A DNA stretch of 60,764 nt from an uncultured Alphaproteobacteria bacterium (GTDB lineage Bacteria; Pseudomonadota; Alphaproteobacteria; Caulobacterales; Hyphomonadaceae), in the NCBI GenBank assembly GCA_903831255.1, contig CAIKWZ010000065.1, positions 1 through 60,764 of the forward strand, read 5' to 3'. Below are positions 1-60,764 of the stretch, one piece after another. Each line of letters opens with the position of its first letter. The stretch's first letter is position 1. The notes below the pieces were generated by a model. It saw only the letters and a program-made list of their open reading frames with translations. It was not told the origin of the DNA and made no database searches. The translations under genes and the position numbers were made by a program.

Positions 1-114
1 ATCGGGAAAGACGGAAAGATTCTTCTGTCGCATACGACGCAAAAGCCGGACGAACACATCACCAAGACCCTCGCCGCAGTGAAGTCATTGTCTGGCGGAG
101 CTCATAAGCACTGA
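1..114 (+). CDS. C-terminal end of a peroxiredoxin-like protein (partial)
   Basis: Only the last 37 codons lie in the window. They read in frame from base 1 to a TGA at 112-114, beginning with IGKDGKI and ending in a helix-like tail rich in Lys and Ala. A strand-turn-strand followed by a C-terminal helix after a G-K-D/N-G-K motif is typical of the AhpC/TSA (Bcp/PrxQ) thioredoxin fold, so a thiol peroxidase is the most likely identity. The catalytic cysteine would lie upstream of the window and cannot be checked. The gene converges on bamD, and a hairpin terminator lies between them. Confidence 0.5.
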   Translation: MGKDGKILLSHTTQKPDEHITKTLAAVKSLSGGAHKH

Positions 115-146
115 AAGGCAGGGCCATTACCCTTGCGAAGATAAAA

Positions 147-173
147 ACGACCGGCGGGTCTCCCGCCGGTCGT
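147..173 (-). terminator. Rho-independent terminator at the end of the dcw cluster
   Basis: There is a perfect 12-bp inverted repeat (left arm 147-158, right arm 162-173) with a 3-nt loop. Read on the minus strand it is followed by TTTTAT, the classic intrinsic terminator form, and it lies 31 bp past the bamD stop. On the plus strand the following bases are not a U-run, so it probably stops bamD transcripts best. It could still act on the convergent peroxiredoxin-like gene. Confidence 0.8.
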
Positions 174-203
174 ATCGTTTAAAAGCTCGATTGTCTGGAT
201 CGA

Positions 204-1043
204 TCAGAAGATGCCGTCCCACATGCGTGACAGCCAGTTGCCCTGGTTGTCCTTCGGCGCGGTGGGCAGCTCTATTCCCTTACCGGTCATGAGCTCATAC
301 GTATCGGCGTACCACTCCGAACCCGGATAATTGTAGCCAAGCACCGCCGCAGCCGCCTGACCCTGCCCCGTCAGGCCGATAGACAGATACGACTCGACAA
401 GCCTGTGAAGCGCTTCGGGCGTATGAGTGGTCGTATCGTATGTCTTGATCACAGTCTGAAAGCGATTGATCGCAGCCAGGTGCTCGTTCCGCTTAAGATA
501 ATAGCGCCCAATCTCCATTTCCTTGCCCGCTAGCTGGTCACGGACCATGTCCGTTTTCAGCTCGGCGTCCCGTGCGTACTCGCTTTCAGGAAACCGGGCG
601 GTCACCTCCTTGAGGGCGGCAAGAGCCAGTTCAGACCGGGCCTGCTCGCGCCCGACATCAATAATCTGATCAAAATTCGAAACAGCGACCAGATAATACG
701 CATAAGGCGCGTCCTCCGCGCCCGGGTGAAGAGCGATGTACTCCTGGGCGCTGGACACCGCCTTGTCGTAATCTCTGGACCGATAATGAGCATACGCAGC
801 CATAAGCATGGATCTCTGGGCCCACACTGAGTAGGGATGCTGGCGCTGCACCTCTGCAAACTGCTGGGCCGCGAGGTCCCAGTTTTTACGATCTAGGCTT
901 TCTGTGGCCTCTGAGTAGATCGTCTCCACCGGACGCTCGACATAGGCAAGCTCCTCCTGGCGCGCAGAGCTCGCGCAGGCGCTGACCGCCAGCCCTGCAA
1001 GAGCCGCGACAAAACGCGCCTTCGGAAGATTGGCTGATCGCAT
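204..1043 (-). CDS. bamD: Outer membrane protein assembly factor BamD
   Basis: The 279-aa lipoprotein has a signal peptide ending in a lipobox (LAVSAC, Cys at about residue 23) and TPR-type repeats over the rest. The QFAEVQRQHPYSVWAQRS segment and the later RFPESEYARDA repeat are characteristic of BamD/ComL (YfiO). It is an essential periplasmic lipoprotein of the BAM complex that works with BamA to fold beta-barrel proteins into the outer membrane. The ATG is preceded by GGAG about 8 nt upstream. It is the last gene of the dcw-lpxC cluster, 75 bp after the DUF4349 gene, and is followed by a strong terminator. Placement after lpxC is common in alphaproteobacteria. Confidence 0.95.
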   Translation of the reverse strand: MRSANLPKARFVAALAGLAVSACASSARQEELAYVERPVETIYSEATESLDRKNWDLAAQQFAEVQRQHPYSVWAQRSMLMAAYAHYRSRDYDKAVSSAQEYIALHPGAEDAPYAYYLVAVSNFDQIIDVGREQARSELALAALKEVTARFPESEYARDAELKTDMVRDQLAGKEMEIGRYYLKRNEHLAAINRFQTVIKTYDTTTHTPEALHRLVESYLSIGLTGQGQAAAAVLGYNYPGSEWYADTYELMTGKGIELPTAPKDNQGNWLSRMWDGIF

Positions 1044-1118
1044 GTTGAACGCTCCAGAGGCCTAGACGGAGACTTTGTAGACCAAAGACAGACCCCAGTC
1101 CAAGTCCATACGCTGCGA

Positions 1119-2075
1119 TCAGAATGATCTTGTCGTGCCGCCGCCCGAAGGGGGCGCCTGCTTCTTGTTTCGACGGCGGAGACGTCCCAGCAGGGCCCAT
1201 CCGCCCCAGGCCAGGACACCCAGAGCAATAACCCATGGCAAGGCCCCGGCGATGAACGTCACCACCCCGGCCAAGGATACGACCAGGCTGGGAATGATAC
1301 CGGACACAGCCTCGGCCAGCGGCCTCCAGACAGACCCTGACACAGGCGAGAACCGAGGCTGATAACTCAAGGTCAGGGACGACATAGATACACGCGCCCG
1401 CATCGCATTAAGGACAGACTGGGTCGAATCGATTTCCGCCTGCACACGGGCAAGCTCCCGTTCAATCTCCAGCAGATCGCCAAGCTTGCCTGGACGATCC
1501 CGAAGAAGGCCCTGAAGACGACTACGAAGGGATCGATTCGTCTCAAGGCGAACCGATGTGTCGATAATCTGGACAGTAAGATCCTCCGAGGAGGTCTGGC
1601 TGGAATCAAGCTTTGCATCGAAGGGCTCCAGACCGTCCTCAAGCCCTGAACGAAACCCGCTGACCCAACCAGAAGAAGCTCTGAGCTCGAGACTGCCGCT
1701 TGCATAATCCTCGCCGAGACCGGTGATGGAGGAAGACACAACGAAGCACTGCTCGGGCCCGGCCGCCTCGCATGCGCCGCGGTGCGCATCGAGCAGCTCC
1801 TCCATCTGTCCAGTCGGAACTGCAATCCCGAAAGCGTAAGCATAGGCGATCAGCCGCCCCTGCCCTTCGCCAGGCGACACAGGAGGCCCATCCGGATCAG
1901 CGGCTTCACCCGCTGAAACAGACGGAAGCATCCGAGGTTCAGCGGCCTCGAGCTGCTTAAACTCAGCAGCCGACGAACCTTCATTGTCGGAGGAAAAAGA
2001 CTGTGCCCGATCGGCCCTCTGGCAGCCGACTGACAGGAGGCCAACCGCCGTCACGAGTGCGATCCAGGCTTTCAT
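1119..2075 (-). CDS. DUF4349-family membrane-anchored lipoprotein
   Basis: The 318-aa protein has an N-terminal signal with lipobox LSVGC, a long acidic/Ser-rich stretch, then the DUF4349 core. The core shows the pattern ...TSVRLETNRSLRSRL...GDLLEIERELARVQAEI..., a coiled-coil helix, followed by a beta segment. A strongly hydrophobic region near residues 250-295 ends in a basic RRRNKK tail and is probably one or two membrane helices. The family is widespread and its biochemical role is not established; some members are annotated as putative anti-sigma factors. It sits between lpxC and bamD on the same strand, which suggests envelope function but does not prove it. Confidence 0.75.
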   Translation of the reverse strand: MKAWIALVTAVGLLSVGCQRADRAQSFSSDNEGSSAAEFKQLEAAEPRMLPSVSAGEAADPDGPPVSPGEGQGRLIAYAYAFGIAVPTGQMEELLDAHRGACEAAGPEQCFVVSSSITGLGEDYASGSLELRASSGWVSGFRSGLEDGLEPFDAKLDSSQTSSEDLTVQIIDTSVRLETNRSLRSRLQGLLRDRPGKLGDLLEIERELARVQAEIDSTQSVLNAMRARVSMSSLTLSYQPRFSPVSGSVWRPLAEAVSGIIPSLVVSLAGVVTFIAGALPWVIALGVLAWGGWALLGRLRRRNKKQAPPSGGGTTRSF

Positions 2076-2138
2076 CTCTCTGGCTCCCTGATCCGGACAC
2101 TAAGAGGTCGAAGGACACAACGCACGGCATCCAACTCG

Positions 2139-3026
2139 TCAGCTCGTCCGGGAGGACGCAACACCCTCAGTCGCGGTGCGCCAGACAAACGTGGACGGAT
2201 CGCTGAAAATCGCTCGCAGCAAACGATTATTGAGGTCATGACCAGGCTGGAACCCTTCATAGAAGCCCTCGATGGGACCGCCTGCAAGAAACAGATCGCC
2301 AATGACATCCAACAGCTTATGCCGAACGAACTCGTCAGGACATTGCAAGCCGGCAGGGTTCAGGACCTGATCTCCGTCAATAACGATGGCGTTATCCATC
2401 GAGCCGCCTCGTGCGAGCCCGCGTGATCGAAGAGCCTCTACCGTCTCGAGAAACCCGAATGTTCGCGCAAAGGCGACATCACGCTCAAACGCCCCCGGCG
2501 TCATCGTGAAGTCTACAGACTGACGTCCGATAGCGCGGGTCTTAAAGTCGATCTCAACCCGAAAGCGAGCCTCGGAACATGGCGACAAGCGAACCCATTT
2601 GACGCCGTCACGAACCTCTACAGGTCGAACAATCTTCAAAACCCGTCTCGTCACAGTCTGGATGTCAGAACCCGCCAGCGAGAGCAGACGAGAAAAGGGC
2701 GACGACGATCCGTCCAGAATGGGCGCCTCAGGACCGTCAAGCTCCACGGTCAGATTATCGATTCCCGCGCCGGCGCATGCGGCAAGAAGGTGCTCCACGG
2801 TCGCCACGCTCACACCGTCCGTGTTGCACAGATTGGTTCCGAGCTGAGTGGTGGCCACATTCATCGCCAGAGCAGGAACAACATTATCCCGGCCCACAAT
2901 ATCCGTACGGATGAAACGGACCCCTTGATCCGGCAGGGCGGCCTTTAGCAGAAGGGCCACATTGACGCCGGTATGAAGCCCGACGCCGGAGCAGCTGACC
3001 TCACGGGCGATGGTCGTCTGAAACAA
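2139..3026 (-). CDS. lpxC: UDP-3-O-acyl-N-acetylglucosamine deacetylase LpxC
   Basis: This is the committed, zinc-dependent step of lipid A synthesis in the cytoplasm. The 295-aa protein carries the LpxC signatures: VEHLLAA (first zinc His), HKLLDVIGDLFLAG (second His and catalytic-region Asp) and a GHDLNN His near the C terminus. The only start that keeps the conserved N terminus (QTTIAREVSCSGVGLHTG) is a TTG at 3026, because a TAA lies six codons upstream. AAGGGG lies about 9 nt before the TTG. The weak start may hold expression down, fitting an enzyme whose level is tightly controlled. It follows ftsZ by 83 bp. Confidence 0.96.
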   Translation of the reverse strand: MFQTTIAREVSCSGVGLHTGVNVALLLKAALPDQGVRFIRTDIVGRDNVVPALAMNVATTQLGTNLCNTDGVSVATVEHLLAACAGAGIDNLTVELDGPEAPILDGSSSPFSRLLSLAGSDIQTVTRRVLKIVRPVEVRDGVKWVRLSPCSEARFRVEIDFKTRAIGRQSVDFTMTPGAFERDVAFARTFGFLETVEALRSRGLARGGSMDNAIVIDGDQVLNPAGLQCPDEFVRHKLLDVIGDLFLAGGPIEGFYEGFQPGHDLNNRLLRAIFSDPSTFVWRTATEGVASSRTS

Positions 3027-3109
3027 CGGGCGAAGCCCCTTCGATTACCGGATCCGACGGAAATCTCGCCGCCGGGAGTTCAGGGCGCAACCCTTATCGA
3101 AGAGCACGC

Positions 3110-4525
3110 CTAAGTATTCGACGATCGTCTGAGAAAGGCCGGAATTTCAAGATCATTGTCAAACTTGTCATCAGAGACGGACGCCGGAGTATCGGCAGAA
3201 GCCTGCGCCGGACGATCCGACTTCGCCTTGAATCCACCAAAAAGCGAGCCGAAGGCGCGACTGGATGGCTCAGAGGCAGGAACGGCAGGGGGAGCAGCAG
3301 GCGCAATCGCAGGCGCAGCCGCGATCTCCGCCTCAACCTCCTCACTTTCATCGTCCTCCACAGGCGTCGGACGCACAGGCGCACGGATAATCGGATGGGA
3401 GGGTCGAACAGGCGCCTCAATCGCCAGGGCTGCCTCAGGAACGGCCTCCTGAACCCGCACAACGGGCTCGTCCAGGATCGGCGGCGAGGAGACAGCGTCC
3501 TCAGTCGCAGAGATGTCGACGACTGCTGGAGCGACGGGAGCGGCCACGACGCCGACAGGTGCTGAGGGAATGCGGGTCACATCTGTTCGGCTCACGCCGG
3601 CCGCCACTACAGACACCCGGATCCGGCCCTCCATGGCCTCATCGAATGTCGAACCCAGGATGAGGTGCGCATCAGGATCGACCTCCCGGCGGATCTCATT
3701 GGCAGCCTCATCGACCTCGAAAAGAGTCATGTCGCGACCGCCGGTAATATTGATCAGAACCCCGCGTGCGCCCCTCATCGACACATCGTCCAGAAGCGGA
3801 TTCGCAATTGCGGCACGAGAGGCTGCAAGAGCGCGATCATCTCCTTCGGCCTCGCCGGTTCCCATCATGGCCGTACCCATTCCAGCCATGACAGTCCGCA
3901 CGTCCGCGAAATCAAGATTGATCAGGCCCGGCATGACCATCAGATCGGTAATCCCGCGCACCCCGGAATAAAGGACACGGTCAGCCATATGGAACGCTTC
4001 CGCAAACGTGGTGTTGCGGCTCGCAATCCTGAACAGATTCTGATTTGGAATGATAATCAGCGTGTCCACCTCTGAACGAAGATCGCCGATGCCTCGCTCA
4101 GCCACCGCCATGCGCCGCCTGCCTTCAAAATCGAAAGGCTTGGTTACGACACCGACAGTGAGCACTTTCTGCTCCCGGGCGATGCGGGCGATGATCGGAG
4201 CCGCACCAGTCCCGGTGCCGCCGCCCATACCGGCGGCGATGAAACACATGTGAGCGCCTTGAAGCAGCTTCCGGATTTCCTCGGAGGACTCCTTGGCCGC
4301 CTCGGCTCCAACCTCAGGATTGGCGCCGGCTCCAAGGCCCTCTGTACGATTGGCGCCAAGCTGGATTTGTTTGGGGGCTTTGGAGCGCGAGAGAGCCTGA
4401 GCATCCGTGTTTGCGACGACAAACTCGACGCCCTGAAGATTGGCTTCGATCATGTTGTTGACCGCATTACCACCGGCGCCGCCGACGCCGATGACAACTA
4501 TGCGGGGGCTCAGTTCAACGGCCAT
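3110..4525 (-). CDS. ftsZ: Cell division protein FtsZ
   Basis: The 471-aa tubulin-like GTPase forms the Z ring. The G-box [12 protein letters not shown], the N-terminal [13 protein letters not shown] and the T7 loop region ([11 protein letters not shown]) are all present. A long Pro/Ala/Glu-rich linker (about residues 325-455) leads to the conserved C-terminal peptide EIPAFLRR that binds FtsA and other partners. The chosen ATG at 4525 has GAGG 6 nt upstream; a GTG one codon earlier is too close to that site. The linker is long, as in other alphaproteobacteria. ftsA lies about 100 bp upstream on the same strand. Confidence 0.97.
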
Positions 4526-4628
4526 CACACACCTCGACGAAACACGCCCCCCAAGATCCGCAGGATCAAGGCTATTTGAGGGAGAATCGAAGGTTATGCC
4601 TAAGTCTGTCTTAAAGCGGCAGGAATTT

Positions 4629-5921
4629 TCAGAAATTTTCTTTCAGCCACGCGGCCAGACTTCTCAGCATCCCGGCTGAATCGCCATCCGCGCCAACCTG
4701 CCCCGGTCGAACCGCGCCGAGTCCATTGAGCATTTCCCATCGAACCAGTCCTGCGGCTGACGAGAAGGCTGGAGCCCCGAAAACCTCCCCCAGACCGCGG
4801 ACATTGGCCGGCCTCGCCAGGCGAACCGGGGCACGAAAAACATCTTCGGCGACTTCTCGGATGCCGACAAGCTGACTACCGCCGCCTGTCAGGACGATAC
4901 GTCTCGGCAACGGACGCCCCGCTGCCGAGGCGCGCGACAGCTGACTATCCAGAAGCTCGAATAATTCCTCGATCCTGGGCCTGAGGATACGAACGATGTC
5001 AGCTCGGGTGCACTGAGCCGCCTCCAGACGCCCGTCCGCACCGAGGCGCGGCGCCTCCACCAGTTCGAAGGCGTCCACATCGGTCAAAGCGACAGCTCCA
5101 TAGAGCGTCTTGAGGCGCTCTGCTGCAGCATTGGTGGTTCCCAGTCCCTGGGCCAGATCTGCGGTCGCCTTCGAGCAGCCTATCGGAAGTGTTTCAATAT
5201 GAACGAGGTCTCCTTCATCGAAAGCAGCGGCGCTGGTGACGCCGCCGCCAAGATCAATGACGACAACCCCGTTTTGGGCCTCATCCTCCACGAGGACCGA
5301 CAATCCAGAAGCGTAACAGGACGAAACCAGCGCTACAGGATTAAGGTGGGCCTTACCGATACATCGGGCGATGTTCCGCAGACCGGCCTGCGGAGCCGAT
5401 ACAACCACAAAGCTGGCAGCAAGAACATCGGCGCACATGCCTCGAGGATCTCGCACGCCCGACATTCCATCGACCGTGAATGAAAGCGACGAATAGTGCA
5501 GGATCTTACGACCAGCAGCCTGAAAACTCTCAAGCGCGGCATCGCGAACCTCGCGAACATGCTGTGCGACGATTTCCCGGCCCGACAGCTGGGTTTTCGC
5601 GCGTACGATACTGCTTCGAATATCCGGGCCGCTAACGCCGACCACCACATCATTGATCCGCTGATCGGCGCCCCGTTCCGCCTGCTCAACCGCAAGCCGG
5701 ATCGATCGCTCAAGGGCGTCAAGGTCCACCACCGCGCCGGCTTTCATTCCGCGCGTGGCCTGAACCCCAGCCGCCGCAATGAGCGGCTCACCGTCAACCG
5801 CATCAGAGCGCCTCGAGATCATACACGTGATCTTAGAGGTCCCGATATCAAGCGCGGCGACCAGCGGGCTGCGACCCAGGCTGCGATCCCGGCCTCCGGC
5901 GCGTTGAGCGAGCCCGGACAT
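4629..5921 (-). CDS. ftsA: Cell division protein FtsA
   Basis: The 430-aa actin-like ATPase tethers FtsZ to the inner membrane. Visible are phosphate 1 (ALDIGTSKI), the phosphate 2 region ([10 protein letters not shown]), the adenosine motif (LTGGGSQL) and the C-terminal amphipathic membrane-targeting helix ([13 protein letters not shown]), so the protein appears complete. The start ATG at 5921 lies 4 bp after the ftsQ stop, with GGAGG about 11 nt upstream inside ftsQ. It belongs to the ddl-ftsQ-ftsA-ftsZ block. Confidence 0.96.
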
Positions 5922-5925
5922 GGCT

Positions 5926-6810
5926 TCATGCGCCTCCGAGCTCGGACGAGGGGGGCGCCCCAGGCAGAGGTCTCAGCGCGAACCGATCGGGATGACGGGC
6001 GTCGATACGCGATACAGGAAGCTCGAGAATGCGGTTCTGAGCCTGAAGAAAATTAAGCGCCCTCAAAGCCTCGCCCATTTCGCCATCCGCCGGAAGCGCC
6101 ACATCCACTCCCTCTTCAAACCGGATGTCCCATCGGCGTCCGCCGATCCGCTCAGCGCCGTCGAGACGAATCGCCAACTCGGGATAATCACCCAGGGCGG
6201 CCAGCAGGGCCGGCGCTGCATGGTTGCCCTCGGCCCCGCTTATACGGGGCAGGTGGAGATGATCATTCATATCCGCCTGAACAAAGACTTCGCCATGCTG
6301 ATCAATGACCTTCCACGTCTCACCGTCCCGCCACAGAGCGACCGGCTCCCGGGTCTCCGCGATGATAGTGATCTGATCTGGCCACAAGCGCTGGACGCTG
6401 ACCCCGCCGACGGCATCGAGCTCCTCAACTCGAGCCTTAATAGCCGAGGGATCGGCGGCAAGCATGCTCTCGCCGGGTTCCAGCATCGCAGCATCCCGGG
6501 CGCGCTGCTCGAGAAGCGGATCAAGACCGACCACAACGATCTTGTCGACCGTGAGGCCGGCGGATCTCATCACCGCATCAAGTCCAGAGTCCATGCGGAC
6601 GCCAACAGATCCCAATGAGCCGCCAAGCCAGGCCGCGGCGGCGATAACAGCGGCCAGCCCGACAACAGACGCGAACGCGTAAGCCCCTATTCTCTCTCTG
6701 AGATTTTGGGCTTCATAGGGAGACGCCAGAGCGGATCTTGACGAGGGAAGCTCATTGTCGAACTCCTCGTCGTTCTCAACCTTCGGACGGGGCCGTATCA
6801 CCTTTGGCAT
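5926..6810 (-). CDS. ftsQ: Cell division protein FtsQ (DivIB)
   Basis: The 294-aa bitopic membrane protein has a basic, acidic-patched cytoplasmic tail (about 40 residues) and one transmembrane helix at about residues 45-68 ([20 protein letters not shown]). A POTRA-like domain follows ([15 protein letters not shown]...), then the FtsQ C-terminal domain. FtsQ links FtsL/FtsB to the divisome and helps recruit FtsW and FtsI. Sequence conservation is low, as usual for FtsQ. Position between ddl and ftsA, topology and length settle the call. Its start overlaps the ddl stop by 13 nt. Confidence 0.92.
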
Positions 6811-7706
6811 GAGGCGTCCTCGATCATCCAGCTGACCAGCGACGGATAGTCGATCCCAAGATAAGCCGCCTGCTCGGGAATGAGAGAGGTGGGCGTCATG
6901 CCTGGCTGTGTGTTGGTTTCGAGTATCACCAGTCGATCCGCTTGTTCGTCATACCTGAAATCCGATCGCGTCACGCCCCTGCAGCCGAGAGCCGTATGCG
7001 CACGGAGCGACGCATCGAGCGCCGCAGCAGTGACCCGGTCGGGAAGGGCTGCAGGCAACACATGACGAGACCCTCCGGCGTCATATTTTGCTTGGTAATC
7101 GTAATATTCCCTTAAAGTCGTGATCTCGGTCACAGCCATAGCTCGATCGCCCATCACGCCTACCGTGAGTTCGCGACCAGGAATAAAGGCCTCGACAAGA
7201 GCCCGACGCCCGAAACTCCAGGTTCCATCCGAGAGCTCTTTCGGAGGGCGGTTCGCGCCTTTTGGAATAATGCGAACGCCAAAACTCGAACCTTCCGCGA
7301 TCGGCTTGATCACATAGGGCGGGGCCATCACATGGTCCCGCGCGATATCCGCGAGCTCAAACACCCCGCCTTCGGCGATGTCGAGACCATGCTGGGCGTA
7401 AATCGCGCGGGCTTTGTCCTTGTCCATGGCGAGAGCGGAGGCCAGCACGCCTGAATGCGTGTAGGGAATGCCCAGTATTTCAAGAAGCCCCTGGACACAG
7501 CCGTCCTCCCCCCAGGGACCATGAAGCGCGTTGAGGACCACGTCGGGAGCGCACGCGCGCAACCGTTCCGCCAGGTCCCGATCAGCGTCGATCTCAATAA
7601 CGTCATAGTCCCGCGCTCGCGCAGCGGCGGCCATGCCTCGCCCCGAAGATAATGAGACGGGCCGTTCCGACGACCAGCCCCCGGCAATGACCGCGACCCG
7701 TTTCAT
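6798..7706 (-). CDS. ddl: D-alanine--D-alanine ligase
   Basis: The 302-aa ATP-grasp ligase makes the D-Ala-D-Ala dipeptide used by MurF. Signatures include [15 protein letters not shown] (substrate loop), the ATP-binding [11 protein letters not shown] and [13 protein letters not shown] (metal-binding Glu/Asn). The ATG at 7706 is preceded by GAGG at 6 nt. An in-frame TTG four codons earlier overlaps that ribosome-binding site and was rejected. It is the first gene of the right-hand dcw sub-operon. In related genomes murB usually lies immediately upstream, but here a 6.5-kb block intervenes, so ddl probably has its own promoter in the 124-bp divergent gap at 7707-7830. Confidence 0.96.
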
Positions 7707-7830
7707 TGGGATCCTCAACTCTGTCGGAGATCGGCCCTCGACCTCTCTGACCCGAGTTCAATTTGGTCTGGATTACGATATGGTGAAAGGGCAAAGCGCA
7801 GACCGATGGCTCTCTGTCATCGGACGCTGG

Positions 7831-8964
7831 ATGGGGAGCGACGGGGCTGTGGGTCAAAACTGCAAGACCATACGACACGCGCTAGCGACTATCGCCCTCC
7901 TCGCAGCAACTGTGTCAGCTTGCGCCGCGCCCCAGACGAGCCAAAGCGTTCCGCCTACAGCGGCTGACCAGCTAACGGTGCTGCGGATAGGAGATGGCCC
8001 GATTATTCACCCGGGCCTTCACCCCTCGATTGGCGACAACATCCAGGGGCCATCTTTGATTAAGGTCCCCGATTGGGTTCAGGATCGGCTTGGAGACTAT
8101 TACCTGTATTTTGCCGACCATAAGGGAGGCTTTATTCGTCTCGCCTATGCGAACGACCTGCGTGGCCCCTGGACTGTTCATCCTCCAGGCGCGCTGCGTC
8201 TCAATCAGACGCCGTTCGCCCAGACACCTCCTGCATACACGGCGGCGGACCTCGAAGCTTTCAGAGCCCAGGTCACATCGGGCGGCATGAATGAGGCGCT
8301 CTTCAAAGACCTCGCTATGGACGCAGCCACCCCGCACATCGCGTCCCCTGATGTTCATGTCGATGAGAAAAGCCGACGGATCGTGATGTATTATCACGGC
8401 CTCGAATCCTTCGGCCGTCAGACGACACGGGTCGCAATCTCCGCAGACGGACAGAACTTCGCAGCGTTGGAAGAGGAACTCGGACGGACCTACTGGCGCG
8501 CATTCGATCATGACGGCATGACATACGCCATCGCCATGCCAGGGGTGTTTTACAGATCAAAGAACCCGCTTCAGGGCTTCGAACAGGGACCTAGCCTTTT
8601 CAAGCCGTCGATGCGCCATGCGGCGGTATTCAGGCGAGACAATACCCTTTTCGTCATCTGGACAGACGTCGGCGGAGAACCACCAGAACGCCTGCTCATC
8701 AGCAGAATCAACATCAGCGGTCCATGGGAGAACTGGCAGGTCAGTGAAACTCGCGAACTTCTCCGCCCGGAGCGACCCTGGGAAGGAGCTGATCTGCCGT
8801 TGACGCCGTCCTTTCGGAGCACCGCCCCGGGGCGGGTCAATCAACTCAGAGATCCTGCAGTCTTTGAAGAAGACGGACGACTATACCTCCTTTACGCCGT
8901 CGCTGGAGAAAGCGGAATCGCCATCTCTGAAATCAAAGGGCTCTCGGCCTCTCCGGCCCCCTGA
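7831..8964 (+). CDS. Beta-propeller (GH43-like) lipoprotein, putative glycosidase
   Basis: The 378-aa protein starts at an ATG (7831) giving a short N tail, a hydrophobic signal and lipobox ATVSAC, so it is probably an outer-membrane or periplasmic lipoprotein. The mature part has repeated beta-propeller blades: GPSLIKVPDW, YYLYFADHKGG, RLAYANDLRGPW, HIASPDVHVDEKS and RDPAVFEEDGRLYLLYA. These resemble five-bladed glycoside hydrolase family 43/32-type propellers. I did not confirm catalytic acids and no substrate is implied. The reading frame stays open to 7633, but upstream starts would overlap ddl and bury the signal peptide. It is divergent from ddl and 22 bp upstream of the HAD gene. Confidence 0.75.
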   Translation: MGSDGAVGQNCKTIRHALATIALLAATVSACAAPQTSQSVPPTAADQLTVLRIGDGPIIHPGLHPSIGDNIQGPSLIKVPDWVQDRLGDYYLYFADHKGGFIRLAYANDLRGPWTVHPPGALRLNQTPFAQTPPAYTAADLEAFRAQVTSGGMNEALFKDLAMDAATPHIASPDVHVDEKSRRIVMYYHGLESFGRQTTRVAISADGQNFAALEEELGRTYWRAFDHDGMTYAIAMPGVFYRSKNPLQGFEQGPSLFKPSMRHAAVFRRDNTLFVIWTDVGGEPPERLLISRINISGPWENWQVSETRELLRPERPWEGADLPLTPSFRSTAPGRVNQLRDPAVFEEDGRLYLLYAVAGESGIAISEIKGLSASPAP

Positions 8965-8986
8965 AACCTGAGAAGCGAGACAGCCG

Positions 8987-9697
8987 ATGCCCGTTTCACT
9001 CATTGGAATCGATGCCGACGACACGCTGTGGCATAACGAGACCGTATTCAGGATGACCCACCAGCGCTTCAACGAGCTGCTCGGAGAGTTCGCACCTCCA
9101 GAAGATATAGAAGCGACGCTCAATCAGACCGAACAGCGCAACATCGCCATCTATGGATACGGCGCGAAGGGCTTCACGCTGTCGATGATCGAGACGGCTC
9201 TCGAGGTCAGCGGTGGCCGCGTATCAGGCGCCGTGATGCGTGAGATCATGAACGCCGGAAAGGATATGATGCGCCACCCGGTCGCCCCATTGCCGGGGGT
9301 CGAGGCGGCGCTGTCAGAGTTAGCGCAGCGCGGCAAGCTTATTCTCATCACCAAAGGGGATCTGTTCCATCAGGAGAGCAAACTGGCCGCCTCCGGCCTT
9401 GGAAGCCGCTTTTCCGGCGTCGAAATCGTCAGTGAAAAAACGCCCGATATCTATCAGCGAATCTTTCAACGCCATGGGGGGACGCCTGACAGGGCTCTCA
9501 TGGCTGGCAACTCGATGAGGTCGGATGTTCTGCCGATGCTTGAGGCGGGAGGCTACGCGGCCTATGTTCCCTACCCTCTGATATGGTCTCACGAGGCCGC
9601 TGACCCGCCTGGGAATCATCCGCGCTTTCGGGAACTACCCGCCCTCGCGGATCTCTGCATATGGATTGATGAAATCCAGTACGCTGGAAAATCCTGA
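8987..9697 (+). CDS. HAD-superfamily hydrolase (phosphatase)
   Basis: The 236-aa cytoplasmic protein has all four HAD motifs: I, GIDADDTLW (nucleophile Asp9 and general acid Asp11); II, LITKGD (Thr); III, the Lys in VSEKTPD; IV, AGNSMRSDVLPMLEAG. A helical cap domain lies between motifs I and II, as in subfamily I phosphatases. The substrate cannot be read from sequence. It starts 22 bp after the beta-propeller gene and is likely co-transcribed with it. A weak ribosome-binding site precedes the ATG. Confidence 0.85.
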   Translation: MPVSLIGIDADDTLWHNETVFRMTHQRFNELLGEFAPPEDIEATLNQTEQRNIAIYGYGAKGFTLSMIETALEVSGGRVSGAVMREIMNAGKDMMRHPVAPLPGVEAALSELAQRGKLILITKGDLFHQESKLAASGLGSRFSGVEIVSEKTPDIYQRIFQRHGGTPDRALMAGNSMRSDVLPMLEAGGYAAYVPYPLIWSHEAADPPGNHPRFRELPALADLCIWIDEIQYAGKS

Positions 9698-9730
9698 TCG
9701 GCCGCTGTTCGATGAGCCTCAGAAACCGGA

Positions 9731-10147
9731 TCACTCCATCGGACCGGTGTCTCGCGGCCCGTCAGGACGAGTGCCGACGAACAGAGCGCATCCCCCGAGA
9801 AACAGCCCCGCCAGCCATTTCATGAAGACATGTGAGGGTGATACGACAAGCAGAAGGAATGAAAAGGCCATCGCTCCGATGGCGAAAAACTTCACACGTC
9901 GGGGAATGGCGCCGTGCTGTCTCCAGGCGAGAATAGAGCGCCCAAACCGCGGATGTGTGACCAGCCAGGACTCAAACACTGGCGACGATCGCGCGAAGCA
10001 GGCAGCGGCGAGGATCAGGAACACCGTCCCTGGCATGAGGGGCAGGATATAGCCTGCGACACCCAGACCAAGACAAACCACGCCGCCCATGAAGTAGGCG
10101 ATCCTCAGGGGCCTGGAGGATGAAAAAGGACGGGGAGGCCCTGTCAT
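9731..10147 (-). CDS. DUF454 (YbaN-like) small membrane protein
   Basis: The 138-aa protein shows the YbaN/DUF454 pattern: RIAYFMGGVVCLGLGVAGYILPLMPGTVF, then ACFARSSPVFESWLVTHPRFG, then two C-terminal hydrophobic helices. About three to four membrane helices are expected. The role is unknown. The frame is open for 45 more codons upstream, but the ATG at 10147 has GGGAG about 10 nt upstream and matches the family N terminus. It converges on the HAD gene with a 33-bp gap and is divergent from the first serine hydrolase. Confidence 0.8.
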   Translation of the reverse strand: MTGPPRPFSSSRPLRIAYFMGGVVCLGLGVAGYILPLMPGTVFLILAAACFARSSPVFESWLVTHPRFGRSILAWRQHGAIPRRVKFFAIGAMAFSFLLLVVSPSHVFMKWLAGLFLGGCALFVGTRPDGPRDTGPME

Positions 10148-10376
10148 TCCCGATCGTCTCCCTTTCACAATGAACCTGCCCGCTCCCGAGGAAAGGTATA
10201 ATCCACTCTGGGACCATTCCCCCATGAGACGGGACATCGAACGACCCGGACCGCCCGAGATCCTATCGAACGCTCTCAGCAACGTGCGAAAACAGCGTCT
10301 TGGCGTCGTCAGAAAAACGCGTTTAAGGTCCGGCGCCTACAGATAATGACCTTTAAAGGCAGGGGAAGAGCAGAAA

Positions 10377-11792
10377 ATGACATTACATTCGACCAGACAA
10401 CGCACGCGCCTTTGGTTGGCCGCCGTATCAGTCATTGCACTGGTTTCGTGCAGCCCTCAGGCAAGCGAACCGGCGCCAGACGTCGCAGCCGTAACCACTC
10501 CGGCTCATGACCCGTCCTGGCCCGCGACGGCTGCGGCAGACCCGTCAGCCCTTGGACTAGACCCGCAGGGCCTGGCGGCCCTCGATGCCGCAATGGCAGC
10601 ATCCGTGGCGAACCAGGACGTGGCGGGGATGGTGACATTGCTGGCGCGCAAGGGAGAAGTGGCCCAGTTCAAAGCCTACGGAATTCAGGCTGGTGAGACG
10701 CCGATGACCGAGCACTCCCTGTTCCGGATCTATTCAATGTCCAAGCCGATCACGGGCGTCGCGCTGATGCAGCTTTACGAACAGGGTAAGTGGACGCTGG
10801 ACGATCCCGTAACACTCCACGCGCCCGAACTTGCTGGCCTCAAGCTCATGACGGGGGTCGATTCAAAGGGACAGGCGATCCTCGCTAACCCGTCGCGACC
10901 GCCGACCATGCGTGAGATCATGGCCCATACGGCCGGTTTCGGATACGGCCTGTCGGGCAACGATCCTGTCAACACCGCCTTCAGGGATCAGGCCGTTCTC
11001 GGCTCCGCCAACCTTGATGAGATGATGACGAAGATCGCGGGCATTCCGTTGCTCTTCGAACCGGGACAGCGTTGGTCTTACTCCGTCTCGGTGGATATTC
11101 AGGGGTATCTGGTCCAGAAACTGTCAGGACAGAAGTTCGGCGACTATCTCAAAGAGCACGTATTCACCCCGCTCGGCATGAACGACACGGCGTTTTTTGT
11201 AGCCGAGGAGAACCGCGGTCGGTTCTCCGACGTTTACAGCTGGGACAAGGAGGCGGGAAAACTTGCGGCCAATCCGGAACGCCCGGATCGCCCCAGTTTC
11301 TTTGACGCCAACCGCCTGGAATCCGGCGGCGGCGGGCTTGTGTCGTCCACTCATGACTATGCCCGCTTCTGTCAGATGATGCTCAATCGCGGCGAGCTTG
11401 GAGGCAATCGTATCCTCAAGGCGGAAACAGTCGACCTGATGACGCAGAACCACATTGGCGACCTGCGGCTTTACAGCGACGGAACGAACGCCAATCCTGG
11501 ACTACCGGGCGTTGGTTTCGGACTTGATTACGCTGTCTATACCGACCCGACGGCCGCCAACGCCCCTTATGGCCAGGGCGCGTATTACTGGGGCGGAGCT
11601 GCAGGCACCTGGTTCTGGATCGATCCGAAGAACGAGTTGTTCTTTATCGGGATGATCCAGAGAATGGGAGCTTCACGTCCCGAAAGCATGAACCTCAGAG
11701 ACGAATCAGCGCGACTTGTTTACGCGGCGCTGACGCCTGCAGCCGCCCCTTCGTCCGCAGCAGGCGCAGGCGGCGGCGAAGCTGGCCAGTAG
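10377..11792 (+). CDS. Serine hydrolase lipoprotein, class C beta-lactamase family (copy 1)
   Basis: The 471-aa protein has signal and lipobox ALVSC (Cys25), then the beta-lactamase/esterase fold. The nucleophile motif SMSK is at residues 120-123, the HTAGFGYG loop at about 184-191, the second-motif Tyr at about 235 (YSVSVDIQGYL, lacking the Asn of the strict YxN) and GTWFWIDP near the C terminus. This pattern fits family VIII carboxylesterases or D-aminopeptidase/PBP-like hydrolases better than true beta-lactamases. GGGGAAGAG precedes the ATG. A paralogue follows 146 bp downstream. Location within the cell-wall cluster hints at a peptidoglycan-related or exported esterase role, but the substrate is unknown. 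Confidence 0.88.
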   Translation: MTLHSTRQRTRLWLAAVSVIALVSCSPQASEPAPDVAAVTTPAHDPSWPATAAADPSALGLDPQGLAALDAAMAASVANQDVAGMVTLLARKGEVAQFKAYGIQAGETPMTEHSLFRIYSMSKPITGVALMQLYEQGKWTLDDPVTLHAPELAGLKLMTGVDSKGQAILANPSRPPTMREIMAHTAGFGYGLSGNDPVNTAFRDQAVLGSANLDEMMTKIAGIPLLFEPGQRWSYSVSVDIQGYLVQKLSGQKFGDYLKEHVFTPLGMNDTAFFVAEENRGRFSDVYSWDKEAGKLAANPERPDRPSFFDANRLESGGGGLVSSTHDYARFCQMMLNRGELGGNRILKAETVDLMTQNHIGDLRLYSDGTNANPGLPGVGFGLDYAVYTDPTAANAPYGQGAYYWGGAAGTWFWIDPKNELFFIGMIQRMGASRPESMNLRDESARLVYAALTPAAAPSSAAGAGGGEAGQ

Positions 11793-11798
11793 ACCAGG

Positions 11799-11827
11799 GC
11801 GCCCGGGAATACTCACCTCCCGGGCGC
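11799..11827 (+). terminator. Hairpin between the two serine hydrolase genes
   Basis: A perfect 10-bp inverted repeat (799-808 with 818-827 in the 11,000 range) with a 9-nt loop lies directly after the first serine hydrolase stop. No T-run follows, so it may be an attenuator or an mRNA-stabilising hairpin rather than a full terminator. Confidence 0.45.
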
Positions 11828-11938
11828 ATCCCGCCTGCTCCTATGCCGGTCTATTCCTGTCTTTGAATGCGAACCTCGACCATGCCGCTTCAAAGGCGTG
11901 GAGCGGATCGCGCCGTACAGCAGTTCTCGGAGATTTTC

Positions 11939-13258
11939 ATGTCATCACGCTCACTATCGCCAAGGCCGACGACGCCTCGAATCTGGCCTGTCGTCGCTAT
12001 CGCATCCCTAACAAGCCTCCTGTCTGCCTGCGTTTCCACCTCGACCCTCGGGGGGACCTCAACCGCCTGGCCGACCCGAGCGGATGTGGTGGCCAATCAG
12101 TCCGACTTCACCGCCGAAGGTCTCGCGGCGCTCGATGCGCGGATGAAGGAGGCGGTAGACAAGAAGCAGGTCGCCGGACTTGAGTATGCGTTGTTCAAAG
12201 GCGGTCGACTGGCGGCGTTCAACATCCATGGGAGCCAGTCCTCCGACGGACCGCCGATGACCGAAGACACGATTTTCCGGATCCGATCGATGTCCAAGCC
12301 TGTGACCGGAGTGGCGCTGATGCAACTCTACGAGCAGGGCAAATGGTCTCTCGACGACCCGATCACAAAATTCGTCCCGGAGTTTGAAAAACTGAAAGTC
12401 TACTCCGAAGACAAAGATAAAAACCCGATCCTCGTAAATGTCTCCAGGCCCGCCACAATGCGGGAGTTGTTCACGCACACCGCCGGTTTCGGCTATGGCC
12501 TGAGCGCTTCAACGGCTGTCGACCGCATGTTCATAGCGGACCATCCGATGGGAAAAAAAGATCTGAAGGCTCTGATCGATAGAGTCGCAGAGATCCCTCT
12601 CCTCGCACAACCCGGCGAAAGATGGTCCTACTCCATCGGCATTGACGTTCAGGGAGCGATCGTCGAACGACTGTCAGGCCAGTCCTTCGGATCATATCTC
12701 AAGGCCAATATCTTTGATCCTCTGGGCATGAAGGACACCAGCTTCGTGATCTCCGAAAAGGATCGCCCCCGGCTCGCAACAGTGTATCAGCGGAATAATG
12801 AGACGGGAGCGATGGCGGTATTCCCCGACGCGCCTGACCGTGACTTCTTCAAGGCCGACCACGCTGAATCGGGAGGCGGAGGTCTTGCCTCCACCACGCA
12901 TGATTATGCTCGCTTCGTTCAGATGTTGATCAATGACGGATCACTCGATGGAGCCCGCATCCTGAAACCGGAAACAGTCAAGCTGATGATGACCAATCAG
13001 ATCGGCGACATGCGGGCTATGGGCGGAGGCGGTTGGGGTTTGGGAGGCGCCTTGACGACTGCGCCCCCCAGCGAAAAGGCGCCGCAGCCTGCGGGAACCT
13101 TCTCATGGTTCGGCATTGATGGAAGCTGGTTCTGGGTCGATCCCGTGAACGACATCGGCTTTGTGGGAATGATACAGCGGCGCGGCGGCGCCGGACCCGG
13201 CTCGGTCGACCTCAGAGGCGAAAGTCCGCAACTGGTCTATAAGGCGCTCGCAAAATAA
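11939..13258 (+). CDS. Serine hydrolase lipoprotein, class C beta-lactamase family (copy 2)
   Basis: The 439-aa paralogue of the preceding gene has signal and lipobox SLLSAC, SMSK at about residues 117-120, HTAGFGYGLS, YSIGIDVQGAIVERLSG and GSWFWVDP. The start was placed at the ATG at 11939 because it has GGAG about 7 nt upstream and yields a clean signal peptide; the frame is open 24 codons further. The two proteins share long identical blocks around the active site (for example TGVALMQLYEQGKW), so they arose by tandem duplication and then diverged outside the motifs. A strong terminator follows. Confidence 0.88.
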   Translation: MSSRSLSPRPTTPRIWPVVAIASLTSLLSACVSTSTLGGTSTAWPTRADVVANQSDFTAEGLAALDARMKEAVDKKQVAGLEYALFKGGRLAAFNIHGSQSSDGPPMTEDTIFRIRSMSKPVTGVALMQLYEQGKWSLDDPITKFVPEFEKLKVYSEDKDKNPILVNVSRPATMRELFTHTAGFGYGLSASTAVDRMFIADHPMGKKDLKALIDRVAEIPLLAQPGERWSYSIGIDVQGAIVERLSGQSFGSYLKANIFDPLGMKDTSFVISEKDRPRLATVYQRNNETGAMAVFPDAPDRDFFKADHAESGGGGLASTTHDYARFVQMLINDGSLDGARILKPETVKLMMTNQIGDMRAMGGGGWGLGGALTTAPPSEKAPQPAGTFSWFGIDGSWFWVDPVNDIGFVGMIQRRGGAGPGSVDLRGESPQLVYKALAK

Positions 13259-13280
13259 CCTGGCGCAATGTGATAAACAC

Positions 13281-13304
13281 GAGGGCCCGGAAAACCGGGC
13301 CCTC
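13281..13304 (+). terminator. Intrinsic terminator after the serine hydrolase pair
   Basis: A perfect 10-bp GC-rich stem (281-290 with 295-304 in the 13,000 range) with an AAAA loop is followed by TTTATA. It sits 22 bp past the second serine hydrolase stop and just before the convergent murB stop, so it may serve both directions. Confidence 0.8.
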
Positions 13305-13328
13305 TTTATATCCGGGATCAGACACCCT

Positions 13329-14243
13329 TCACTCGCGACCGATACGACGGATCTCCCATCGAAGATCGACGCCGCTCGTCGCCTTGACGGCCGCCCGAAC
13401 GTCCTCTCCGAGGCCTTCAATATCAGCGGCCGTGGCGTCACCCGTATTGATCAGAAAATTACAGTGTTGCTCGCTCACCTGAGCCCCGCCGCGCCTTGCG
13501 CCCCGCATTCCGGCCTCATCGACCAACTTCCACGCGCTTCGCGCATTGGGAACGCCGGGAGGGTCTGGATTGGCGAAGGTGGATCCTCCGGTCTTTTCGC
13601 GGATAGGCTGAGCAGCTTCACGCTTAGTGGAAATCTCGCTCATTCGAGCCTCAATCGCCGCGGGCTCATCCCGCTGCCCCCGAAAAACCGCCTGAACCCA
13701 GATAATGCCGGTCGGATCGCTGTGACGATAACGAAAACCGAACTCGGACGCCGTGTAGCTGCGCACCTCTCCGCTTCTGTCAAAGCCCCATGCGGATTCG
13801 AGAATATCCCTTGTCTCTCGTCCGTAGCAGCCGGCGTTCATTGTCAGCGCTCCCCCTATTGTTCCGGGAATGCCGACGAGAAACTCCAGTCCGGAGAGCC
13901 CTGCCTTAGCCGCGGTGCGTGCAACCGTTGCATCAAGGGCGCCGGAGCCGGCGATGACCTGATCGCCGTCGATAACGACGGATCCGAATTCCCGACCGGC
14001 CAGCCGGACCACCACTCCGGGGACGCCGCCATCGCGCACGATCAAATTCGAACCGACACCAATCGGATAGACCGGGACTTCTGATGGCAAAGCTCGCAGA
14101 AAATCGGCAAGATCTGCAGCATCTGCAGGAATGAACAGAGCCTCAGCCTCGCCGCCAACCCGAAACCACGTGAACGGCGCCAACCGTTCTGCAAGGAGCA
14201 GGCGACCTCGAACAGGCGGCAGTGACGCAATCAGGGACCCCAT
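13329..14243 (-). CDS. murB: UDP-N-acetylenolpyruvoylglucosamine reductase MurB
   Basis: This FAD enzyme reduces UDP-GlcNAc-enolpyruvate to UDP-MurNAc in the cytoplasm. The 304-aa protein contains the FAD motif [33 protein letters not shown], the catalytic-Ser region GGSTFANP and the C-terminal HCNFLINTG. The ATG at 14243 is preferred over a GTG at 14276, which has no ribosome-binding site and adds residues absent from the family. It lies 42 bp downstream of the extensin-like gene. Here ddl does not follow directly, unlike the usual murB-ddl order. Confidence 0.96.
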
Positions 14244-14284
14244 GCTCGCCTTTCTCCCTGGCGCTTCAGCAACCACAGACGGAT

Positions 14285-15076
14285 CTAATGGCAGACCCGC
14301 TCCCCGCCCGTGTCGAGATGAAGATGATCGGCATGATCGGCATTGTATTCCGGGCTCAGCGTCACGTCAAAAACCTGACACGCCCCCTGGCGAATATCTC
14401 TGAGAAACTCACCCTCTGGCCCAGAACTGAAGTAGTGTTCGAGCACATTGATCGTGCGTCCATCGACAAGCGTGAACCCCGAAATGTCAGCGGCTCGCCC
14501 GAACGCATGTTCACTCAGGGGACCGCTGCCGCCGACCCGCCGACATGAGTATCCTCCGAAGGCTTCGATTGACGCCAGGGAGGACCCGAAAATCCGCTCG
14601 GCGGCTGGCGCCACGATCTGTCGTTCCCACAAATGAAGCCGCGCTGCGGTGGCGCACGTCATCACGAGGGACTCAGGGGACCGATAAGTGACAAGCCCCT
14701 CCTCCAGCGCGACAGCATCTTCAAAGCCGCAGCCATTCTCTTCGGACTGTGCTGATACGCGTTGAAAACCGACGCCTGCAAACTCCAGAGCCTGGTAACA
14801 CGCCGACAAATCACGCGATAATTGAACATAGGCCTGTCGATCGCCAAGCGTCTCTGGAGCGGCCAGATCAAGTCCTCGAAGCAACAGCTGCATGCGTTCT
14901 ACGGTCATCGTGTTGCGAAACGCAGGCTCAGCCGCCGCATCTGTCAAAGAACCGCTCGAGACAGGCGTCCCCTGGTCCCGGCTGACAGCAGGATCCCGCG
15001 AACACCCCGGCAGGCAGGCGAACAGACCCGCCAGAGCAACGATAGCAACGACCCGGGAAACTTTCATAAGCGACAT
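14285..15076 (-). CDS. Extensin-like C-terminal domain lipoprotein
   Basis: The 263-aa protein has a lipobox (CLPGC, Cys at about 25). Its C-terminal half matches the bacterial extensin-like domain (Pfam PF06904): [12 protein letters not shown]...GFTL and DHADHLHLD, with His/Asp spacing like that of metal-binding D,D-carboxypeptidase/LAS peptidase folds. Paired cysteines occur in the middle (CSC region and YSCRR). Metal-dependent peptidoglycan cleavage is a reasonable guess from fold resemblance, but no function is established. Start at 15076 or three codons later. It sits between the secreted protein at 15187-16245 and murB, inside the dcw cluster. Confidence 0.8.
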
Positions 15077-15186
15077 GCTAGCCGACCGACCATCCCCACC
15101 CCATCCGACTCAATCGTGGGGAGAGTGAAAGACGACGCTAACCTTACCGAAAGACTAACGGGCCTCGGGGGACGACAGGATGATCA

Positions 15187-16245
15187 TCACTCGCTCTCAG
15201 GGGTGAGCGCCAGATCCTGGCCTGCACGCTCCTGGATACGCGCCCCGGCCAGAATGCCATAGAGACCATAATTACCCTCGTGACAGGCATACTCGTAAAC
15301 CTGCTCCCTGACTCCATTGAGGGTCATCTCGCCTCTCCAGGCTTGCGAGTAGACATCCGGGTCCTCAACTCTGAACTCATAGAGAATTTCAGCATCTCCA
15401 ACGCGGGTAAAACGCTCCGTAAGCGTGCCGGTGTCCGAGATAAACACTGGAGAGGTCTGCTGCCGATGGAAGTTACGGGTCTCCACCACGAGCGTATCGC
15501 CCTCATACCAACCGATCGAATCGCCAAGCCAGGGCTCGATAGCGGCGGGGCGGGTTCGCGTCCTGGTTAGAGGAATAATCCTTGCGTCATGCACCATCTC
15601 GACAAGGATCATCACATGATCAGGCGTCTGCACAATCTGGTAATGGTTGTTGTAAAGGACGTTCAGCATGACCGGCCCGCCCGTGCCGCCAAAGCCGATC
15701 AGACATCTTTCTCCCGGCGACCGGGACTCCGGCCCCTCGTAAGACCCGCCGGCGCCTCCCTTGGGGGGGTCAGCACGCGGCCGCCAGGCGGCCATCTTCC
15801 TTCGACCGGCCTGGGTCATCGGGATGCGTCCATCCGCGGGCTCTACGACCCAGGACGACCTTAACTCACCCTTGACCTTCGCTATCCGGGAGCCCGGATC
15901 CACCCATACCGCATTATAATTGCCCACCGGCGGCAAAGGCTTTCCCTTCTCGGGCGCGCCCTCAGCCTGATCGGTAGGACTGAGCTCAGCAGCAGTACGG
16001 ACATTATTGTAGTCCGAAGCCTCGATCTTCCGAGCCTCCTCTGCGCTCAACACAAGTGACGACACGTCCTGAGGACGCGTGAGCTTTGTAATCGAGGAAT
16101 TGGTCCAGACGCCCTGCAGGTCCGGCGTACCCCAGCTGGTTTTGGGAACAGCATAAGAACCGACGGTCTGAGCAAAGGACGCAGGCGCCTCCGCAACAGC
16201 GAGCGCAACAGCACACAGCGAAAGTCCGAAAGCGAACCGTCTCAT
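15187..16245 (-). CDS. Secreted protein of unknown function (TPDLQGVWTN type)
   Basis: The 352-aa protein has a cleavable Sec signal (about 25 residues, ...APASFAQ) and a mature domain opening with the TPDLQGVWTN motif. That motif is common in a large family of exported proteobacterial proteins without known function. Other conserved-looking blocks are NYNAVWVDPGSRIA, RCLIGFGGTGGPVML, YNNHYQIVQTPDHV, GDSIGWYEGDTLVVET and the YEYACHEGNYGLYGIL end. GGGGAG precedes the ATG. It is inserted between murC (123 bp upstream) and the extensin-like gene in the same orientation, which is not part of the standard dcw order. I cannot assign a function. Confidence 0.75.
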   Translation of the reverse strand: MRRFAFGLSLCAVALAVAEAPASFAQTVGSYAVPKTSWGTPDLQGVWTNSSITKLTRPQDVSSLVLSAEEARKIEASDYNNVRTAAELSPTDQAEGAPEKGKPLPPVGNYNAVWVDPGSRIAKVKGELRSSWVVEPADGRIPMTQAGRRKMAAWRPRADPPKGGAGGSYEGPESRSPGERCLIGFGGTGGPVMLNVLYNNHYQIVQTPDHVMILVEMVHDARIIPLTRTRTRPAAIEPWLGDSIGWYEGDTLVVETRNFHRQQTSPVFISDTGTLTERFTRVGDAEILYEFRVEDPDVYSQAWRGEMTLNGVREQVYEYACHEGNYGLYGILAGARIQERAGQDLALTPESE

Positions 16246-16368
16246 ATCTCTCCCCGTGGTCTTTTATAATCATTTTCAGCTAGGAGTTCTGCCGCGACGA
16301 ATGGCGACGCACAAGTCCCACCTGGCGTACAGATTGACCATCCAGTGACGGAAAGTCTTGAGAACCGG

Positions 16369-17781
16369 TCAGGGCCCGGCCGCGAGAGATCGCGCAAGAG
16401 ATTGGGCGTGGGTCGTGATGTCGCCTGCGCCGAGACAGACCACCAGATCGCCCGGGAGCAATACATCTCTCAGCGTCACCGGCAGATCCTCAAGGGCGGA
16501 AAGGGTTCGCACGGACCTGTGACCATGCTCCATTAGTCCCTTGGCGAGAGACTGGGCCGAAACGCCCTCGATCGGGGCCTCCCCGGCCGCATAGACTGGC
16601 GCCACCAGGACATGATCAGCATCGTTGAAACAGGTGCAGAAATCCTCAAACAAATCCCGGAGTCGGGTGAAACGGTGAGGCTGGACCACAGCGAATACCC
16701 GCCCCTGTCCCTGAACGTCACGGGCAGCGCGGAGCACAGCCCTAATCTCAACGGGATGATGACCATAATCGTCAATGATCCGAACGCCATTCCATTCGCC
16801 AACGGTCGTAAAGCGCCGCTTCACTCCGCCGAACTTGGACAAGGCTGAACGCACATGCTCTTCGTCTCCCCCAAGCTCCCGAGCCACAGCGATCGCCGCC
16901 AGAGCATTCTGAACATTGTGCTGTCCGGCCATCGGCAGCTTGAGCTCACGCCAGCATATCTCCTCACCGCTGCCGCGCGGACGGACAACCAGATCGAAGA
17001 CTGAACCGCCCGCCTCCGGACGAACATTGACCGCTCGGACATCCGCTTGAGGATTAAAGCCGTAGGTCACCCGTCTCCGGTCAGGAATGCGGCTCGCCAG
17101 CGCCTGAACCTCAGTATGATCAGCGCACAGCACGGCGAAGCCGTAAAAAGGCAGGTTTTCAACAAAGGCATCAAAGCTTCGCCGAAGCGCCTCCATGGAT
17201 CCATAGTGATCCATGTGTTCAGGATCGATATTCGTCACAATTGCGACTGTCGGCCTGAGACGGGTGAAGGTCCCATCGCTCTCGTCGGCTTCCACAACGA
17301 TCCACTCTCCGGCTCCGAGCTTGGCGTTTGATCCATAAGCATTGATTACGCCCCCATTGATGACGGTCGGATCGAGGCCGACCCCGTCCAGAAGGGCGGC
17401 GACCATGGACGTTGTGGTCGTCTTCCCGTGGGTCCCGGCGACAGCGACAGTCCATTTTAGACGGATGAGCTCAGCAAGCATATCCGCACGCCGCACCACA
17501 GGAATAGCGAGAGCCCGGGCGGCATCAACCTCGGGATTTCCAGTCTTGATCGCCGAAGATACGACGAGGGCGCCGGCTCCCTCTATGTTTTCAGCCCGGT
17601 GACCGATAAAAACCTTCGCACCCATGGACGCCAGTCGGGCCGCATTCGGATTCTCTCTAAGATCAGAGCCGGAAACCTCGTACCCGAGATTGATCATGAC
17701 CTCGGCGATCCCCGACATCCCGATTCCGCCGATTCCCACGAAATGAACCGGTCCGACATCAAATGGGATCGATCTACGCAT
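16369..17781 (-). CDS. murC: UDP-N-acetylmuramate--L-alanine ligase MurC
   Basis: This enzyme adds the first stem-peptide residue (L-Ala) to UDP-MurNAc using ATP. The 470-aa protein shows the N-terminal Rossmann loop [15 protein letters not shown]-loop [12 protein letters not shown], the Mur-family [10 protein letters not shown] and the C-terminal HPVEIRAV and QPHRFTR. The ATG at 17781 overlaps the murG end by 8 nt and has AAGGA at the right distance, although the frame stays open 17 codons upstream. It is followed by 123 bp without a gene before the secreted protein. Confidence 0.97.
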
Positions 17782-18904
17782 AATCCTTGCCCGCCATTCC
17801 AACAGCCTGCTCTGCGAGATCTGCAAGATCACGTGCGGCGTTGAGCCGTCCCATCGACAACGCCGCCCGGGCGCGAGCCTGCAGGACGCCAGCGTTCGAC
17901 AACCGCTCGGCCAGAATGGACTGGAGGGAAGCGGGTGTAAACTTAGCTTCAGTCAGAATATCGGCGGCTGCCCCCTCCAGCATTCCCTCGGCGTTGGCTG
18001 TCTGATGATCATCCATCGCAATGGCGAGAGGTACAAGGATTGAGGGCCGCCCGACGATCGCAAGTTCGGTGACTGTCGATGCGCCGGCCCTCGCAATCAC
18101 AAGATGCGCGCGAGCCAGACGCTCATGCATGTCTCGGAAAAACGATGAAACTTCACAGCGAACGCCGGCCTGTCGATAAGTCTCCTGCACAGCAGATATC
18201 TGCTCGTCTCTGACCTGCTGCACCACAATGACCCGCCTCCGGAGCGAGTCAGGAAGGCCTGCGATCGCCAGAGGAACAACCTCTCCAAAAAGCCGCGCGC
18301 CCTGGCTCCCTCCGGTGACCAGAAGATTGATGTCGCCATCATCCCCAAGCTCAGGGTACGGCAGATCGCGAACCGCGCGAATAGGCGCCCTGACAGGGTT
18401 CCCGACAACCCGCTTGCGCAATCTGACAGATTCCGGAAGACGGTCCAGCCGCTCGAAGCCGCACGCTACGAATGAAGCTGAAGAAGCGAAAAGACGATTG
18501 ACACGACCAAGGACGGAGTTCTGCTCGTGAATGATGATGGGCGTCTTGAAATCGACTGCGGCGGCCAGCGACGGATAGGACGGGTAACCGCCGAAACCGG
18601 CCACAAGATCAGGTTTCGAGGTCGTAAAACGCTTCCTCGCTGCCAGAGTGCCCGCCCTCAGCTTCATCAGCGCCCCCGGCAGACGGTGAGGAGCCTTGAG
18701 TGAGAATGTTGCAGCGGACACCTCCTCGATCCAGTCTGCCGGAAATGTCTGAGCGTACGCTCTGCCGCGGGAATCCGTAATGAGAGCGACAGACCATCCC
18801 CGGCTTCGCATCTCCTCTGCGAACGCTTGCGCAGGAAACATATGCCCGCCGGTACCGCCCGCAGCGATCACAACGAGGGGTCGCCTTGCAACACCGTCAG
18901 CCAT
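17774..18904 (-). CDS. murG: Lipid II synthase MurG (GlcNAc transferase)
   Basis: The 376-aa peripheral membrane glycosyltransferase converts lipid I to lipid II. The N-terminal [17 protein letters not shown] loop, [12 protein letters not shown], the GGSQGARLF donor-domain loop and the [22 protein letters not shown] segment are diagnostic. Its ATG shares one base with the ftsW TGA and its end overlaps murC by 8 nt, so translation is probably coupled on both sides. Confidence 0.97.
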
Positions 18905-20043
18905 CAGGAAGTCCTCAGAACCGATATGAGCGTGTCAGGCCGGCGGCGGGTCAGCGCCAGTGCAAACCCCAGGGTAAGAGCCGTTCCAAGCAATGAGGAG
19001 CCCCCTGACGATACGAGGGGTAGCGTCATGCCTTTGGGCGGCATGAGACTGAGATTGACCGACATGTTGATGGCGGCCTGAAGGCCGAAGAGAGCGAATA
19101 ACCCAACCCCCGCCGCCCTCTCATACAGATCGGGATTTCTTGAGGCCATCAGAATACCCCTGATGCTGATGAAGGCGAAGCAGATCGCCAGTCCTGCGCA
19201 GGCGATCAGTCCGAACTCTTCTCCGGCGACAGCGAAGATGAAGTCTGTATGTGCATCCGGGAGCGCTGCTTTGACATCGCCCTCACCCGGCCCCACGCCG
19301 AACACGCCTCCGTGCTGAATAGCCTCGCGCGCCTTATCAATCTGATAGGTGTCATACTCAGTCGGATTGAGGAAACTATCGACGCGACGACGAACATGCG
19401 GAAGCAGAAGGTATAATCCAGATCCCATGGCGACGCCGCCTACCAGAAAGCCAAGCGCCCACTTCCAAGGCAGACCCAGAACGAAAAATACGATGAGAAA
19501 AGCGCCGGTTAAAAGCACCGCCTGTCCGACATCAGGCTGGAGAAGCAACAGGCCGACAGTCACGGCGTAAAATGAAAATGCGCTCATGGCGAGAGGGCCC
19601 TTCGGGTAGAGACCTCGCAGCGCGAGAAGCCAGGCCGAAATCACGATAAGAGCAGGCTTGATCATCTCGGAGGGTTGAAACGTGGAACCGCCGACCCTGA
19701 TCCATCGCTGAGCTCCCTTAGCTTCATGTCCTGCAAGTAGAACAGCCGTCATCAGGCCGAACGAAACCAAGAAGACAAGAACAGCCAGTCTCCGGACCCA
19801 AACCGGAGACAGCAATGACAAAGTCAGCATCACAGCAACGGCCAGACCTGCGAACACCACCTGCCTGTATACAAAATGATAGGGGTCCGCCTGTCCGATA
19901 CGGCGAGCAGCTTCCGGTCCCGCGGCAAGAGACAACACCAGACCAAGACAGAGCAAGGCGAAAGCTGTCGCGATCATGCCCTTGTCCACGGTTCGCCACC
20001 ATTCAGCGACCGGCGACCTGTCGGATCGACGAAACACCTGCAT
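18904..20043 (-). CDS. ftsW: Peptidoglycan glycosyltransferase FtsW (SEDS family)
   Basis: The 379-aa protein with about ten membrane helices is the septal SEDS glycan polymerase that works with FtsI. Recognisable parts are the RRIGQADPYHFVYRQ loop, GAQRWIRVGGSTFQPSEMIKP, LLQPDVGQ (catalytic Asp region), GPGEGDVKAALPDAHTDFIF and SSGGSSLLGTAL. The position between murD and murG identifies it as FtsW rather than RodA. It starts 4 bp after the murD stop. Confidence 0.95.
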   Translation of the reverse strand: MQVFRRSDRSPVAEWWRTVDKGMIATAFALLCLGLVLSLAAGPEAARRIGQADPYHFVYRQVVFAGLAVAVMLTLSLLSPVWVRRLAVLVFLVSFGLMTAVLLAGHEAKGAQRWIRVGGSTFQPSEMIKPALIVISAWLLALRGLYPKGPLAMSAFSFYAVTVGLLLLQPDVGQAVLLTGAFLIVFFVLGLPWKWALGFLVGGVAMGSGLYLLLPHVRRRVDSFLNPTEYDTYQIDKAREAIQHGGVFGVGPGEGDVKAALPDAHTDFIFAVAGEEFGLIACAGLAICFAFISIRGILMASRNPDLYERAAGVGLFALFGLQAAINMSVNLSLMPPKGMTLPLVSSGGSSLLGTALTLGFALALTRRRPDTLISVLRTS

Positions 20044-20047
20044 GATA

Positions 20048-21466
20048 TCAGGCCGTCTCTTTCAATGCGTGAGCCCTGGACAACTGGAGGCTCAGCGATC
20101 TGAAAACCTCTCCGCGATGCTCAAAGTCACGAAACTGATCGAAGCTGGCGCACGCTGGAGAAAACAGTACAACCGGACATAGGTCTCCTGCAGCCCGGGC
20201 ATCCCTGAATGCTGCGTCAATGGCGGCGTCCAGTTGCCTGCATTTCAAAAGTTCGACTTTTCCCGAGAGCGTGCGCGAGAAGGCCTCCGTGGACTCCCCT
20301 ATGAGATAGGCCTTTCGAACCGACCCGAAAAGCGGTTCCAGGTCGTCGATCCCCTCCTCTTTCGGGCGGCCTCCTACGATCCAGTAGGCGCCTGGGTAAG
20401 CACGCAGAGCCTGCTCAGCCGCCTGACTGTTCGTCGCCTTGGAGTCGTTGATGAACCGAACGCCATTGACCTCCACGATCATCTCAAGTCGATGAGGCAG
20501 GCCGGGATAGGACATCAGTCCGGCCATGATGTCCGCAGTCTCAAGTCCCAACGCCCGGCAGGCGGCATAGGCTGCCGCAGCGTTCTGATGATTGTGACGA
20601 CCCGGCAGACCCGGGGCGTTTCGAATGTCCTCCAGATCCAGCGCGCGTCCGCCCGACGAATCCATCAGATAACCGTCAAGAACGGACACCCCTCGCCCCA
20701 GCCCGAATTCGCTGGAAACAGGCACTACGCGTCTTCCGCCCTCAGCCGATAACTGAGTACAGATCACCTGGGTTCTCAGATCGTCGACTCCGAGGATCGC
20801 CGTGTCGCCGATGCCCTGATTACGGAAGATCCTGCGCTTGGCCTGAACGTAGCCATCCATGCCGCCATGTCGACCAAGATGATCGGGAGATATGTTGAGA
20901 AGAACCGCGACATCACACTTGAGTGTCTCGACAAGCTCAAGCTGGTAGCTGGAAAGTTCGAGAACGTATATCGCACCAGCGTGAAGACGCTCGAGGTCCA
21001 GAACGCCAATTCCGATGTTTCCGCCGACGCGAACGTCTTTTCCCGCTGATTTCAGAATATGTCCGATCAACGCAGTCGTGGTGGATTTACCATTCGTCCC
21101 TGTCACGCCGACAATCCGCGGTCGCTCATGCGCACCCAGACTGTTCACCGCCTTTGCGAACAGCTCCATATCCCCGATCACGGGAACGCCCATCATCTGC
21201 GCCATTCGAACGAGACGATGAGGCTCCGGAAAACGATGCGGGATGCCGGGAGACAGGACAAGCGCCGCAAACGTCTGCCAGTCGCGACGATTGAGATCGA
21301 CAACCTGAACGCCTGCGTCCTGGGCGGCCTTACGTGAGGCCTCGTTGTCATCCCATGCAAGAACCCGAGCGCCTCCGGCCGTCAATGCTCGAGCAGCAGA
21401 GATGCCGGATCGGCCAAGGCCGAATACCGCCACATCCTTGCCCTCAAATGCATGAACCGGAATCAC
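20048..21466 (-). CDS. murD: UDP-N-acetylmuramoyl-L-alanine--D-glutamate ligase MurD
   Basis: The 472-aa cytoplasmic ligase adds D-Glu. The N-terminal AVFGLGRSGISAARAL, P-loop GVTGTNGKSTTTALIG, NISPDHLGRHG and the C-terminal NDSKATN...GG region are present. The start is a GTG at 21466, which gives the usual short N terminus before the first glycine loop. It lies 7 bp after the mraY stop. Confidence 0.96.
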   Translation of the reverse strand: MIPVHAFEGKDVAVFGLGRSGISAARALTAGGARVLAWDDNEASRKAAQDAGVQVVDLNRRDWQTFAALVLSPGIPHRFPEPHRLVRMAQMMGVPVIGDMELFAKAVNSLGAHERPRIVGVTGTNGKSTTTALIGHILKSAGKDVRVGGNIGIGVLDLERLHAGAIYVLELSSYQLELVETLKCDVAVLLNISPDHLGRHGGMDGYVQAKRRIFRNQGIGDTAILGVDDLRTQVICTQLSAEGGRRVVPVSSEFGLGRGVSVLDGYLMDSSGGRALDLEDIRNAPGLPGRHNHQNAAAAYAACRALGLETADIMAGLMSYPGLPHRLEMIVEVNGVRFINDSKATNSQAAEQALRAYPGAYWIVGGRPKEEGIDDLEPLFGSVRKAYLIGESTEAFSRTLSGKVELLKCRQLDAAIDAAFRDARAAGDLCPVVLFSPACASFDQFRDFEHRGEVFRSLSLQLSRAHALKETA

Positions 21467-21473
21467 GACCCGC

Positions 21474-22607
21474 CTACCTCAGCTTGAGCGTTGCAAGGCC
21501 GACGAGGGCGAGCAGGAAGGCGATGATCCAGAACCGTATGACAACCGTCGACTCAGACCACCCAAGTTTCTCAAAATGATGGTGGATCGGAGCCATGAGA
21601 AAGACTCGCTTGCCGGTCATCTTGAACGAAGCAACCTGGATGATGACCGACAAGGCCTCGAGAAGAAAAAGGCCTCCGACAATAGCAAGTACAAGCTCAT
21701 GCTTGACGCAAACAGCCATCGCTCCCAGTCCCCCGCCAAGAGCAAGAGACCCTGTATCGCCCATGAACACCTTAGCTGGCGGAGCGTTATACCAAAGGAA
21801 CCCTAAGCCGCCTCCGACAAACGAGCCCATCACAACCGCGAGCTCTGCGGTTCCAGGAGTGGCGGTCAGAAGGAGGTAATTGGCAAGGCGAGGCGTTCCG
21901 CAAGCATACGCGATGAACCCGAAGGTGGCGCCGGCAATCATCACCGGACCTATAGCGAGACCATCGAGACCGTCGGTGAAATTCACCGCATTGCCCGCCC
22001 CGACGATTACGAAGGCGCCAAACGCAATGAAACCGACCAGCGTCAGATCCAGCAGGAAATCCTTTAGGAACGGCAGAGCGAGCGACTGCTCAAACTTGTC
22101 GGGCGGCATCGAAACCGCGAGCCCGGCCTCAACGGCCTCGCTGGCGGCCAGCGGCGCGTATTGGGTGATCCAGTACACGGCGGCGCCGGCGATGACGAAC
22201 TCCATCACCAGGCGCGCCTTGCCCGACAATCCAGCAGTGCCACGCTTCGTGACTTTTTGGTAATCGTCGATGAACCCGACCGCCCCAAACATCAACGTAA
22301 CAAGAAAGACGATCCAGACATACTGGTTAGAAAGGTCCGCCCAGAGAAGTGTTCCTGCCGAGATGCCGAACAGAATAAGAAAGCCGCCCATCGTAGGCGT
22401 GCCCTTCTTCGACATGTGAGAAGCTGGACCATCCTCCCGGATAGGCTGGCCCTTGCCCTGCTTGCGACGAAGCCAGGCGATCATCGGAGCGCCGAATATC
22501 AGAGAAAGGATCAACGCGGTCGCCAGCGCCAATCCGGTTCGAAAAGTGATGTAACTGAAAAGATTCAGATCATCGCCTGCATAGGGAGCGAGAAACTCAT
22601 AAAGCAT
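21474..22607 (-). CDS. mraY: Phospho-MurNAc-pentapeptide transferase MraY
   Basis: The 377-aa integral membrane enzyme with about ten helices transfers phospho-MurNAc-pentapeptide to undecaprenyl phosphate, making lipid I. Signatures are [17 protein letters not shown], the [10 protein letters not shown] loop with catalytic Asp, [13 protein letters not shown] and MAPIHHHFE. The ATG at 22607 lies 7 nt after GGGAGG; a TTG two codons earlier overlaps that site and is rejected. The start overlaps the murF end by 11 nt. The 160-190 loop ([21 protein letters not shown]) is longer than in E. coli. Confidence 0.97.
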
Positions 22608-24027
22608 CTGCAATCCTCCCGGATGAGGCGTTTAAGGCGACGCCTTTGTCTATCGCACGAAGGATCGTAGCGACTTTTCCCATGCCGGATGCATTCGAGC
22701 CTTTGATCAAGACCACGTCCCCCGATAGCAACAGGGAATTCGTCATCGCGGCCGCTTCTTCCGGACCCTGTGTCATCCTGACCTCAATTGCAGGAGCTTG
22801 CACCGACAAGCGATCCGCCAGATGCCTCATTTCTCCACCCGAAAGAATCACGACGCTCACGCCTGCTGCGGCCAGCGGATCGGCCAGACCGGCGTGCCAC
22901 TCAGCGCTTTCCGAACCGAGCTCGCGCATCTCGCCAAGAACTGCGACCTTACGGCCAGGACGACGCGCCAGCCCCGAAAATGCAGCTCGCATCGACTGAG
23001 GATTGGCGTTGTAGCTGTCATCGACAAGAGTGATAGGATCGCCTGTCGCCAGCCGAAGGGTCTCCGCGGCGCCGCGGCCTGGCGGCGGCAGGTAGCCGGC
23101 TAAGGCCTGCGCCGCTCCGCTCGCGTCAATACCGGAAGCAACTGACGCAAGAACGGCAAGCGCGGCATTGCCAGCCCAATGCTCTCCAACAGCAAGTAGT
23201 TCAGTATCGACAACAGTCCCCATGACCTCAAGGCTGATCCGGGACCGGGCGCCATCAGAAGTGTAATCTCGGACCGCTGCGCTGTGAACGCCAGGATCGC
23301 CGCCAAAAGTCAGGACCTCAGCAGCAGGTTGAAGATCGAGCGCTCGTCGCCTCATTATCTCGAAGAAAGGGTCTCTTTCCGGAAGAATTACAGTTCCGTC
23401 CGGCTCAAGTCCGACGAAGATGTCAGACTTCTCGATCGCGACCGCATCGACACTGCCCAAACCCTCCAGATGAGCAGGAGCAATACAGGTGATCATCGCG
23501 ATCTGAGGACGCACGAGGTGCGAACGAGGAGCGATCTCGCCGGGCGTACTCATGCCGATTTCAAATATCGCCCTTTGAGTGTCGCGAGGCATCCTTGCAA
23601 GGGTCAAAGGTACGCCCCAGTGATTATTGAAAGACTTGTCGGACCAGTGCGAACGTCCATGAGCTCGAAAAATCCGAGCTATCATTTCCTTCACACTGGT
23701 CTTGCCGACAGAGCCGGTCACGGCAGCGCACACACCGGTCATTCGACGGCGCGAAGCAGTGCCCAACTGAACGAGCGCCTCCAGAACGTCTTCGGAGATG
23801 AACCCCGGCCGTCCCATATCGCGAGACACGAGGCACGCAGCAGCACCCGCAGCGAACGCAGGTTCGACAAAGTCATGTCCGTCCCGAACATCCCTGAGCG
23901 CCACAAAGAGGTCGCCTGGAGACAAGGTACGAGTGTCAATAGAGACACCGGAAACACGCCAGTCCCCAACTCGACGACCCGAAACAGCCGCCTCAACCTC
24001 CTGAGCAGTCCACAAGTCTGCGGTCAT
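22597..24027 (-). CDS. murF: UDP-MurNAc-tripeptide--D-Ala-D-Ala ligase MurF
   Basis: The 476-aa ATP-dependent ligase adds the D-Ala-D-Ala made by Ddl. Visible are the N-terminal [14 protein letters not shown] domain, the P-loop [29 protein letters not shown], the [10 protein letters not shown] motif and [14 protein letters not shown]. It overlaps murE by 4 nt (ATGA) and mraY by 11 nt. Confidence 0.97.
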
Positions 24028-25487
24028 GTACGTCCGCCTCCGAGATCGGCTAGGGCGGCTTCGGCAGCTTCATGGTCAGAGAACGGAGTGACGACGCCCT
24101 TCACAATCTGTCCGGTCTCATGACCCTTGCCTGCGATCAAAAGGGCGTCCCCCGATCTGAGACGCCTTACTCCCTCGAAGATAGCGGAACGACGATCGCC
24201 GATATCAGACGCACCCGGCGCCGCGCTCCGGATCGCCGAGCGAATGAGCGCTGGATCCTCAGAGCGAGGGTTGTCGTCAGTGATGATGACGTCGTCGGCA
24301 AGCCGACGCGCCACATCTCCCATCATCGAACGCTTCGCCGGATCGCGATCCCCGCCGCATCCGAACACGAGGACAAGACGCCCGCGCACGTGCGGACGGA
24401 CGGCTCTCAGCAAGGCTTCAAGTCCGTCAGGCGTATGAGCGTAGTCGACAAAGACTGGCGCCCGCTGAGGTGTCTGGCCGACAAGTTCCAGCCTTCCCCG
24501 AACTCCGCGGAGATGCGGAATAGCCTCCAGCACTTTCTCCATAGGCTCGCCAAGCGCATAGGCAATGCCAACGGCGCAAAGCACGTTTAGAGCCTGAAAT
24601 TCACCGATGAGAGGCAGGTGAACCACCTCCTCGCGATCGCGACCCGGAACCTCTTCCCATTGAATTCGAAGATCCTGGCCGGTGCCTCGGGGAATGATCT
24701 CATCAAACCAGACATGATCCCCTCGCCAGCCTACGGTGACCACCTTTAGTCCGGCCTGGTGTGAGGCTGCTGAGAACGCATCAAGCTCCGGACTGTCGGC
24801 GTTGATGACAGCCGATGCCCCGAGCGGCAGGAGGTCTGAGAAGAGCCTGAGCTTGGCGGAGCGGTAGTCTTCGAAGGTCGTATGATAATCTAGATGGTCC
24901 TGTGTCAGGTTTGTGAACGCCCCAACCGATAACCGGACGCCGTCCAGGCGATACTGGTCCAAACCATGGGAGGAAGCCTCCATGGCGACGTGCGTCACCC
25001 CATCATCGGCGAGACTTTGCAGGGTCTCAAATATCATGACCGGGTCAGGCGTCGTATGGCCCAGATCCACCGCTCCCTTTGGACCCACAGCGCCAAGGGT
25101 TCCCATCGACGCAGCCTGATGACCCAGGCGCCCCCAGATCTGACGAAGGAAGTCGACAGTCGAGCTCTTGCCGTTCGTTCCAGTGACAGCTGCAATCACT
25201 GACGGCTGCCGGGGAGCCATGGCGGCGGCGACCCGAGCCAGCGCGAGCCTCGGCTCCGGCACACGAATCACCGGGACGGACCACTGCCCCGGCCGCTCAT
25301 CAGTAAGAACGGCGGCAGCACCGGCGGCCAGCGCTGCGTCTATGAAGGAACGACCGTCCCCACGAGATCCCAGAATGGCGGCAAACAGATACCCAGGTTG
25401 GACCTTTCGACTGTCGGCCGTCACGCCGACAATATCGATTCCTGACAGGTCGCCGCCAAGTTCGGGAAAGAGTTCGCCCAGCTTCAT
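24024..25487 (-). CDS. murE: UDP-MurNAc-L-Ala-D-Glu--2,6-diaminopimelate ligase MurE
   Basis: The 487-aa ligase adds the third stem residue. The P-loop AVTGTNGKSSTVDFL, EASSHGLDQYRLDG, NLTQDHLDYH and the C-terminal DDNPRSEDP are visible. The DNPR motif is the known determinant for meso-diaminopimelate rather than lysine, so the wall is expected to be the meso-DAP type, as in other Gram-negatives. Four-nt overlaps with ftsI upstream and murF downstream indicate coupling. Confidence 0.97.
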   Translation of the reverse strand: MKLGELFPELGGDLSGIDIVGVTADSRKVQPGYLFAAILGSRGDGRSFIDAALAAGAAAVLTDERPGQWSVPVIRVPEPRLALARVAAAMAPRQPSVIAAVTGTNGKSSTVDFLRQIWGRLGHQAASMGTLGAVGPKGAVDLGHTTPDPVMIFETLQSLADDGVTHVAMEASSHGLDQYRLDGVRLSVGAFTNLTQDHLDYHTTFEDYRSAKLRLFSDLLPLGASAVINADSPELDAFSAASHQAGLKVVTVGWRGDHVWFDEIIPRGTGQDLRIQWEEVPGRDREEVVHLPLIGEFQALNVLCAVGIAYALGEPMEKVLEAIPHLRGVRGRLELVGQTPQRAPVFVDYAHTPDGLEALLRAVRPHVRGRLVLVFGCGGDRDPAKRSMMGDVARRLADDVIITDDNPRSEDPALIRSAIRSAAPGASDIGDRRSAIFEGVRRLRSGDALLIAGKGHETGQIVKGVVTPFSDHEAAEAALADLGGGRT

Positions 25488-27133
25488 AGCGACCTCGCTT
25501 CAGAAACAGCCTGGAGTTGGCGCTGGGTGTCCTCCGCAGATGTCAGTATGGGCTCAAGACCCAACAGAGGCGCTGCCCTTGATATCACGCGGCCAGCGAT
25601 TGTCGCTGCTGTGTAGGCGGCGGTCCGCGCCTCTCCCGATCTGGGAGTGGCTTCATCCAGAACGATCAAAACGACGAACTGAGGACGCGAAGCAGGAAAG
25701 ACAGCAGCAAAAGACGTCACGTTTCGATCAGGATCATACCCATCCGGACCAGGCTTTTCGGCCGTTCCCGTTTTGCCGGCAACCTCGTAACCCAAAGAAT
25801 CAGCATTGTGGCCCGTCCCGGACGTGACCGTGTATCTCATCATTTCGAGTACTGTTCGTGCAGTCGATGATGACATGACCTGCCGACGCTCAGCGCGTCC
25901 CTGATCAGCAGGCTCAATGAAGGTCGGGGACAGGTAAAATCCCCCATTGGCGAATGGAACAAAGCTCATGGCGAATGCCAGCGGCGACACGGCGATTCCA
26001 TGACCATAACTGACCGTGGCCGACGTCAGACCGTCCCACTCGCCAGGGGTGAGCGGAGCTGCAGACGGCGGGCCTTCATACTCCATCCGCGAAAGGAGAC
26101 CCAATGATTCAAGAAACTCTCGCTGCCGGTCTGGCCCAATTCGCTGCGCAATCTGGACAGCGCCGATATTGGAGGACTGAGCGATGATATCGGTAACCGA
26201 AACCGCCTGGGAATGATCAAGGGGATGGGAATCTCGAACTGTAGCCGCCCCGATGCGAACAGGCGCTGATACATCGAAGAGATCGTCGGAAGAAAGCTGA
26301 CCCGCCTCAAGAGCGGAGGCGACAGTCAGGGGTTTAAAGATCGAGCCAAGTTCAAAAACCGCCCCGGACGCCCGATTTGTCTTCGCGCCCTCCATTCGCT
26401 CAGACGGAAGATTAGGGTTGACGGCGGGCCAGGACGCGATGGCGCGCACGGCGCCGCTGGAGGCGTCGACGATGATCCCAGCCGCTCCCTTCATCTCAAA
26501 AGTCTCGATCGCCCGATCAAGCTCCGCTTCGAGAGCGAACTGAGCGCCCGCATCCAAGGTCAGACGGAGAGACTCTCCTCCGTCACGGAGCCGCTCGTCA
26601 AATACGCTCTCAATCCCCTCGACGCCACGACCGTCGACATCCGTAAATCCTAGCAGGTGACCCGCAAGCGCGCCGCGAGGATATACGCGCCGCATCTCCT
26701 CTTCAAATCGGAGCCCCTCGAGGCCAAGTGCGAACAGGGACTGTTTTTGCCTCTGACTAAGACCGCGCTTGATCCAGATAAAACGGCGCTCCTTGTCCGA
26801 AAGCCGCTTCGTCAAATCCTCCACGTCGATGCCCGGCAGAACGCTCGCGACACCTCTGGCGACCTCGCCAGCGTCCCAGATCGCCCTTGGATCAGCAGAG
26901 AGAGACCACCCGGGAAGGGAGCTGGCCAGAAGCTCGCCCCGGCGATCTACAATATCTGCGCGCCGCACATCGGCCTCAGCAACCGCCACGCCCTGCCCGG
27001 CCTCCCGGCCCTCCAGGGAAACCTGCGCATTCCTGCCAACGATGACAGCGAAGAGCACCCCCAGGGCGAGCGCGACAAGGCGCGCACGCCGTCCGCCATG
27101 ATCATCCCGCGACCCGCCCCTCTGAAGCGTCAT
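25484..27133 (-). CDS. ftsI: Septal peptidoglycan transpeptidase FtsI (PBP3)
   Basis: The 549-aa class B penicillin-binding protein has a cytoplasmic tail, a membrane helix at about residues 17-35, a pedestal domain (ADIVDRRGELLA..., RVYPRGALAGHLLGF), and a transpeptidase domain. The catalytic motifs are SIFK (264-267), SSN (320-322) and KTGT (454-457). It cross-links septal wall together with FtsW. Four-nt overlaps with ftsL and murE place it in the tightly packed operon. Confidence 0.96.
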   Translation of the reverse strand: MTLQRGGSRDDHGGRRARLVALALGVLFAVIVGRNAQVSLEGREAGQGVAVAEADVRRADIVDRRGELLASSLPGWSLSADPRAIWDAGEVARGVASVLPGIDVEDLTKRLSDKERRFIWIKRGLSQRQKQSLFALGLEGLRFEEEMRRVYPRGALAGHLLGFTDVDGRGVEGIESVFDERLRDGGESLRLTLDAGAQFALEAELDRAIETFEMKGAAGIIVDASSGAVRAIASWPAVNPNLPSERMEGAKTNRASGAVFELGSIFKPLTVASALEAGQLSSDDLFDVSAPVRIGAATVRDSHPLDHSQAVSVTDIIAQSSNIGAVQIAQRIGPDRQREFLESLGLLSRMEYEGPPSAAPLTPGEWDGLTSATVSYGHGIAVSPLAFAMSFVPFANGGFYLSPTFIEPADQGRAERRQVMSSSTARTVLEMMRYTVTSGTGHNADSLGYEVAGKTGTAEKPGPDGYDPDRNVTSFAAVFPASRPQFVVLIVLDEATPRSGEARTAAYTAATIAGRVISRAAPLLGLEPILTSAEDTQRQLQAVSEARSL

Positions 27134-27471
27134 GGAAGCGACGCCCCCGTCTCCCCGGAGACGGAAGAAGCTTCGGTCGGTATCGAGCCCTCTTCGCCAA
27201 GCCTGCGAGACAACATCTCCGGAGCGGTGAATTGCTCGGGAGAAGAGGGTGCAAGCCCAAGGCGCTCGCTGGCCAAAGGCCCGATCCGCTCCGGACGAGC
27301 CAGATAAGCCTCCTCAGCCTTGAGGACGGAGATCTCTTCCTGAGCGTCACGGATTTCGCCGCGCAGCGCCTCGATCCTCTTCTCATTATCCTGAGCGCCC
27401 AGCTTGGCGCGATAGACCCCGATAGCCAGACCGGCGATCACGATAAGCGCAATGACAAATACCCGCATCAT
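27130..27471 (-). CDS. ftsL: Cell division protein FtsL
   Basis: The 113-aa bitopic protein has a membrane helix at residues 2-21 (MRVFVIALIVIAGLAIGVYRAK), a coiled coil at about 27-60 (DNEKRIEALRGEIRDAQEEISVLKAEEAYL), then the RPERIGPLASERLGLAPSSP motif. That motif is typical of alphaproteobacterial FtsL. It forms the FtsQLB complex that activates FtsWI. Sequence is poorly conserved across bacteria, but topology and its place between rsmH and ftsI, with 4-nt overlaps on both sides, make the call secure. Confidence 0.9.
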   Translation of the reverse strand: MMRVFVIALIVIAGLAIGVYRAKLGAQDNEKRIEALRGEIRDAQEEISVLKAEEAYLARPERIGPLASERLGLAPSSPEQFTAPEMLSRRLGEEGSIPTEASSVSGETGASLP

Positions 27472-28463
27472 GAAACCGCACCTTCAAGCTGTTTGAGACC
27501 TGGAAGACGGGGCAGGTCGTCAAGCCGCCCACCCCACGCAGGGGCGCCGCTGCGAATAGCCCACCTCAATCGCGCAGAGCGAGCCCGCGGGTTACGTTCA
27601 ACCTCGTCGAGCGAAGGCTCGACAGCTTTGCGATAAACAAGCTCGAATGACGGCGGTGCGCCGACGGGAATTTCTGGCGCATGTCGGGACAACCCAGGAC
27701 TGTGACCCGATCGGGTTCGCAGAAAATTCTTCACGATGCGGTCTTCGATAGAATGAAACGTCACGACGACGAGCCGTCCGCCATCCTTGAGCGCCCTCTC
27801 TGCAGCCAGCAGCGCACGAACAAGCTCACCCGCCTCATCATTGACAAACATCCGGAGGGCCTGAAATACGCGCGTCGCCGGGTGCGTGCGCTTTCCCTGC
27901 CGTCCGCCAAGGGTTCGCTCCACATAGCTCGCGAGATCCAAGGTCGTTTCAAACGGCTGAAGTCGTCGACGCTGCACTATCCCACGGGCGAGCCGACGTG
28001 CGAACGGCTCCTCTCCCAGGTAATGAAAGATATCCGCGATCTCACCTTCGGTGAGCCGATTGACCGCATCAGCCGCGCTCGGGCCCCTTCGTTCCATCCG
28101 CATGTCCAGCGGCCCCTCGCGCATGAAGGAAAAACCGCGGGCAGGTTCGTCGATCTGAAACGAGGAAACCCCAAGATCAAGCATGACGCCATCGACGTGC
28201 TCATAACCGGCTGCGCGCGATATGGCGTCGATTTCCCCGAAGCGCCCGGGCGCAGGGATCAAGCGGCTATCGCGTCCAGCATGCTCCCAGGCCCTCTCCA
28301 TCGCGTCCGGGTCGCGGTCGACGGCGAGTACGCGACAGGACGCCACTGCAAGAACGGCGCGACTGTAACCGCCCCCGCCATAGGTGCCGTCAACGATCAC
28401 CGCCCCCTCAACCGGGGCAAGCGCCTCCATAACCTGCTCGACCAGTACCGGAATGTGGCTCAT
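27468..28463 (-). CDS. rsmH: 16S rRNA (cytosine-1402-N4)-methyltransferase RsmH (MraW)
   Basis: The 331-aa SAM-dependent enzyme methylates C1402 in the ribosomal P site. The HIPVLVEQVMEAL start, the VDGTYGGGGYSRAVL SAM loop, DLGVSSFQIDEPARGFSF, KRTHPATRVFQALR and VVTFHSIEDRIVKNF are diagnostic. It lies second in the dcw cluster, overlapping mraZ and ftsL by 4 nt each. Confidence 0.97.
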   Translation of the reverse strand: MSHIPVLVEQVMEALAPVEGAVIVDGTYGGGGYSRAVLAVASCRVLAVDRDPDAMERAWEHAGRDSRLIPAPGRFGEIDAISRAAGYEHVDGVMLDLGVSSFQIDEPARGFSFMREGPLDMRMERRGPSAADAVNRLTEGEIADIFHYLGEEPFARRLARGIVQRRRLQPFETTLDLASYVERTLGGRQGKRTHPATRVFQALRMFVNDEAGELVRALLAAERALKDGGRLVVVTFHSIEDRIVKNFLRTRSGHSPGLSRHAPEIPVGAPPSFELVYRKAVEPSLDEVERNPRARSARLRWAIRSGAPAWGGRLDDLPRLPGLKQLEGAVS

Positions 28464-28924
28464 CGCATGACCGCCGGCTCTGCATCTTCGATGAACGGAT
28501 CGAGAAGATCGCCACTATCAAGGGCGAGCCGCAAGAGAGAATCAGACCTCGGCTGATGAACCTCTGGCGCCCAGATCTGGAAGCGATCCCCCAAACCCAC
28601 GAACCGCACCTTGTCGGCAATGCCAGCATGTGACGTGAGATCCGCCTCAAGGACGATACGGCCGCCTTCGTCGAAGCGCGCATGACGCCCACGCCCGAAA
28701 ATTGCGAACGACAGCGCCTCTCGTCTGGGATCGAGCGGCTTGAGACGGGAGATCGCGCGTTGAAACTGCCCCACAAGCGCCCCGCCGCCGCCCTCAAGAC
28801 ACGGCTTGTCTATCGACGGCCACAAAAAGACGCTGTCTTCGCCAGACAGAGCCTTTCGGAAAGAAGCAGGGACAGAAACCCGCTTCTTCGCGTCAACGCC
28901 GCTCTCATGCGAGGAGAGAAACAT
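28460..28924 (-). CDS. mraZ: Transcriptional regulator MraZ
   Basis: The 154-aa protein has two MraZ/SpoVT-AbrB-like repeats: FLSSHESGVDAKKRVSVPASFRKAL with the DxK/RxR signature, and the second FDEGGRIVLEADLTSHAGI. MraZ forms rings and in E. coli represses its own dcw operon. It is the first gene of the cluster and overlaps rsmH by 4 nt. A five-unit TGGG repeat array lies 91-135 bp upstream and is the likely binding site. The ribosome-binding site before the ATG is weak (GGCCGGGG). Confidence 0.95.
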   Translation of the reverse strand: MFLSSHESGVDAKKRVSVPASFRKALSGEDSVFLWPSIDKPCLEGGGGALVGQFQRAISRLKPLDPRREALSFAIFGRGRHARFDEGGRIVLEADLTSHAGIADKVRFVGLGDRFQIWAPEVHQPRSDSLLRLALDSGDLLDPFIEDAEPAVMR

Positions 28925-29014
28925 ACCCCGGCCGCCCGCTTAACGCCCGCCCAATCGGACTGAAAATCTTCTTCGACAACGCCGCACAGCCACCCAGAAG
29001 CGCAGCGCGGATTG

Positions 29015-29059
29015 TGGGATACCATGGGAAACTATGGGAAACAACGGGAGTTAATGGGT
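29015..29059. promoter_or_regulatory. Candidate MraZ operator: five TGGG boxes at 10-bp spacing
   Basis: On the plus strand, TGGGA occurs at 29015, 29025 and 29035, CGGGA at 29045 and TGGGT at 29055. That is five boxes in exact 10-bp register, each followed by a 5-nt spacer. In E. coli MraZ binds direct TGGGN repeats separated by 5 nt upstream of mraZ, and this array matches that spacing with more units. The boxes read away from mraZ on the strand shown. The array is centred about 113 bp upstream of the mraZ start, so autoregulation of the whole dcw operon is likely. Confidence 0.75.
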
Positions 29060-29202
29060 ATTAACAAATTCAAAGGCGAAACATTAAGAGATCATACAAA
29101 GAACATTGGTAAAACATCGGACACGGTCTGTGAGTAAAACAAAGCAGATTCAGGGAGCGTGGCGGCTCAACCAGAAAGAGAGTCCTCCGAGCCCCCCCCT
29201 TA

Positions 29203-29622
<420 letters not shown>

Positions 29623-29753
29623 CCCCCTAGCACAGGTGCGAGGATCGGGCGATAAGGCGCGCTGACAAAACAACATGCGCGAAAGTCAGCGCTGGTCATG
29701 TGGCGTTCAGGTTCGGTTTGTTTGAGTGAGTCAGTTAGGTTCGGAGATTGGAA

Positions 29754-30032
29754 ATGAGACTTACGGCGGCGTTCTTCCTCACAATAACCTTTCTGGCGTC
29801 TCCGGCAGCGCTTGCAGATCCCAACAGCCAGGGCGAAGGCCTCTTCCAGGCGCGCTGCAACATGTGCCACGGAACAGGCATGGGCGGCGCCCCGCTGATG
29901 GAGAAGCTCTCCGCATTGTCGACGGACTCGATCATCGAGAAGATGACGACAGGAACGATGGCGCCGATGGCTGCGGGTCTTTCTGATTCCGACAAGAAGG
30001 AAATCGCCGAGTTTATCGCCAAGAAGTCCTGA
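29754..30032 (+). CDS. Small periplasmic class I cytochrome c
   Basis: The 92-aa protein has a Sec signal peptide (about 21 residues, cleavage after ALA) and one haem-binding CNMCH motif, with a likely axial Met in the GTMAPMAAG loop. It is a minimal single-haem cytochrome c of the type that shuttles electrons in the periplasm. GGAG lies 7 nt before the ATG at 29754; a TTG two codons upstream was not chosen. It stands alone, with rnpB divergent and the amidase convergent, so its redox partner is not indicated. Confidence 0.88.
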   Translation: MRLTAAFFLTITFLASPAALADPNSQGEGLFQARCNMCHGTGMGGAPLMEKLSALSTDSIIEKMTTGTMAPMAAGLSDSDKKEIAEFIAKKS

Positions 30033-30089
30033 CATCAGATCTGCAAGAGGCGGTCCGAAGCGCTCGTGGCTTGGACAGGGCGCTTGGCG

Positions 30090-30845
30090 TCACCCGATCA
30101 TTTCCCGATAGTGACGGGCGACTTCACGAATAAGAAAGACGGTTTCCGGGTCCGCCTCCCCGGAGACACATGACGGCCGCCATCGTCGCTGAAACGCCTT
30201 GAGAATGACTGTCGTGGAGACGTCGTGGAGATCCGTCTCTGGGATCTCGTATCCAATGGCTCTCAGGTCAGTTTGCACACTCGCCAGCGCCCCTTCCGGG
30301 GCGCCCTCAGCAGCGAACGATCGTGAAGCAGACGGCCCCTCTTCAAACGTAGCAGACGGCCAGAAGCCGACGCCCGCTTCGGCTAACAGCCGCCACGGAA
30401 ATCTCTCGCCCGGATCCAGCTTACGAAGGGGAGCGATATCTGAATGTCCAACGATACCATTTTGCGGAATCGCCCAGCGCCTGCAAATCGCCTGGCAAAG
30501 TCGTATGACCGCAAGGATCTGACGTTCCGGAAATGGAGGAAGCCCGAAATCATGACCGCCATTTACGATCTCGATACCGATAGATCGGGAATTGATATCG
30601 TCTCGGCCTCTCCAACTGCTGGCGCCGGCATGCCACGCGCGGCGGGCCTCCGCGACCAGAGAGAAAACCCTTCCATCCTCCTCGACAAGGTAGTGTGAGG
30701 AAACCCTTGGGAAAGTCGGATCGCGTAATCGGCTGAGAGCGGTTGGGCCGTCTCTCATGCCCGTATAATGCAGCACGAGCATGTCTATGCCATAGGCGCG
30801 TTCGTTAAAGTTTGGACTTGGGGCGGAGAGCACGGGAGGGATCAT
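30090..30845 (-). CDS. N-acetylmuramoyl-L-alanine amidase (AmiD/AmpD type, with peptidoglycan-binding domain)
   Basis: The 251-aa Amidase_2 enzyme shows zinc-ligand and catalytic segments LVLHYTGM (His26), SSHYLVEEDG, AWHAGAS, IGIEIVNGG and GHSDIAPLRKLDPGE. A C-terminal helical region (about 195-245) resembles a PG_binding_1 repeat. It cleaves the MurNAc-L-Ala bond, probably on wall fragments. No export signal is visible, so it may act on recycled anhydro-muropeptides in the cytoplasm (AmpD-like); the extra binding domain is more AmiD-like. Its ATG overlaps the stop of the EamA gene by 4 nt. Confidence 0.9.
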   Translation of the reverse strand: MIPPVLSAPSPNFNERAYGIDMLVLHYTGMRDGPTALSRLRDPTFPRVSSHYLVEEDGRVFSLVAEARRAWHAGASSWRGRDDINSRSIGIEIVNGGHDFGLPPFPERQILAVIRLCQAICRRWAIPQNGIVGHSDIAPLRKLDPGERFPWRLLAEAGVGFWPSATFEEGPSASRSFAAEGAPEGALASVQTDLRAIGYEIPETDLHDVSTTVILKAFQRRWRPSCVSGEADPETVFLIREVARHYREMIG

Positions 30846-31735
30846 GGTCTGATCTTGTCGGCGAGCGATGCGTTTGGAAACTGAGTGTTTCGACGGATCA
30901 TGATCAAACCGACGCCCGACAGGGCGACAATGGCCCCAATGAGCAGTCGTGCCGAGAGCGGCTCCCCGAGGATCAAGACGCCAAGACCCAGACCAAACAC
31001 CGGGGTCATGAGCGTCAACGGAGAGATGAGCGTCACGTCATAGCGCTTTATGAGACTGTAGAATGTTCCGTGGCCGAAAATAGAGACCGCGAGCACCGCA
31101 AACGCCGTCGAACCCCAGATGCGCCAGTCTCCCGAAAGAAACGGTTCAATCTGGCCCGTCTCGACAACCGCCGAGAGCCCCAGAAGAAGCGGAAATGAGA
31201 AGAAGCCAATCCACGACTGAAGTCGAAGGGCAGACATCGGATCGATTCGCTTCATCAGAATGCTGGCGGCCGAGGACACGACGCATGCGAGAATGAGGAA
31301 CGCCAGCCCCGAAGACAGATCAAGGGCCTCGGGTTCGAAAGCGATGATCATGACGCCTGCAAAGCTCAGGGCGATTCCGAGCCCCCGCTTCCATCGGATG
31401 CGCTCTCCTAGAAAAATGATCGAGAACAGGGTGGTGATAGGCACTCCGAGCTGACCGATGACAGCCGCCGCGCTCGCCGACGAGCCAGCGAGTCCCAGAA
31501 ACAACAGACCGAACTGAAGCGCCCCCATTCCCATCGCAATCAGGAACATGATCCCAAGCTGGCGTGGCGGCGGCAGAAAAAACGGCGCGAGGCATACCCA
31601 CACGAGCCCAAGGCGAACGGCGGCGAAAAAGATAGGCTGAACGCCAGCATCGGACAGGGTCCAACGCGTGATCACCAGGTTCAACGCCCAGACCAGACAT
31701 ACAACGGTCAACAGAGCGAGGTCTGCAGGCTTCAT
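30842..31735 (-). CDS. EamA/DMT-family transporter
   Basis: The 297-aa protein has ten hydrophobic segments arranged as two EamA repeats, for example LALLTVVCLVWALNLVITRW at the start and LAVSIFGHGTFYSLIKRYDVTLISPLTLMTPVFGL in the second repeat. This is the drug/metabolite transporter superfamily, inner membrane, probably export of amino acids or related metabolites. The substrate cannot be predicted. It is coupled to the amidase gene by a 4-nt overlap. Confidence 0.88.
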   Translation of the reverse strand: MKPADLALLTVVCLVWALNLVITRWTLSDAGVQPIFFAAVRLGLVWVCLAPFFLPPPRQLGIMFLIAMGMGALQFGLLFLGLAGSSASAAAVIGQLGVPITTLFSIIFLGERIRWKRGLGIALSFAGVMIIAFEPEALDLSSGLAFLILACVVSSAASILMKRIDPMSALRLQSWIGFFSFPLLLGLSAVVETGQIEPFLSGDWRIWGSTAFAVLAVSIFGHGTFYSLIKRYDVTLISPLTLMTPVFGLGLGVLILGEPLSARLLIGAIVALSGVGLIMIRRNTQFPNASLADKIRP

Positions 31736-31811
31736 TGGCTAGAACGGACCTTCGCGAGGAGAGGCGGCCACCTATTGCGCAGCACAGCGACGAGCGTCCG
31801 CTTAACTCAAA

Positions 31812-32102
31812 CTAACGGCGCGCCGAATGCGGCTCAACAACCCACCCGTCAGCCGTTCTTCTCGCCTCGAGCGCATCAGTGGTGTCACCGCGAGCGCCTC
31901 GCCCCCCAAGGCGAGCCGCAAACCCGATACACACCGCCGCGACGCCCAACATCAACCCGACGACCGTGGTGGCGAGTAGCGCTGCCAGAGCAGCAAGACC
32001 GAGAAAAATCCCGAAACCGATTCTTCCCAGCGCAACACCAAGGCGCTTGAAAAACCTCGCGATCAACGAGCCGACATCCGCAGGTCCCAGCGTAGGGGTC
32101 AT
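31812..32102 (-). CDS. Small membrane protein of unknown function
   Basis: The 96-aa protein has one long or two short hydrophobic segments (about residues 27-65: GRIGFGIFLGLAALAALLATTVVGLMLGVAAVC) and a hydrophilic, Arg-rich C terminus. GGAGG lies 5 nt before the ATG at 32102, which decides against the GTG four codons upstream. I do not recognise a family. It lies 45 bp downstream of the DnaJ-domain gene on the same strand. Confidence 0.6.
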   Translation of the reverse strand: MTPTLGPADVGSLIARFFKRLGVALGRIGFGIFLGLAALAALLATTVVGLMLGVAAVCIGFAARLGGRGARGDTTDALEARRTADGWVVEPHSARR

Positions 32103-32147
32103 CTCATCCTCCACTCCGGTTAAGAAGTGACCCCGAGCCGTCAGATG

Positions 32148-32855
32148 TCAATTGGGCTTGATGAGAAATCCCCTCTCGGCGCGAATCCTTGAGTAGGCTG
32201 TGGTGATCGCAGCAGCTTTTTCGTGCGCCACCGGCTCATATTCTCGCGGGGCTGACTTTATAGCCGCAAGAGTATCGGGATGATGCTCCCGCATCAGGCG
32301 TCTGTAAGCAGCCTTAACTGTCTCAAATGGGGCGTCATGGGGAACGCCCAGGATCGCATAGGGATCATCTGCGTCAGGACCGAGATGGCTGGCCTTAATA
32401 CGCCGAAATTCCGCCTCGCTAAAGCCGAACGCGTCCGAGACGCGTCGAAGGTAGGCAAGCTCGTCACCAGTCAGCACCCCGTCGGCGACGCCGACCTGAA
32501 ACAATCCGTCAAGCACGCCCTCCAGGAGCAGTGGACGATCTCGATAGCGCTTGGCGATCTGACTGGCGTAAGCCTCATATCCCCGGACAGTCTGCCGGGC
32601 GATGTCGAAAACACGCCGCATAGCTGGCTCATCGGCTGGGGCGGCTCGAAAAACCTTCGAGAAAACCCTCACCTCATCTGCAGTTACAAGGCCGTCGGCC
32701 TTGGCGAGCTTCGCGCCGAGACCCACGATTGCAGCAGTGAAGCTAACATCGTCAGGATCCGGCGCATGGGCGTTCATGGCGACCTCCGTAATGGAAGTCG
32801 GCCGGACGGCGAACGCCGCCTGCGCCAGCTGCGCCAACTGCGACCAGATGCTCAT
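32148..32855 (-). CDS. TerB/DnaJ-domain protein (DjlA-like co-chaperone)
   Basis: The 235-aa protein has an N-terminal TerB-like helical domain (about residues 38-160, AIVGLGAKLAKADGLVTADE and GVADGVLTGDELAYL acidic loops). A C-terminal J domain (about 168-230) carries the HPD tripeptide (LMREHHPDTLAA) that stimulates DnaK ATPase. The order resembles DjlA, but the DjlA membrane helix is replaced here by a weakly hydrophobic N terminus. Likely role: recruiting Hsp70 to a specific client. Confidence 0.85.
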   Translation of the reverse strand: MSIWSQLAQLAQAAFAVRPTSITEVAMNAHAPDPDDVSFTAAIVGLGAKLAKADGLVTADEVRVFSKVFRAAPADEPAMRRVFDIARQTVRGYEAYASQIAKRYRDRPLLLEGVLDGLFQVGVADGVLTGDELAYLRRVSDAFGFSEAEFRRIKASHLGPDADDPYAILGVPHDAPFETVKAAYRRLMREHHPDTLAAIKSAPREYEPVAHEKAAAITTAYSRIRAERGFLIKPN

Positions 32856-32962
32856 GGAGCACTCTATGCACCGGTTAGATCCGAGGAGGGTAGACCCGCA
32901 CCGCTCTCAAACGCGTTACCAGCCTCCGAACGGTCGCCGCTGGAGCCTCCCAACCGCCCTGG

Positions 32963-34540
32963 TCACGACGCCGACCAGGGATTTGAGGCCTGAAGAAACT
33001 GCATCACGTTTTTCGCTGGAGTGACCGACCCCGATGGCGCCGGAGACGGAGCGGCGCCGGCAGAGCGCTCGCGGGTACGTTCGTGAGCCGCCCCCCCGCC
33101 CTTAGGGCCTGCGGATCTAGATGAAGGTCCACCGCCCGCTGAGGCGGATTTAGAACCCTGAGCAGAAGATGAACGATCAGAGCCGCTTCTCGGCCCAGTC
33201 CTCTGTCCTTGGAAACCCTTCTTGTTCGTCTTTGCTCGCGGCTTTCCGCCCCGAGGAGGATCGGACTCACGACGCTCTCCGCGACCAGCCCCTCCCCGCT
33301 GGGAACGTTCTCCCTGGCGCGACCCGCGATCCTTCGAGGCGCTGTGGCCGCGCTGACCCTCCGGCTGCGCCGCCGCCTCAGGAGACGAGGCAGTCAGACG
33401 GCCAAGGGTCTCATCCCCCCTCCGGTCCAGAGAAGGTATGCGCTGGCGGGTGACTTTCTCGATATCCCTCAAAAGGGAGCGTTCGTCCTCGGCGCAGAAT
33501 GCGACAGCCGACCCCTCCGCTCCAGCTCGCGCCGTCCGACCGATGCGGTGAACATAGCTCTCGGGAACATTAGGCAACTCGAACTGAACGACATGCGTAA
33601 CGCTGGAGATGTCGATCCCTCTTGCTGCAATATCCGTCGCAACAAGCGCCCGGACCTCCCCGGCCTTAAAGGCAGCAAGGGCTCGCTCACGCTGATTCTG
33701 ACTCTTGTTGCCATGTATCGCCGAGGCAGAAACTCCGGCGCCCTCAAGTATTCGAGCAACCTTGTCAGCGCCTCGCTTGGTACGCGTGAACACGAGAACA
33801 CGTCGAAAATCCGGCCTCTGGAACAACTCGACCAGCAGACCTTTCTTGCGGGCGGCCTCTACGAACACGACCTGCTGATTAACTCGCTCAGCGGTCGTCG
33901 CCTGAGGGGCGACTGAAACGCTGAGCGGGTCTCTTAACATTTCACCGGCGAGACGACCGATATCGGCGGGCATCGTGGCGGAAAAGAACAGGTTCTGTCT
34001 CTGCTTGGGCAGATGCTGGAGAATGCGCCGGATCGGAGCGATGAAGCCCATATCAAGCATCTGGTCAGCTTCGTCGAGAACAAGGATTTCGAGGCCCGCA
34101 AGATGAGCCGTTCTCTCGCCAAGGTGGTCAAGAAGTCGGCCCGGCGCAGCGACAAGAATATCGACGCCCCGTTCAAGAGCCTTTTTCTGAGGTCCATGGG
34201 CGACGCCGCCGAAGACTGTCGCAACCGAAAAGCCAAGCTCAGCGCCATAATCACGGAAACTCTCGGCGATCTGGGTCGCCAGTTCGCGAGTGGGTGACAG
34301 AACAAGACAACGGCACCCAAGGCGCGGCGCAGCTTTCCGGGAAGCCGCAAGGCGATGAAGAATGGGCAACGCAAACGCTGCAGTCTTGCCTGTTCCTGTC
34401 TGCGCGATCCCCAGAAGATCTCGGCCGGCCATGACGCCTGGTATCGCCTGGCTCTGGATGGGGGTTGGGTCGCAATAGCCCTTTGCTTCAAGCGCCTTAA
34501 CGATGAGGGGGTTCAGTCCAAGTTCTCTGAATTGAGACAA
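32963..34540 (-). CDS. DEAD-box ATP-dependent RNA helicase (RhlE-like)
   Basis: The 525-aa protein carries all helicase motifs: Q motif PTPIQSQAIP, I AQTGTGKT, II DEADQMLD, III SATMP and VI HRIGRTARAG. A long low-complexity tail (about residues 380-510) is rich in Arg, Gly, Ser and Pro and probably binds RNA. The start is placed at a TTG (34540) because the N terminus then reads SQFRELGLNPLIVKALE, as in the family, with GGAAAG 8 nt upstream. The frame is open to an ATG at 34642, but the added 34 residues are Arg-rich and unlike the family. Roles in rRNA maturation or cold adaptation are typical. Confidence 0.92.
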   Translation of the reverse strand: MSQFRELGLNPLIVKALEAKGYCDPTPIQSQAIPGVMAGRDLLGIAQTGTGKTAAFALPILHRLAASRKAAPRLGCRCLVLSPTRELATQIAESFRDYGAELGFSVATVFGGVAHGPQKKALERGVDILVAAPGRLLDHLGERTAHLAGLEILVLDEADQMLDMGFIAPIRRILQHLPKQRQNLFFSATMPADIGRLAGEMLRDPLSVSVAPQATTAERVNQQVVFVEAARKKGLLVELFQRPDFRRVLVFTRTKRGADKVARILEGAGVSASAIHGNKSQNQRERALAAFKAGEVRALVATDIAARGIDISSVTHVVQFELPNVPESYVHRIGRTARAGAEGSAVAFCAEDERSLLRDIEKVTRQRIPSLDRRGDETLGRLTASSPEAAAQPEGQRGHSASKDRGSRQGERSQRGGAGRGERRESDPPRGGKPRAKTNKKGFQGQRTGPRSGSDRSSSAQGSKSASAGGGPSSRSAGPKGGGAAHERTRERSAGAAPSPAPSGSVTPAKNVMQFLQASNPWSAS

Positions 34541-34959
34541 AACGTGATCTTTCCATGAGCGCCTCAAACGCAGTCTCCCCCGAAGAGGAGCCCTGAGAGG
34601 CGTTAGTTCTGCTGGGAAGGTCCGGCGTGCGCGGACAATCATTCGACAACTTCAGAGCGCTCAACGGGCTGGTCTCCTGCATCGAGACCTTCACGCAACC
34701 GGAGCGCCGATAGCGACGGAATACAATCCGAACGCGATCACGCCGTATGCTGCGGCGCACCAAGTGTCAAGGGTGCTTCATCGGAAGGTCTGTCACTCTC
34801 GTCAGGCGGCACAGGAAGACTGGCGCACTCAAAGCGAACCTCAGAACTGGAGCGATCAGCCATAGTAACCTGCTGATGAGCCTCTAGAAGATGGCTTCCG
34901 ATTGGTTCAGGAACAGCATAACCCGAAGCAGTCGGCTCTCCTGCCCACGGAACCCATCG
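34541..34959. other. Divergent intergenic region without a recognised gene
   Basis: This is a 419-bp gap between the DEAD-box helicase (minus) and the flavoprotein (plus). It should contain both promoters, but I could not fix -35/-10 pairs with confidence. A 41-codon minus-strand reading frame (34863 to 34738, beginning MADRSSSEVRFEC) has an AGG about 8 nt upstream of its ATG. It has no recognisable relatives and I do not call it a gene. Confidence 0.4.
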
Positions 34960-36315
34960 ATGGCCCTTGCTGAACCTCAAACGGCCAACCTCGAGCCCCG
35001 TCCGCTGACGGAACGAATGGAGGCAGCTGTCGCGATCATCGGCGCAGGCCCTGCCGGACTGGCCGCCGCTGAAACCTTACTGAAAGCCGGCGCTCCGGTA
35101 AGAATTTTTGAAGGAATGCCCACCCCGGCGCGTAAGTTTCTGATGGCGGGACGAGGCGGCCTGAACATCACGCACTCAGAGCCCCTGGAGCAGTTTCTCA
35201 ACCGATACGGTTCGGCGCGTGATCGGCTTGAACCAGCCATTGCGGCGTTTCCTCCGGACGAATTGAGGTCCTGGTGTGCTGGCCTCGGACAGGAGACCTT
35301 CGTCGGCACGAGCGGCCGCGTCTTTCCCAAGACGATGAAAAGCTCGCCGCTGTTGCGGGCATGGCTGGGCAGCCTCCTGTCCATGGGCGCGCAGCTAAGC
35401 CCCCGGTATGTCTGGAAAGGATGGTCCGAGGATGGGGCGCTCCTCTTCTCGACACGGGATGGCGAACGACGCGTAAAAGCGTCAGCGACAGTATTCGCTC
35501 TGGGAGGCGCCAGCTGGCCCCGGCTGGGCGCTGACGGATCGTGGACAGAAGTTTTCGCGCAAAAGGGAGCCACGATCATCCCGTTCGAGCCGTCAAACTG
35601 CGGAGTTCGAGTCGGATGGTCCGACACCTTCGTCAATCGGTTTGCAGGACAGGCCGTGAAATCAGCGCGCTTCTCAATAGGTCAAGAATCTGTGAGGGGC
35701 GAGGCCGTGATCACCTCTGAGGGTCTCGAAGGAGGGGCGATCTACTCACTCTCATCCCGTATCCGAATGCTTCTGAAACAGACCGAAGCGGTCGAGATGA
35801 TGCTCGACCTCGCTCCGGACCTTACCACAGACAGACTTTCAGATCGCCTGTCGCGCTCGGATCAGGCTGCACAGTCCCCGTCCGCTTCCGGCGTGAAAAG
35901 AACTCGGCCGTCTCTGGCGAACAGACTGCGTAAGGCCGGCCTCAAAGACCTGTCGGCGGGCCTTTTACGGGAACTATCAGTCGATCCCCCGCAAGGCCTG
36001 TCGCCGGCCGATCTCGCCAACCGCATCAAGCGCCTCCCCGTCAGGATCGTCGCTATGTCCCCCATCGACAGAGCGATCTCCACCGCGGGAGGGATCGCAT
36101 GGACGTCGATCGAGGACGATTTCTCCCTCCGGTGCGACCCCGCAGTGTTCGTTTGCGGAGAAATGATCGACTGGGAGTCGCCGACCGGCGGATACCTTTT
36201 GCAGGCATGCATCGCCACGGGTCGTGCAGCCGGACGAGGCGCGGCCAACTTCATTGGCCAGGCCTCATCAGCAGACATTCGAAACGACGAAATACCGGTC
36301 AATAATTCAGAATAG
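34960..36315 (+). CDS. TIGR03862/BaiN-type NAD(P)/FAD-dependent oxidoreductase
   Basis: The flavoprotein has the dinucleotide loop [63 protein letters not shown], the middle-domain [20 protein letters not shown] and C-terminal [18 protein letters not shown]. That order is typical of the HI0933/BaiN family, TIGR03862 branch. The reaction is unknown. The start at 34960 is a compromise: an ATG at 35017, directly before the FAD loop, also has a GGAA upstream, while an ATG at 34891 has none. The last 17 bp overlap the convergent metH end. Confidence 0.88.
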
Positions 36316-38977
36316 GAGCGAGCCAGCGCTCGGCCTCAGCGAGGCTCCACCCCTTCCTGCGCGCATAATCTTCAACCTGGTCGCGTTCGATTCGTCCGAC
36401 GGCAAAGTACGCGGCATCCGGATGGGAGAGATAAAGTCCAGATACGCTCGCTGAGGGCGTCATGGCGAACGATGTGGTCAACTCAAGCCCGGTATTCCGG
36501 GGCGCCTCAAGCAGGTCGAATAGAGTGGCCTTTTCAGTATGGTCGGGCTGACAGGGATAACCCGGGGCTGGGCGAATACCGCGATAAGCCTCGGCAATGA
36601 GCTGATGAGGCGTCATGCGTTCATCCGGAGCGTATCCCCAGTCGACCCGGCGAACCCGCTCATGCATCGCCTCTGCGTAAGCTTCAGCAAAACGATCGGC
36701 TAGAGCCTTAAGCATGATCGAGGAGTAATCGTCATGACGCGCGACGAACTCGGCTGATCGCTCCGCCTCTCCATGCCCGGTCGTAACGGCGAAGCCGCCG
36801 ATATAGTCGGCGCCCAGACCGATAGGAGCGATAAAATCGGACAAAGCAAACTGGCCGCGACCGTTTTCCTTCTCCATCTGCTGCCGGAGAGTGTGAAAGC
36901 GGGCACGTTCCTCCTGTCGGGTTTCATCTGTCCAGACAACGATGTCATCTCCATCAGCATTGGCGGGCCAGAAGCCGATCACTCCCCGGGGTGAAAGCCA
37001 CTTTTTCGCCACCAGCGTCTTGAGCATCGACTGGGTGTCGGCCCACAGGGCCTTCGCTGACGAGCCGACGACATCGTCCTCCAGAATATCCGGAAAGCGT
37101 CCGGCAAGCTCCCAGCTGGCGAAATAAGGCGTCCAGTCAATGTAGTCTGAAAGATACTCCAGAGAGATGTCGTTGACCTCCCGGGCCCCAAGGAACGCCG
37201 GTCGGGGAGGAACATAATGACTCCAGTCCGGCGAGTGCGCCGCCGCCCGGGCCCGATCAATAGGCAGGCGAGGCTTCGCCTGCCCTCCGGAACGCGACTC
37301 GCGCATGCGGGCGTATCGCTTCTGGGTGTCCTCCCAATAGGACTGCCGGGTCTCCGGCTTCACCAGCGCCGATACGACGCCGACAGCACGACTCGCATCA
37401 AGAACATGCACGACGGGACCGGAGGAATAGGCCGGCTCGATCTTGATGGCGGTATGAGCAGGACTGGTCGTGGCGCCTCCTATGAGAAGTGGCATGGACA
37501 GACCGCGCCGCTGCATTTCTCCAGCGAAATAGACCATTTCATCAAGTGACGGTGTGATAAGGCCGGAGAGACCGATCATATCCGCCTTGACCTCTGCTGC
37601 AGCGTCAAGAATGCGCTCCGCCGGGACCATGACCCCAAGGTCGATCACCTCATATCCATTGCACTGCAGAACCACGCCTACGATGTTCTTCCCGATGTCG
37701 TGTACGTCGCCCTTTACTGTTGCAAGAACAATGCGCCCGTTCGAGGTGCCGGCAAGACCGGTGCGGATCTTCTCCTCTTCCATATACGGAAGCAGGTGTG
37801 CGACAGCGGCCTTCATCACCCGGGCGGACTTCACAACCTGGGGCAGAAACATCTTACCCGCGCCGAAAAGATCGCCGACGGTATTCATCCCGGCCATCAG
37901 AGGGCCTTCAATGACGTGAAGCGGACGCTCGCTGGCGAGTCGGGCTTCCTCAGTGTCCTCAATGATGAACTCGGTTACCCCGTTGATGAGAGCGTGCGCC
38001 AGTCGGCTTTCCACGCTTCCCTCTCGCCACGCCAGATCCTTCTTTTGCTCGACGCCCTTCTGCCCCCGATACCGTTCCGCAATTTCCAGAAGGCGCTCGG
38101 TCGCGTCAGCGCGTCGGTTGAGAATGACATCCTCAACTCGTTCCCTAAGCCCCGGCTCGATCTGATCGTAGATATCAAGCTGACCGGCATTGACGATGGC
38201 CATGTCGAGACCAGCTCGAACACCGTGATAGAGAAAAACCGAATGCATGGCGCGACGGACCGGTTCGTTCCCCCGAAATGAGAACGAAACATTGGACAGT
38301 CCACCCGACGTATGAACCCCGGGAAGGTGCTTCTTGATAAGACGAACACCTTCGAAGAAATCCACTGCGTAGGAATTGTGCTCATCGATCCCGGTAGCGA
38401 CCGCGAAGATGTTTGGATCAAAGATGATATCTTCCGGAGGAAACCCGAGCGACCCGGTCAGCAGGTCATAGGCCCGCTTCGAAATCTCAAACTTCCGCTG
38501 GGCTGTATCGGCCTGTCCATGCTCGTCAAACGCCATGACAACCACAGCCGCTCCGTAGGACCGTGCCTGTCTGGCTTGCTGAAGAAAGACCGCTTCGCCC
38601 TCTTTCATGGATATGGAGTTGACGATCGCCTTGCCCTGAACGTTTTTGAGACCTTCCTCGATGACCTCCCACTTCGACGAGTCGATCATGATGGGAGTGC
38701 GCGCAATGTCAGGCTCGGCTGCGATCAACCGCAGGAACGTGCGCATGGCGAGCTTAGAATCAAGCAGGCCCTCATCCATGTTCACATCGATGATCTGCGC
38801 GCCGTTTTCTACCTGCTGGCGCGCAACCTCCACCGCCTCAGGGTACCTCCCCTCCGTAATAAGCTTTCGAAATGCCGCAGACCCGGTGACATTGGTACGC
38901 TCTCCGATGTTCACGAACCGACCGGTCGAGAGCGAACCCGAAGAGGATTGAGCCATTTCAGCAGAGAGGTCAGTCAT
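36299..38977 (-). CDS. metH: Methionine synthase, folate/B12/activation domains (split MetH, C-terminal protein)
   Basis: The 892-aa protein comprises three MetH modules. The pterin-binding domain covers about 15-280 ([27 protein letters not shown]). The cobalamin module covers about 325-560 (cap helices, then DVHDIGKN with axial His426 and LSGLITPSL). The SAM-binding activation domain forms the C-terminal 300 residues ([16 protein letters not shown] at the end). The homocysteine domain is absent and is encoded separately at 39093-40157. Together the two proteins make a functional B12-dependent methionine synthase, as in other alphaproteobacteria. Its start is 115 bp after the first half; its end overlaps the convergent flavoprotein by 17 bp. 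Confidence 0.96.
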
Positions 38978-39092
38978 GAGCTTCGTCCAGGTGTGTCAGA
39001 GTCCACAATGATCAAGATCCGGATGCTGGACTTACCGCGAATGCGGGAAATGATCCGGACCTGCAGATCGGGTGCGTCGCGTCGGTGCGTTC

Positions 39093-40157
39093 TCATACGA
39101 GCTCGAAAGGCTCCAGACCTGACAGGCGCAAGGCGCGAGGCCTCTCAGGCGGTCGTCGCGGAGCCAGACCCGCCACGGCTTCGGCGACATGACGAATGTG
39201 ATCAGGCGTCGTTCCGCAGCAGCCCCCGACAATATTAAGAAGGCCCTGACGCGCCCACTCTTCGAGTTCATGAGCTGTCTGATGGGGCGCCTCGTCATAT
39301 TCACCGAACGCATTTGGCAGCCCGGCGTTAGGGTAAGCCGCTACGAGAGTATCGGCCACTCTCGACATCTCGGCGATGTGAGGGCGCATGAGATCGGCGC
39401 CCAGAGCACAATTGAACCCGACGGCGAACGGCCGGGAATGGCGCACTGAATTCCAGAACGCCTCAGCAGTCTGTCCCGAAAGTGTGCGACCGGACCTGTC
39501 CGTTATGGTTCCTGAAATCCAGACCGGCAGATGCTCAAGGCCTTCGTCCTCAAGATCCAGAACTGCCTTGATCGCCGCCTTGCAGTTCAGCGTGTCGGTG
39601 ATGGTCTCGATGAGATACAGATCAACTCCTCCCTCATTGAGGGCCAGGATCTGATCCCGGTAAGCTGCATACACTTCGTCAAAACTCACAAGCCGGGCGC
39701 CTGGATCGTTCACGTCTGACGACATGGACAGCATCTTGTTAAGAGGACCGATAGACCCGGCGACGAAGCGCGGCTTCGACGGCTGACGGGCAGTCCACTC
39801 GTCAGCGACACGGCGTGCGATACGCGCACCCTCAAGATTGATATCCCGGACAGCCTCAGCATCGAGACGATAGTCGTCCTGAGCGATCACGGTCGCAGAA
39901 AACGTATTGGTCTCTGAGATGTCCGCCCCTGCGTCGAAATACTGGCCATGAAGATCCGCAATGATATCTGGACGGGTGAGGCACAGAATATCGTTGTTTC
40001 CCCGGAGTTGCCCGGGATGGGTCGCAAAGCGCTCTCCCCGAAAATCCTCCTCGGTCAGTCCCCGCTTCTGAATCATGACCCCCCAGGACCCGTCGAGAAC
40101 GAGAATACGATCTCTGGCGGCGCTTTCGAGTGCGGCGATGCGTGACGATCGGCTCAT
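39093..40157 (-). CDS. metH: Methionine synthase, homocysteine-binding domain (split MetH, N-terminal protein)
   Basis: The 354-aa TIM-barrel protein equals the N-terminal module of Met[46 protein letters not shown] and the zinc-binding [11 protein letters not shown] near the C terminus. It binds zinc-homocysteine and takes the methyl group from the cobalamin of the partner protein. The ATG at 40157 forms an ATGA overlap with metF and has GGGGAG upstream; longer versions would extend into metF. Confidence 0.95.
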
Positions 40158-41020
40158 ATGCTCTCCCCGTGCTGCCTGACGCCGAGAAGCCGGCATGTGG
40201 ACAGCGACAAGCCAGGTCTGTTCATCGTGTAGAAGTGAAACTCCGCAACACCCTGCTCTGCCAGTCGGTTGCATAGGTCCGCAGCGACATGAGCCGTCAC
40301 GAGATCCCTGGTCTCAGGGTCTTCGTCCAAACCGTCATACAGGGTGGCGATTCGCTCCGGGATGCTCGCTCCGCACATCGCAGCCATACGCCGGAGGCCC
40401 TTGAAATTGGACTGAAGCATGATCCCCGGAATGATCGGGACATTGACGCCAGCCTTGCGCACTCCATCAACGAAACGAAGATAGACGGATGGGTCGAAGA
40501 AAAACTGAGTGATCGCCCGGTCTGCGCCCGCGTCGATCTTTCGCTTGAGATTGTCGATCTCGTCGGCAAGCGAACTCGCTTCGGGATGGATCTCGGGGTA
40601 GCAGCCCACAGAGATATCAAATTGTCCGATCCTTCGGGCCCCCGCGATCAGGTCGGCCGCATAGGCGTATCCGCCCGGATGAGGCTCGTAGCGAGAACCG
40701 ATCCCGGAGACAGGATCTCCGCGAAGAGCGACGATACGTCGAACCCCTGATTCCCAGTACCCCCTGAGGACATCATCGATCTCCTCACGTGTCGCCGCGA
40801 CGCAGGTGATATGCCCAGCTGCGGGTAAACCGCGATCCTGAGCGAGCTGTCTCACTATCGAGTGGGTCCGCTCACGGGTGGAGCCGCCTGCACCATAGGT
40901 CACAGAAACGAACTGGGGGCGCAGAGGGGTAAGTCTCTGAACGCATTCCCAGAGCCTTCTCTCCATGTCCTCCGATTTCGGCGGAAAGAATTCAAATGAA
41001 ACAACCGGAGATGTGGTCAT
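40154..41020 (-). CDS. metF: 5,10-methylenetetrahydrofolate reductase MetF
   Basis: The 288-aa FAD enzyme makes 5-methyl-THF, the methyl donor for Met[57 protein letters not shown] and [16 protein letters not shown] are the family signatures. It overlaps the upstream regulator by 4 nt and the homocysteine-domain gene by 4 nt, so the whole methionine block is one operon. Confidence 0.97.
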
Positions 41021-41991
41021 AGCGCATCCTCTCCCTTTGCGTCCGCAGGGCGCTCGACGGTCCAGATACTCACGGCCACGCTCTCATCGCGGACAGGGGC
41101 CTCAAGACGACGAGTTTGCTTGACGGCGAGCCGGGCCCGGGCCGCCCACTTCCGAAAATCCGCATCGGAAAAACCCAGATGGCGATGGGCGTGTTCGGAG
41201 CGAAGCACTTCCAGCTGGTGAGGCGCGAAATCCACCACCACAAGCTTACCCCCAGGAGCAAGCACTCGTGCAGCCTCCTGAATGGCGCGTCCGGGATCAT
41301 CAAGAAAATGGAGCACCTGATGAATAATCACCAGATCGGCTGACTGATCCGGATAAGGCGAAGCTGTCGCATCGCCATGGCGAACAGCAGCGTTCGAGGC
41401 GCCCGCAAGATTGGTTCGAGCCACGGTCAGCATTTGATGGCTGAGATCAATACCCTCTACACGCCGGGCCAGCGGTGAAAACAGCGCCACCATTCGACCC
41501 GTACCGGTCCCGAAATCCAGAACAAGATCGAACGGACCTGGTCCTGCAGCCTCCAGCACCGCCTGCTCGATATCGCTATCCGAGTAATGCAGAGCCCGAA
41601 GCGCGTCCCACTCGTCTGCGACCCTCGAAAAGTACTGCTGAGCGGCGGTCAGTCGGGCGGACTTGGCCTCTTCAAGTCTTTCAACATCGCGACGAATGAT
41701 CGGATCATCCCAGTCCAGCATGCTGGTCAGCACATCGACCAACTGCCGCGCACGGCCGGACACCGGCAAACGATAGAATACCCAGGCGCCTTCCGGCAGC
41801 CTCTCCACGAGCCCGGCGGCAGTCAGAAACTTCATGTGACGCGACAGTCGAGGCTGACTTTGAGCGAGCACCTGGGCGAGCTCGCCAACCGAAAGCTCGC
41901 CCCTCGACAAAAGGGCCAGAATACGCGCGCGCGTCACCTCGCCTGCGGCTCGCAGCTGCTGTACGAGAAGGGTGAGGGTTGCGAGATCCAT
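41017..41991 (-). CDS. ArsR-family regulator fused to a SAM-dependent methyltransferase (SahR-like)
   Basis: The 324-aa protein has an N-terminal winged helix (about 1-90: RARILALLSRGELSVGELAQVLAQSQPRLSRHMKFLTAAGLVERL), then a class I methyltransferase fold (about 130-300) with DFGTGTGRMV and PYPDQSADLVIIHQVLHFL. Such fusions head methionine-cycle operons in alphaproteobacteria; the ArsR regulator SahR senses S-adenosylhomocysteine, so this is a SahR candidate. The ATG at 41991 has no Shine-Dalgarno but sits immediately after a good promoter, suggesting a leaderless mRNA. It overlaps metF by 4 nt. Confidence 0.88.
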   Translation of the reverse strand: MDLATLTLLVQQLRAAGEVTRARILALLSRGELSVGELAQVLAQSQPRLSRHMKFLTAAGLVERLPEGAWVFYRLPVSGRARQLVDVLTSMLDWDDPIIRRDVERLEEAKSARLTAAQQYFSRVADEWDALRALHYSDSDIEQAVLEAAGPGPFDLVLDFGTGTGRMVALFSPLARRVEGIDLSHQMLTVARTNLAGASNAAVRHGDATASPYPDQSADLVIIHQVLHFLDDPGRAIQEAARVLAPGGKLVVVDFAPHQLEVLRSEHAHRHLGFSDADFRKWAARARLAVKQTRRLEAPVRDESVAVSIWTVERPADAKGEDAL

Positions 41992-41997
41992 TTTAGG

Positions 41998-42017
41998 ATA
42001 TAAACATATCTTTATAT
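41998..42017. promoter_or_regulatory. Operator dyad for the SahR-like regulator
   Basis: A perfect dyad, ATATAAA-N6-TTTATAT, with a near-symmetric core (CATATC), lies just upstream of the regulator start. It covers the spacer and -10 box of the promoter below, so binding would block transcription. Its size and AT-rich symmetry fit ArsR-family operators. The assignment to SahR rests on adjacency and operon content. Confidence 0.7.
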
Positions 42018-42027
42018 GAATTTTCAA
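41999..42027 (-). promoter_or_regulatory. Promoter of the sahR-like/metF/metH operon (probably leaderless)
   Basis: On the minus strand TTGAAA (42027-42022) and TTTATA (42004-41999) are separated by exactly 17 bp. Seven bases separate the -10 box from the ATG at 41991, so transcription should begin at or within about 3 nt of the start codon. This agrees with the lack of a ribosome-binding site. Confidence 0.65.
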
Positions 42028-42342
42028 GCCCGTTCGGGCGATCCTTCTTGCACCTACGGCGCGTAGAAGCTTGGAACACGTGACCAGCCAAACCATTACT
42101 CATTATTAATTGGAGTGACTGCTCAGCATCATCGACGGCCCTTTCGGGGCGAGATATGGCCAATGGCCAGCTGGATCAGGGAATTTGTCTGAGACCCGAA
42201 CGTCAGGTCGGACATTCGCAGAGGTCTGGTCACGCGCCGAAAGCGGACAGCAGGACGAGCCTGCTTGATCGTCAACCTTGGGATCCTCGCCTATGGCGGA
42301 GATGAATTGAACTGCCCCGAAGCCTGAAAGGAAAGTCTCGAT
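42028..42342. other. Intergenic region upstream of the small exported protein
   Basis: About 315 bp lie between the methionine-operon promoter and the gene at 42343. A short GCCCG-TT-CGGGC repeat at 42028-42039 is the only clear symmetry. I looked for cobalamin, SAM or SAH riboswitch cores on both strands and saw none. The promoter for 42343 must lie here but is not obvious. Confidence 0.35.
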
Positions 42343-42630
42343 ATGATCCGCAAACTCCTCCTCGCCGCAGCCGTCTCGACGATGGCGATCGCTCCCTCGG
42401 CCTTTGCCGACGAAGCGAAGTTCAACACCACCACCACCCTTCTCGGCGCCATCCTGGACAACCCGGAGGCGAAGGCCGCTTTCGCTAAAGTGTTCCCGGA
42501 AATCGCAGCCAGCGACCAGCTTGAGCAGGGCCGCGACTTCACTCTTACCCAGATCGCAGAGTTCGTTCCTGACCAGTTCACGCCGGAAAAACTCAAGGAA
42601 CTGAACGACGAGCTGGCGAAAATCAAGTAA
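42343..42630 (+). CDS. Small exported protein of unknown function
   Basis: The 95-aa protein has a clear Sec signal (about 22 residues, ...APSAFA) and an Ala/Glu/Lys-rich, probably all-helical mature part of about 73 residues (FNTTTTLLGAILDNPEAKAAFAKVFPEI..., QFTPEKLKELNDELAKIK). There are no cysteines, metal motifs or membrane anchors. GGAAAG lies 7 nt before the ATG and a strong hairpin follows the stop, so it is a genuine single-gene unit. I do not recognise a family with a known role. Confidence 0.8.
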   Translation: MIRKLLLAAAVSTMAIAPSAFADEAKFNTTTTLLGAILDNPEAKAAFAKVFPEIAASDQLEQGRDFTLTQIAEFVPDQFTPEKLKELNDELAKIK

Positions 42631-42659
42631 GCCTGCCTCAAAACCAGTCCAAACGTGCG

Positions 42660-42686
42660 ACGGCGCGGACCTCCGGTCCGCGCCGT
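42660..42686 (+). terminator. Hairpin terminator between the small exported protein and the MFS gene
   Basis: A perfect 12-bp GC-rich stem (660-671 with 675-686 in the 42,000 range) with a TCC loop is followed by TT only. It lies 30 bp after the stop at 42630 and 9 bp before the convergent MFS stop, so it may work for both genes. Confidence 0.65.
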
Positions 42687-42694
42687 TTGCATGT

Positions 42695-43999
42695 TCACTT
42701 CTCGCTGGCCGGCGGCCTTCGGCGAGGCTCATCAACCTTCCAGAGAAGAACAACCAGAGACGCCGCAACGCAGGCCAACGTCGCCACGAACGCAGCCGGA
42801 TAACCGAATGCAACAGACAGAATTCCGCCCGCGAGTGGGGCCAGCGCGCCCATTATCCCCTCAGCTGTGTTGGAAATCGCCATCCTCATTGGAACATCGT
42901 GGCGATGACCAAACTCCATGACAAGATTAGTGCTCGCCATCAGATATCCGGATTGCGCGGCGCCGATGACAGCGAACGCCGCAACCATCTGCAGCAGCGA
43001 CCCCGCAGTAAGCAGCGCGATGACAGCCAGAGTGTTGAGCGCCATGGAAATGACGAAAGTTGACCGAAACCCTCCCCGGTCGGACAGATATCCCCAAAAC
43101 AGATTGCTGATGGTGTCGGCGCCCATGTAGGCGAACGACAGGATGGCGAGCAGCTTACCGAATTCCACCGGCTGATCCTGCGCCCCCACGCCCAGAACCA
43201 TGGCCGCAAACAGAAAGTAGAAAGGCTGACCGATCCGGGAGCCCATAGCCAGGGTGCGCGCGACCAGAAACCACGCAAAGCCGTGATCGTCGCGCACCAG
43301 CGCCGGAAAATCACGAAGCCTCTCTCGAAATGGAACCGGCTGCCGAACGCTGACAGGTTCGGGCTCACGCATCAGGATCTGCAAGGCTGAGAGCCCCAGA
43401 CTGGTTAGAACGAAAGCGACAAAGAATGTCGTCGCATACCCGTTCCCAAGCACGTTATTGGCGACGAGCCAGTCACCCGCAAAATACGACAACAGAGCGG
43501 CGATAAGTCCGCCGGTGACATTTCTCCATGCCTGCAGGCGGCCCCTCAACGCAGGCGGAATAACCTTGCCGAGCAGATACTGGAAAGCGACCCTTTGCGG
43601 GCCCTGAAACACGCCCAGAAGAAACAAGAACGCCAGAGCGAAGAGGAGGGCCCAGGAGCCCGTAAGAAGCCACCCTGAAACGGCGAGACCAAGGATCTGA
43701 ACTCGCATCATGAGCCCAAGTCCGACGCTTATCGGAAGAATGCGCTTTCGAACCTCCATCTGGGCAGCTCCAAAAATCGGAGACACAATTCCCCCAAGCT
43801 GCTGGAGGGATGTTCCGATACCGACCGCGGCATCAGACCCGGTCAGAGAGTACAGGTAGGCAGGAACAAAAGTGGGCGTATTGATAAGCCTGAAGCCCGT
43901 CATGCCGAGCATGCCGTGCAGATAGTGAGCAGCGTAGTTTCTCTTCAGATTGAGACGGACAAATCGGTCATACGTCTCTTCGCGTTCCGGATCCGTCAC
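42695..43999 (-). CDS. MFS transporter
   Basis: The 434-aa inner-membrane protein has about 12 hydrophobic segments. The cytoplasmic loop LFWGYLSDRGGFRSTF (a variant of the G-x3-D-R motif A) lies in the second half. It resembles the BtlA/MFS_1-type permeases with a long charged N terminus (DPEREETYDRFVRLNLKRNYAAHYL). The substrate is unknown. The start is a GTG at 43999 with GGGGAAGG upstream. It converges on the small exported protein. Confidence 0.85.
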   Translation of the reverse strand: MTDPEREETYDRFVRLNLKRNYAAHYLHGMLGMTGFRLINTPTFVPAYLYSLTGSDAAVGIGTSLQQLGGIVSPIFGAAQMEVRKRILPISVGLGLMMRVQILGLAVSGWLLTGSWALLFALAFLFLLGVFQGPQRVAFQYLLGKVIPPALRGRLQAWRNVTGGLIAALLSYFAGDWLVANNVLGNGYATTFFVAFVLTSLGLSALQILMREPEPVSVRQPVPFRERLRDFPALVRDDHGFAWFLVARTLAMGSRIGQPFYFLFAAMVLGVGAQDQPVEFGKLLAILSFAYMGADTISNLFWGYLSDRGGFRSTFVISMALNTLAVIALLTAGSLLQMVAAFAVIGAAQSGYLMASTNLVMEFGHRHDVPMRMAISNTAEGIMGALAPLAGGILSVAFGYPAAFVATLACVAASLVVLLWKVDEPRRRPPASEK

Positions 44000-44101
44000 G
44001 CCTTCCCCGTTTCAGCTGCCCCATCGCCACATCTCTTCACGACGATGCCGCCGTGATTGAGCGCTGTCCATATCGCTGAGAACCACGCGCTCACCGCCCT
44101 G

Positions 44102-45784
44102 TCAGCCAGTATTCCGAGACCAGACGATCCGTCCCTCGATAACGGTCATGACAGGCTCGAGGGACAGGATCTCATCTTCAGGCACAGTCAGAAGATCACC
44201 GGAAAACACCGAAAAGTCCGCAATCTTGCCAGCCTCGATCGTCCCAAGTTCAGTCTCTCGAAAGGACGCGTAGGCCGGCCAGATTGTGAACATTTTCAGG
44301 GCTTCAGCTCGGGTCACGGTCTCCTCTGGCCGCCAGTCAGGGGTGGAGAACCCGGTCAGATCCTTTCGCGCCACCGCAGCATAGAATTCGATCCTTGGAT
44401 CGCCTTTCTCAACTGGGGCGTCCGATCCGCCTGTGATGATCGCCCCGGCGTCAATCAGAGAGCGCCAGGCATAAGCGCCATCGAGCCGTTCCGGACCTAA
44501 GCGCGAAGGCGCGAAATGGAGATCTCCGATCGCATGGCTCGGCTGCATCGAGGCCACGACCCCCAGCTTCGCAAAGCGCACGGTGTCGCCTGGCGACAGG
44601 ATTTGAGCATGTTCAATCCGCCATCGAGGATCGCGACGGGCGGGCGGCAGAGACTGCAGGTCAGCGAAAGCCTTCTCCATCCAGTCCAGCACCAGCGTGT
44701 TGGCGCGGTCGCCAATGGCGTGAAAGGCCACCTGAACCCCCGCCTTGAGAGCCTCTCGCATGAGGACGAGTGTCTCGGCCTCGCTCGACAGCTGCAGGCC
44801 AGCCTCACCAGAACGATCCGCATAAGGCTCCGCCAGCAGAGCGCCTCGAGATCCAAGCGCTCCATCCATGTAGAGCTTGACAGCGCGGGTTATGACCAAG
44901 CCGTTCTTTGATTGACCGAAGACGTCAGAGGACAAGTCCCCCACCCCCGCCACATCCACCGCGTTATAAAGCCGAACTGGCAGTTTTCCCGCTTCAGACA
45001 GAGAGTTCAGGAGCGCCACATGCTCAACCGGAACGGACATGTTGTGAGCGCCTGTCCAACCCAATTGAGTCAGAACTGCGCCGCCCTTCTCATAGGCGGT
45101 CTCAAGTTCGGCCCCTGATCGCTCAGCCATCAAACCCGAAACCAGCGCCATCGCATTATCAATAAGCATCCCGGTAGCGACCCCCGAGGGGTCAACGTCG
45201 ATCCTGCCGCCGTCGGGTTGGATCGGATGATCGAGATTGATTCCAGCGGCCCTCAGCGCCACGGTGTTAGCAACGAGAGCATGACCGTCCGCCCTCACCA
45301 GAACCACTGGCCTGCCTTGAGAAACACGGTCGAGATCCTGCCGATTTGGGAAACGAGCCTCAGGCCAACGCGTCTCTATCCATCCCCTGCCGAACAGAAC
45401 CTGCCCGTCAGCCAGACTTCGACCCGCCTGAGCGACGGTCTCTACCAGCTCCCCGATTGAACCGACCCGATCGAGATTAAGCTCCAGCTCCCGCTCGCCA
45501 ACGCCGAGCAAATGCACGTGGCTGTCGGTGAACCCAGGGTAGAGATGCGCCCCCTCAAGATCAATGATCTGAGTATCCCGTCCAGCCGTCGGGCGGATCT
45601 CGTTCTCGGAGCCTATCTGGACGATCCGCCCATCAAGAACGCTGACCGCTTCAGCTGGATCATCCCCGTCTACGCCCGTATGAACAACGCCGCCGACAAA
45701 AACCAGGTCAGGCGACCGCACCCGTTCGCAGCCTGGTGCGACGACGGCGCAAAGAACCAGGATGGCTGCCAAAAAACGGCTCAT
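44102..45784 (-). CDS. Amidohydrolase-family lipoprotein (YtcJ-like)
   Basis: The 560-aa protein has a signal and lipobox (VAPGC), then the amidohydrolase 3 fold: PGFTDSHVHLLGVG (metal-binding His pair), KLYMDGALGSRGALL, VAFHAIGDRANTLVLD, IEHAQILSPGD, GGSDAPVEKGDP and a C-terminal GKIADFSVFSGD beta domain. Members hydrolyse amide or imide bonds, but the substrate is rarely known. Start: ATG at 45784 with GGCGGGG about 5 nt upstream; a TTG six codons before was rejected. Export as a lipoprotein is unusual for the fold, though seen in related bacteria. Confidence 0.88.
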   Translation of the reverse strand: MSRFLAAILVLCAVVAPGCERVRSPDLVFVGGVVHTGVDGDDPAEAVSVLDGRIVQIGSENEIRPTAGRDTQIIDLEGAHLYPGFTDSHVHLLGVGERELELNLDRVGSIGELVETVAQAGRSLADGQVLFGRGWIETRWPEARFPNRQDLDRVSQGRPVVLVRADGHALVANTVALRAAGINLDHPIQPDGGRIDVDPSGVATGMLIDNAMALVSGLMAERSGAELETAYEKGGAVLTQLGWTGAHNMSVPVEHVALLNSLSEAGKLPVRLYNAVDVAGVGDLSSDVFGQSKNGLVITRAVKLYMDGALGSRGALLAEPYADRSGEAGLQLSSEAETLVLMREALKAGVQVAFHAIGDRANTLVLDWMEKAFADLQSLPPARRDPRWRIEHAQILSPGDTVRFAKLGVVASMQPSHAIGDLHFAPSRLGPERLDGAYAWRSLIDAGAIITGGSDAPVEKGDPRIEFYAAVARKDLTGFSTPDWRPEETVTRAEALKMFTIWPAYASFRETELGTIEAGKIADFSVFSGDLLTVPEDEILSLEPVMTVIEGRIVWSRNTG

Positions 45785-45854
45785 AAAACCCCGCCTGTCC
45801 AAAGGACAGAGGGGTTAGACTGGACCGAACTGAATTGGAAGTGTGGCAATCAGA

Positions 45855-45875
45855 ACGCAGGTTTCAGGCCTGCGT
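45855..45875 (-). terminator. Likely terminator after rpmB
   Basis: A 7-bp inverted repeat, ACGCAGG-N7-CCTGCGT, lies about 20 bp past the rpmB stop on the minus strand. It is followed by TTCTGATT, a weak T-rich tract. It separates rpmB from the amidohydrolase gene. Confidence 0.45.
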
Positions 45876-45894
45876 CCCCAACAGGCAGTCGGTT

Positions 45895-46182
45895 TCAGGC
45901 TGCGACTGCCTTTTTGGCGATCTCACGCTTGACCTTAAGCATTTCCGGGGAAAGCTCCTCGTCCTTGGCTTTCGCAAGAAACGCATCAAGGCCGCCGCGC
46001 TTGTCGATCGTCCGGAGAGCAGCCGCCGATATTCTGGCCGAAAAAGACCGTCCGAGCGCATCAGAATGCACGGTCACATCGACAAGATTCGGCAGAAAGC
46101 GCCGCTTGGTCTTGATATTGGAGTGGCTCACCTTGTGGCCGACGATGGGCTTCAAGCCGGTCAGTTCACACTTGCGCGACAT
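45895..46182 (-). CDS. rpmB: 50S ribosomal protein L28
   Basis: The 95-aa basic protein begins [33 protein letters not shown], the L28 signature, with an alphaproteobacterial-type C-terminal helix. It is a structural protein of the large subunit. AGGAG lies 8 nt before the ATG at 46182. The frame stays open upstream, but the extra residues are not part of L28. It is a solitary gene with about 190 bp of upstream region. Confidence 0.97.
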
Positions 46183-46373
46183 GGTCGCTTCTCCTGAAAA
46201 TCCCGGATGCCCCTTCCAGCCCTGCACATGCCGGGACGGGACTATCGTCAAAATGCGAAGGCGGGTGATTAGGGGGATGACGCCTCAGAGTCAAGGGTGC
46301 GATAATCTGAACCATCAGCCCCCCAGGCTCCAGGCAAGCGCGCCCCGACCCTATCCTTCGCGGAAACCAAACC

Positions 46374-47192
46374 TCAGGGCTCCCCCTTGGACAAGTCCCG
46401 CACCTCCCGCTTTCGTCGTGCGTTCTCTTCAAGAAACCGCCGCATGGCTTCTCGGGGCTCCGTGGTGGCGTAGGCCGAGCCGAATGTATCGATGCCTGTC
46501 GCAATCGCGGCTCGAAGAGGTAAATCCTCCCACGAACGTATCAGCTGCTTCTGCAGAATGACGGCCCGGGGAGCACACTTAAAAAGACTTTCAACCCACT
46601 GATCGACAGCTTGATCCAGCATGCCGGGGGCGACAACGGTTTCAACCAAACCCCACGACTTCGCCTGGCTTGCGTCAAAGGTTTCCCCAAGCATCAGCAT
46701 CCATCGGGTTCGGCCCCACCCGACCAGCATTGGCAACAAGGCAGCCTCAACGACAGAAGGAATTCCCAACCTGACCTCGGGCATTCCAAACACCGAGGTA
46801 TCAGAACACGCCCTCAAATCACAGGCAGCGGCCAGTTCCAGGCCAGCGCCGAAAACATACCCGTTTATCCTGGCGATTGTGGGAACCGGAATCGCTCTGA
46901 CCGCATGGCAACACTGATGGACACGGTTTATAAAGCCGCGAGCCGAGGCCTCATCGTGAAGATCGCCCATTTCCGAGATATCGGCCCCTCCTACAAAGGC
47001 CTTTTCGCCCGCACCCGTAATGATCACGGCACGAACTTCCTCCATTTTCGCCACGGTGTCCGCCGCCGCGACAAAGGCCTCCATCAGCTTCGTGTTTAAC
47101 GAATTGAGGCGGGAAGAGTTGTCAATTTCAAGCGTGACCACCGATCCCTGATCTCGCTTTTCAAGATGCAGCCTGACCTGAGCATCGGCCAT
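46374..47192 (-). CDS. Enoyl-CoA hydratase/isomerase family protein
   Basis: The 272-aa crotonase-fold protein has the oxyanion-hole segments FVGGADISEM and INGYVFGAGLELAAACDLR. FGMPEVRLGIPSVVEAALLP follows, with a Glu at the position used for catalysis, and the C-terminal helices mediate trimerisation. It probably hydrates or isomerises an enoyl-CoA in fatty-acid or amino-acid breakdown; the exact substrate is unknown. The ATG at 47192 has AGGAG upstream. It stands alone, with rpmB downstream on the same strand. Confidence 0.9.
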   Translation of the reverse strand: MADAQVRLHLEKRDQGSVVTLEIDNSSRLNSLNTKLMEAFVAAADTVAKMEEVRAVIITGAGEKAFVGGADISEMGDLHDEASARGFINRVHQCCHAVRAIPVPTIARINGYVFGAGLELAAACDLRACSDTSVFGMPEVRLGIPSVVEAALLPMLVGWGRTRWMLMLGETFDASQAKSWGLVETVVAPGMLDQAVDQWVESLFKCAPRAVILQKQLIRSWEDLPLRAAIATGIDTFGSAYATTEPREAMRRFLEENARRKREVRDLSKGEP

Positions 47193-47714
47193 CGCCAATC
47201 TCCTATTGTGACGAAGGACAACCGTTTCATGCGAAGAAACGTACGACAATCGAAGAATAGAGAAAGACAGGGATCCTCGCCGGAAGGTCGACGGAGAGGC
47301 CGCTGCGAGAAGAAGAGTTCATAACGCTGCGGCAAAGCAGAAGCACCCATAGTCCCGGAGCTGGTAGGATAATGCGAACACAGGCCCTGCGGGATAAACT
47401 CGCCGAATCCCCGCTTCGAGGGCCTGCAGGCATGAGGATGCCTCCTGAGGCAGGATCGAACGCCGGATCAAACAAAGCAGGAAACGGACCAGGACAGATA
47501 AAAACCATCGATTCCAGATAGATGGATGAGGCCCCACCATTCGATGAATTGCGATAGGGAGAAGAACCATAAGGCGACGTCGACGGTCTTGAGCAGGCGC
47601 GCCTAACAAAACGCCCAAGGTCCCTCTGCGGAAAAGGCCTTTCATAAATCCCCGCCTTGCCTTCAAACACGTATCAGGTCGCATCCGAGTTCGGATGCTG
47701 CAGGAGTTATCGCT
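47193..47714. other. Longest gene-poor gap, divergent between the crotonase and helicase genes
   Basis: Over 520 bp carry no recognisable gene. Two overlapping minus-strand reading frames cover most of it; one of them (47319-47645) has a fair ribosome-binding site and is listed separately. An AGGAG at 47702-47706 serves the apparent CTG start of the helicase. Composition looks less strongly GC-biased at third positions than in the flanking genes. Confidence 0.4.
47319..47645 (-). CDS. Possible small hydrophobic protein (doubtful)
   Basis: The candidate is 108 aa, starting MKGLFRRGTLGVLLGAP. It has a hydrophobic central part (MVLLPIAIHRMVG, FLSVLVRFLLCLI), several cysteines and a hydrophobic C terminus. 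GGCGGGG lies just before the ATG, similar to the site used by the amidohydrolase gene. I recognise no family, and an equally long frame overlaps it, so it may be chance or the remains of a gene. Confidence 0.2.
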   Translation of the reverse strand: MKGLFRRGTLGVLLGAPAQDRRRRLMVLLPIAIHRMVGPHPSIWNRWFLSVLVRFLLCLIRRSILPQEASSCLQALEAGIRRVYPAGPVFALSYQLRDYGCFCFAAAL

Positions 47715-50312
47715 CTGGTTTCTGTCCGCGCTGTCCTTGGTCCGACCAATACTGGAAAGACACACCTCGCTGTGGAGCGTCTGCTCGCGCACGGCACCGG
47801 CATGATCGGATTGCCGCTCCGCCTGCTAGCGCGGGAAATCTATGACCGAATGGTGCGCCAGAAGGGCGAACGGGCATGTGCGCTGGTGACAGGCGAGGAA
47901 CGTATCATCCCGCCAGGCGCCCGATACTTCTCCTGCACGGTTGAAGCGATGCCGATCTCAGAGGGCGCGGACTTCATCGCCATTGACGAAATACAGCTCG
48001 CCGCAGACCCCGACCGCGGCCATGTCTTCACTGAGCGGATCCTGCATGCGCGGGGACGACACGAGACCATGCTTCTCGGAGCCGATACGATGCGCCCGGC
48101 CCTTCAGTCGCTACGCCTCGACATCGATACGGAAAGGCGGGAAAGGTTTTCAAAACTGTCTTATGTCGGCCCAGTCAAGATCACCAAACTGCCGAAGCGC
48201 TCCGCGATTGTCGCTTTCTCAGCCGAGGAGGTTTATGCGATTGCGGAGCTTCTCAAGCGACAGAGGGGCGGGTGCGCAGTCATCATGGGCGCTCTTTCGC
48301 CGCGTACCCGCAATGCACAGGTGGATCTCTTCCAGTCCGGCGAAGTTGACTACATCGTCGCGACAGACGCCATTGGGATGGGCTTGAACCTTGATGTCGG
48401 CCACATCGCCTTCGCAAGCCGACGAAAATTCGATGGCCGACGAAGACGACTTTTGAGAGCCGATGAAGCTGCGCAGATCGCAGGCAGAGCGGGCCGCTTC
48501 AGGGATGACGGAACCTTCGGCGAAACAGCCGATTGCGAGCCGTTCGAACCAGAAATGGTCGACCAGATGACCGAGCATCGGTTTGACCCGGCCGAAACTC
48601 TCAACTGGCGAAATCACGATCTGGACTGGTCGAGCCTCGACGCCTTGCAGGCTTCCCTTCGTCGACCGGCGCCGCATCATGTGCTCAGACGCGCGCCTGA
48701 TGCACTGGATGAGACGACCCTCGCCGCCTTCGCTCAGGATGAAGACACCTGCCGCAGGATCAGGTCTCGCAACCATGTCAGGCGATTATGGGACCTGTGC
48801 ACCCTACCGGATTTCAGAAAATCCGGACCAGAGGCGCACCTGAAACTCGTCGCCTCCTTAGTCGAGCGACTTCTTGAACCTTCCTCAAGGCTCAAGGATG
48901 AATGGATCCATACCCAGGTTGAGCGTCTCAACAGGACCGAGGGCGATATTGACACTCTCCAGCAGCGACTATCCGCGATAAGGACATGGACGTATGCGTC
49001 CAACCGGCAGGACTGGATTGAAAACGCTCAGACCTGGAGGCAGCGCACACGCGAAATCGAAGACAGGCTATCGGACGCGCTGCATGAGCGACTGATGCAG
49101 CGCTTCGTCGATCGTCGAACATCGGCGCTTCTGAAATCACTCAACTCGGACGTACATGAACCGGCGGAAATCGGAGCAGAGGGGCGCGTGATCGTCAGTG
49201 GTCACGACGTCGGTCGTCTTGAGGGACTGAGATTCAGTCAGGACATACCCGCATCCGGAGGAGGCCAGTCTCTGGAAGGACGAGCCTTGCGCAGCGCTGC
49301 CGTCAAGGCTCTGCGTCCCGTCCTTGAACAGCGACTGAATGCCATTGCAAGCGCAGTGGACGACGCTCTGGACATCGATCCCCTGACCGCAGAGATCCTG
49401 CATCTGCAGGCGCCTGTGGCGCGCTTAACCCCATCATCCGACTGGTTGAACCCGGGCATAGAGCTGCTGGGGGGAGCATCAACGTCTTCAGGACTTCAGG
49501 AACGGGCAGTCGAACGGCTTCGTCTGTGGACGAACGAGCACGTCCGCAATCGTCTTCGAACACTGTTCGTGATTCGGGATGAACTGAAGACAGGCGCCAT
49601 CTCAGGCATTGCACGGGGATTGGCCTACCAGTTGACGGAACGGGGGGCCGTTCTGGACAGACGACAGTCAGCTTCGCCAGACAACCGGCCTCATCCGACC
49701 GCGGCGGACAACGTCGCGCTGGCGGGCCTTGGTGTCAGGGTCGGCGCCAAGAGCGTTTTTATCCCCGAACTGCTAAAACGTTCCTCCCGCCAGACGGCTC
49801 TGATCCTGCGAGCAGTCCAGGACGCAACGTCCATCCGGCCGGCCCCTCAAGCCGCGTCATTTTCTCTTCGTAATCCGCCGGCCGGAGAACCACCCTGGTC
49901 CGACCCCCTGCTGGCCGCTGCAGGATACCTCCGCGTCGGCCAGCGAGCGGTGCGTGCGGACATGTGTGAGCGGCTGGCGGTGGAACTCTTCAAAACGCGC
50001 CAGAAGGCCGGACAGTCGGCGTTCTGCCCTCCCCCCTCTCTGGCTGCGCTGATCGGCTGTCCCGGGGAGGAGTTTCCAGACGTCCTCAGAGGACTGGGCC
50101 TGAAACCAGCCCGAAAGGGTCCCGACGGAAAAACTGTCGAACTCTGGCGCTTCGCTTCGACAGGCCGCCCGGGAAAAAGGCCTGAGACGACCTCAGATCT
50201 GACCCGTTCAGACAGCCCGTTTGCATCGCTTGCGGTTCTGCTCGATCCTCCCACAGCCACGGAAGGACGAAAGCCTCGACGGCGGGGGCGCGGCAAACGG
50301 GCAGCGTCATGA
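47715..50312 (+). CDS. SUV3-like ATP-dependent RNA helicase, apparent CTG start
   Basis: The 865-aa superfamily 2 helicase is related to mitochondrial SUV3. Motifs are Walker A GPTNTGKT (9-16), DEIQ box (about 91-94), GALSPRTRNAQVDLF, VATDAIGMGLN and QIAGRAGRF, followed by a long helical C-terminal region and a basic tail. The first ATG/GTG/TTG in frame is a GTG at 47772, downstream of Walker A. The frame is open to a TAA at 47604. AGGAG at 47702-47706 is 8 nt before a CTG at 47715, giving the family-like N terminus VSVRAVLGPTNTGKT. It overlaps the S4-domain gene by 4 nt. Likely role: RNA decay or processing. Confidence 0.85.
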   Translation: MVSVRAVLGPTNTGKTHLAVERLLAHGTGMIGLPLRLLAREIYDRMVRQKGERACALVTGEERIIPPGARYFSCTVEAMPISEGADFIAIDEIQLAADPDRGHVFTERILHARGRHETMLLGADTMRPALQSLRLDIDTERRERFSKLSYVGPVKITKLPKRSAIVAFSAEEVYAIAELLKRQRGGCAVIMGALSPRTRNAQVDLFQSGEVDYIVATDAIGMGLNLDVGHIAFASRRKFDGRRRRLLRADEAAQIAGRAGRFRDDGTFGETADCEPFEPEMVDQMTEHRFDPAETLNWRNHDLDWSSLDALQASLRRPAPHHVLRRAPDALDETTLAAFAQDEDTCRRIRSRNHVRRLWDLCTLPDFRKSGPEAHLKLVASLVERLLEPSSRLKDEWIHTQVERLNRTEGDIDTLQQRLSAIRTWTYASNRQDWIENAQTWRQRTREIEDRLSDALHERLMQRFVDRRTSALLKSLNSDVHEPAEIGAEGRVIVSGHDVGRLEGLRFSQDIPASGGGQSLEGRALRSAAVKALRPVLEQRLNAIASAVDDALDIDPLTAEILHLQAPVARLTPSSDWLNPGIELLGGASTSSGLQERAVERLRLWTNEHVRNRLRTLFVIRDELKTGAISGIARGLAYQLTERGAVLDRRQSASPDNRPHPTAADNVALAGLGVRVGAKSVFIPELLKRSSRQTALILRAVQDATSIRPAPQAASFSLRNPPAGEPPWSDPLLAAAGYLRVGQRAVRADMCERLAVELFKTRQKAGQSAFCPPPSLAALIGCPGEEFPDVLRGLGLKPARKGPDGKTVELWRFASTGRPGKRPETTSDLTRSDSPFASLAVLLDPPTATEGRKPRRRGRGKRAAS

Positions 50313-50671
50313 GGCTGGATGTTTGGTTATGGCGCGCCCGGTTCTTCAAGACCAGATCGCTAGCGGCGACCGCCATCGCAGATCAGGGCCTCCGTATCGA
50401 ACGCCAGGGCCAGGTGCGTCGCGTGTCAAAGCCCGCCATCGAAATCGCCCACGGAGATATCCTGTCGTTTGTATCCCACGGACGTGCAATCCTCATCCGG
50501 ATCCGCTCGCTCCCCGAACGCCGGGGCCCGGCGCCTGAGGCGGCTGCAACCTATGAATCTCTCCTGGCGAACTCCGACAGCGGGCCGACACCCGGCGCTG
50601 CTCACAAAAGGGAGCCCAAATACGAATCGAACGGCCCGGACCTAGACGGCTCAATTGACAACACCGGCTGA
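50309..50671 (+). CDS. S4-domain RNA-binding protein (Hsp15-like)
   Basis: The 120-aa protein has an N-terminal S4 domain (about 1-70: MRLDVWLWRARFFKTRSLAATAI, IEIAHGDILSF) and a disordered acidic/Pro tail. The S4 fold binds structured RNA; Hsp15 recycles stalled 50S subunits, and this is the nearest characterised relative. The ATG overlaps the helicase stop (ATGA), so it is translated from the same mRNA and may share a ribosome- or RNA-quality role with the helicase. Confidence 0.88.
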   Translation: MRLDVWLWRARFFKTRSLAATAIADQGLRIERQGQVRRVSKPAIEIAHGDILSFVSHGRAILIRIRSLPERRGPAPEAAATYESLLANSDSGPTPGAAHKREPKYESNGPDLDGSIDNTG

Positions 50672-50711
50672 CGGCGTCATGTCCGCGGCAGCATCGAGAT
50701 CCTGAGCCAAC

Positions 50712-51053
50712 ATGACTTACATCGTCACCGACGCCTGCATTCGCTGCAAATACATGGACTGCGTGGAGGTATGTCCGGTGGACTGCTTCTACGAAGGCGA
50801 GAACATGCTGGTGATCAACCCCGATGAGTGCATCGACTGCGGGGTCTGCCAGCCTGAATGCCCCGTTGAGGCGATCGTTCCCGACACAGAAGACGAGGCC
50901 GACGGCAAGTGGCTGAAATTGAATGCGGAATTCGCTAAATCCTGGCCTAACATCACAGTAAAGGGAGAGCCGCCGGCGGATGCCGACGACTACTCTCAGG
51001 TCCGCCAGAAGCTTTCGAGCCTGTTTTCACCCAAGCCGGCGACCCGCGACTGA
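50712..51053 (+). CDS. fdxA: 7Fe-8S ferredoxin FdxA
   Basis: The 113-aa ferredoxin is close to Azotobacter FdI in the first 60 residues. Cysteines are at 9, 12, 17, 21, 25, 40, 43, 46 and 50 ([17 protein letters not shown] and [12 protein letters not shown]), a pattern that holds one 3Fe-4S and one 4Fe-4S cluster. The C-terminal half ([13 protein letters not shown]) is also typical. It serves as a low-potential electron carrier. It lies 40 bp after the S4 gene, and carD follows at 205 bp. The ribosome-binding site is poor. Confidence 0.95.
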
Positions 51054-51257
51054 GGCGAAATGCCGCAACACGGCATAAAAGGCCCATTCCTGTGTCCTGG
51101 CGACAACGGGTTGAAAATTCTTGAGATTGTGATAAGCCACTCTCACCGCCGGCGAGCGGTCGTTTTACGCTTAAGCTCAGGGATTTCAGATCGCGCACTG
51201 ACATTGTGAGCGGCGAGGAGACGTCGTCTTCGCATGCAAGTAAGAGGGTAAAAGAGT

Positions 51258-51782
51258 ATGTCGAAAAAGCAGCCGCCCAAGATTGCAGACGGAACTTACA
51301 GCGTAGGCCAGCATGTGGTGTATCCGGCGCACGGCGTCGGCCGCGTCACGGGCGTCGAAACACAGCAAGTGGCTGGAATGAGCCTTGAAGTCTATGTGGT
51401 TGCATTCGAGCAGGACAAACTCATTCTTCGGGTGCCGATCGCCAAGGCGACGTCCTCGGGCATGAGGCCTCTGGCCTCTGCGCGTATCGTGGGAGACGCT
51501 CTCAAGACCCTCGGCGGCCGGGCGCGCATCAAGCGGACCATGTGGAGCCGACGCGCTCAGGAGTATGAAGCGAAGATCAACTCCGGCAACCTGATTTCGA
51601 TTGCAGAAGTGGTTCGTGACCTTCATCGTGCGGAGGATCAGCCAGACCAGTCCTATTCCGAACGGCAGCTCTATGAATCGGCGCTCGACCGTATGGCCCG
51701 CGAACTGGCCGCTGTTGAGAATATCAAGCACGCCGAGGCTGTTGAAAAGCTGTCGAAGTCTCTTGCGAAACGTGCGGCCTGA
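51258..51782 (+). CDS. carD: CarD/CdnL-family transcriptional regulator
   Basis: The 174-aa protein has an N-terminal RNA-polymerase-interacting Tudor-like domain (about 12-70: YSVGQHVVYPAHGVGRVTGVE, LILRVPIAKA) and a C-terminal helical DNA-binding domain (about 80-165: WSRRAQEYEAKINSGN, DRMARELAAVE). CarD/CdnL binds the polymerase beta subunit and stabilises open promoter complexes, notably at rRNA promoters. The order fdxA-carD is conserved in alphaproteobacteria. GAGG precedes the ATG and a strong terminator follows. Confidence 0.94.
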   Translation: MSKKQPPKIADGTYSVGQHVVYPAHGVGRVTGVETQQVAGMSLEVYVVAFEQDKLILRVPIAKATSSGMRPLASARIVGDALKTLGGRARIKRTMWSRRAQEYEAKINSGNLISIAEVVRDLHRAEDQPDQSYSERQLYESALDRMARELAAVENIKHAEAVEKLSKSLAKRAA

Positions 51783-51814
51783 CACGCGGTTGTCCACTTG
51801 ATCGGAACAGATTG

Positions 51815-51838
51815 AGGCGCCCTCGGGGGCGCCTTTTT
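51815..51838 (+). terminator. Intrinsic terminator after carD
   Basis: The stem AGGCGCCC / GGGCGCCT (8 bp) closes on a stable TCGG loop and runs directly into TTTTT. It lies 33 bp after the carD stop. This is the clearest plus-strand terminator in the window. Confidence 0.9.
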
Positions 51839-51873
51839 CTTTGGTCACCCGGAGGCCGGGGCTCAGCCGGTCG

Positions 51874-51975
51874 TTCCGCCTGACAGGGCGGAAGGGAAAC
51901 GTCGCGTGATCAAAACCTGAGTTCACGAGGCCCCCCCAAGTCGGCGCTGCGCCGACGGGTCGGTAACAACCCGAC
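51874..51975. repeat. Cluster of three hairpins before tRNA-Arg
   Basis: Three inverted repeats follow one another. They are TTCCGCC/GGCGGAA (51874-51893, 6-nt loop), GTCGGCG/CGCCGAC (51940-51956, 3-nt loop) and GTCGG/CCGAC (51959-51975). The region between the carD terminator and the tRNA has no gene. The hairpins could be part of a small structured RNA or simply boundary structure. Confidence 0.4.
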
Positions 51976-52134
51976 GGATCCCGCACATGTGCGCAACCTC
52001 GACAGAAGAGCGATTGCGCCGCATCAAACCAAAGCCAGCCCGATCAAAGCCGAACCCGCCGACAGTGCGCCGCCACGAAAGCTTAAGGAGGCGCTTGGCT
52101 AAGGGGGCGATTAATGGGCATAAGGGCGCTAGCT

Positions 52135-52211
<77 letters not shown>

Positions 52212-52310
52212 TCGGATCGACCAAGTCTGATGTCCTTGGAAGGGTCCGCCTTCCCTCCGCGTAGCGATTAGGCGGCTGCCAGAGGGCCCCTGGAGCAATA
52301 ATCCCTAAGA

Positions 52311-52338
52311 ACGTTCGGCCTTTAGGGAGGTCGAACGT
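52311..52338. promoter_or_regulatory. Palindromic hairpin upstream of the 351-aa membrane protein
   Basis: An 11-bp inverted repeat (311-321 with 328-338 in the 52,000 range, one G-T pair) encloses a 6-nt loop, with outer arms ACGTTCG/CGAACGT. It lies 100 bp after tRNA-Arg and about 100 bp before the next start. No T-run follows, so it could be an operator or a leader hairpin. Confidence 0.4.
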
Positions 52339-52440
52339 CACGTTATGCAGGATCTGTATCAGCTTCCCGTTGCACCATGTTCACAGGCGCGTGTAGATTG
52401 CCGGTCGCGCCCGTTTTGAAACGGACGCTGGGACGAAGCC

Positions 52441-53496
52441 ATGAACGCTGCATTAATCATAAGCGAGGCGCGAGAGCTTCTCATACAGCTAGACGCGCAC
52501 GCGGGCGGCTTCGCCGGGCTGTCGCTTCTTGGCTTGGGCGCGGCCATTCTGATCGGGAGCATTCTGGCTCTGGTTCTCCTGCGGCTCGTTGCGGGCGTAG
52601 CATCATCCATTCATCGCTCTCTGTCGGCTGCAGCTATTCGCCGGATCACGGAGCACGGCGCTCGCATTGTCATAACCCGCGCCCCGGGCGGACGGCGGCG
52701 CCAGATGACGTCCTTCGTACAGGGCGCCATAGAGCGACATCTCTCGAGCTTCATGTTCGGAGGCCCCTTCCGCGTACTGTCCTTTCCAGGGCGAATTGAA
52801 ACCGAGAAAGAAGCAGAGCTGGTGCTGAAGCGCACTGAAGCTGACGTCGTGTTATGGACAGAGCGCGCAGCGGGCGCGAGCGGGGTCATCCGCATCCTCA
52901 GCAGACTGAGCAACCCGACAGAAAAACCGCGACCGGCGCAATCATGCGTCATGCCGAAAAACAGGACGGCTTGGAGCGACCCGCTCGCGCAGGCGATCGC
53001 CTATGCCGCAGCCAAACAGTTCAGACCAGCCTTGGGCCGCCCGCAGGATTTTCGGGCTGAACGCCTCCAGCCGGTGGTCGAAATGCTTCTGAAGATCATT
53101 GCTGAAAAGCCGGCGATCGACGAAACCCTGCTCGCGGAGCTGATCGAAGATGCGGCGGCCGGGTCGCTGCAGCTTGCCTTGACCGGGGATTCAGGCTGGA
53201 TCGAACGCGCAGTGGAGATCGCGCGCAACACCCTTGCCGACATCAATCGCAGCGATGCGCCGGATCGCTGGATCAACGCCAAGATCACACTTGGTCGGGC
53301 TCTCCGGGTACGGGCGGAAAAGCGCTTCGACCCGGTTCTTCTTCGAGAGGCGATCTCCCACCTCACGGATGCCCTGGACGCCCTCCGTTCAGAACCTCGT
53401 TTCAAGCTCGCAGAGGCCGCAGCTCAGGCCATAGGCGAGGCTCAGAAACTGTTGGGCGCGCGCCGCAAGTTCTCTATTTCAGGCGGTACAATCTGA
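52441..53496 (+). CDS. Membrane protein with cytoplasmic helical-repeat domain, function unknown
   Basis: The 351-aa protein has one strong membrane helix at about residues 25-53 (GLSLLGLGAAILIGSILALVLLRLVAG). A globular segment (about 65-135) follows with VLSFPGRIETEKEAELVLKRTEADVVLW, and then a helical C-terminal half (about 190-340) resembling TPR-like repeats (LARNTLADIN..., AISHLTDALDAL). I do not recognise a named family. The pattern of a single anchor plus repeats suggests a scaffold or adaptor role, but that is a guess. It is monocistronic, between tRNA-Arg and the convergent SDR gene. Confidence 0.75.
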   Translation: MNAALIISEARELLIQLDAHAGGFAGLSLLGLGAAILIGSILALVLLRLVAGVASSIHRSLSAAAIRRITEHGARIVITRAPGGRRRQMTSFVQGAIERHLSSFMFGGPFRVLSFPGRIETEKEAELVLKRTEADVVLWTERAAGASGVIRILSRLSNPTEKPRPAQSCVMPKNRTAWSDPLAQAIAYAAAKQFRPALGRPQDFRAERLQPVVEMLLKIIAEKPAIDETLLAELIEDAAAGSLQLALTGDSGWIERAVEIARNTLADINRSDAPDRWINAKITLGRALRVRAEKRFDPVLLREAISHLTDALDALRSEPRFKLAEAAAQAIGEAQKLLGARRKFSISGGTI

Positions 53497-53513
53497 GAGG
53501 ATCAACTCGGCTC

Positions 53514-54302
53514 TCAGCCCCGTTCTCCGTCAAAAACGGAACGTCTGAGCCGAACCATACCCTTCAGCCAGCGATCATAATCGGCCGTTTTTCGACGCAT
53601 GTACTCAACGACCTGCGGATGAGGGAGAATGAGAAAAGTCTCTGCCTCCAGACCCTCTATCACGCACTGGGCGACAGCTTCGGGAGAGAGAACCCCATCG
53701 ACCGACTGCGATCCTCGAGCTCCTCCGAGCATAGGCGTATCAACGGCCTGAGGACACAGAACGGAGACGCCGATTCCATGCTCCTTATGTGCGATCGCCA
53801 GATGTTCTGCAAAGCCGACGGCCGCGTGTTTCGTCGTGGAATAAACAGCGCTGCCGATCTGCGACAAAAGACCGGCTGCTGAAATCGTATTCAGGAAATA
53901 ACCCTGCCGTCGAGCGATCATGGAGGGGAGCACAGCGCGAGCCGCATAGACATGCGCCATGACGTTAACGCCCCATCCGAGTGTCCAGCCAGCATCAGCG
54001 GTAGAGGCGGCGTTCTCAAGATCGGCGTCCCGCACAGAAATACCGGCGTTTGAACAAAACAGATCTATGGGGCCGAAAGTCTGTTCAGCGGCCCGCACAA
54101 CCCGAACGACATCTTCCTCGCGAGTGACATCAGCCTGAACAGCGATACCCCCGATGTCGTGAGCAACCGCCTCGGCGCCCTGTCCATTGAGGTCAGCGAC
54201 GACGACGCCCTTCGCGCCCTCGCGATGGAACCGCTCTGCCATGGCCTTGCCGATGCCGCTGGCGCCGCCAGTCACGACAATCACCTTGCCCCGGATCTCC
54301 AT
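53514..54302 (-). CDS. Short-chain dehydrogenase/reductase
   Basis: The 262-aa classical SDR has a coenzyme loop TGGASGIGKAMA, an acidic residue after beta-2 (VVADLN, favouring NAD), the NAG motif (CSNAGIS), catalytic Ser in ISAAG and YSTTK (Tyr-x3-Lys). The substrate is unknown. The ATG at 54302 has GGGGAGG 9 nt upstream; a TTG two codons before is less likely. It converges on the 351-aa gene with an 18-bp gap. Confidence 0.92.
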   Translation of the reverse strand: MEIRGKVIVVTGGASGIGKAMAERFHREGAKGVVVADLNGQGAEAVAHDIGGIAVQADVTREEDVVRVVRAAEQTFGPIDLFCSNAGISVRDADLENAASTADAGWTLGWGVNVMAHVYAARAVLPSMIARRQGYFLNTISAAGLLSQIGSAVYSTTKHAAVGFAEHLAIAHKEHGIGVSVLCPQAVDTPMLGGARGSQSVDGVLSPEAVAQCVIEGLEAETFLILPHPQVVEYMRRKTADYDRWLKGMVRLRRSVFDGERG

Positions 54303-54461
54303 CGTCAACCGCCTCCCCGCTCATACCTGGGACCACAGAACGCGAACTCTCAGGCCAAGGAACGCTATCGCCAGACGAAGCGCCCCTCAAGTCCCTCGGG
54401 AAATCATAACGGAGGGCGAACAGAGCCCCACCTGTGCTTGCCCGGAGAAGAAAGAGTCCTG

Positions 54462-56129
54462 TCAGGTTCGACTGAACTTCTTAAAGGTCGGCCGCTTGGG
54501 TTCGACCGCGTCTGCCCCCAGTCGACGCTTCTTGTCTTCAAGGTAGGATGAAAAATCACCCTCAAACCATTCGACGTGGGAATCCCCCTCAAAGGCCAAT
54601 ATGTGCGTCGCCACACGATCAAGAAACCAACGATCGTGAGAGATGATCACCGCACAACCTGGGAAATCGTCCAGGGCCGCTTCGAGAGCCTGAAGCGTCT
54701 CGACGTCCAGGTCATTGGTCGGTTCGTCAAGCAACAGAAGGTTCGCTCCCTCCTTCAGCATCTTGGCGAGATGAACGCGATTTCGCTCCCCCCCGGATAA
54801 CTGACCGACCTTCTTCTGCTGATCCGTCCCCTTAAAATTGAAGGCGCCCAGATAAGCTCTGGACGGGCGCTCTATACCTCCGACGTCGATAATATCGAGC
54901 CCTCCGGAAACCTCCTGCCAGACGGAATTGGTGTCATTCAGGGTATCTCGAGACTGATCGATATAGCCGAGCTTGACTGTCTCGCCGACCCGGAAGGAGC
55001 CGCCGTCCGGCGTCTCTCGTCCGGTGATCATTTTGAACAGAGTCGTTTTGCCGGCCCCGTTCGGCCCGATGACGCCCACAATACCCCCAGCAGGCAGCTT
55101 GAAGGACAGATCGTCGATCAGCAGACGCTCTCCGAAGCCTTTGCGAAGATGCTCCACGTCGATGACGACGCTTCCAAGGCGCGGGCCTGGAGGAATACGG
55201 ATCTGAGCGGTCGTGATCTTTTCTCGCTCCGCAGCCGCCGCCTTTTCCTCATAAGCGTTGATACGGGCCTTTGACTTGGCCTGACGCGCCTTAGGAGACG
55301 CACGAACCCACTCGAGCTCCTTGCTGAGAGACCTCTGACGACCGGCCTCTTCCCTTTGCTCCTGAGCGATACGCTTGGCCTTCTTATCGAGCCAGGTCGA
55401 ATAATTGCCCTCATAAGGGATGCCTTGTCCTCGATCGAGTTCGAGAATCCACGTGGTGATCTGATCAAGGAAATAACGATCATGCGTCACGAGAATGACG
55501 CATCCGGGAAAATTGGAGAGATAATTCTGCAACCAGGCGACAGACTCTGCGTCGAGATGGTTGGTCGGCTCGTCCATCAAAATCATGTCCGGCTTGGACA
55601 GCAGGAGAGCGCAAATAGCGGCGCGACGAATCTCGCCCCCCGAGAGCTTGGTCACATCCGCATCGCCGGACGGGCAGCGCAGAGCGTTCATCGCCATTTC
55701 AATGCGGGAATCAATATCCCATGCATCCGCCGCATCGATCTGCTCCTGCAGCCGGGTCATCTCCTCCATCAACTCGTCGGTATAGTCCTCTCCAAGCTTG
55801 ACCGAGAGCTCGTTATACCTCTCAAGCATCTGCTTTTCCGGACATTTGGACGCGATGTTCTCGAAAACAGTCTTGGACGGATCAAGGCGCGGCTCCTGGG
55901 GAAGATACCCGATTTTGAGTCCCGCAGCGGGGCGCGCTTCCCCTCCAATCTCTCGATCCTCGCCAGCCATGATCCGGAGAAGCGAGGACTTTCCCGACCC
56001 GTTGACGCCAACGACGCCGATCTTGGCGTCGGGAAGAAAGGACAGGTGAATGTTTTCGAAAACCTTCTTCCCGCCGGGATAGACCTTTGTCAGGCCTTCA
56101 AGCTGAAAGACATACTGATAGGCGGCCAT
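54462..56129 (-). CDS. ettA: Energy-dependent translational throttle protein EttA (ABC-F)
   Basis: The 555-aa cytoplasmic twin-ATPase has Walker A GVNGSGKSS and GPNGAGKTT, two LSGGE signatures and Walker B LMDEPTNHLD and LLDEPTNDLD. The charged inter-domain linker (about 240-310) binds the ribosome, and the conserved end is AVEPKRPTFKKFSRT-like. EttA gates the first elongation steps according to ATP/ADP ratio. Length and the N-terminal YQYVFQLEGLTKVYPGGKK match the family closely. Confidence 0.96.
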   Translation of the reverse strand: MAAYQYVFQLEGLTKVYPGGKKVFENIHLSFLPDAKIGVVGVNGSGKSSLLRIMAGEDREIGGEARPAAGLKIGYLPQEPRLDPSKTVFENIASKCPEKQMLERYNELSVKLGEDYTDELMEEMTRLQEQIDAADAWDIDSRIEMAMNALRCPSGDADVTKLSGGEIRRAAICALLLSKPDMILMDEPTNHLDAESVAWLQNYLSNFPGCVILVTHDRYFLDQITTWILELDRGQGIPYEGNYSTWLDKKAKRIAQEQREEAGRQRSLSKELEWVRASPKARQAKSKARINAYEEKAAAAEREKITTAQIRIPPGPRLGSVVIDVEHLRKGFGERLLIDDLSFKLPAGGIVGVIGPNGAGKTTLFKMITGRETPDGGSFRVGETVKLGYIDQSRDTLNDTNSVWQEVSGGLDIIDVGGIERPSRAYLGAFNFKGTDQQKKVGQLSGGERNRVHLAKMLKEGANLLLLDEPTNDLDVETLQALEAALDDFPGCAVIISHDRWFLDRVATHILAFEGDSHVEWFEGDFSSYLEDKKRRLGADAVEPKRPTFKKFSRT

Positions 56130-56334
56130 TGCAGATCCCCGGACAGAGCGGCGTTGCGCCGGTTAGATGCTCTGTCACGGCCTCGAGATCAAGCCGCATT
56201 GCTGTTCGTTGAGCTCGTAAGAGGGACGAGTTTGGTCGGACTTCGCACTCGCCAAACCCCCAAGGGTGTGAAAACCTCCCCGGCGAACAGAAAGGACCGG
56301 CGCAAAGCCTTGCGACCGGTCTAGGGAGAGCTTC

Positions 56335-57651
56335 ATGACCGCACCTGCCTCAGCCTCCATGCCCGAGGATGCGCGGACCCCGGCCTATAGCTGGGTTGTG
56401 CTGGCCATGCTGTGCGTCATCTACACCTTCAATTTTCTGGACCGCCAATTGATCTCAATCCTGACAGAGCCGATCCGCAAGGAACTCGGGCTCTCCGACC
56501 TTCAGATGGGTCTGCTCGGAGGGATCTACTTCGCGGCCTTCTACACCATAATCGGCGTCATTGTCGGCGCGCTGGCGGACAGGACAAGCCGGGTCCGTAT
56601 TCTATTCATCGGCTCGTTTTTGTGGAGCCTGTTCACGATCGCCTGCGGCATGGCGAAAACCTATCCGATGCTCATGGCGGCCCGCATGGGAGTAGGGGTC
56701 GGAGAGGCCGCAGGCGCCCCGCCGTCCTACTCAATCATTTCGGATTACTTCCCGGCTCGTCGAAGGGGGATGGCGCTCGGACTGTTCTCCCTGGGGGTTC
56801 CGTTTGGGATGGCGCTTGGCGCCGGACTGGGCGCGAAAATCGCAGAACTTTACGGCTGGAGAAGTGCGTTCATCTTTATTGGGGCAGCTGGAATCGTAGC
56901 GTCCTTCTTTCTTCTGCTTATTGTCCGCGAACCACGACGAGGCGCGCAGGAACCTGTCTCCTCAGAGCCCCCGACGTCCACCGTCCAGCCCAGTTTCGTC
57001 AGCACAGTGAAGATGTTTTTCAGTCGCCCCACGCTTCTGTTCACAGCCCTGGCATGCGGAGCGACGGCGTTTGTCGGCTACGGGGTGCTGAACTGGACAG
57101 CCCCCTTCCTGACCCGCGTAAAGGGCATCAACATGGGCGAGATCGCCCTCTACTACAGCCTGATGCTGGCGATATGCATGGGGGCGGGAACGTTTTTGTC
57201 CGGCCAGCTGGCGGACTGGCTGTCAAGGCGAGCCAAGCATTGGTACGCTCTGGTGCCGATGATAGCGCTGATCGCCGCGGTGCCATTCTACATAGGATTT
57301 GTCTGGGCTCCGACCTGGCAGATCTCGATGGCCTTTCTTGCCGTCCCGACACTCTTGAACAACGCCTATCTGGCCCCAGCGCTGGCCGTCGTGCAGAACT
57401 CCGTCAGACCGGAGCAGAGAACCACATCAGGCGCTCTCTTGCTGATGGTGCTGAACCTGATCGGCCTGGGTCTAGGTCCGACTTTCGTCGGCGGCATGTC
57501 GACGGCGTTGACGCCTGAACATGGTGAAGTCATCGCACTTCAGCTCGCAATGTACGCCCTCGCCCCGTTTTACGCGGTCGCGATCTTCTTTCTCATACTC
57601 GAGGCAGGAGCGCTGCGGCGAGAGGAGAAAAGGGCCCTCGAGACCACCTGA
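56335..57651 (+). CDS. MFS transporter (spinster-like)
   Basis: The 438-aa protein with 12 predicted helices has the family start YSWVVLAMLCVIYTFNFLDRQLISILTEPI and motif A GALADRTSRVRIL. RMGVGVGEAAGAPPSYSIISDYFPARRRGMA follows, which is typical of the spinster-like/hexuronate branch of the MFS. The substrate is unknown. GGGAG precedes the ATG. It is divergent from ettA (205-bp gap) and followed by the PqaA-like gene 107 bp downstream. Confidence 0.88.
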   Translation: MTAPASASMPEDARTPAYSWVVLAMLCVIYTFNFLDRQLISILTEPIRKELGLSDLQMGLLGGIYFAAFYTIIGVIVGALADRTSRVRILFIGSFLWSLFTIACGMAKTYPMLMAARMGVGVGEAAGAPPSYSIISDYFPARRRGMALGLFSLGVPFGMALGAGLGAKIAELYGWRSAFIFIGAAGIVASFFLLLIVREPRRGAQEPVSSEPPTSTVQPSFVSTVKMFFSRPTLLFTALACGATAFVGYGVLNWTAPFLTRVKGINMGEIALYYSLMLAICMGAGTFLSGQLADWLSRRAKHWYALVPMIALIAAVPFYIGFVWAPTWQISMAFLAVPTLLNNAYLAPALAVVQNSVRPEQRTTSGALLLMVLNLIGLGLGPTFVGGMSTALTPEHGEVIALQLAMYALAPFYAVAIFFLILEAGALRREEKRALETT

Positions 57652-57758
57652 CACGGCCTGAAACATACCGCCAGCCTGAGGTGGGACCCCAAGTCATGCT
57701 GGCGAAAAAGGGCCGAACGGATTAGTCTTCCCCAAAAACAACATGGGGAGTGAGAACA

Positions 57759-59240
57759 ATGGTCCGCGGAACACGACACGTCCTGATTGCGTTCTCGGTT
57801 ATGCTTGGCCTTGCAGCCTGCGAGAAACAGGCACAGGAGATATCGCCGCAGGCCTCTGTCGAACAGTCGGCGAGCCTCGAAGTCAGACCCGAAGAACGCA
57901 CCGCCCTTGATACCTACGTCGAGGTGAAAGACCCGGTCTACGGATGGAAAGAGGTCTCAAGCTTTGCGGGCGATGGATACACAGGCCATGTCCTTGAGTT
58001 GACCTCCCAGTCGTGGCGCACTGACGCGGACGTCGACCGGCCAGTCTGGACACATTGGCTAACAGTCCTCATTCCCACCGAGGTCACAAGCGACAAAGCG
58101 CTGTTGTTCATCGGCGGAGGCGACAACGGAGATCCGGTTCCAACAAAGGCCTCTGACCGCGCCGCGCGGATCGCCGTTGAAACGCAGTCTGTGGTCGCAG
58201 ACCTCGGAATGGTCCCAAACCAGCCGCTTTACTTCACCGACACTCCCAAGACCGCGCGTTATGAGGATGATCTGATCGCCTATTCGCGAGTCAAGCATTT
58301 CACCACGAAGGACGACACATGGCTCGTCCGACTGGCGATGGTCAAAAGCGGTGTAAGGGCCATGGACGCTGTTCAGGAGTTTATAACTTCGAGGCAGGAC
58401 CCGGCCCTGAAGGTGAATGAATTCGTAGTCGCCGGAGGTTCAAAGCGTGGATGGACCACCTGGCTGGTAGGAGCGGTAGATCCTCGCGTCATCGCTATCA
58501 TGCCCCTCGTCATCGACGCCCTGAATAGCGAGGCCATAACCCGGCACCATTTTGAGGTCCTCGGGTTCTTCGCGCCCTCGCTTGAGGACTATGTCAACAA
58601 CGGACTGTTCCCTCACAAGATCGGAACGCCCGAGTACCAGGAGGTTTTGGCGATAGAAGACCCCTACAATTATCGCGGGCGCGCCCGCCTGACGATCCCG
58701 AAGTTCCTCATGAACGCTTCGGGAGATGAGTTCTTCCTGCCTGACAACTCCCAGTTCTACTATGCGGACCTCCCCGCTGAGAAACGACTGAGATACGTAC
58801 CTAACTCCCGCCATAACCTCGCAGAAACCGACGCAGTCGACTCGATGCTTGCCTTCTACCGGTCAGTGATCGAAGGGAAGTCTCGCCCGGAGTACTCTTG
58901 GACAAAGGGGGCTGACGGAGCCCTGGTCGTAAAGACAACGACCAAGCCCTCGGCCGTGACGCTTTGGCAGGCGACCAACCCGAACGCCCGGGATTTCCGC
59001 GTGGAAGAAATCGGGAAAGCCTACGTCGCCACGCCGCTTGAGGCGCAGGGAGACGGAACATTCATGGCGAAGGTCGCACCTCCAGAAAAAGGCTTCACGG
59101 CGTTTTTCATCGAATTGACCTTCGACAGCGGCGCTCCAACCCCCTTCAAATTCTCAACCGAGGTGAGCATCGTCCCGAATGTCATCCCCTATAAATTTGA
59201 GGATGCTGCTGCGAAGTATCCTCTGAAAGCGCAGCCCTGA
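57759..59240 (+). CDS. PhoPQ-activated pathogenicity-related protein (PqaA-like) lipoprotein
   Basis: The 493-aa protein has a signal and lipobox (GLAAC). It matches the PhoPQ_related family (Pfam PF10142): YVEVKDPVYGWKE, HWLTVLIPTEV, LLFIGGGDNGDP, FVVAGGSKRGWTTWL (nucleophile-type Ser in an alpha/beta-hydrolase turn), FLMNASGDEFFLPDNSQFYY and YVPNSRHNLAETD (likely Asp and His of the triad). It is probably an exported hydrolase of unknown substrate. GGGGAG is 8 nt before the ATG at 57759; the GTG three codons earlier overlaps it. Confidence 0.88.
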   Translation: MVRGTRHVLIAFSVMLGLAACEKQAQEISPQASVEQSASLEVRPEERTALDTYVEVKDPVYGWKEVSSFAGDGYTGHVLELTSQSWRTDADVDRPVWTHWLTVLIPTEVTSDKALLFIGGGDNGDPVPTKASDRAARIAVETQSVVADLGMVPNQPLYFTDTPKTARYEDDLIAYSRVKHFTTKDDTWLVRLAMVKSGVRAMDAVQEFITSRQDPALKVNEFVVAGGSKRGWTTWLVGAVDPRVIAIMPLVIDALNSEAITRHHFEVLGFFAPSLEDYVNNGLFPHKIGTPEYQEVLAIEDPYNYRGRARLTIPKFLMNASGDEFFLPDNSQFYYADLPAEKRLRYVPNSRHNLAETDAVDSMLAFYRSVIEGKSRPEYSWTKGADGALVVKTTTKPSAVTLWQATNPNARDFRVEEIGKAYVATPLEAQGDGTFMAKVAPPEKGFTAFFIELTFDSGAPTPFKFSTEVSIVPNVIPYKFEDAAAKYPLKAQP

Positions 59241-59269
59241 GGGACATTCGGGCGCAGACAAACGCCGGA

Positions 59270-59782
59270 TCAGGCGGTCGGGAGAACCATCCCGGCCGTC
59301 ATGGCGTCACAGACGCGCCTGAGACCTTCGGCATCAATGGCGTCAAATGCATTAGGTTCAGTTGAATCAACATCAAGGACCGCAATCAGACCTCCGTCAG
59401 GTCCGTAGACAGGCACGACGATTTCCGATCTTGACCGGCTGTCGCAGGCGATGTGACCGGGAAAGTCGTGAACATCGGGGACAATTATGGTCTCTCGGCG
59501 AGACGCGCAGGCCCCGCAAACCCCCTTTTCAAACGGAATACGGAGGCATCCAAGAGTGCCCTGATAGGGTCCTACAACCAGCTCCCTGTCCTTCAGACGA
59601 TCCACCTCATAAAATCCGCACCAGAAAAACCGCTCGCCGAAAGCGCTGACCAGCAGCGAAACAGTTGTGGCGTATCGGGCAGTCATCGAAGTCTCGCCAA
59701 GCGTGATGGCTCCGATCTCGACGATCAGATCCGCATATCGCTGAGACCGGTCCCCCGACCAGACAGCTTGACGTTCAGCCAT
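59270..59782 (-). CDS. msrC: Free methionine-(R)-sulfoxide reductase (GAF domain)
   Basis: The 170-aa GAF-fold enzyme reduces free Met-R-sulfoxide. Catalytic and resolving cysteines are all present: Cys79 (GPYQGTLGCLRIPF), Cys89 (GVCG) and Cys113 (GHIACDSRSRSEIVVP). These match the E. coli enzyme with a 5-residue offset. The chemistry recycles oxidised methionine and uses thioredoxin. It is a single gene converging on the PqaA-like gene. Confidence 0.95.
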   Translation of the reverse strand: MAERQAVWSGDRSQRYADLIVEIGAITLGETSMTARYATTVSLLVSAFGERFFWCGFYEVDRLKDRELVVGPYQGTLGCLRIPFEKGVCGACASRRETIIVPDVHDFPGHIACDSRSRSEIVVPVYGPDGGLIAVLDVDSTEPNAFDAIDAEGLRRVCDAMTAGMVLPTA

Positions 59783-59974
59783 GCGCAGCCTCCCTAAAAA
59801 TGCGAGCCAAAGCGTCGCCCTCTCCGGCGGAAGGCGTCAAAGTCCGCCGCTTTGACAACTCGGCTCGCCCTGCCAGGCCGGCAGCAAGAGACGACGCGCA
59901 GTCGAGAGAGCTTACATCCATTTCATGGAAATGTATAAGTCGTCTCGCTCAGAACCAGGAACGGAGTCGGCGCT

Positions 59975-60604
59975 GTGTACATCCCGGGGATCTTCGCCGA
60001 GACAGATGAGACGCTTATCACCCGCTTTGTAGATACACATCCACTTGCGACGTTGGTGGGTATCGTCGACGGACGACCTATGGCCGATCATTTGCCATTT
60101 GTTCGTGTCGATCATCTGATTGAGGGAGGAGTGATGGCGTCGCATGTTGCGAAGGCCAACCCGACCTGGAGGCTGGCGGACGAAAGCCCGGATGTTCTCC
60201 TGATCTTCTCTGGGGCCGACGCCTATATTTCTCCATCTCTCTATCCCACGAAACGAGAGACCCACGAAGTGGTGCCTACCTACAATTACATCAGCGTCCA
60301 TGTGCACGGTCGTCTGACCTGCTCTCATGATCGGGAAGACAAACTAAGGTGCGTTTCTCTGCTGACCCAGAGAATGGAGCAAGGGAATGATGAACCGTGG
60401 AGCGTTACAGACGCCCCGGAGAGGTACATCCAGAAAATGCTGGAGGGGATCGTCGCAATCAACCTCGAAATTCTGAGCATTCAGGCGAAGATCAAGGCCA
60501 GCCAAAACCGCGTGATGAAAGATCAGATCGGCGTTCTGAACGGACTGAGAACGGATGTGCGTACGATCGAGGCTGCGAATGTCATATCAGCCAGGATCGA
60601 GTGA
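59975..60604 (+). CDS. FMN-binding PaiB-family protein
   Basis: The 209-aa protein matches the PaiB/FMN-binding split-barrel family: MYIPGIFAETD start, HPLATLVG...ADHLPF, ASHVAKANPTW, VLLIFSGADAYISPSLYPTK and VPTYNYISVHVHG. B. subtilis PaiB was named a transcriptional repressor of sporulation and protease genes, but the fold is an FMN-binding oxidoreductase type and regulation should not be assumed. The start is a GTG at 59975 with GGAG about 10 nt upstream. Confidence 0.92.
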   Translation: MYIPGIFAETDETLITRFVDTHPLATLVGIVDGRPMADHLPFVRVDHLIEGGVMASHVAKANPTWRLADESPDVLLIFSGADAYISPSLYPTKRETHEVVPTYNYISVHVHGRLTCSHDREDKLRCVSLLTQRMEQGNDEPWSVTDAPERYIQKMLEGIVAINLEILSIQAKIKASQNRVMKDQIGVLNGLRTDVRTIEAANVISARIE

Positions 60605-60671
60605 TCCGCGGCAGAAATCCCGAGACCACTTAGGGTCACAGCAAACCACAAGACTTTTGCGATGATTACGT

Positions 60672-60745
60672 TGGAGCGGGTGAAGGGAATCGAACCCTCG
60701 TCGTAAGCTTGGGAAGCTTCTGCTCTACCATTGAGCTACACCCGC
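60672..60745 (-). tRNA. tRNA-Gly (anticodon CCC)
   Basis: The 74-nt cloverleaf on the minus strand has acceptor GCGGGTG/CACCCGC, D arm TAGCTCAATGGTAGAGC, anticodon loop TTCCCAA (CCC), T arm GAGGGTTCGATTCCCTT, discriminator T and encoded CCA. The anticodon stem has a G-A mismatch at its first pair (positions 27-43), and the overall layout resembles other tRNA-Gly(CCC) genes. Confidence 0.94.
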
Positions 60746-60764
60746 CACGATTTCAGATTAGCCC

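What the first reader, a model, noticed from the sequence alone, without database searches (positions are those of the whole stretch)
47604..47780. SUV3-like helicase gene has no ATG/GTG/TTG start that includes its Walker A motif; a CTG start is indicated
The P-loop GPTNTGKT is encoded at 47739-47762, upstream of the first conventional in-frame start (GTG 47772). The frame is open back to TAA at 47604 with only ATC and CTG as near-cognate starts. A good AGGAG (47702-47706) sits 8 nt before CTG 47715, and initiation there yields the expected short family N terminus. Automated annotation would truncate the protein and remove its ATPase motif. Low initiation efficiency may be a deliberate brake on the helicase, S4 and downstream genes.
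Basis: partly seen in the sequence, partly recalled or inferred. Interest (0 to 1): 0.72.

Follow-up and report, generated by a model that had tools for sequence, protein, structure and literature searches.

The report
Conserved CTG start of Suv3-like helicase
A genus of uncultured bacteria appears to start an RNA-helicase gene with CTG, one of the weakest and rarest bacterial start codons, so gene-finders limited to the usual starts would cut off the enzyme's ATP-binding site and miss a possible translational brake.

Summary
The window lies in an uncultured genus; its nearest named records are alphaproteobacterial and Hyphomonadaceae MAGs. In 12 of the 13 genus members with the gene, the Suv3-like helicase has CTG exactly 8 nt after GGAG and no ATG/GTG/TTG at that place; the 13th has GTG there. 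GGAG and NTG are invariant in 13 of 13 while the leader around them varies. A neighbouring genus has CTG, another TTG; 82 of 85 family members read outside the genus have ATG. Sequencing error, upstream ATC, frameshift from ATG 47696 and starts lacking Walker A are rejected. In a sample of 254 orthologous ORF pairs, only infC (the textbook case) and this helicase have conserved protein before the first conventional start, so CTG use looks gene-specific. The 'brake' is plausible but unproven: CTG was kept although one mutation gives ATG, GTG or TTG, which recalls infC and pcnB, but chance or compensation by the strong SD is not excluded. Control by IF3 is a testable inference. No expression data exist here.

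The parts
47702..47706 (+). Shine-Dalgarno AGGAG (GGAG 47703-47706 invariant in the genus)
   Evidence: GGAG at -12..-9 in 13 of 13 genus members, spacing exactly 8 nt
47715..47717 (+). CTG start codon of the helicase gene
   Evidence: CTG in 12 of 13 genus members, GTG in the 13th; CTG in genus g10 and TTG in genus g7
47715..50312 (+). Suv3-like helicase, 865 aa from CTG, stop TGA
   Evidence: Pfam DEXQc_Suv3 1.8e-28, aa 8-134; Helicase_C 2.1e-10; PDB 6f4a Suv3 helicase 4.1e-41
47739..47762 (+). Walker A / P-loop GPTNTGKT
   Evidence: same eight residues in the 12 CTG genus members
47772..47774 (+). GTG that start-codon-limited annotation would choose; judged not the start
   Evidence: GTG in only 5 of 12 genus members (others GTC/GTT)
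47604..47606 (+). in-frame upstream stop TAA
47696..47698 (+). out-of-frame ATG, rejected as a start
   Evidence: alignment: present only in the window and L003
50309..50671 (+). S4-domain (Hsp15-like) gene; its ATG overlaps the helicase stop (ATGA)
   Evidence: an ATG/GTG in the S4 frame overlaps the helicase stop in 9 of 11 genus loci; in G007 and G013 the S4 homology starts 192 and 223 nt further on
50712..51053 (+). ferredoxin FdxA
   Evidence: NF045490 7e-51; for order
51258..51782 (+). CarD-family regulator
   Evidence: CarD_C 8.7e-25; for order
46374..47249 (-). divergent enoyl-CoA hydratase gene, upstream neighbour (not part of the unit)
   Evidence: of the 13 relatives' loci checked it was matched upstream only in G014; seven of those loci hold only about 1.5 kb upstream

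Best explanation
Translation of the Suv3-like helicase starts at CTG 47715. The 30S subunit is placed by GGAG 8 nt upstream, and initiator tRNA reads CUG with a first-position mismatch, giving a short Met-VSVRAVL-GPTNTGKT amino end like that of relatives. The start site is well supported by comparison (confidence below). Inferred and less sure (about 0.5): the poor start is kept because it holds the helicase, and by stop/start overlap the S4 protein, at a low level. Inferred and untested (about 0.25): because initiation at CUG is proofread by IF3, output may follow IF3 level, together with infC, which in this genus also has a non-canonical start (ATA or ATC).
For:: the 12 genus homologues with an unbroken N-terminal frame share CTG and have no ATG/GTG/TTG at the family start position. 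GGAG 13/13, NTG 13/13, leader otherwise about 0-1 bit per site; in L006 a TAG lies six codons before CTG and the codons between are not start-like; CTG is the only start-like codon shared by all 12; genus g10 has AGGAG-7-CTG, g7 TTG with GAGG-8, and 82 of 85 non-genus family members read have ATG. CTG rows form one clade (13 rows, SH-aLRT only 76); of 56 invariant Leu columns only 1 keeps one codon in all 12, so CTG is not kept merely as a Leu codon; only infC and the helicase show conserved protein upstream of the first conventional start. For the brake: 1 of 123 fourfold sites is unchanged in the same 12 genomes. Literature: CUG is 0.024% of bacterial starts and 0.86% as efficient as AUG (PMC11497404, part 1 of 7 read); of 61,358 ancestral AUG starts 2 switched to CUG (PMC5622118, passages).
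Against: No ribosome profiling, mass spectrometry or reporter data. Judged as Leu CTG/TTG the first base is less telling: 32 of 56 invariant Leu columns also keep it unchanged. One genus member (G003) has GTG, in a gene with an internal deletion and frameshift in its assembly, and g7 has TTG: stronger starts are tolerated somewhere. A GTG two codons before the P-loop, which would keep Walker A, exists in L007, L009 and L010 and L033. A reporter with a CUG start gave no detectable product in chloroplasts or E. coli in one study (PMC9845219, passages), and an SD-CUG in Caulobacter dnaA is not used in vivo (PMC8443254, passages). IF3 dependence is untested.
Confidence: 0.93

Rival explanations
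1. CTG is the start, but it is kept by chance or by local compensation (strong SD, good context) and has no regulatory meaning.
For: SD is invariant and well spaced, which could compensate; GTG in G003 and TTG in g7 show the site can change; the first base is unchanged in 32 of 56 invariant Leu columns too.
Against: If ATG, GTG, TTG and CTG were equal, the first base should vary like a fourfold site: 1 of 123 such sites is unchanged in the same 12 genomes. AUG is held by purifying selection across prokaryotes (PMC5622118, abstract in listing and passages).
Confidence: 0.4
2. Sequencing or assembly error: a true ATG/GTG/TTG at 47715 or an indel that joins ATG 47696 to the frame.
For: The window is from a draft assembly (76 contigs).
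Against: Same CTG in 11 further genus assemblies whose proteins are 64-88% identical; ATG 47696 only in the window and L003.
Confidence: 0.01
3. Start at upstream ATC 47709, or another upstream near-cognate codon.
For: ATC is two codons upstream in the window and L003.
Against: Only 2 nt from the SD; the codon is not ATC in the ten other CTG members; only CTG is shared by all 12.
Confidence: 0.02
4. The protein really starts downstream (GTG 47772 or later) without Walker A, a degenerate helicase.
For: GTG 47772 is the first conventional start.
Against: GTG at that codon in 5 of 12 only; P-loop residues are the same in all 12 with synonymous changes, so the stretch is translated and under selection.
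Confidence: 0.01
5. Ribosomes reach the frame by programmed frameshift or read-through from an upstream reading frame.
For: None specific; out-of-frame ATG 47696 in two members.
Against: In-frame stops lie at different places and the upstream ORFs differ between the loci looked at. Shared upstream frames were not searched for systematically.
Confidence: 0.02

Closest known systems
infC (IF3) with AUU/AUC/AUA start
   Same: Conserved non-canonical start after a good SD. In this genus infC starts at ATC in 9 and ATA in 3 of 12 genomes read, the window's own genome having ATA; the same blind scan finds it.
   Different: CUG instead of AUN; the product is an RNA helicase, so direct self-feedback is not expected. 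Autocontrol of infC is recalled, with titles seen in the reference list of PMC9845219.
pcnB (poly(A) polymerase) of E. coli with AUU start
   Same: RNA-decay enzyme gene translationally limited by an inefficient start (Binns and Masters 2002, title seen in the reference list of PMC5601948).
   Different: Other codon, gene family and bacterial class; shown by experiment there, not here.
Mitochondrial SUPV3L1/Suv3 helicase
   Same: Same helicase core by sequence.
   Different: The match covers residues 8-292 of 865 at most; the bacterial protein has a very short amino end before the P-loop. Its function in bacteria was not tested here.
CUG in the Caulobacter dnaA leader
   Same: An SD-CUG forms an initiation complex in vitro (PMC8443254, passages).
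   Different: There AUG is the start and CUG is not used in vivo; here no AUG exists.

Membership tests
Suv3-type (DExQ) RNA helicase | DEXQc_Suv3 domain above Pfam cut-off | tested here: met
   99.5 bits, cut-off 27
Suv3-type (DExQ) RNA helicase | complete Walker A in the predicted product | tested here: met
   GPTNTGKT follows CTG in frame
Suv3-type (DExQ) RNA helicase | ATP-dependent RNA unwinding | not testable with these tools
   no biochemistry
genes with a conserved non-canonical start (infC/pcnB kind) | no ATG/GTG/TTG at the family start position | tested here: met
   none there in the 12 CTG members; GTG codons elsewhere in L007, L009, L010 (2 codons before the P-loop) and L010 (inside the SD) are not shared
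genes with a conserved non-canonical start (infC/pcnB kind) | start codon and SD conserved against a variable leader | tested here: met
   the 13th genus member has GTG
genes with a conserved non-canonical start (infC/pcnB kind) | initiation at that codon in cells | not testable with these tools
   needs proteomics or ribosome profiling
IF3-controlled genes | expression falls as IF3 rises | not testable with these tools
   inference only

The most novel reading that the evidence does not exclude
The helicase operon (Suv3-like helicase, Hsp15-like S4 protein, ferredoxin, CarD) is wired to initiation fidelity: its CUG start makes helicase and S4 output a read-out of free IF3, so RNA decay and ribosome-associated repair rise with infC when IF3 runs short. 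A clade of bacteria fixed this control by moving from ATG, perhaps through TTG or GTG, to CTG.
Probability: 0.25. Interest if true: 0.72.

Novelty: new member of a known kind. Interest (0 to 1): 0.55.

Why it matters
CUG is among the rarest annotated bacterial starts and gives under 1% of AUG output in E. coli reporters (PMC11497404, part 1 read). A genus-wide CUG on a conserved enzyme gene is a natural experiment on why a cell would keep a bad start, and gives a second gene besides infC in the same genomes to test IF3 sensing. It also shows a practical annotation fault: a gene finder limited to ATG/GTG/TTG would drop the Walker A motif from this helicase in the window and in most of the genus members read.

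Tried and rejected
Rejected readings: sequencing error; ATC 47709; ATG 47696 with an indel or frameshift; GTG 47772; fusion with an upstream gene. Relaxed initiator tRNA as the cause: the anticodon arm GTCAGGCTCATAACCTGAAGG (A-U for the first of three G-C pairs; pair numbering recalled) is in 16 of 20 genomes searched, including ATG-start genera g4 and g6, so it does not track CTG; in G005, G011, G016 and G022 the pattern had no match. RNA structure around the start: no signal, z -0.79 to 0.93 in the 13 genus members. Rfam: only a tRNA in 46200-52200. Consensus promoter scan: none in 47150-47850. General use of CTG in the genome: not supported by the sample. First scan: 16 of 234 pairs flagged before overlaps were removed, 8 of 187 after; second scan 5 of 254. 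I judged the flagged ones other than the helicase and infC by eye to be antisense shadows or genes with an ATG a few codons on. Caveat: this covers one 564-kb contig of G013 and the 61-kb window against 1.2 Mb of G019, not whole genomes. A first infC regex failed; one search read part of the 20 loci, and read 17 of 20 usefully (L231, L232 not read, L244 a wrong frame). It also corrected my first count of the S4 overlap from 11 of 11 to 9 of 11. Paper searches for CTG/CUG or non-AUG starts, or Suv3 in bacteria, listed nothing on this gene; the library is open-access PMC only, and listings were cut at 10-20 rows.

Full report
Observation. Between the in-frame TAA at 47604 and the P-loop GPTNTGKT at 47739-47762 there is no ATG, GTG or TTG; the start-like codons are ATC, ATC and CTG. 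AGGAG at 47702-47706 stands 8 nt before CTG 47715. The first conventional start, GTG 47772, gives an 846-aa product without Walker A. The product from CTG is 865 aa and matches Pfam DEXQc_Suv3 (1.8e-28, residues 8-134) and Helicase_C, and solved Suv3/SUPV3L1 helicases (best 4.1e-41).

Where it is. The window is contig 65 of a 3.3-Mb, 76-contig genome. In a scan of named genomes the six nearest records are MAGs titled Alphaproteobacteria bacterium (three, one of them from ErkenSummer), Hyphomonadaceae bacterium (two) and plain bacterium (one). The genus (g1) holds 15 genomes here; 13 have the gene and the N terminus can be read in all 13. G006's copy runs off its contig further on.

Relatives. 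In 12 of those 13 there is CTG at one and the same place, with GGAG exactly 8 nt before; in the thirteenth (G003) it is GTG at that place, in a copy that has an internal deletion and frameshift in its assembly. Anchored on this codon, GGAG and NTG are invariant in 13 of 13, the base at -14 is also invariant, and the rest of the 60-nt leader is at about 1 bit per site or less. An in-frame GGAG-8-[C/G]TG is expected in 0.018 of 13 shuffled leaders, at most 1 in 2000 rounds; relatedness makes this generous. In L006 a TAG stands six codons before CTG and no start-like codon lies between, so translation cannot start further up there. Against a clean picture: GTG codons two codons before the P-loop exist in L007, L009, L010 and L033, and one inside the SD of L010; they are not shared by the others.

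Outside the genus. Genus g10 (one genome, G023) has AGGAG, 7 nt, CTG; g7 (one genome, G020) has GAGG, 8 nt, TTG. Of 85 family homologues outside g1 that I read, 82 have an in-frame ATG 6-25 codons before the P-loop. The other three are g7, g10 and one of three g2 genomes (G015, with TTG 13 codons before). One search listed 87 non-g1 genomes with hits; G116 was not fetched and G101 had only a weak hit. In 22 genomes of the rest of the order, 19 had a readable motif: 16 with such an ATG, 3 with GTG 21-22 codons before. In a quick helicase tree of 31 rows (G003 not included) the CTG rows are one clade (SH-aLRT 76, so weak), g7 with TTG lies beside them, and the other rows are ATG but for G015. 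G023 falls inside the g1 rows, on a 291-aa piece with low support.

Is it kept as a start or as leucine? Of 56 columns that are Leu in all 12 CTG genus members, one keeps the same codon in all 12, and three keep the third base. So CTG is not kept as an ordinary Leu codon. Is it kept as a weak start? If any NTG were as good, the first base should vary like a fourfold site: mean 3.4 changes, 1 of 123 unchanged. Against that, the first base of ordinary Leu codons is unchanged in 32 of 56 columns, and G003 and g7 show GTG and TTG. I read this as moderate support for selection on the weak start.

Is it one gene or many? I compared stop-to-stop ORFs of the window and one 564-kb contig of G013 with 1.2 Mb of the ATG-start relative G019. 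Among 254 non-overlapping reciprocal pairs (217 + 37), five had six or more identical residues before the first conventional start: infC in G013, the helicase in both genomes, and two genes that I judged to start at a normal ATG. Direct reading of infC in the 12 genus members tried gives ATC in 9 and ATA in 3 (G000, G014, G008), each after GGAG, GGGAG or similar; G010 also has a TTG two codons before its ATC. G019, G020, G022, G023 and G034 have ATA, G026 too. So the scan finds the textbook case unprompted, and in the sample the helicase is the only other one. The initiator tRNA lacks the first of the three G-C pairs in 16 of 20 family genomes searched, ATG-start genera included, so it is not the cause, though it may make the family more tolerant (inference).

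Surroundings. Helicase, S4/Hsp15-like gene, FdxA and CarD follow each other in the genus loci long enough to show them, while the upstream ORFs differ (the short G002 locus shows S4 only, and the G007, G010 and G011 loci end before CarD). An ATG or GTG in the S4 frame overlaps the helicase stop in 9 of 11 genus loci; in G007 and G013 it does not. S4 translation is probably coupled to the helicase in the nine (inference). No structure, Rfam family or consensus promoter marks the leader.

Mechanism. Shown by comparison: start site and SD. Inferred from known biology: fMet-tRNA reads CUG poorly; CUG gives 0.86% of AUG output and makes up 0.024% of starts (PMC11497404, part 1 of 7 read); AUG to CUG switches are 2 in 61,358 (PMC5622118, passages). 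One study saw no product from CUG in chloroplasts or E. coli (PMC9845219, passages), so context must matter. A weak start may hold a helicase low, as AUU does for pcnB (title in the reference list of PMC5601948). IF3 guards start-codon choice (PMC11497404, part 1; its rejection of such codons at infC is recalled), so the level could follow IF3.

Known or new. Fixed non-canonical starts are known: six conserved genes in Listeria monocytogenes, including infC and rnhC (PMC13068326, passages). My searches listed no paper on this gene. I file it as a new member of a known kind, notable for the codon, the gene and the depth of conservation.

Noticed in passing
infC loci L227, L228, L230, L235-L238, L240-L243, L245 (genus); L229, L233, L234, L239, L246 (family): infC starts at ATC in 9 and ATA in 3 of 12 genus genomes, and at ATA in the five other family genomes read; an ATA/ATC switch inside one genus.
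   Followed up: partly
L221 1471-1547 (G000 contig 58): Initiator tRNA has A-U in place of the first of the three conserved anticodon-stem G-C pairs; same arm in 16 of 20 family genomes searched.
   Followed up: partly
L028 (G015, genus g2), start region: This helicase also lacks ATG: TTG 13 codons before the P-loop, and ATA about where its sister genome has ATG. Possibly a second, independent loss of ATG.
   Followed up: no
L032/L033 (G003); G023 and G035 helicase loci: Helicase gene found in pieces, with a deletion and frameshift in G003; may be assembly errors or real decay.
   Followed up: partly
about 45-60 nt upstream of CTG in L006, L009-L012, L014, L033: Short GC-rich inverted repeat, seen by eye, often followed by CGCCTGATC; could be an upstream terminator or a leader hairpin.
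   Followed up: no
window 6829-6831 (minus strand): Codons for LDDRGR just before an ATG start are conserved with G019 (8 of 10 aligned residues); probably SD or overlap constraint, possibly another early CTG.
   Followed up: no
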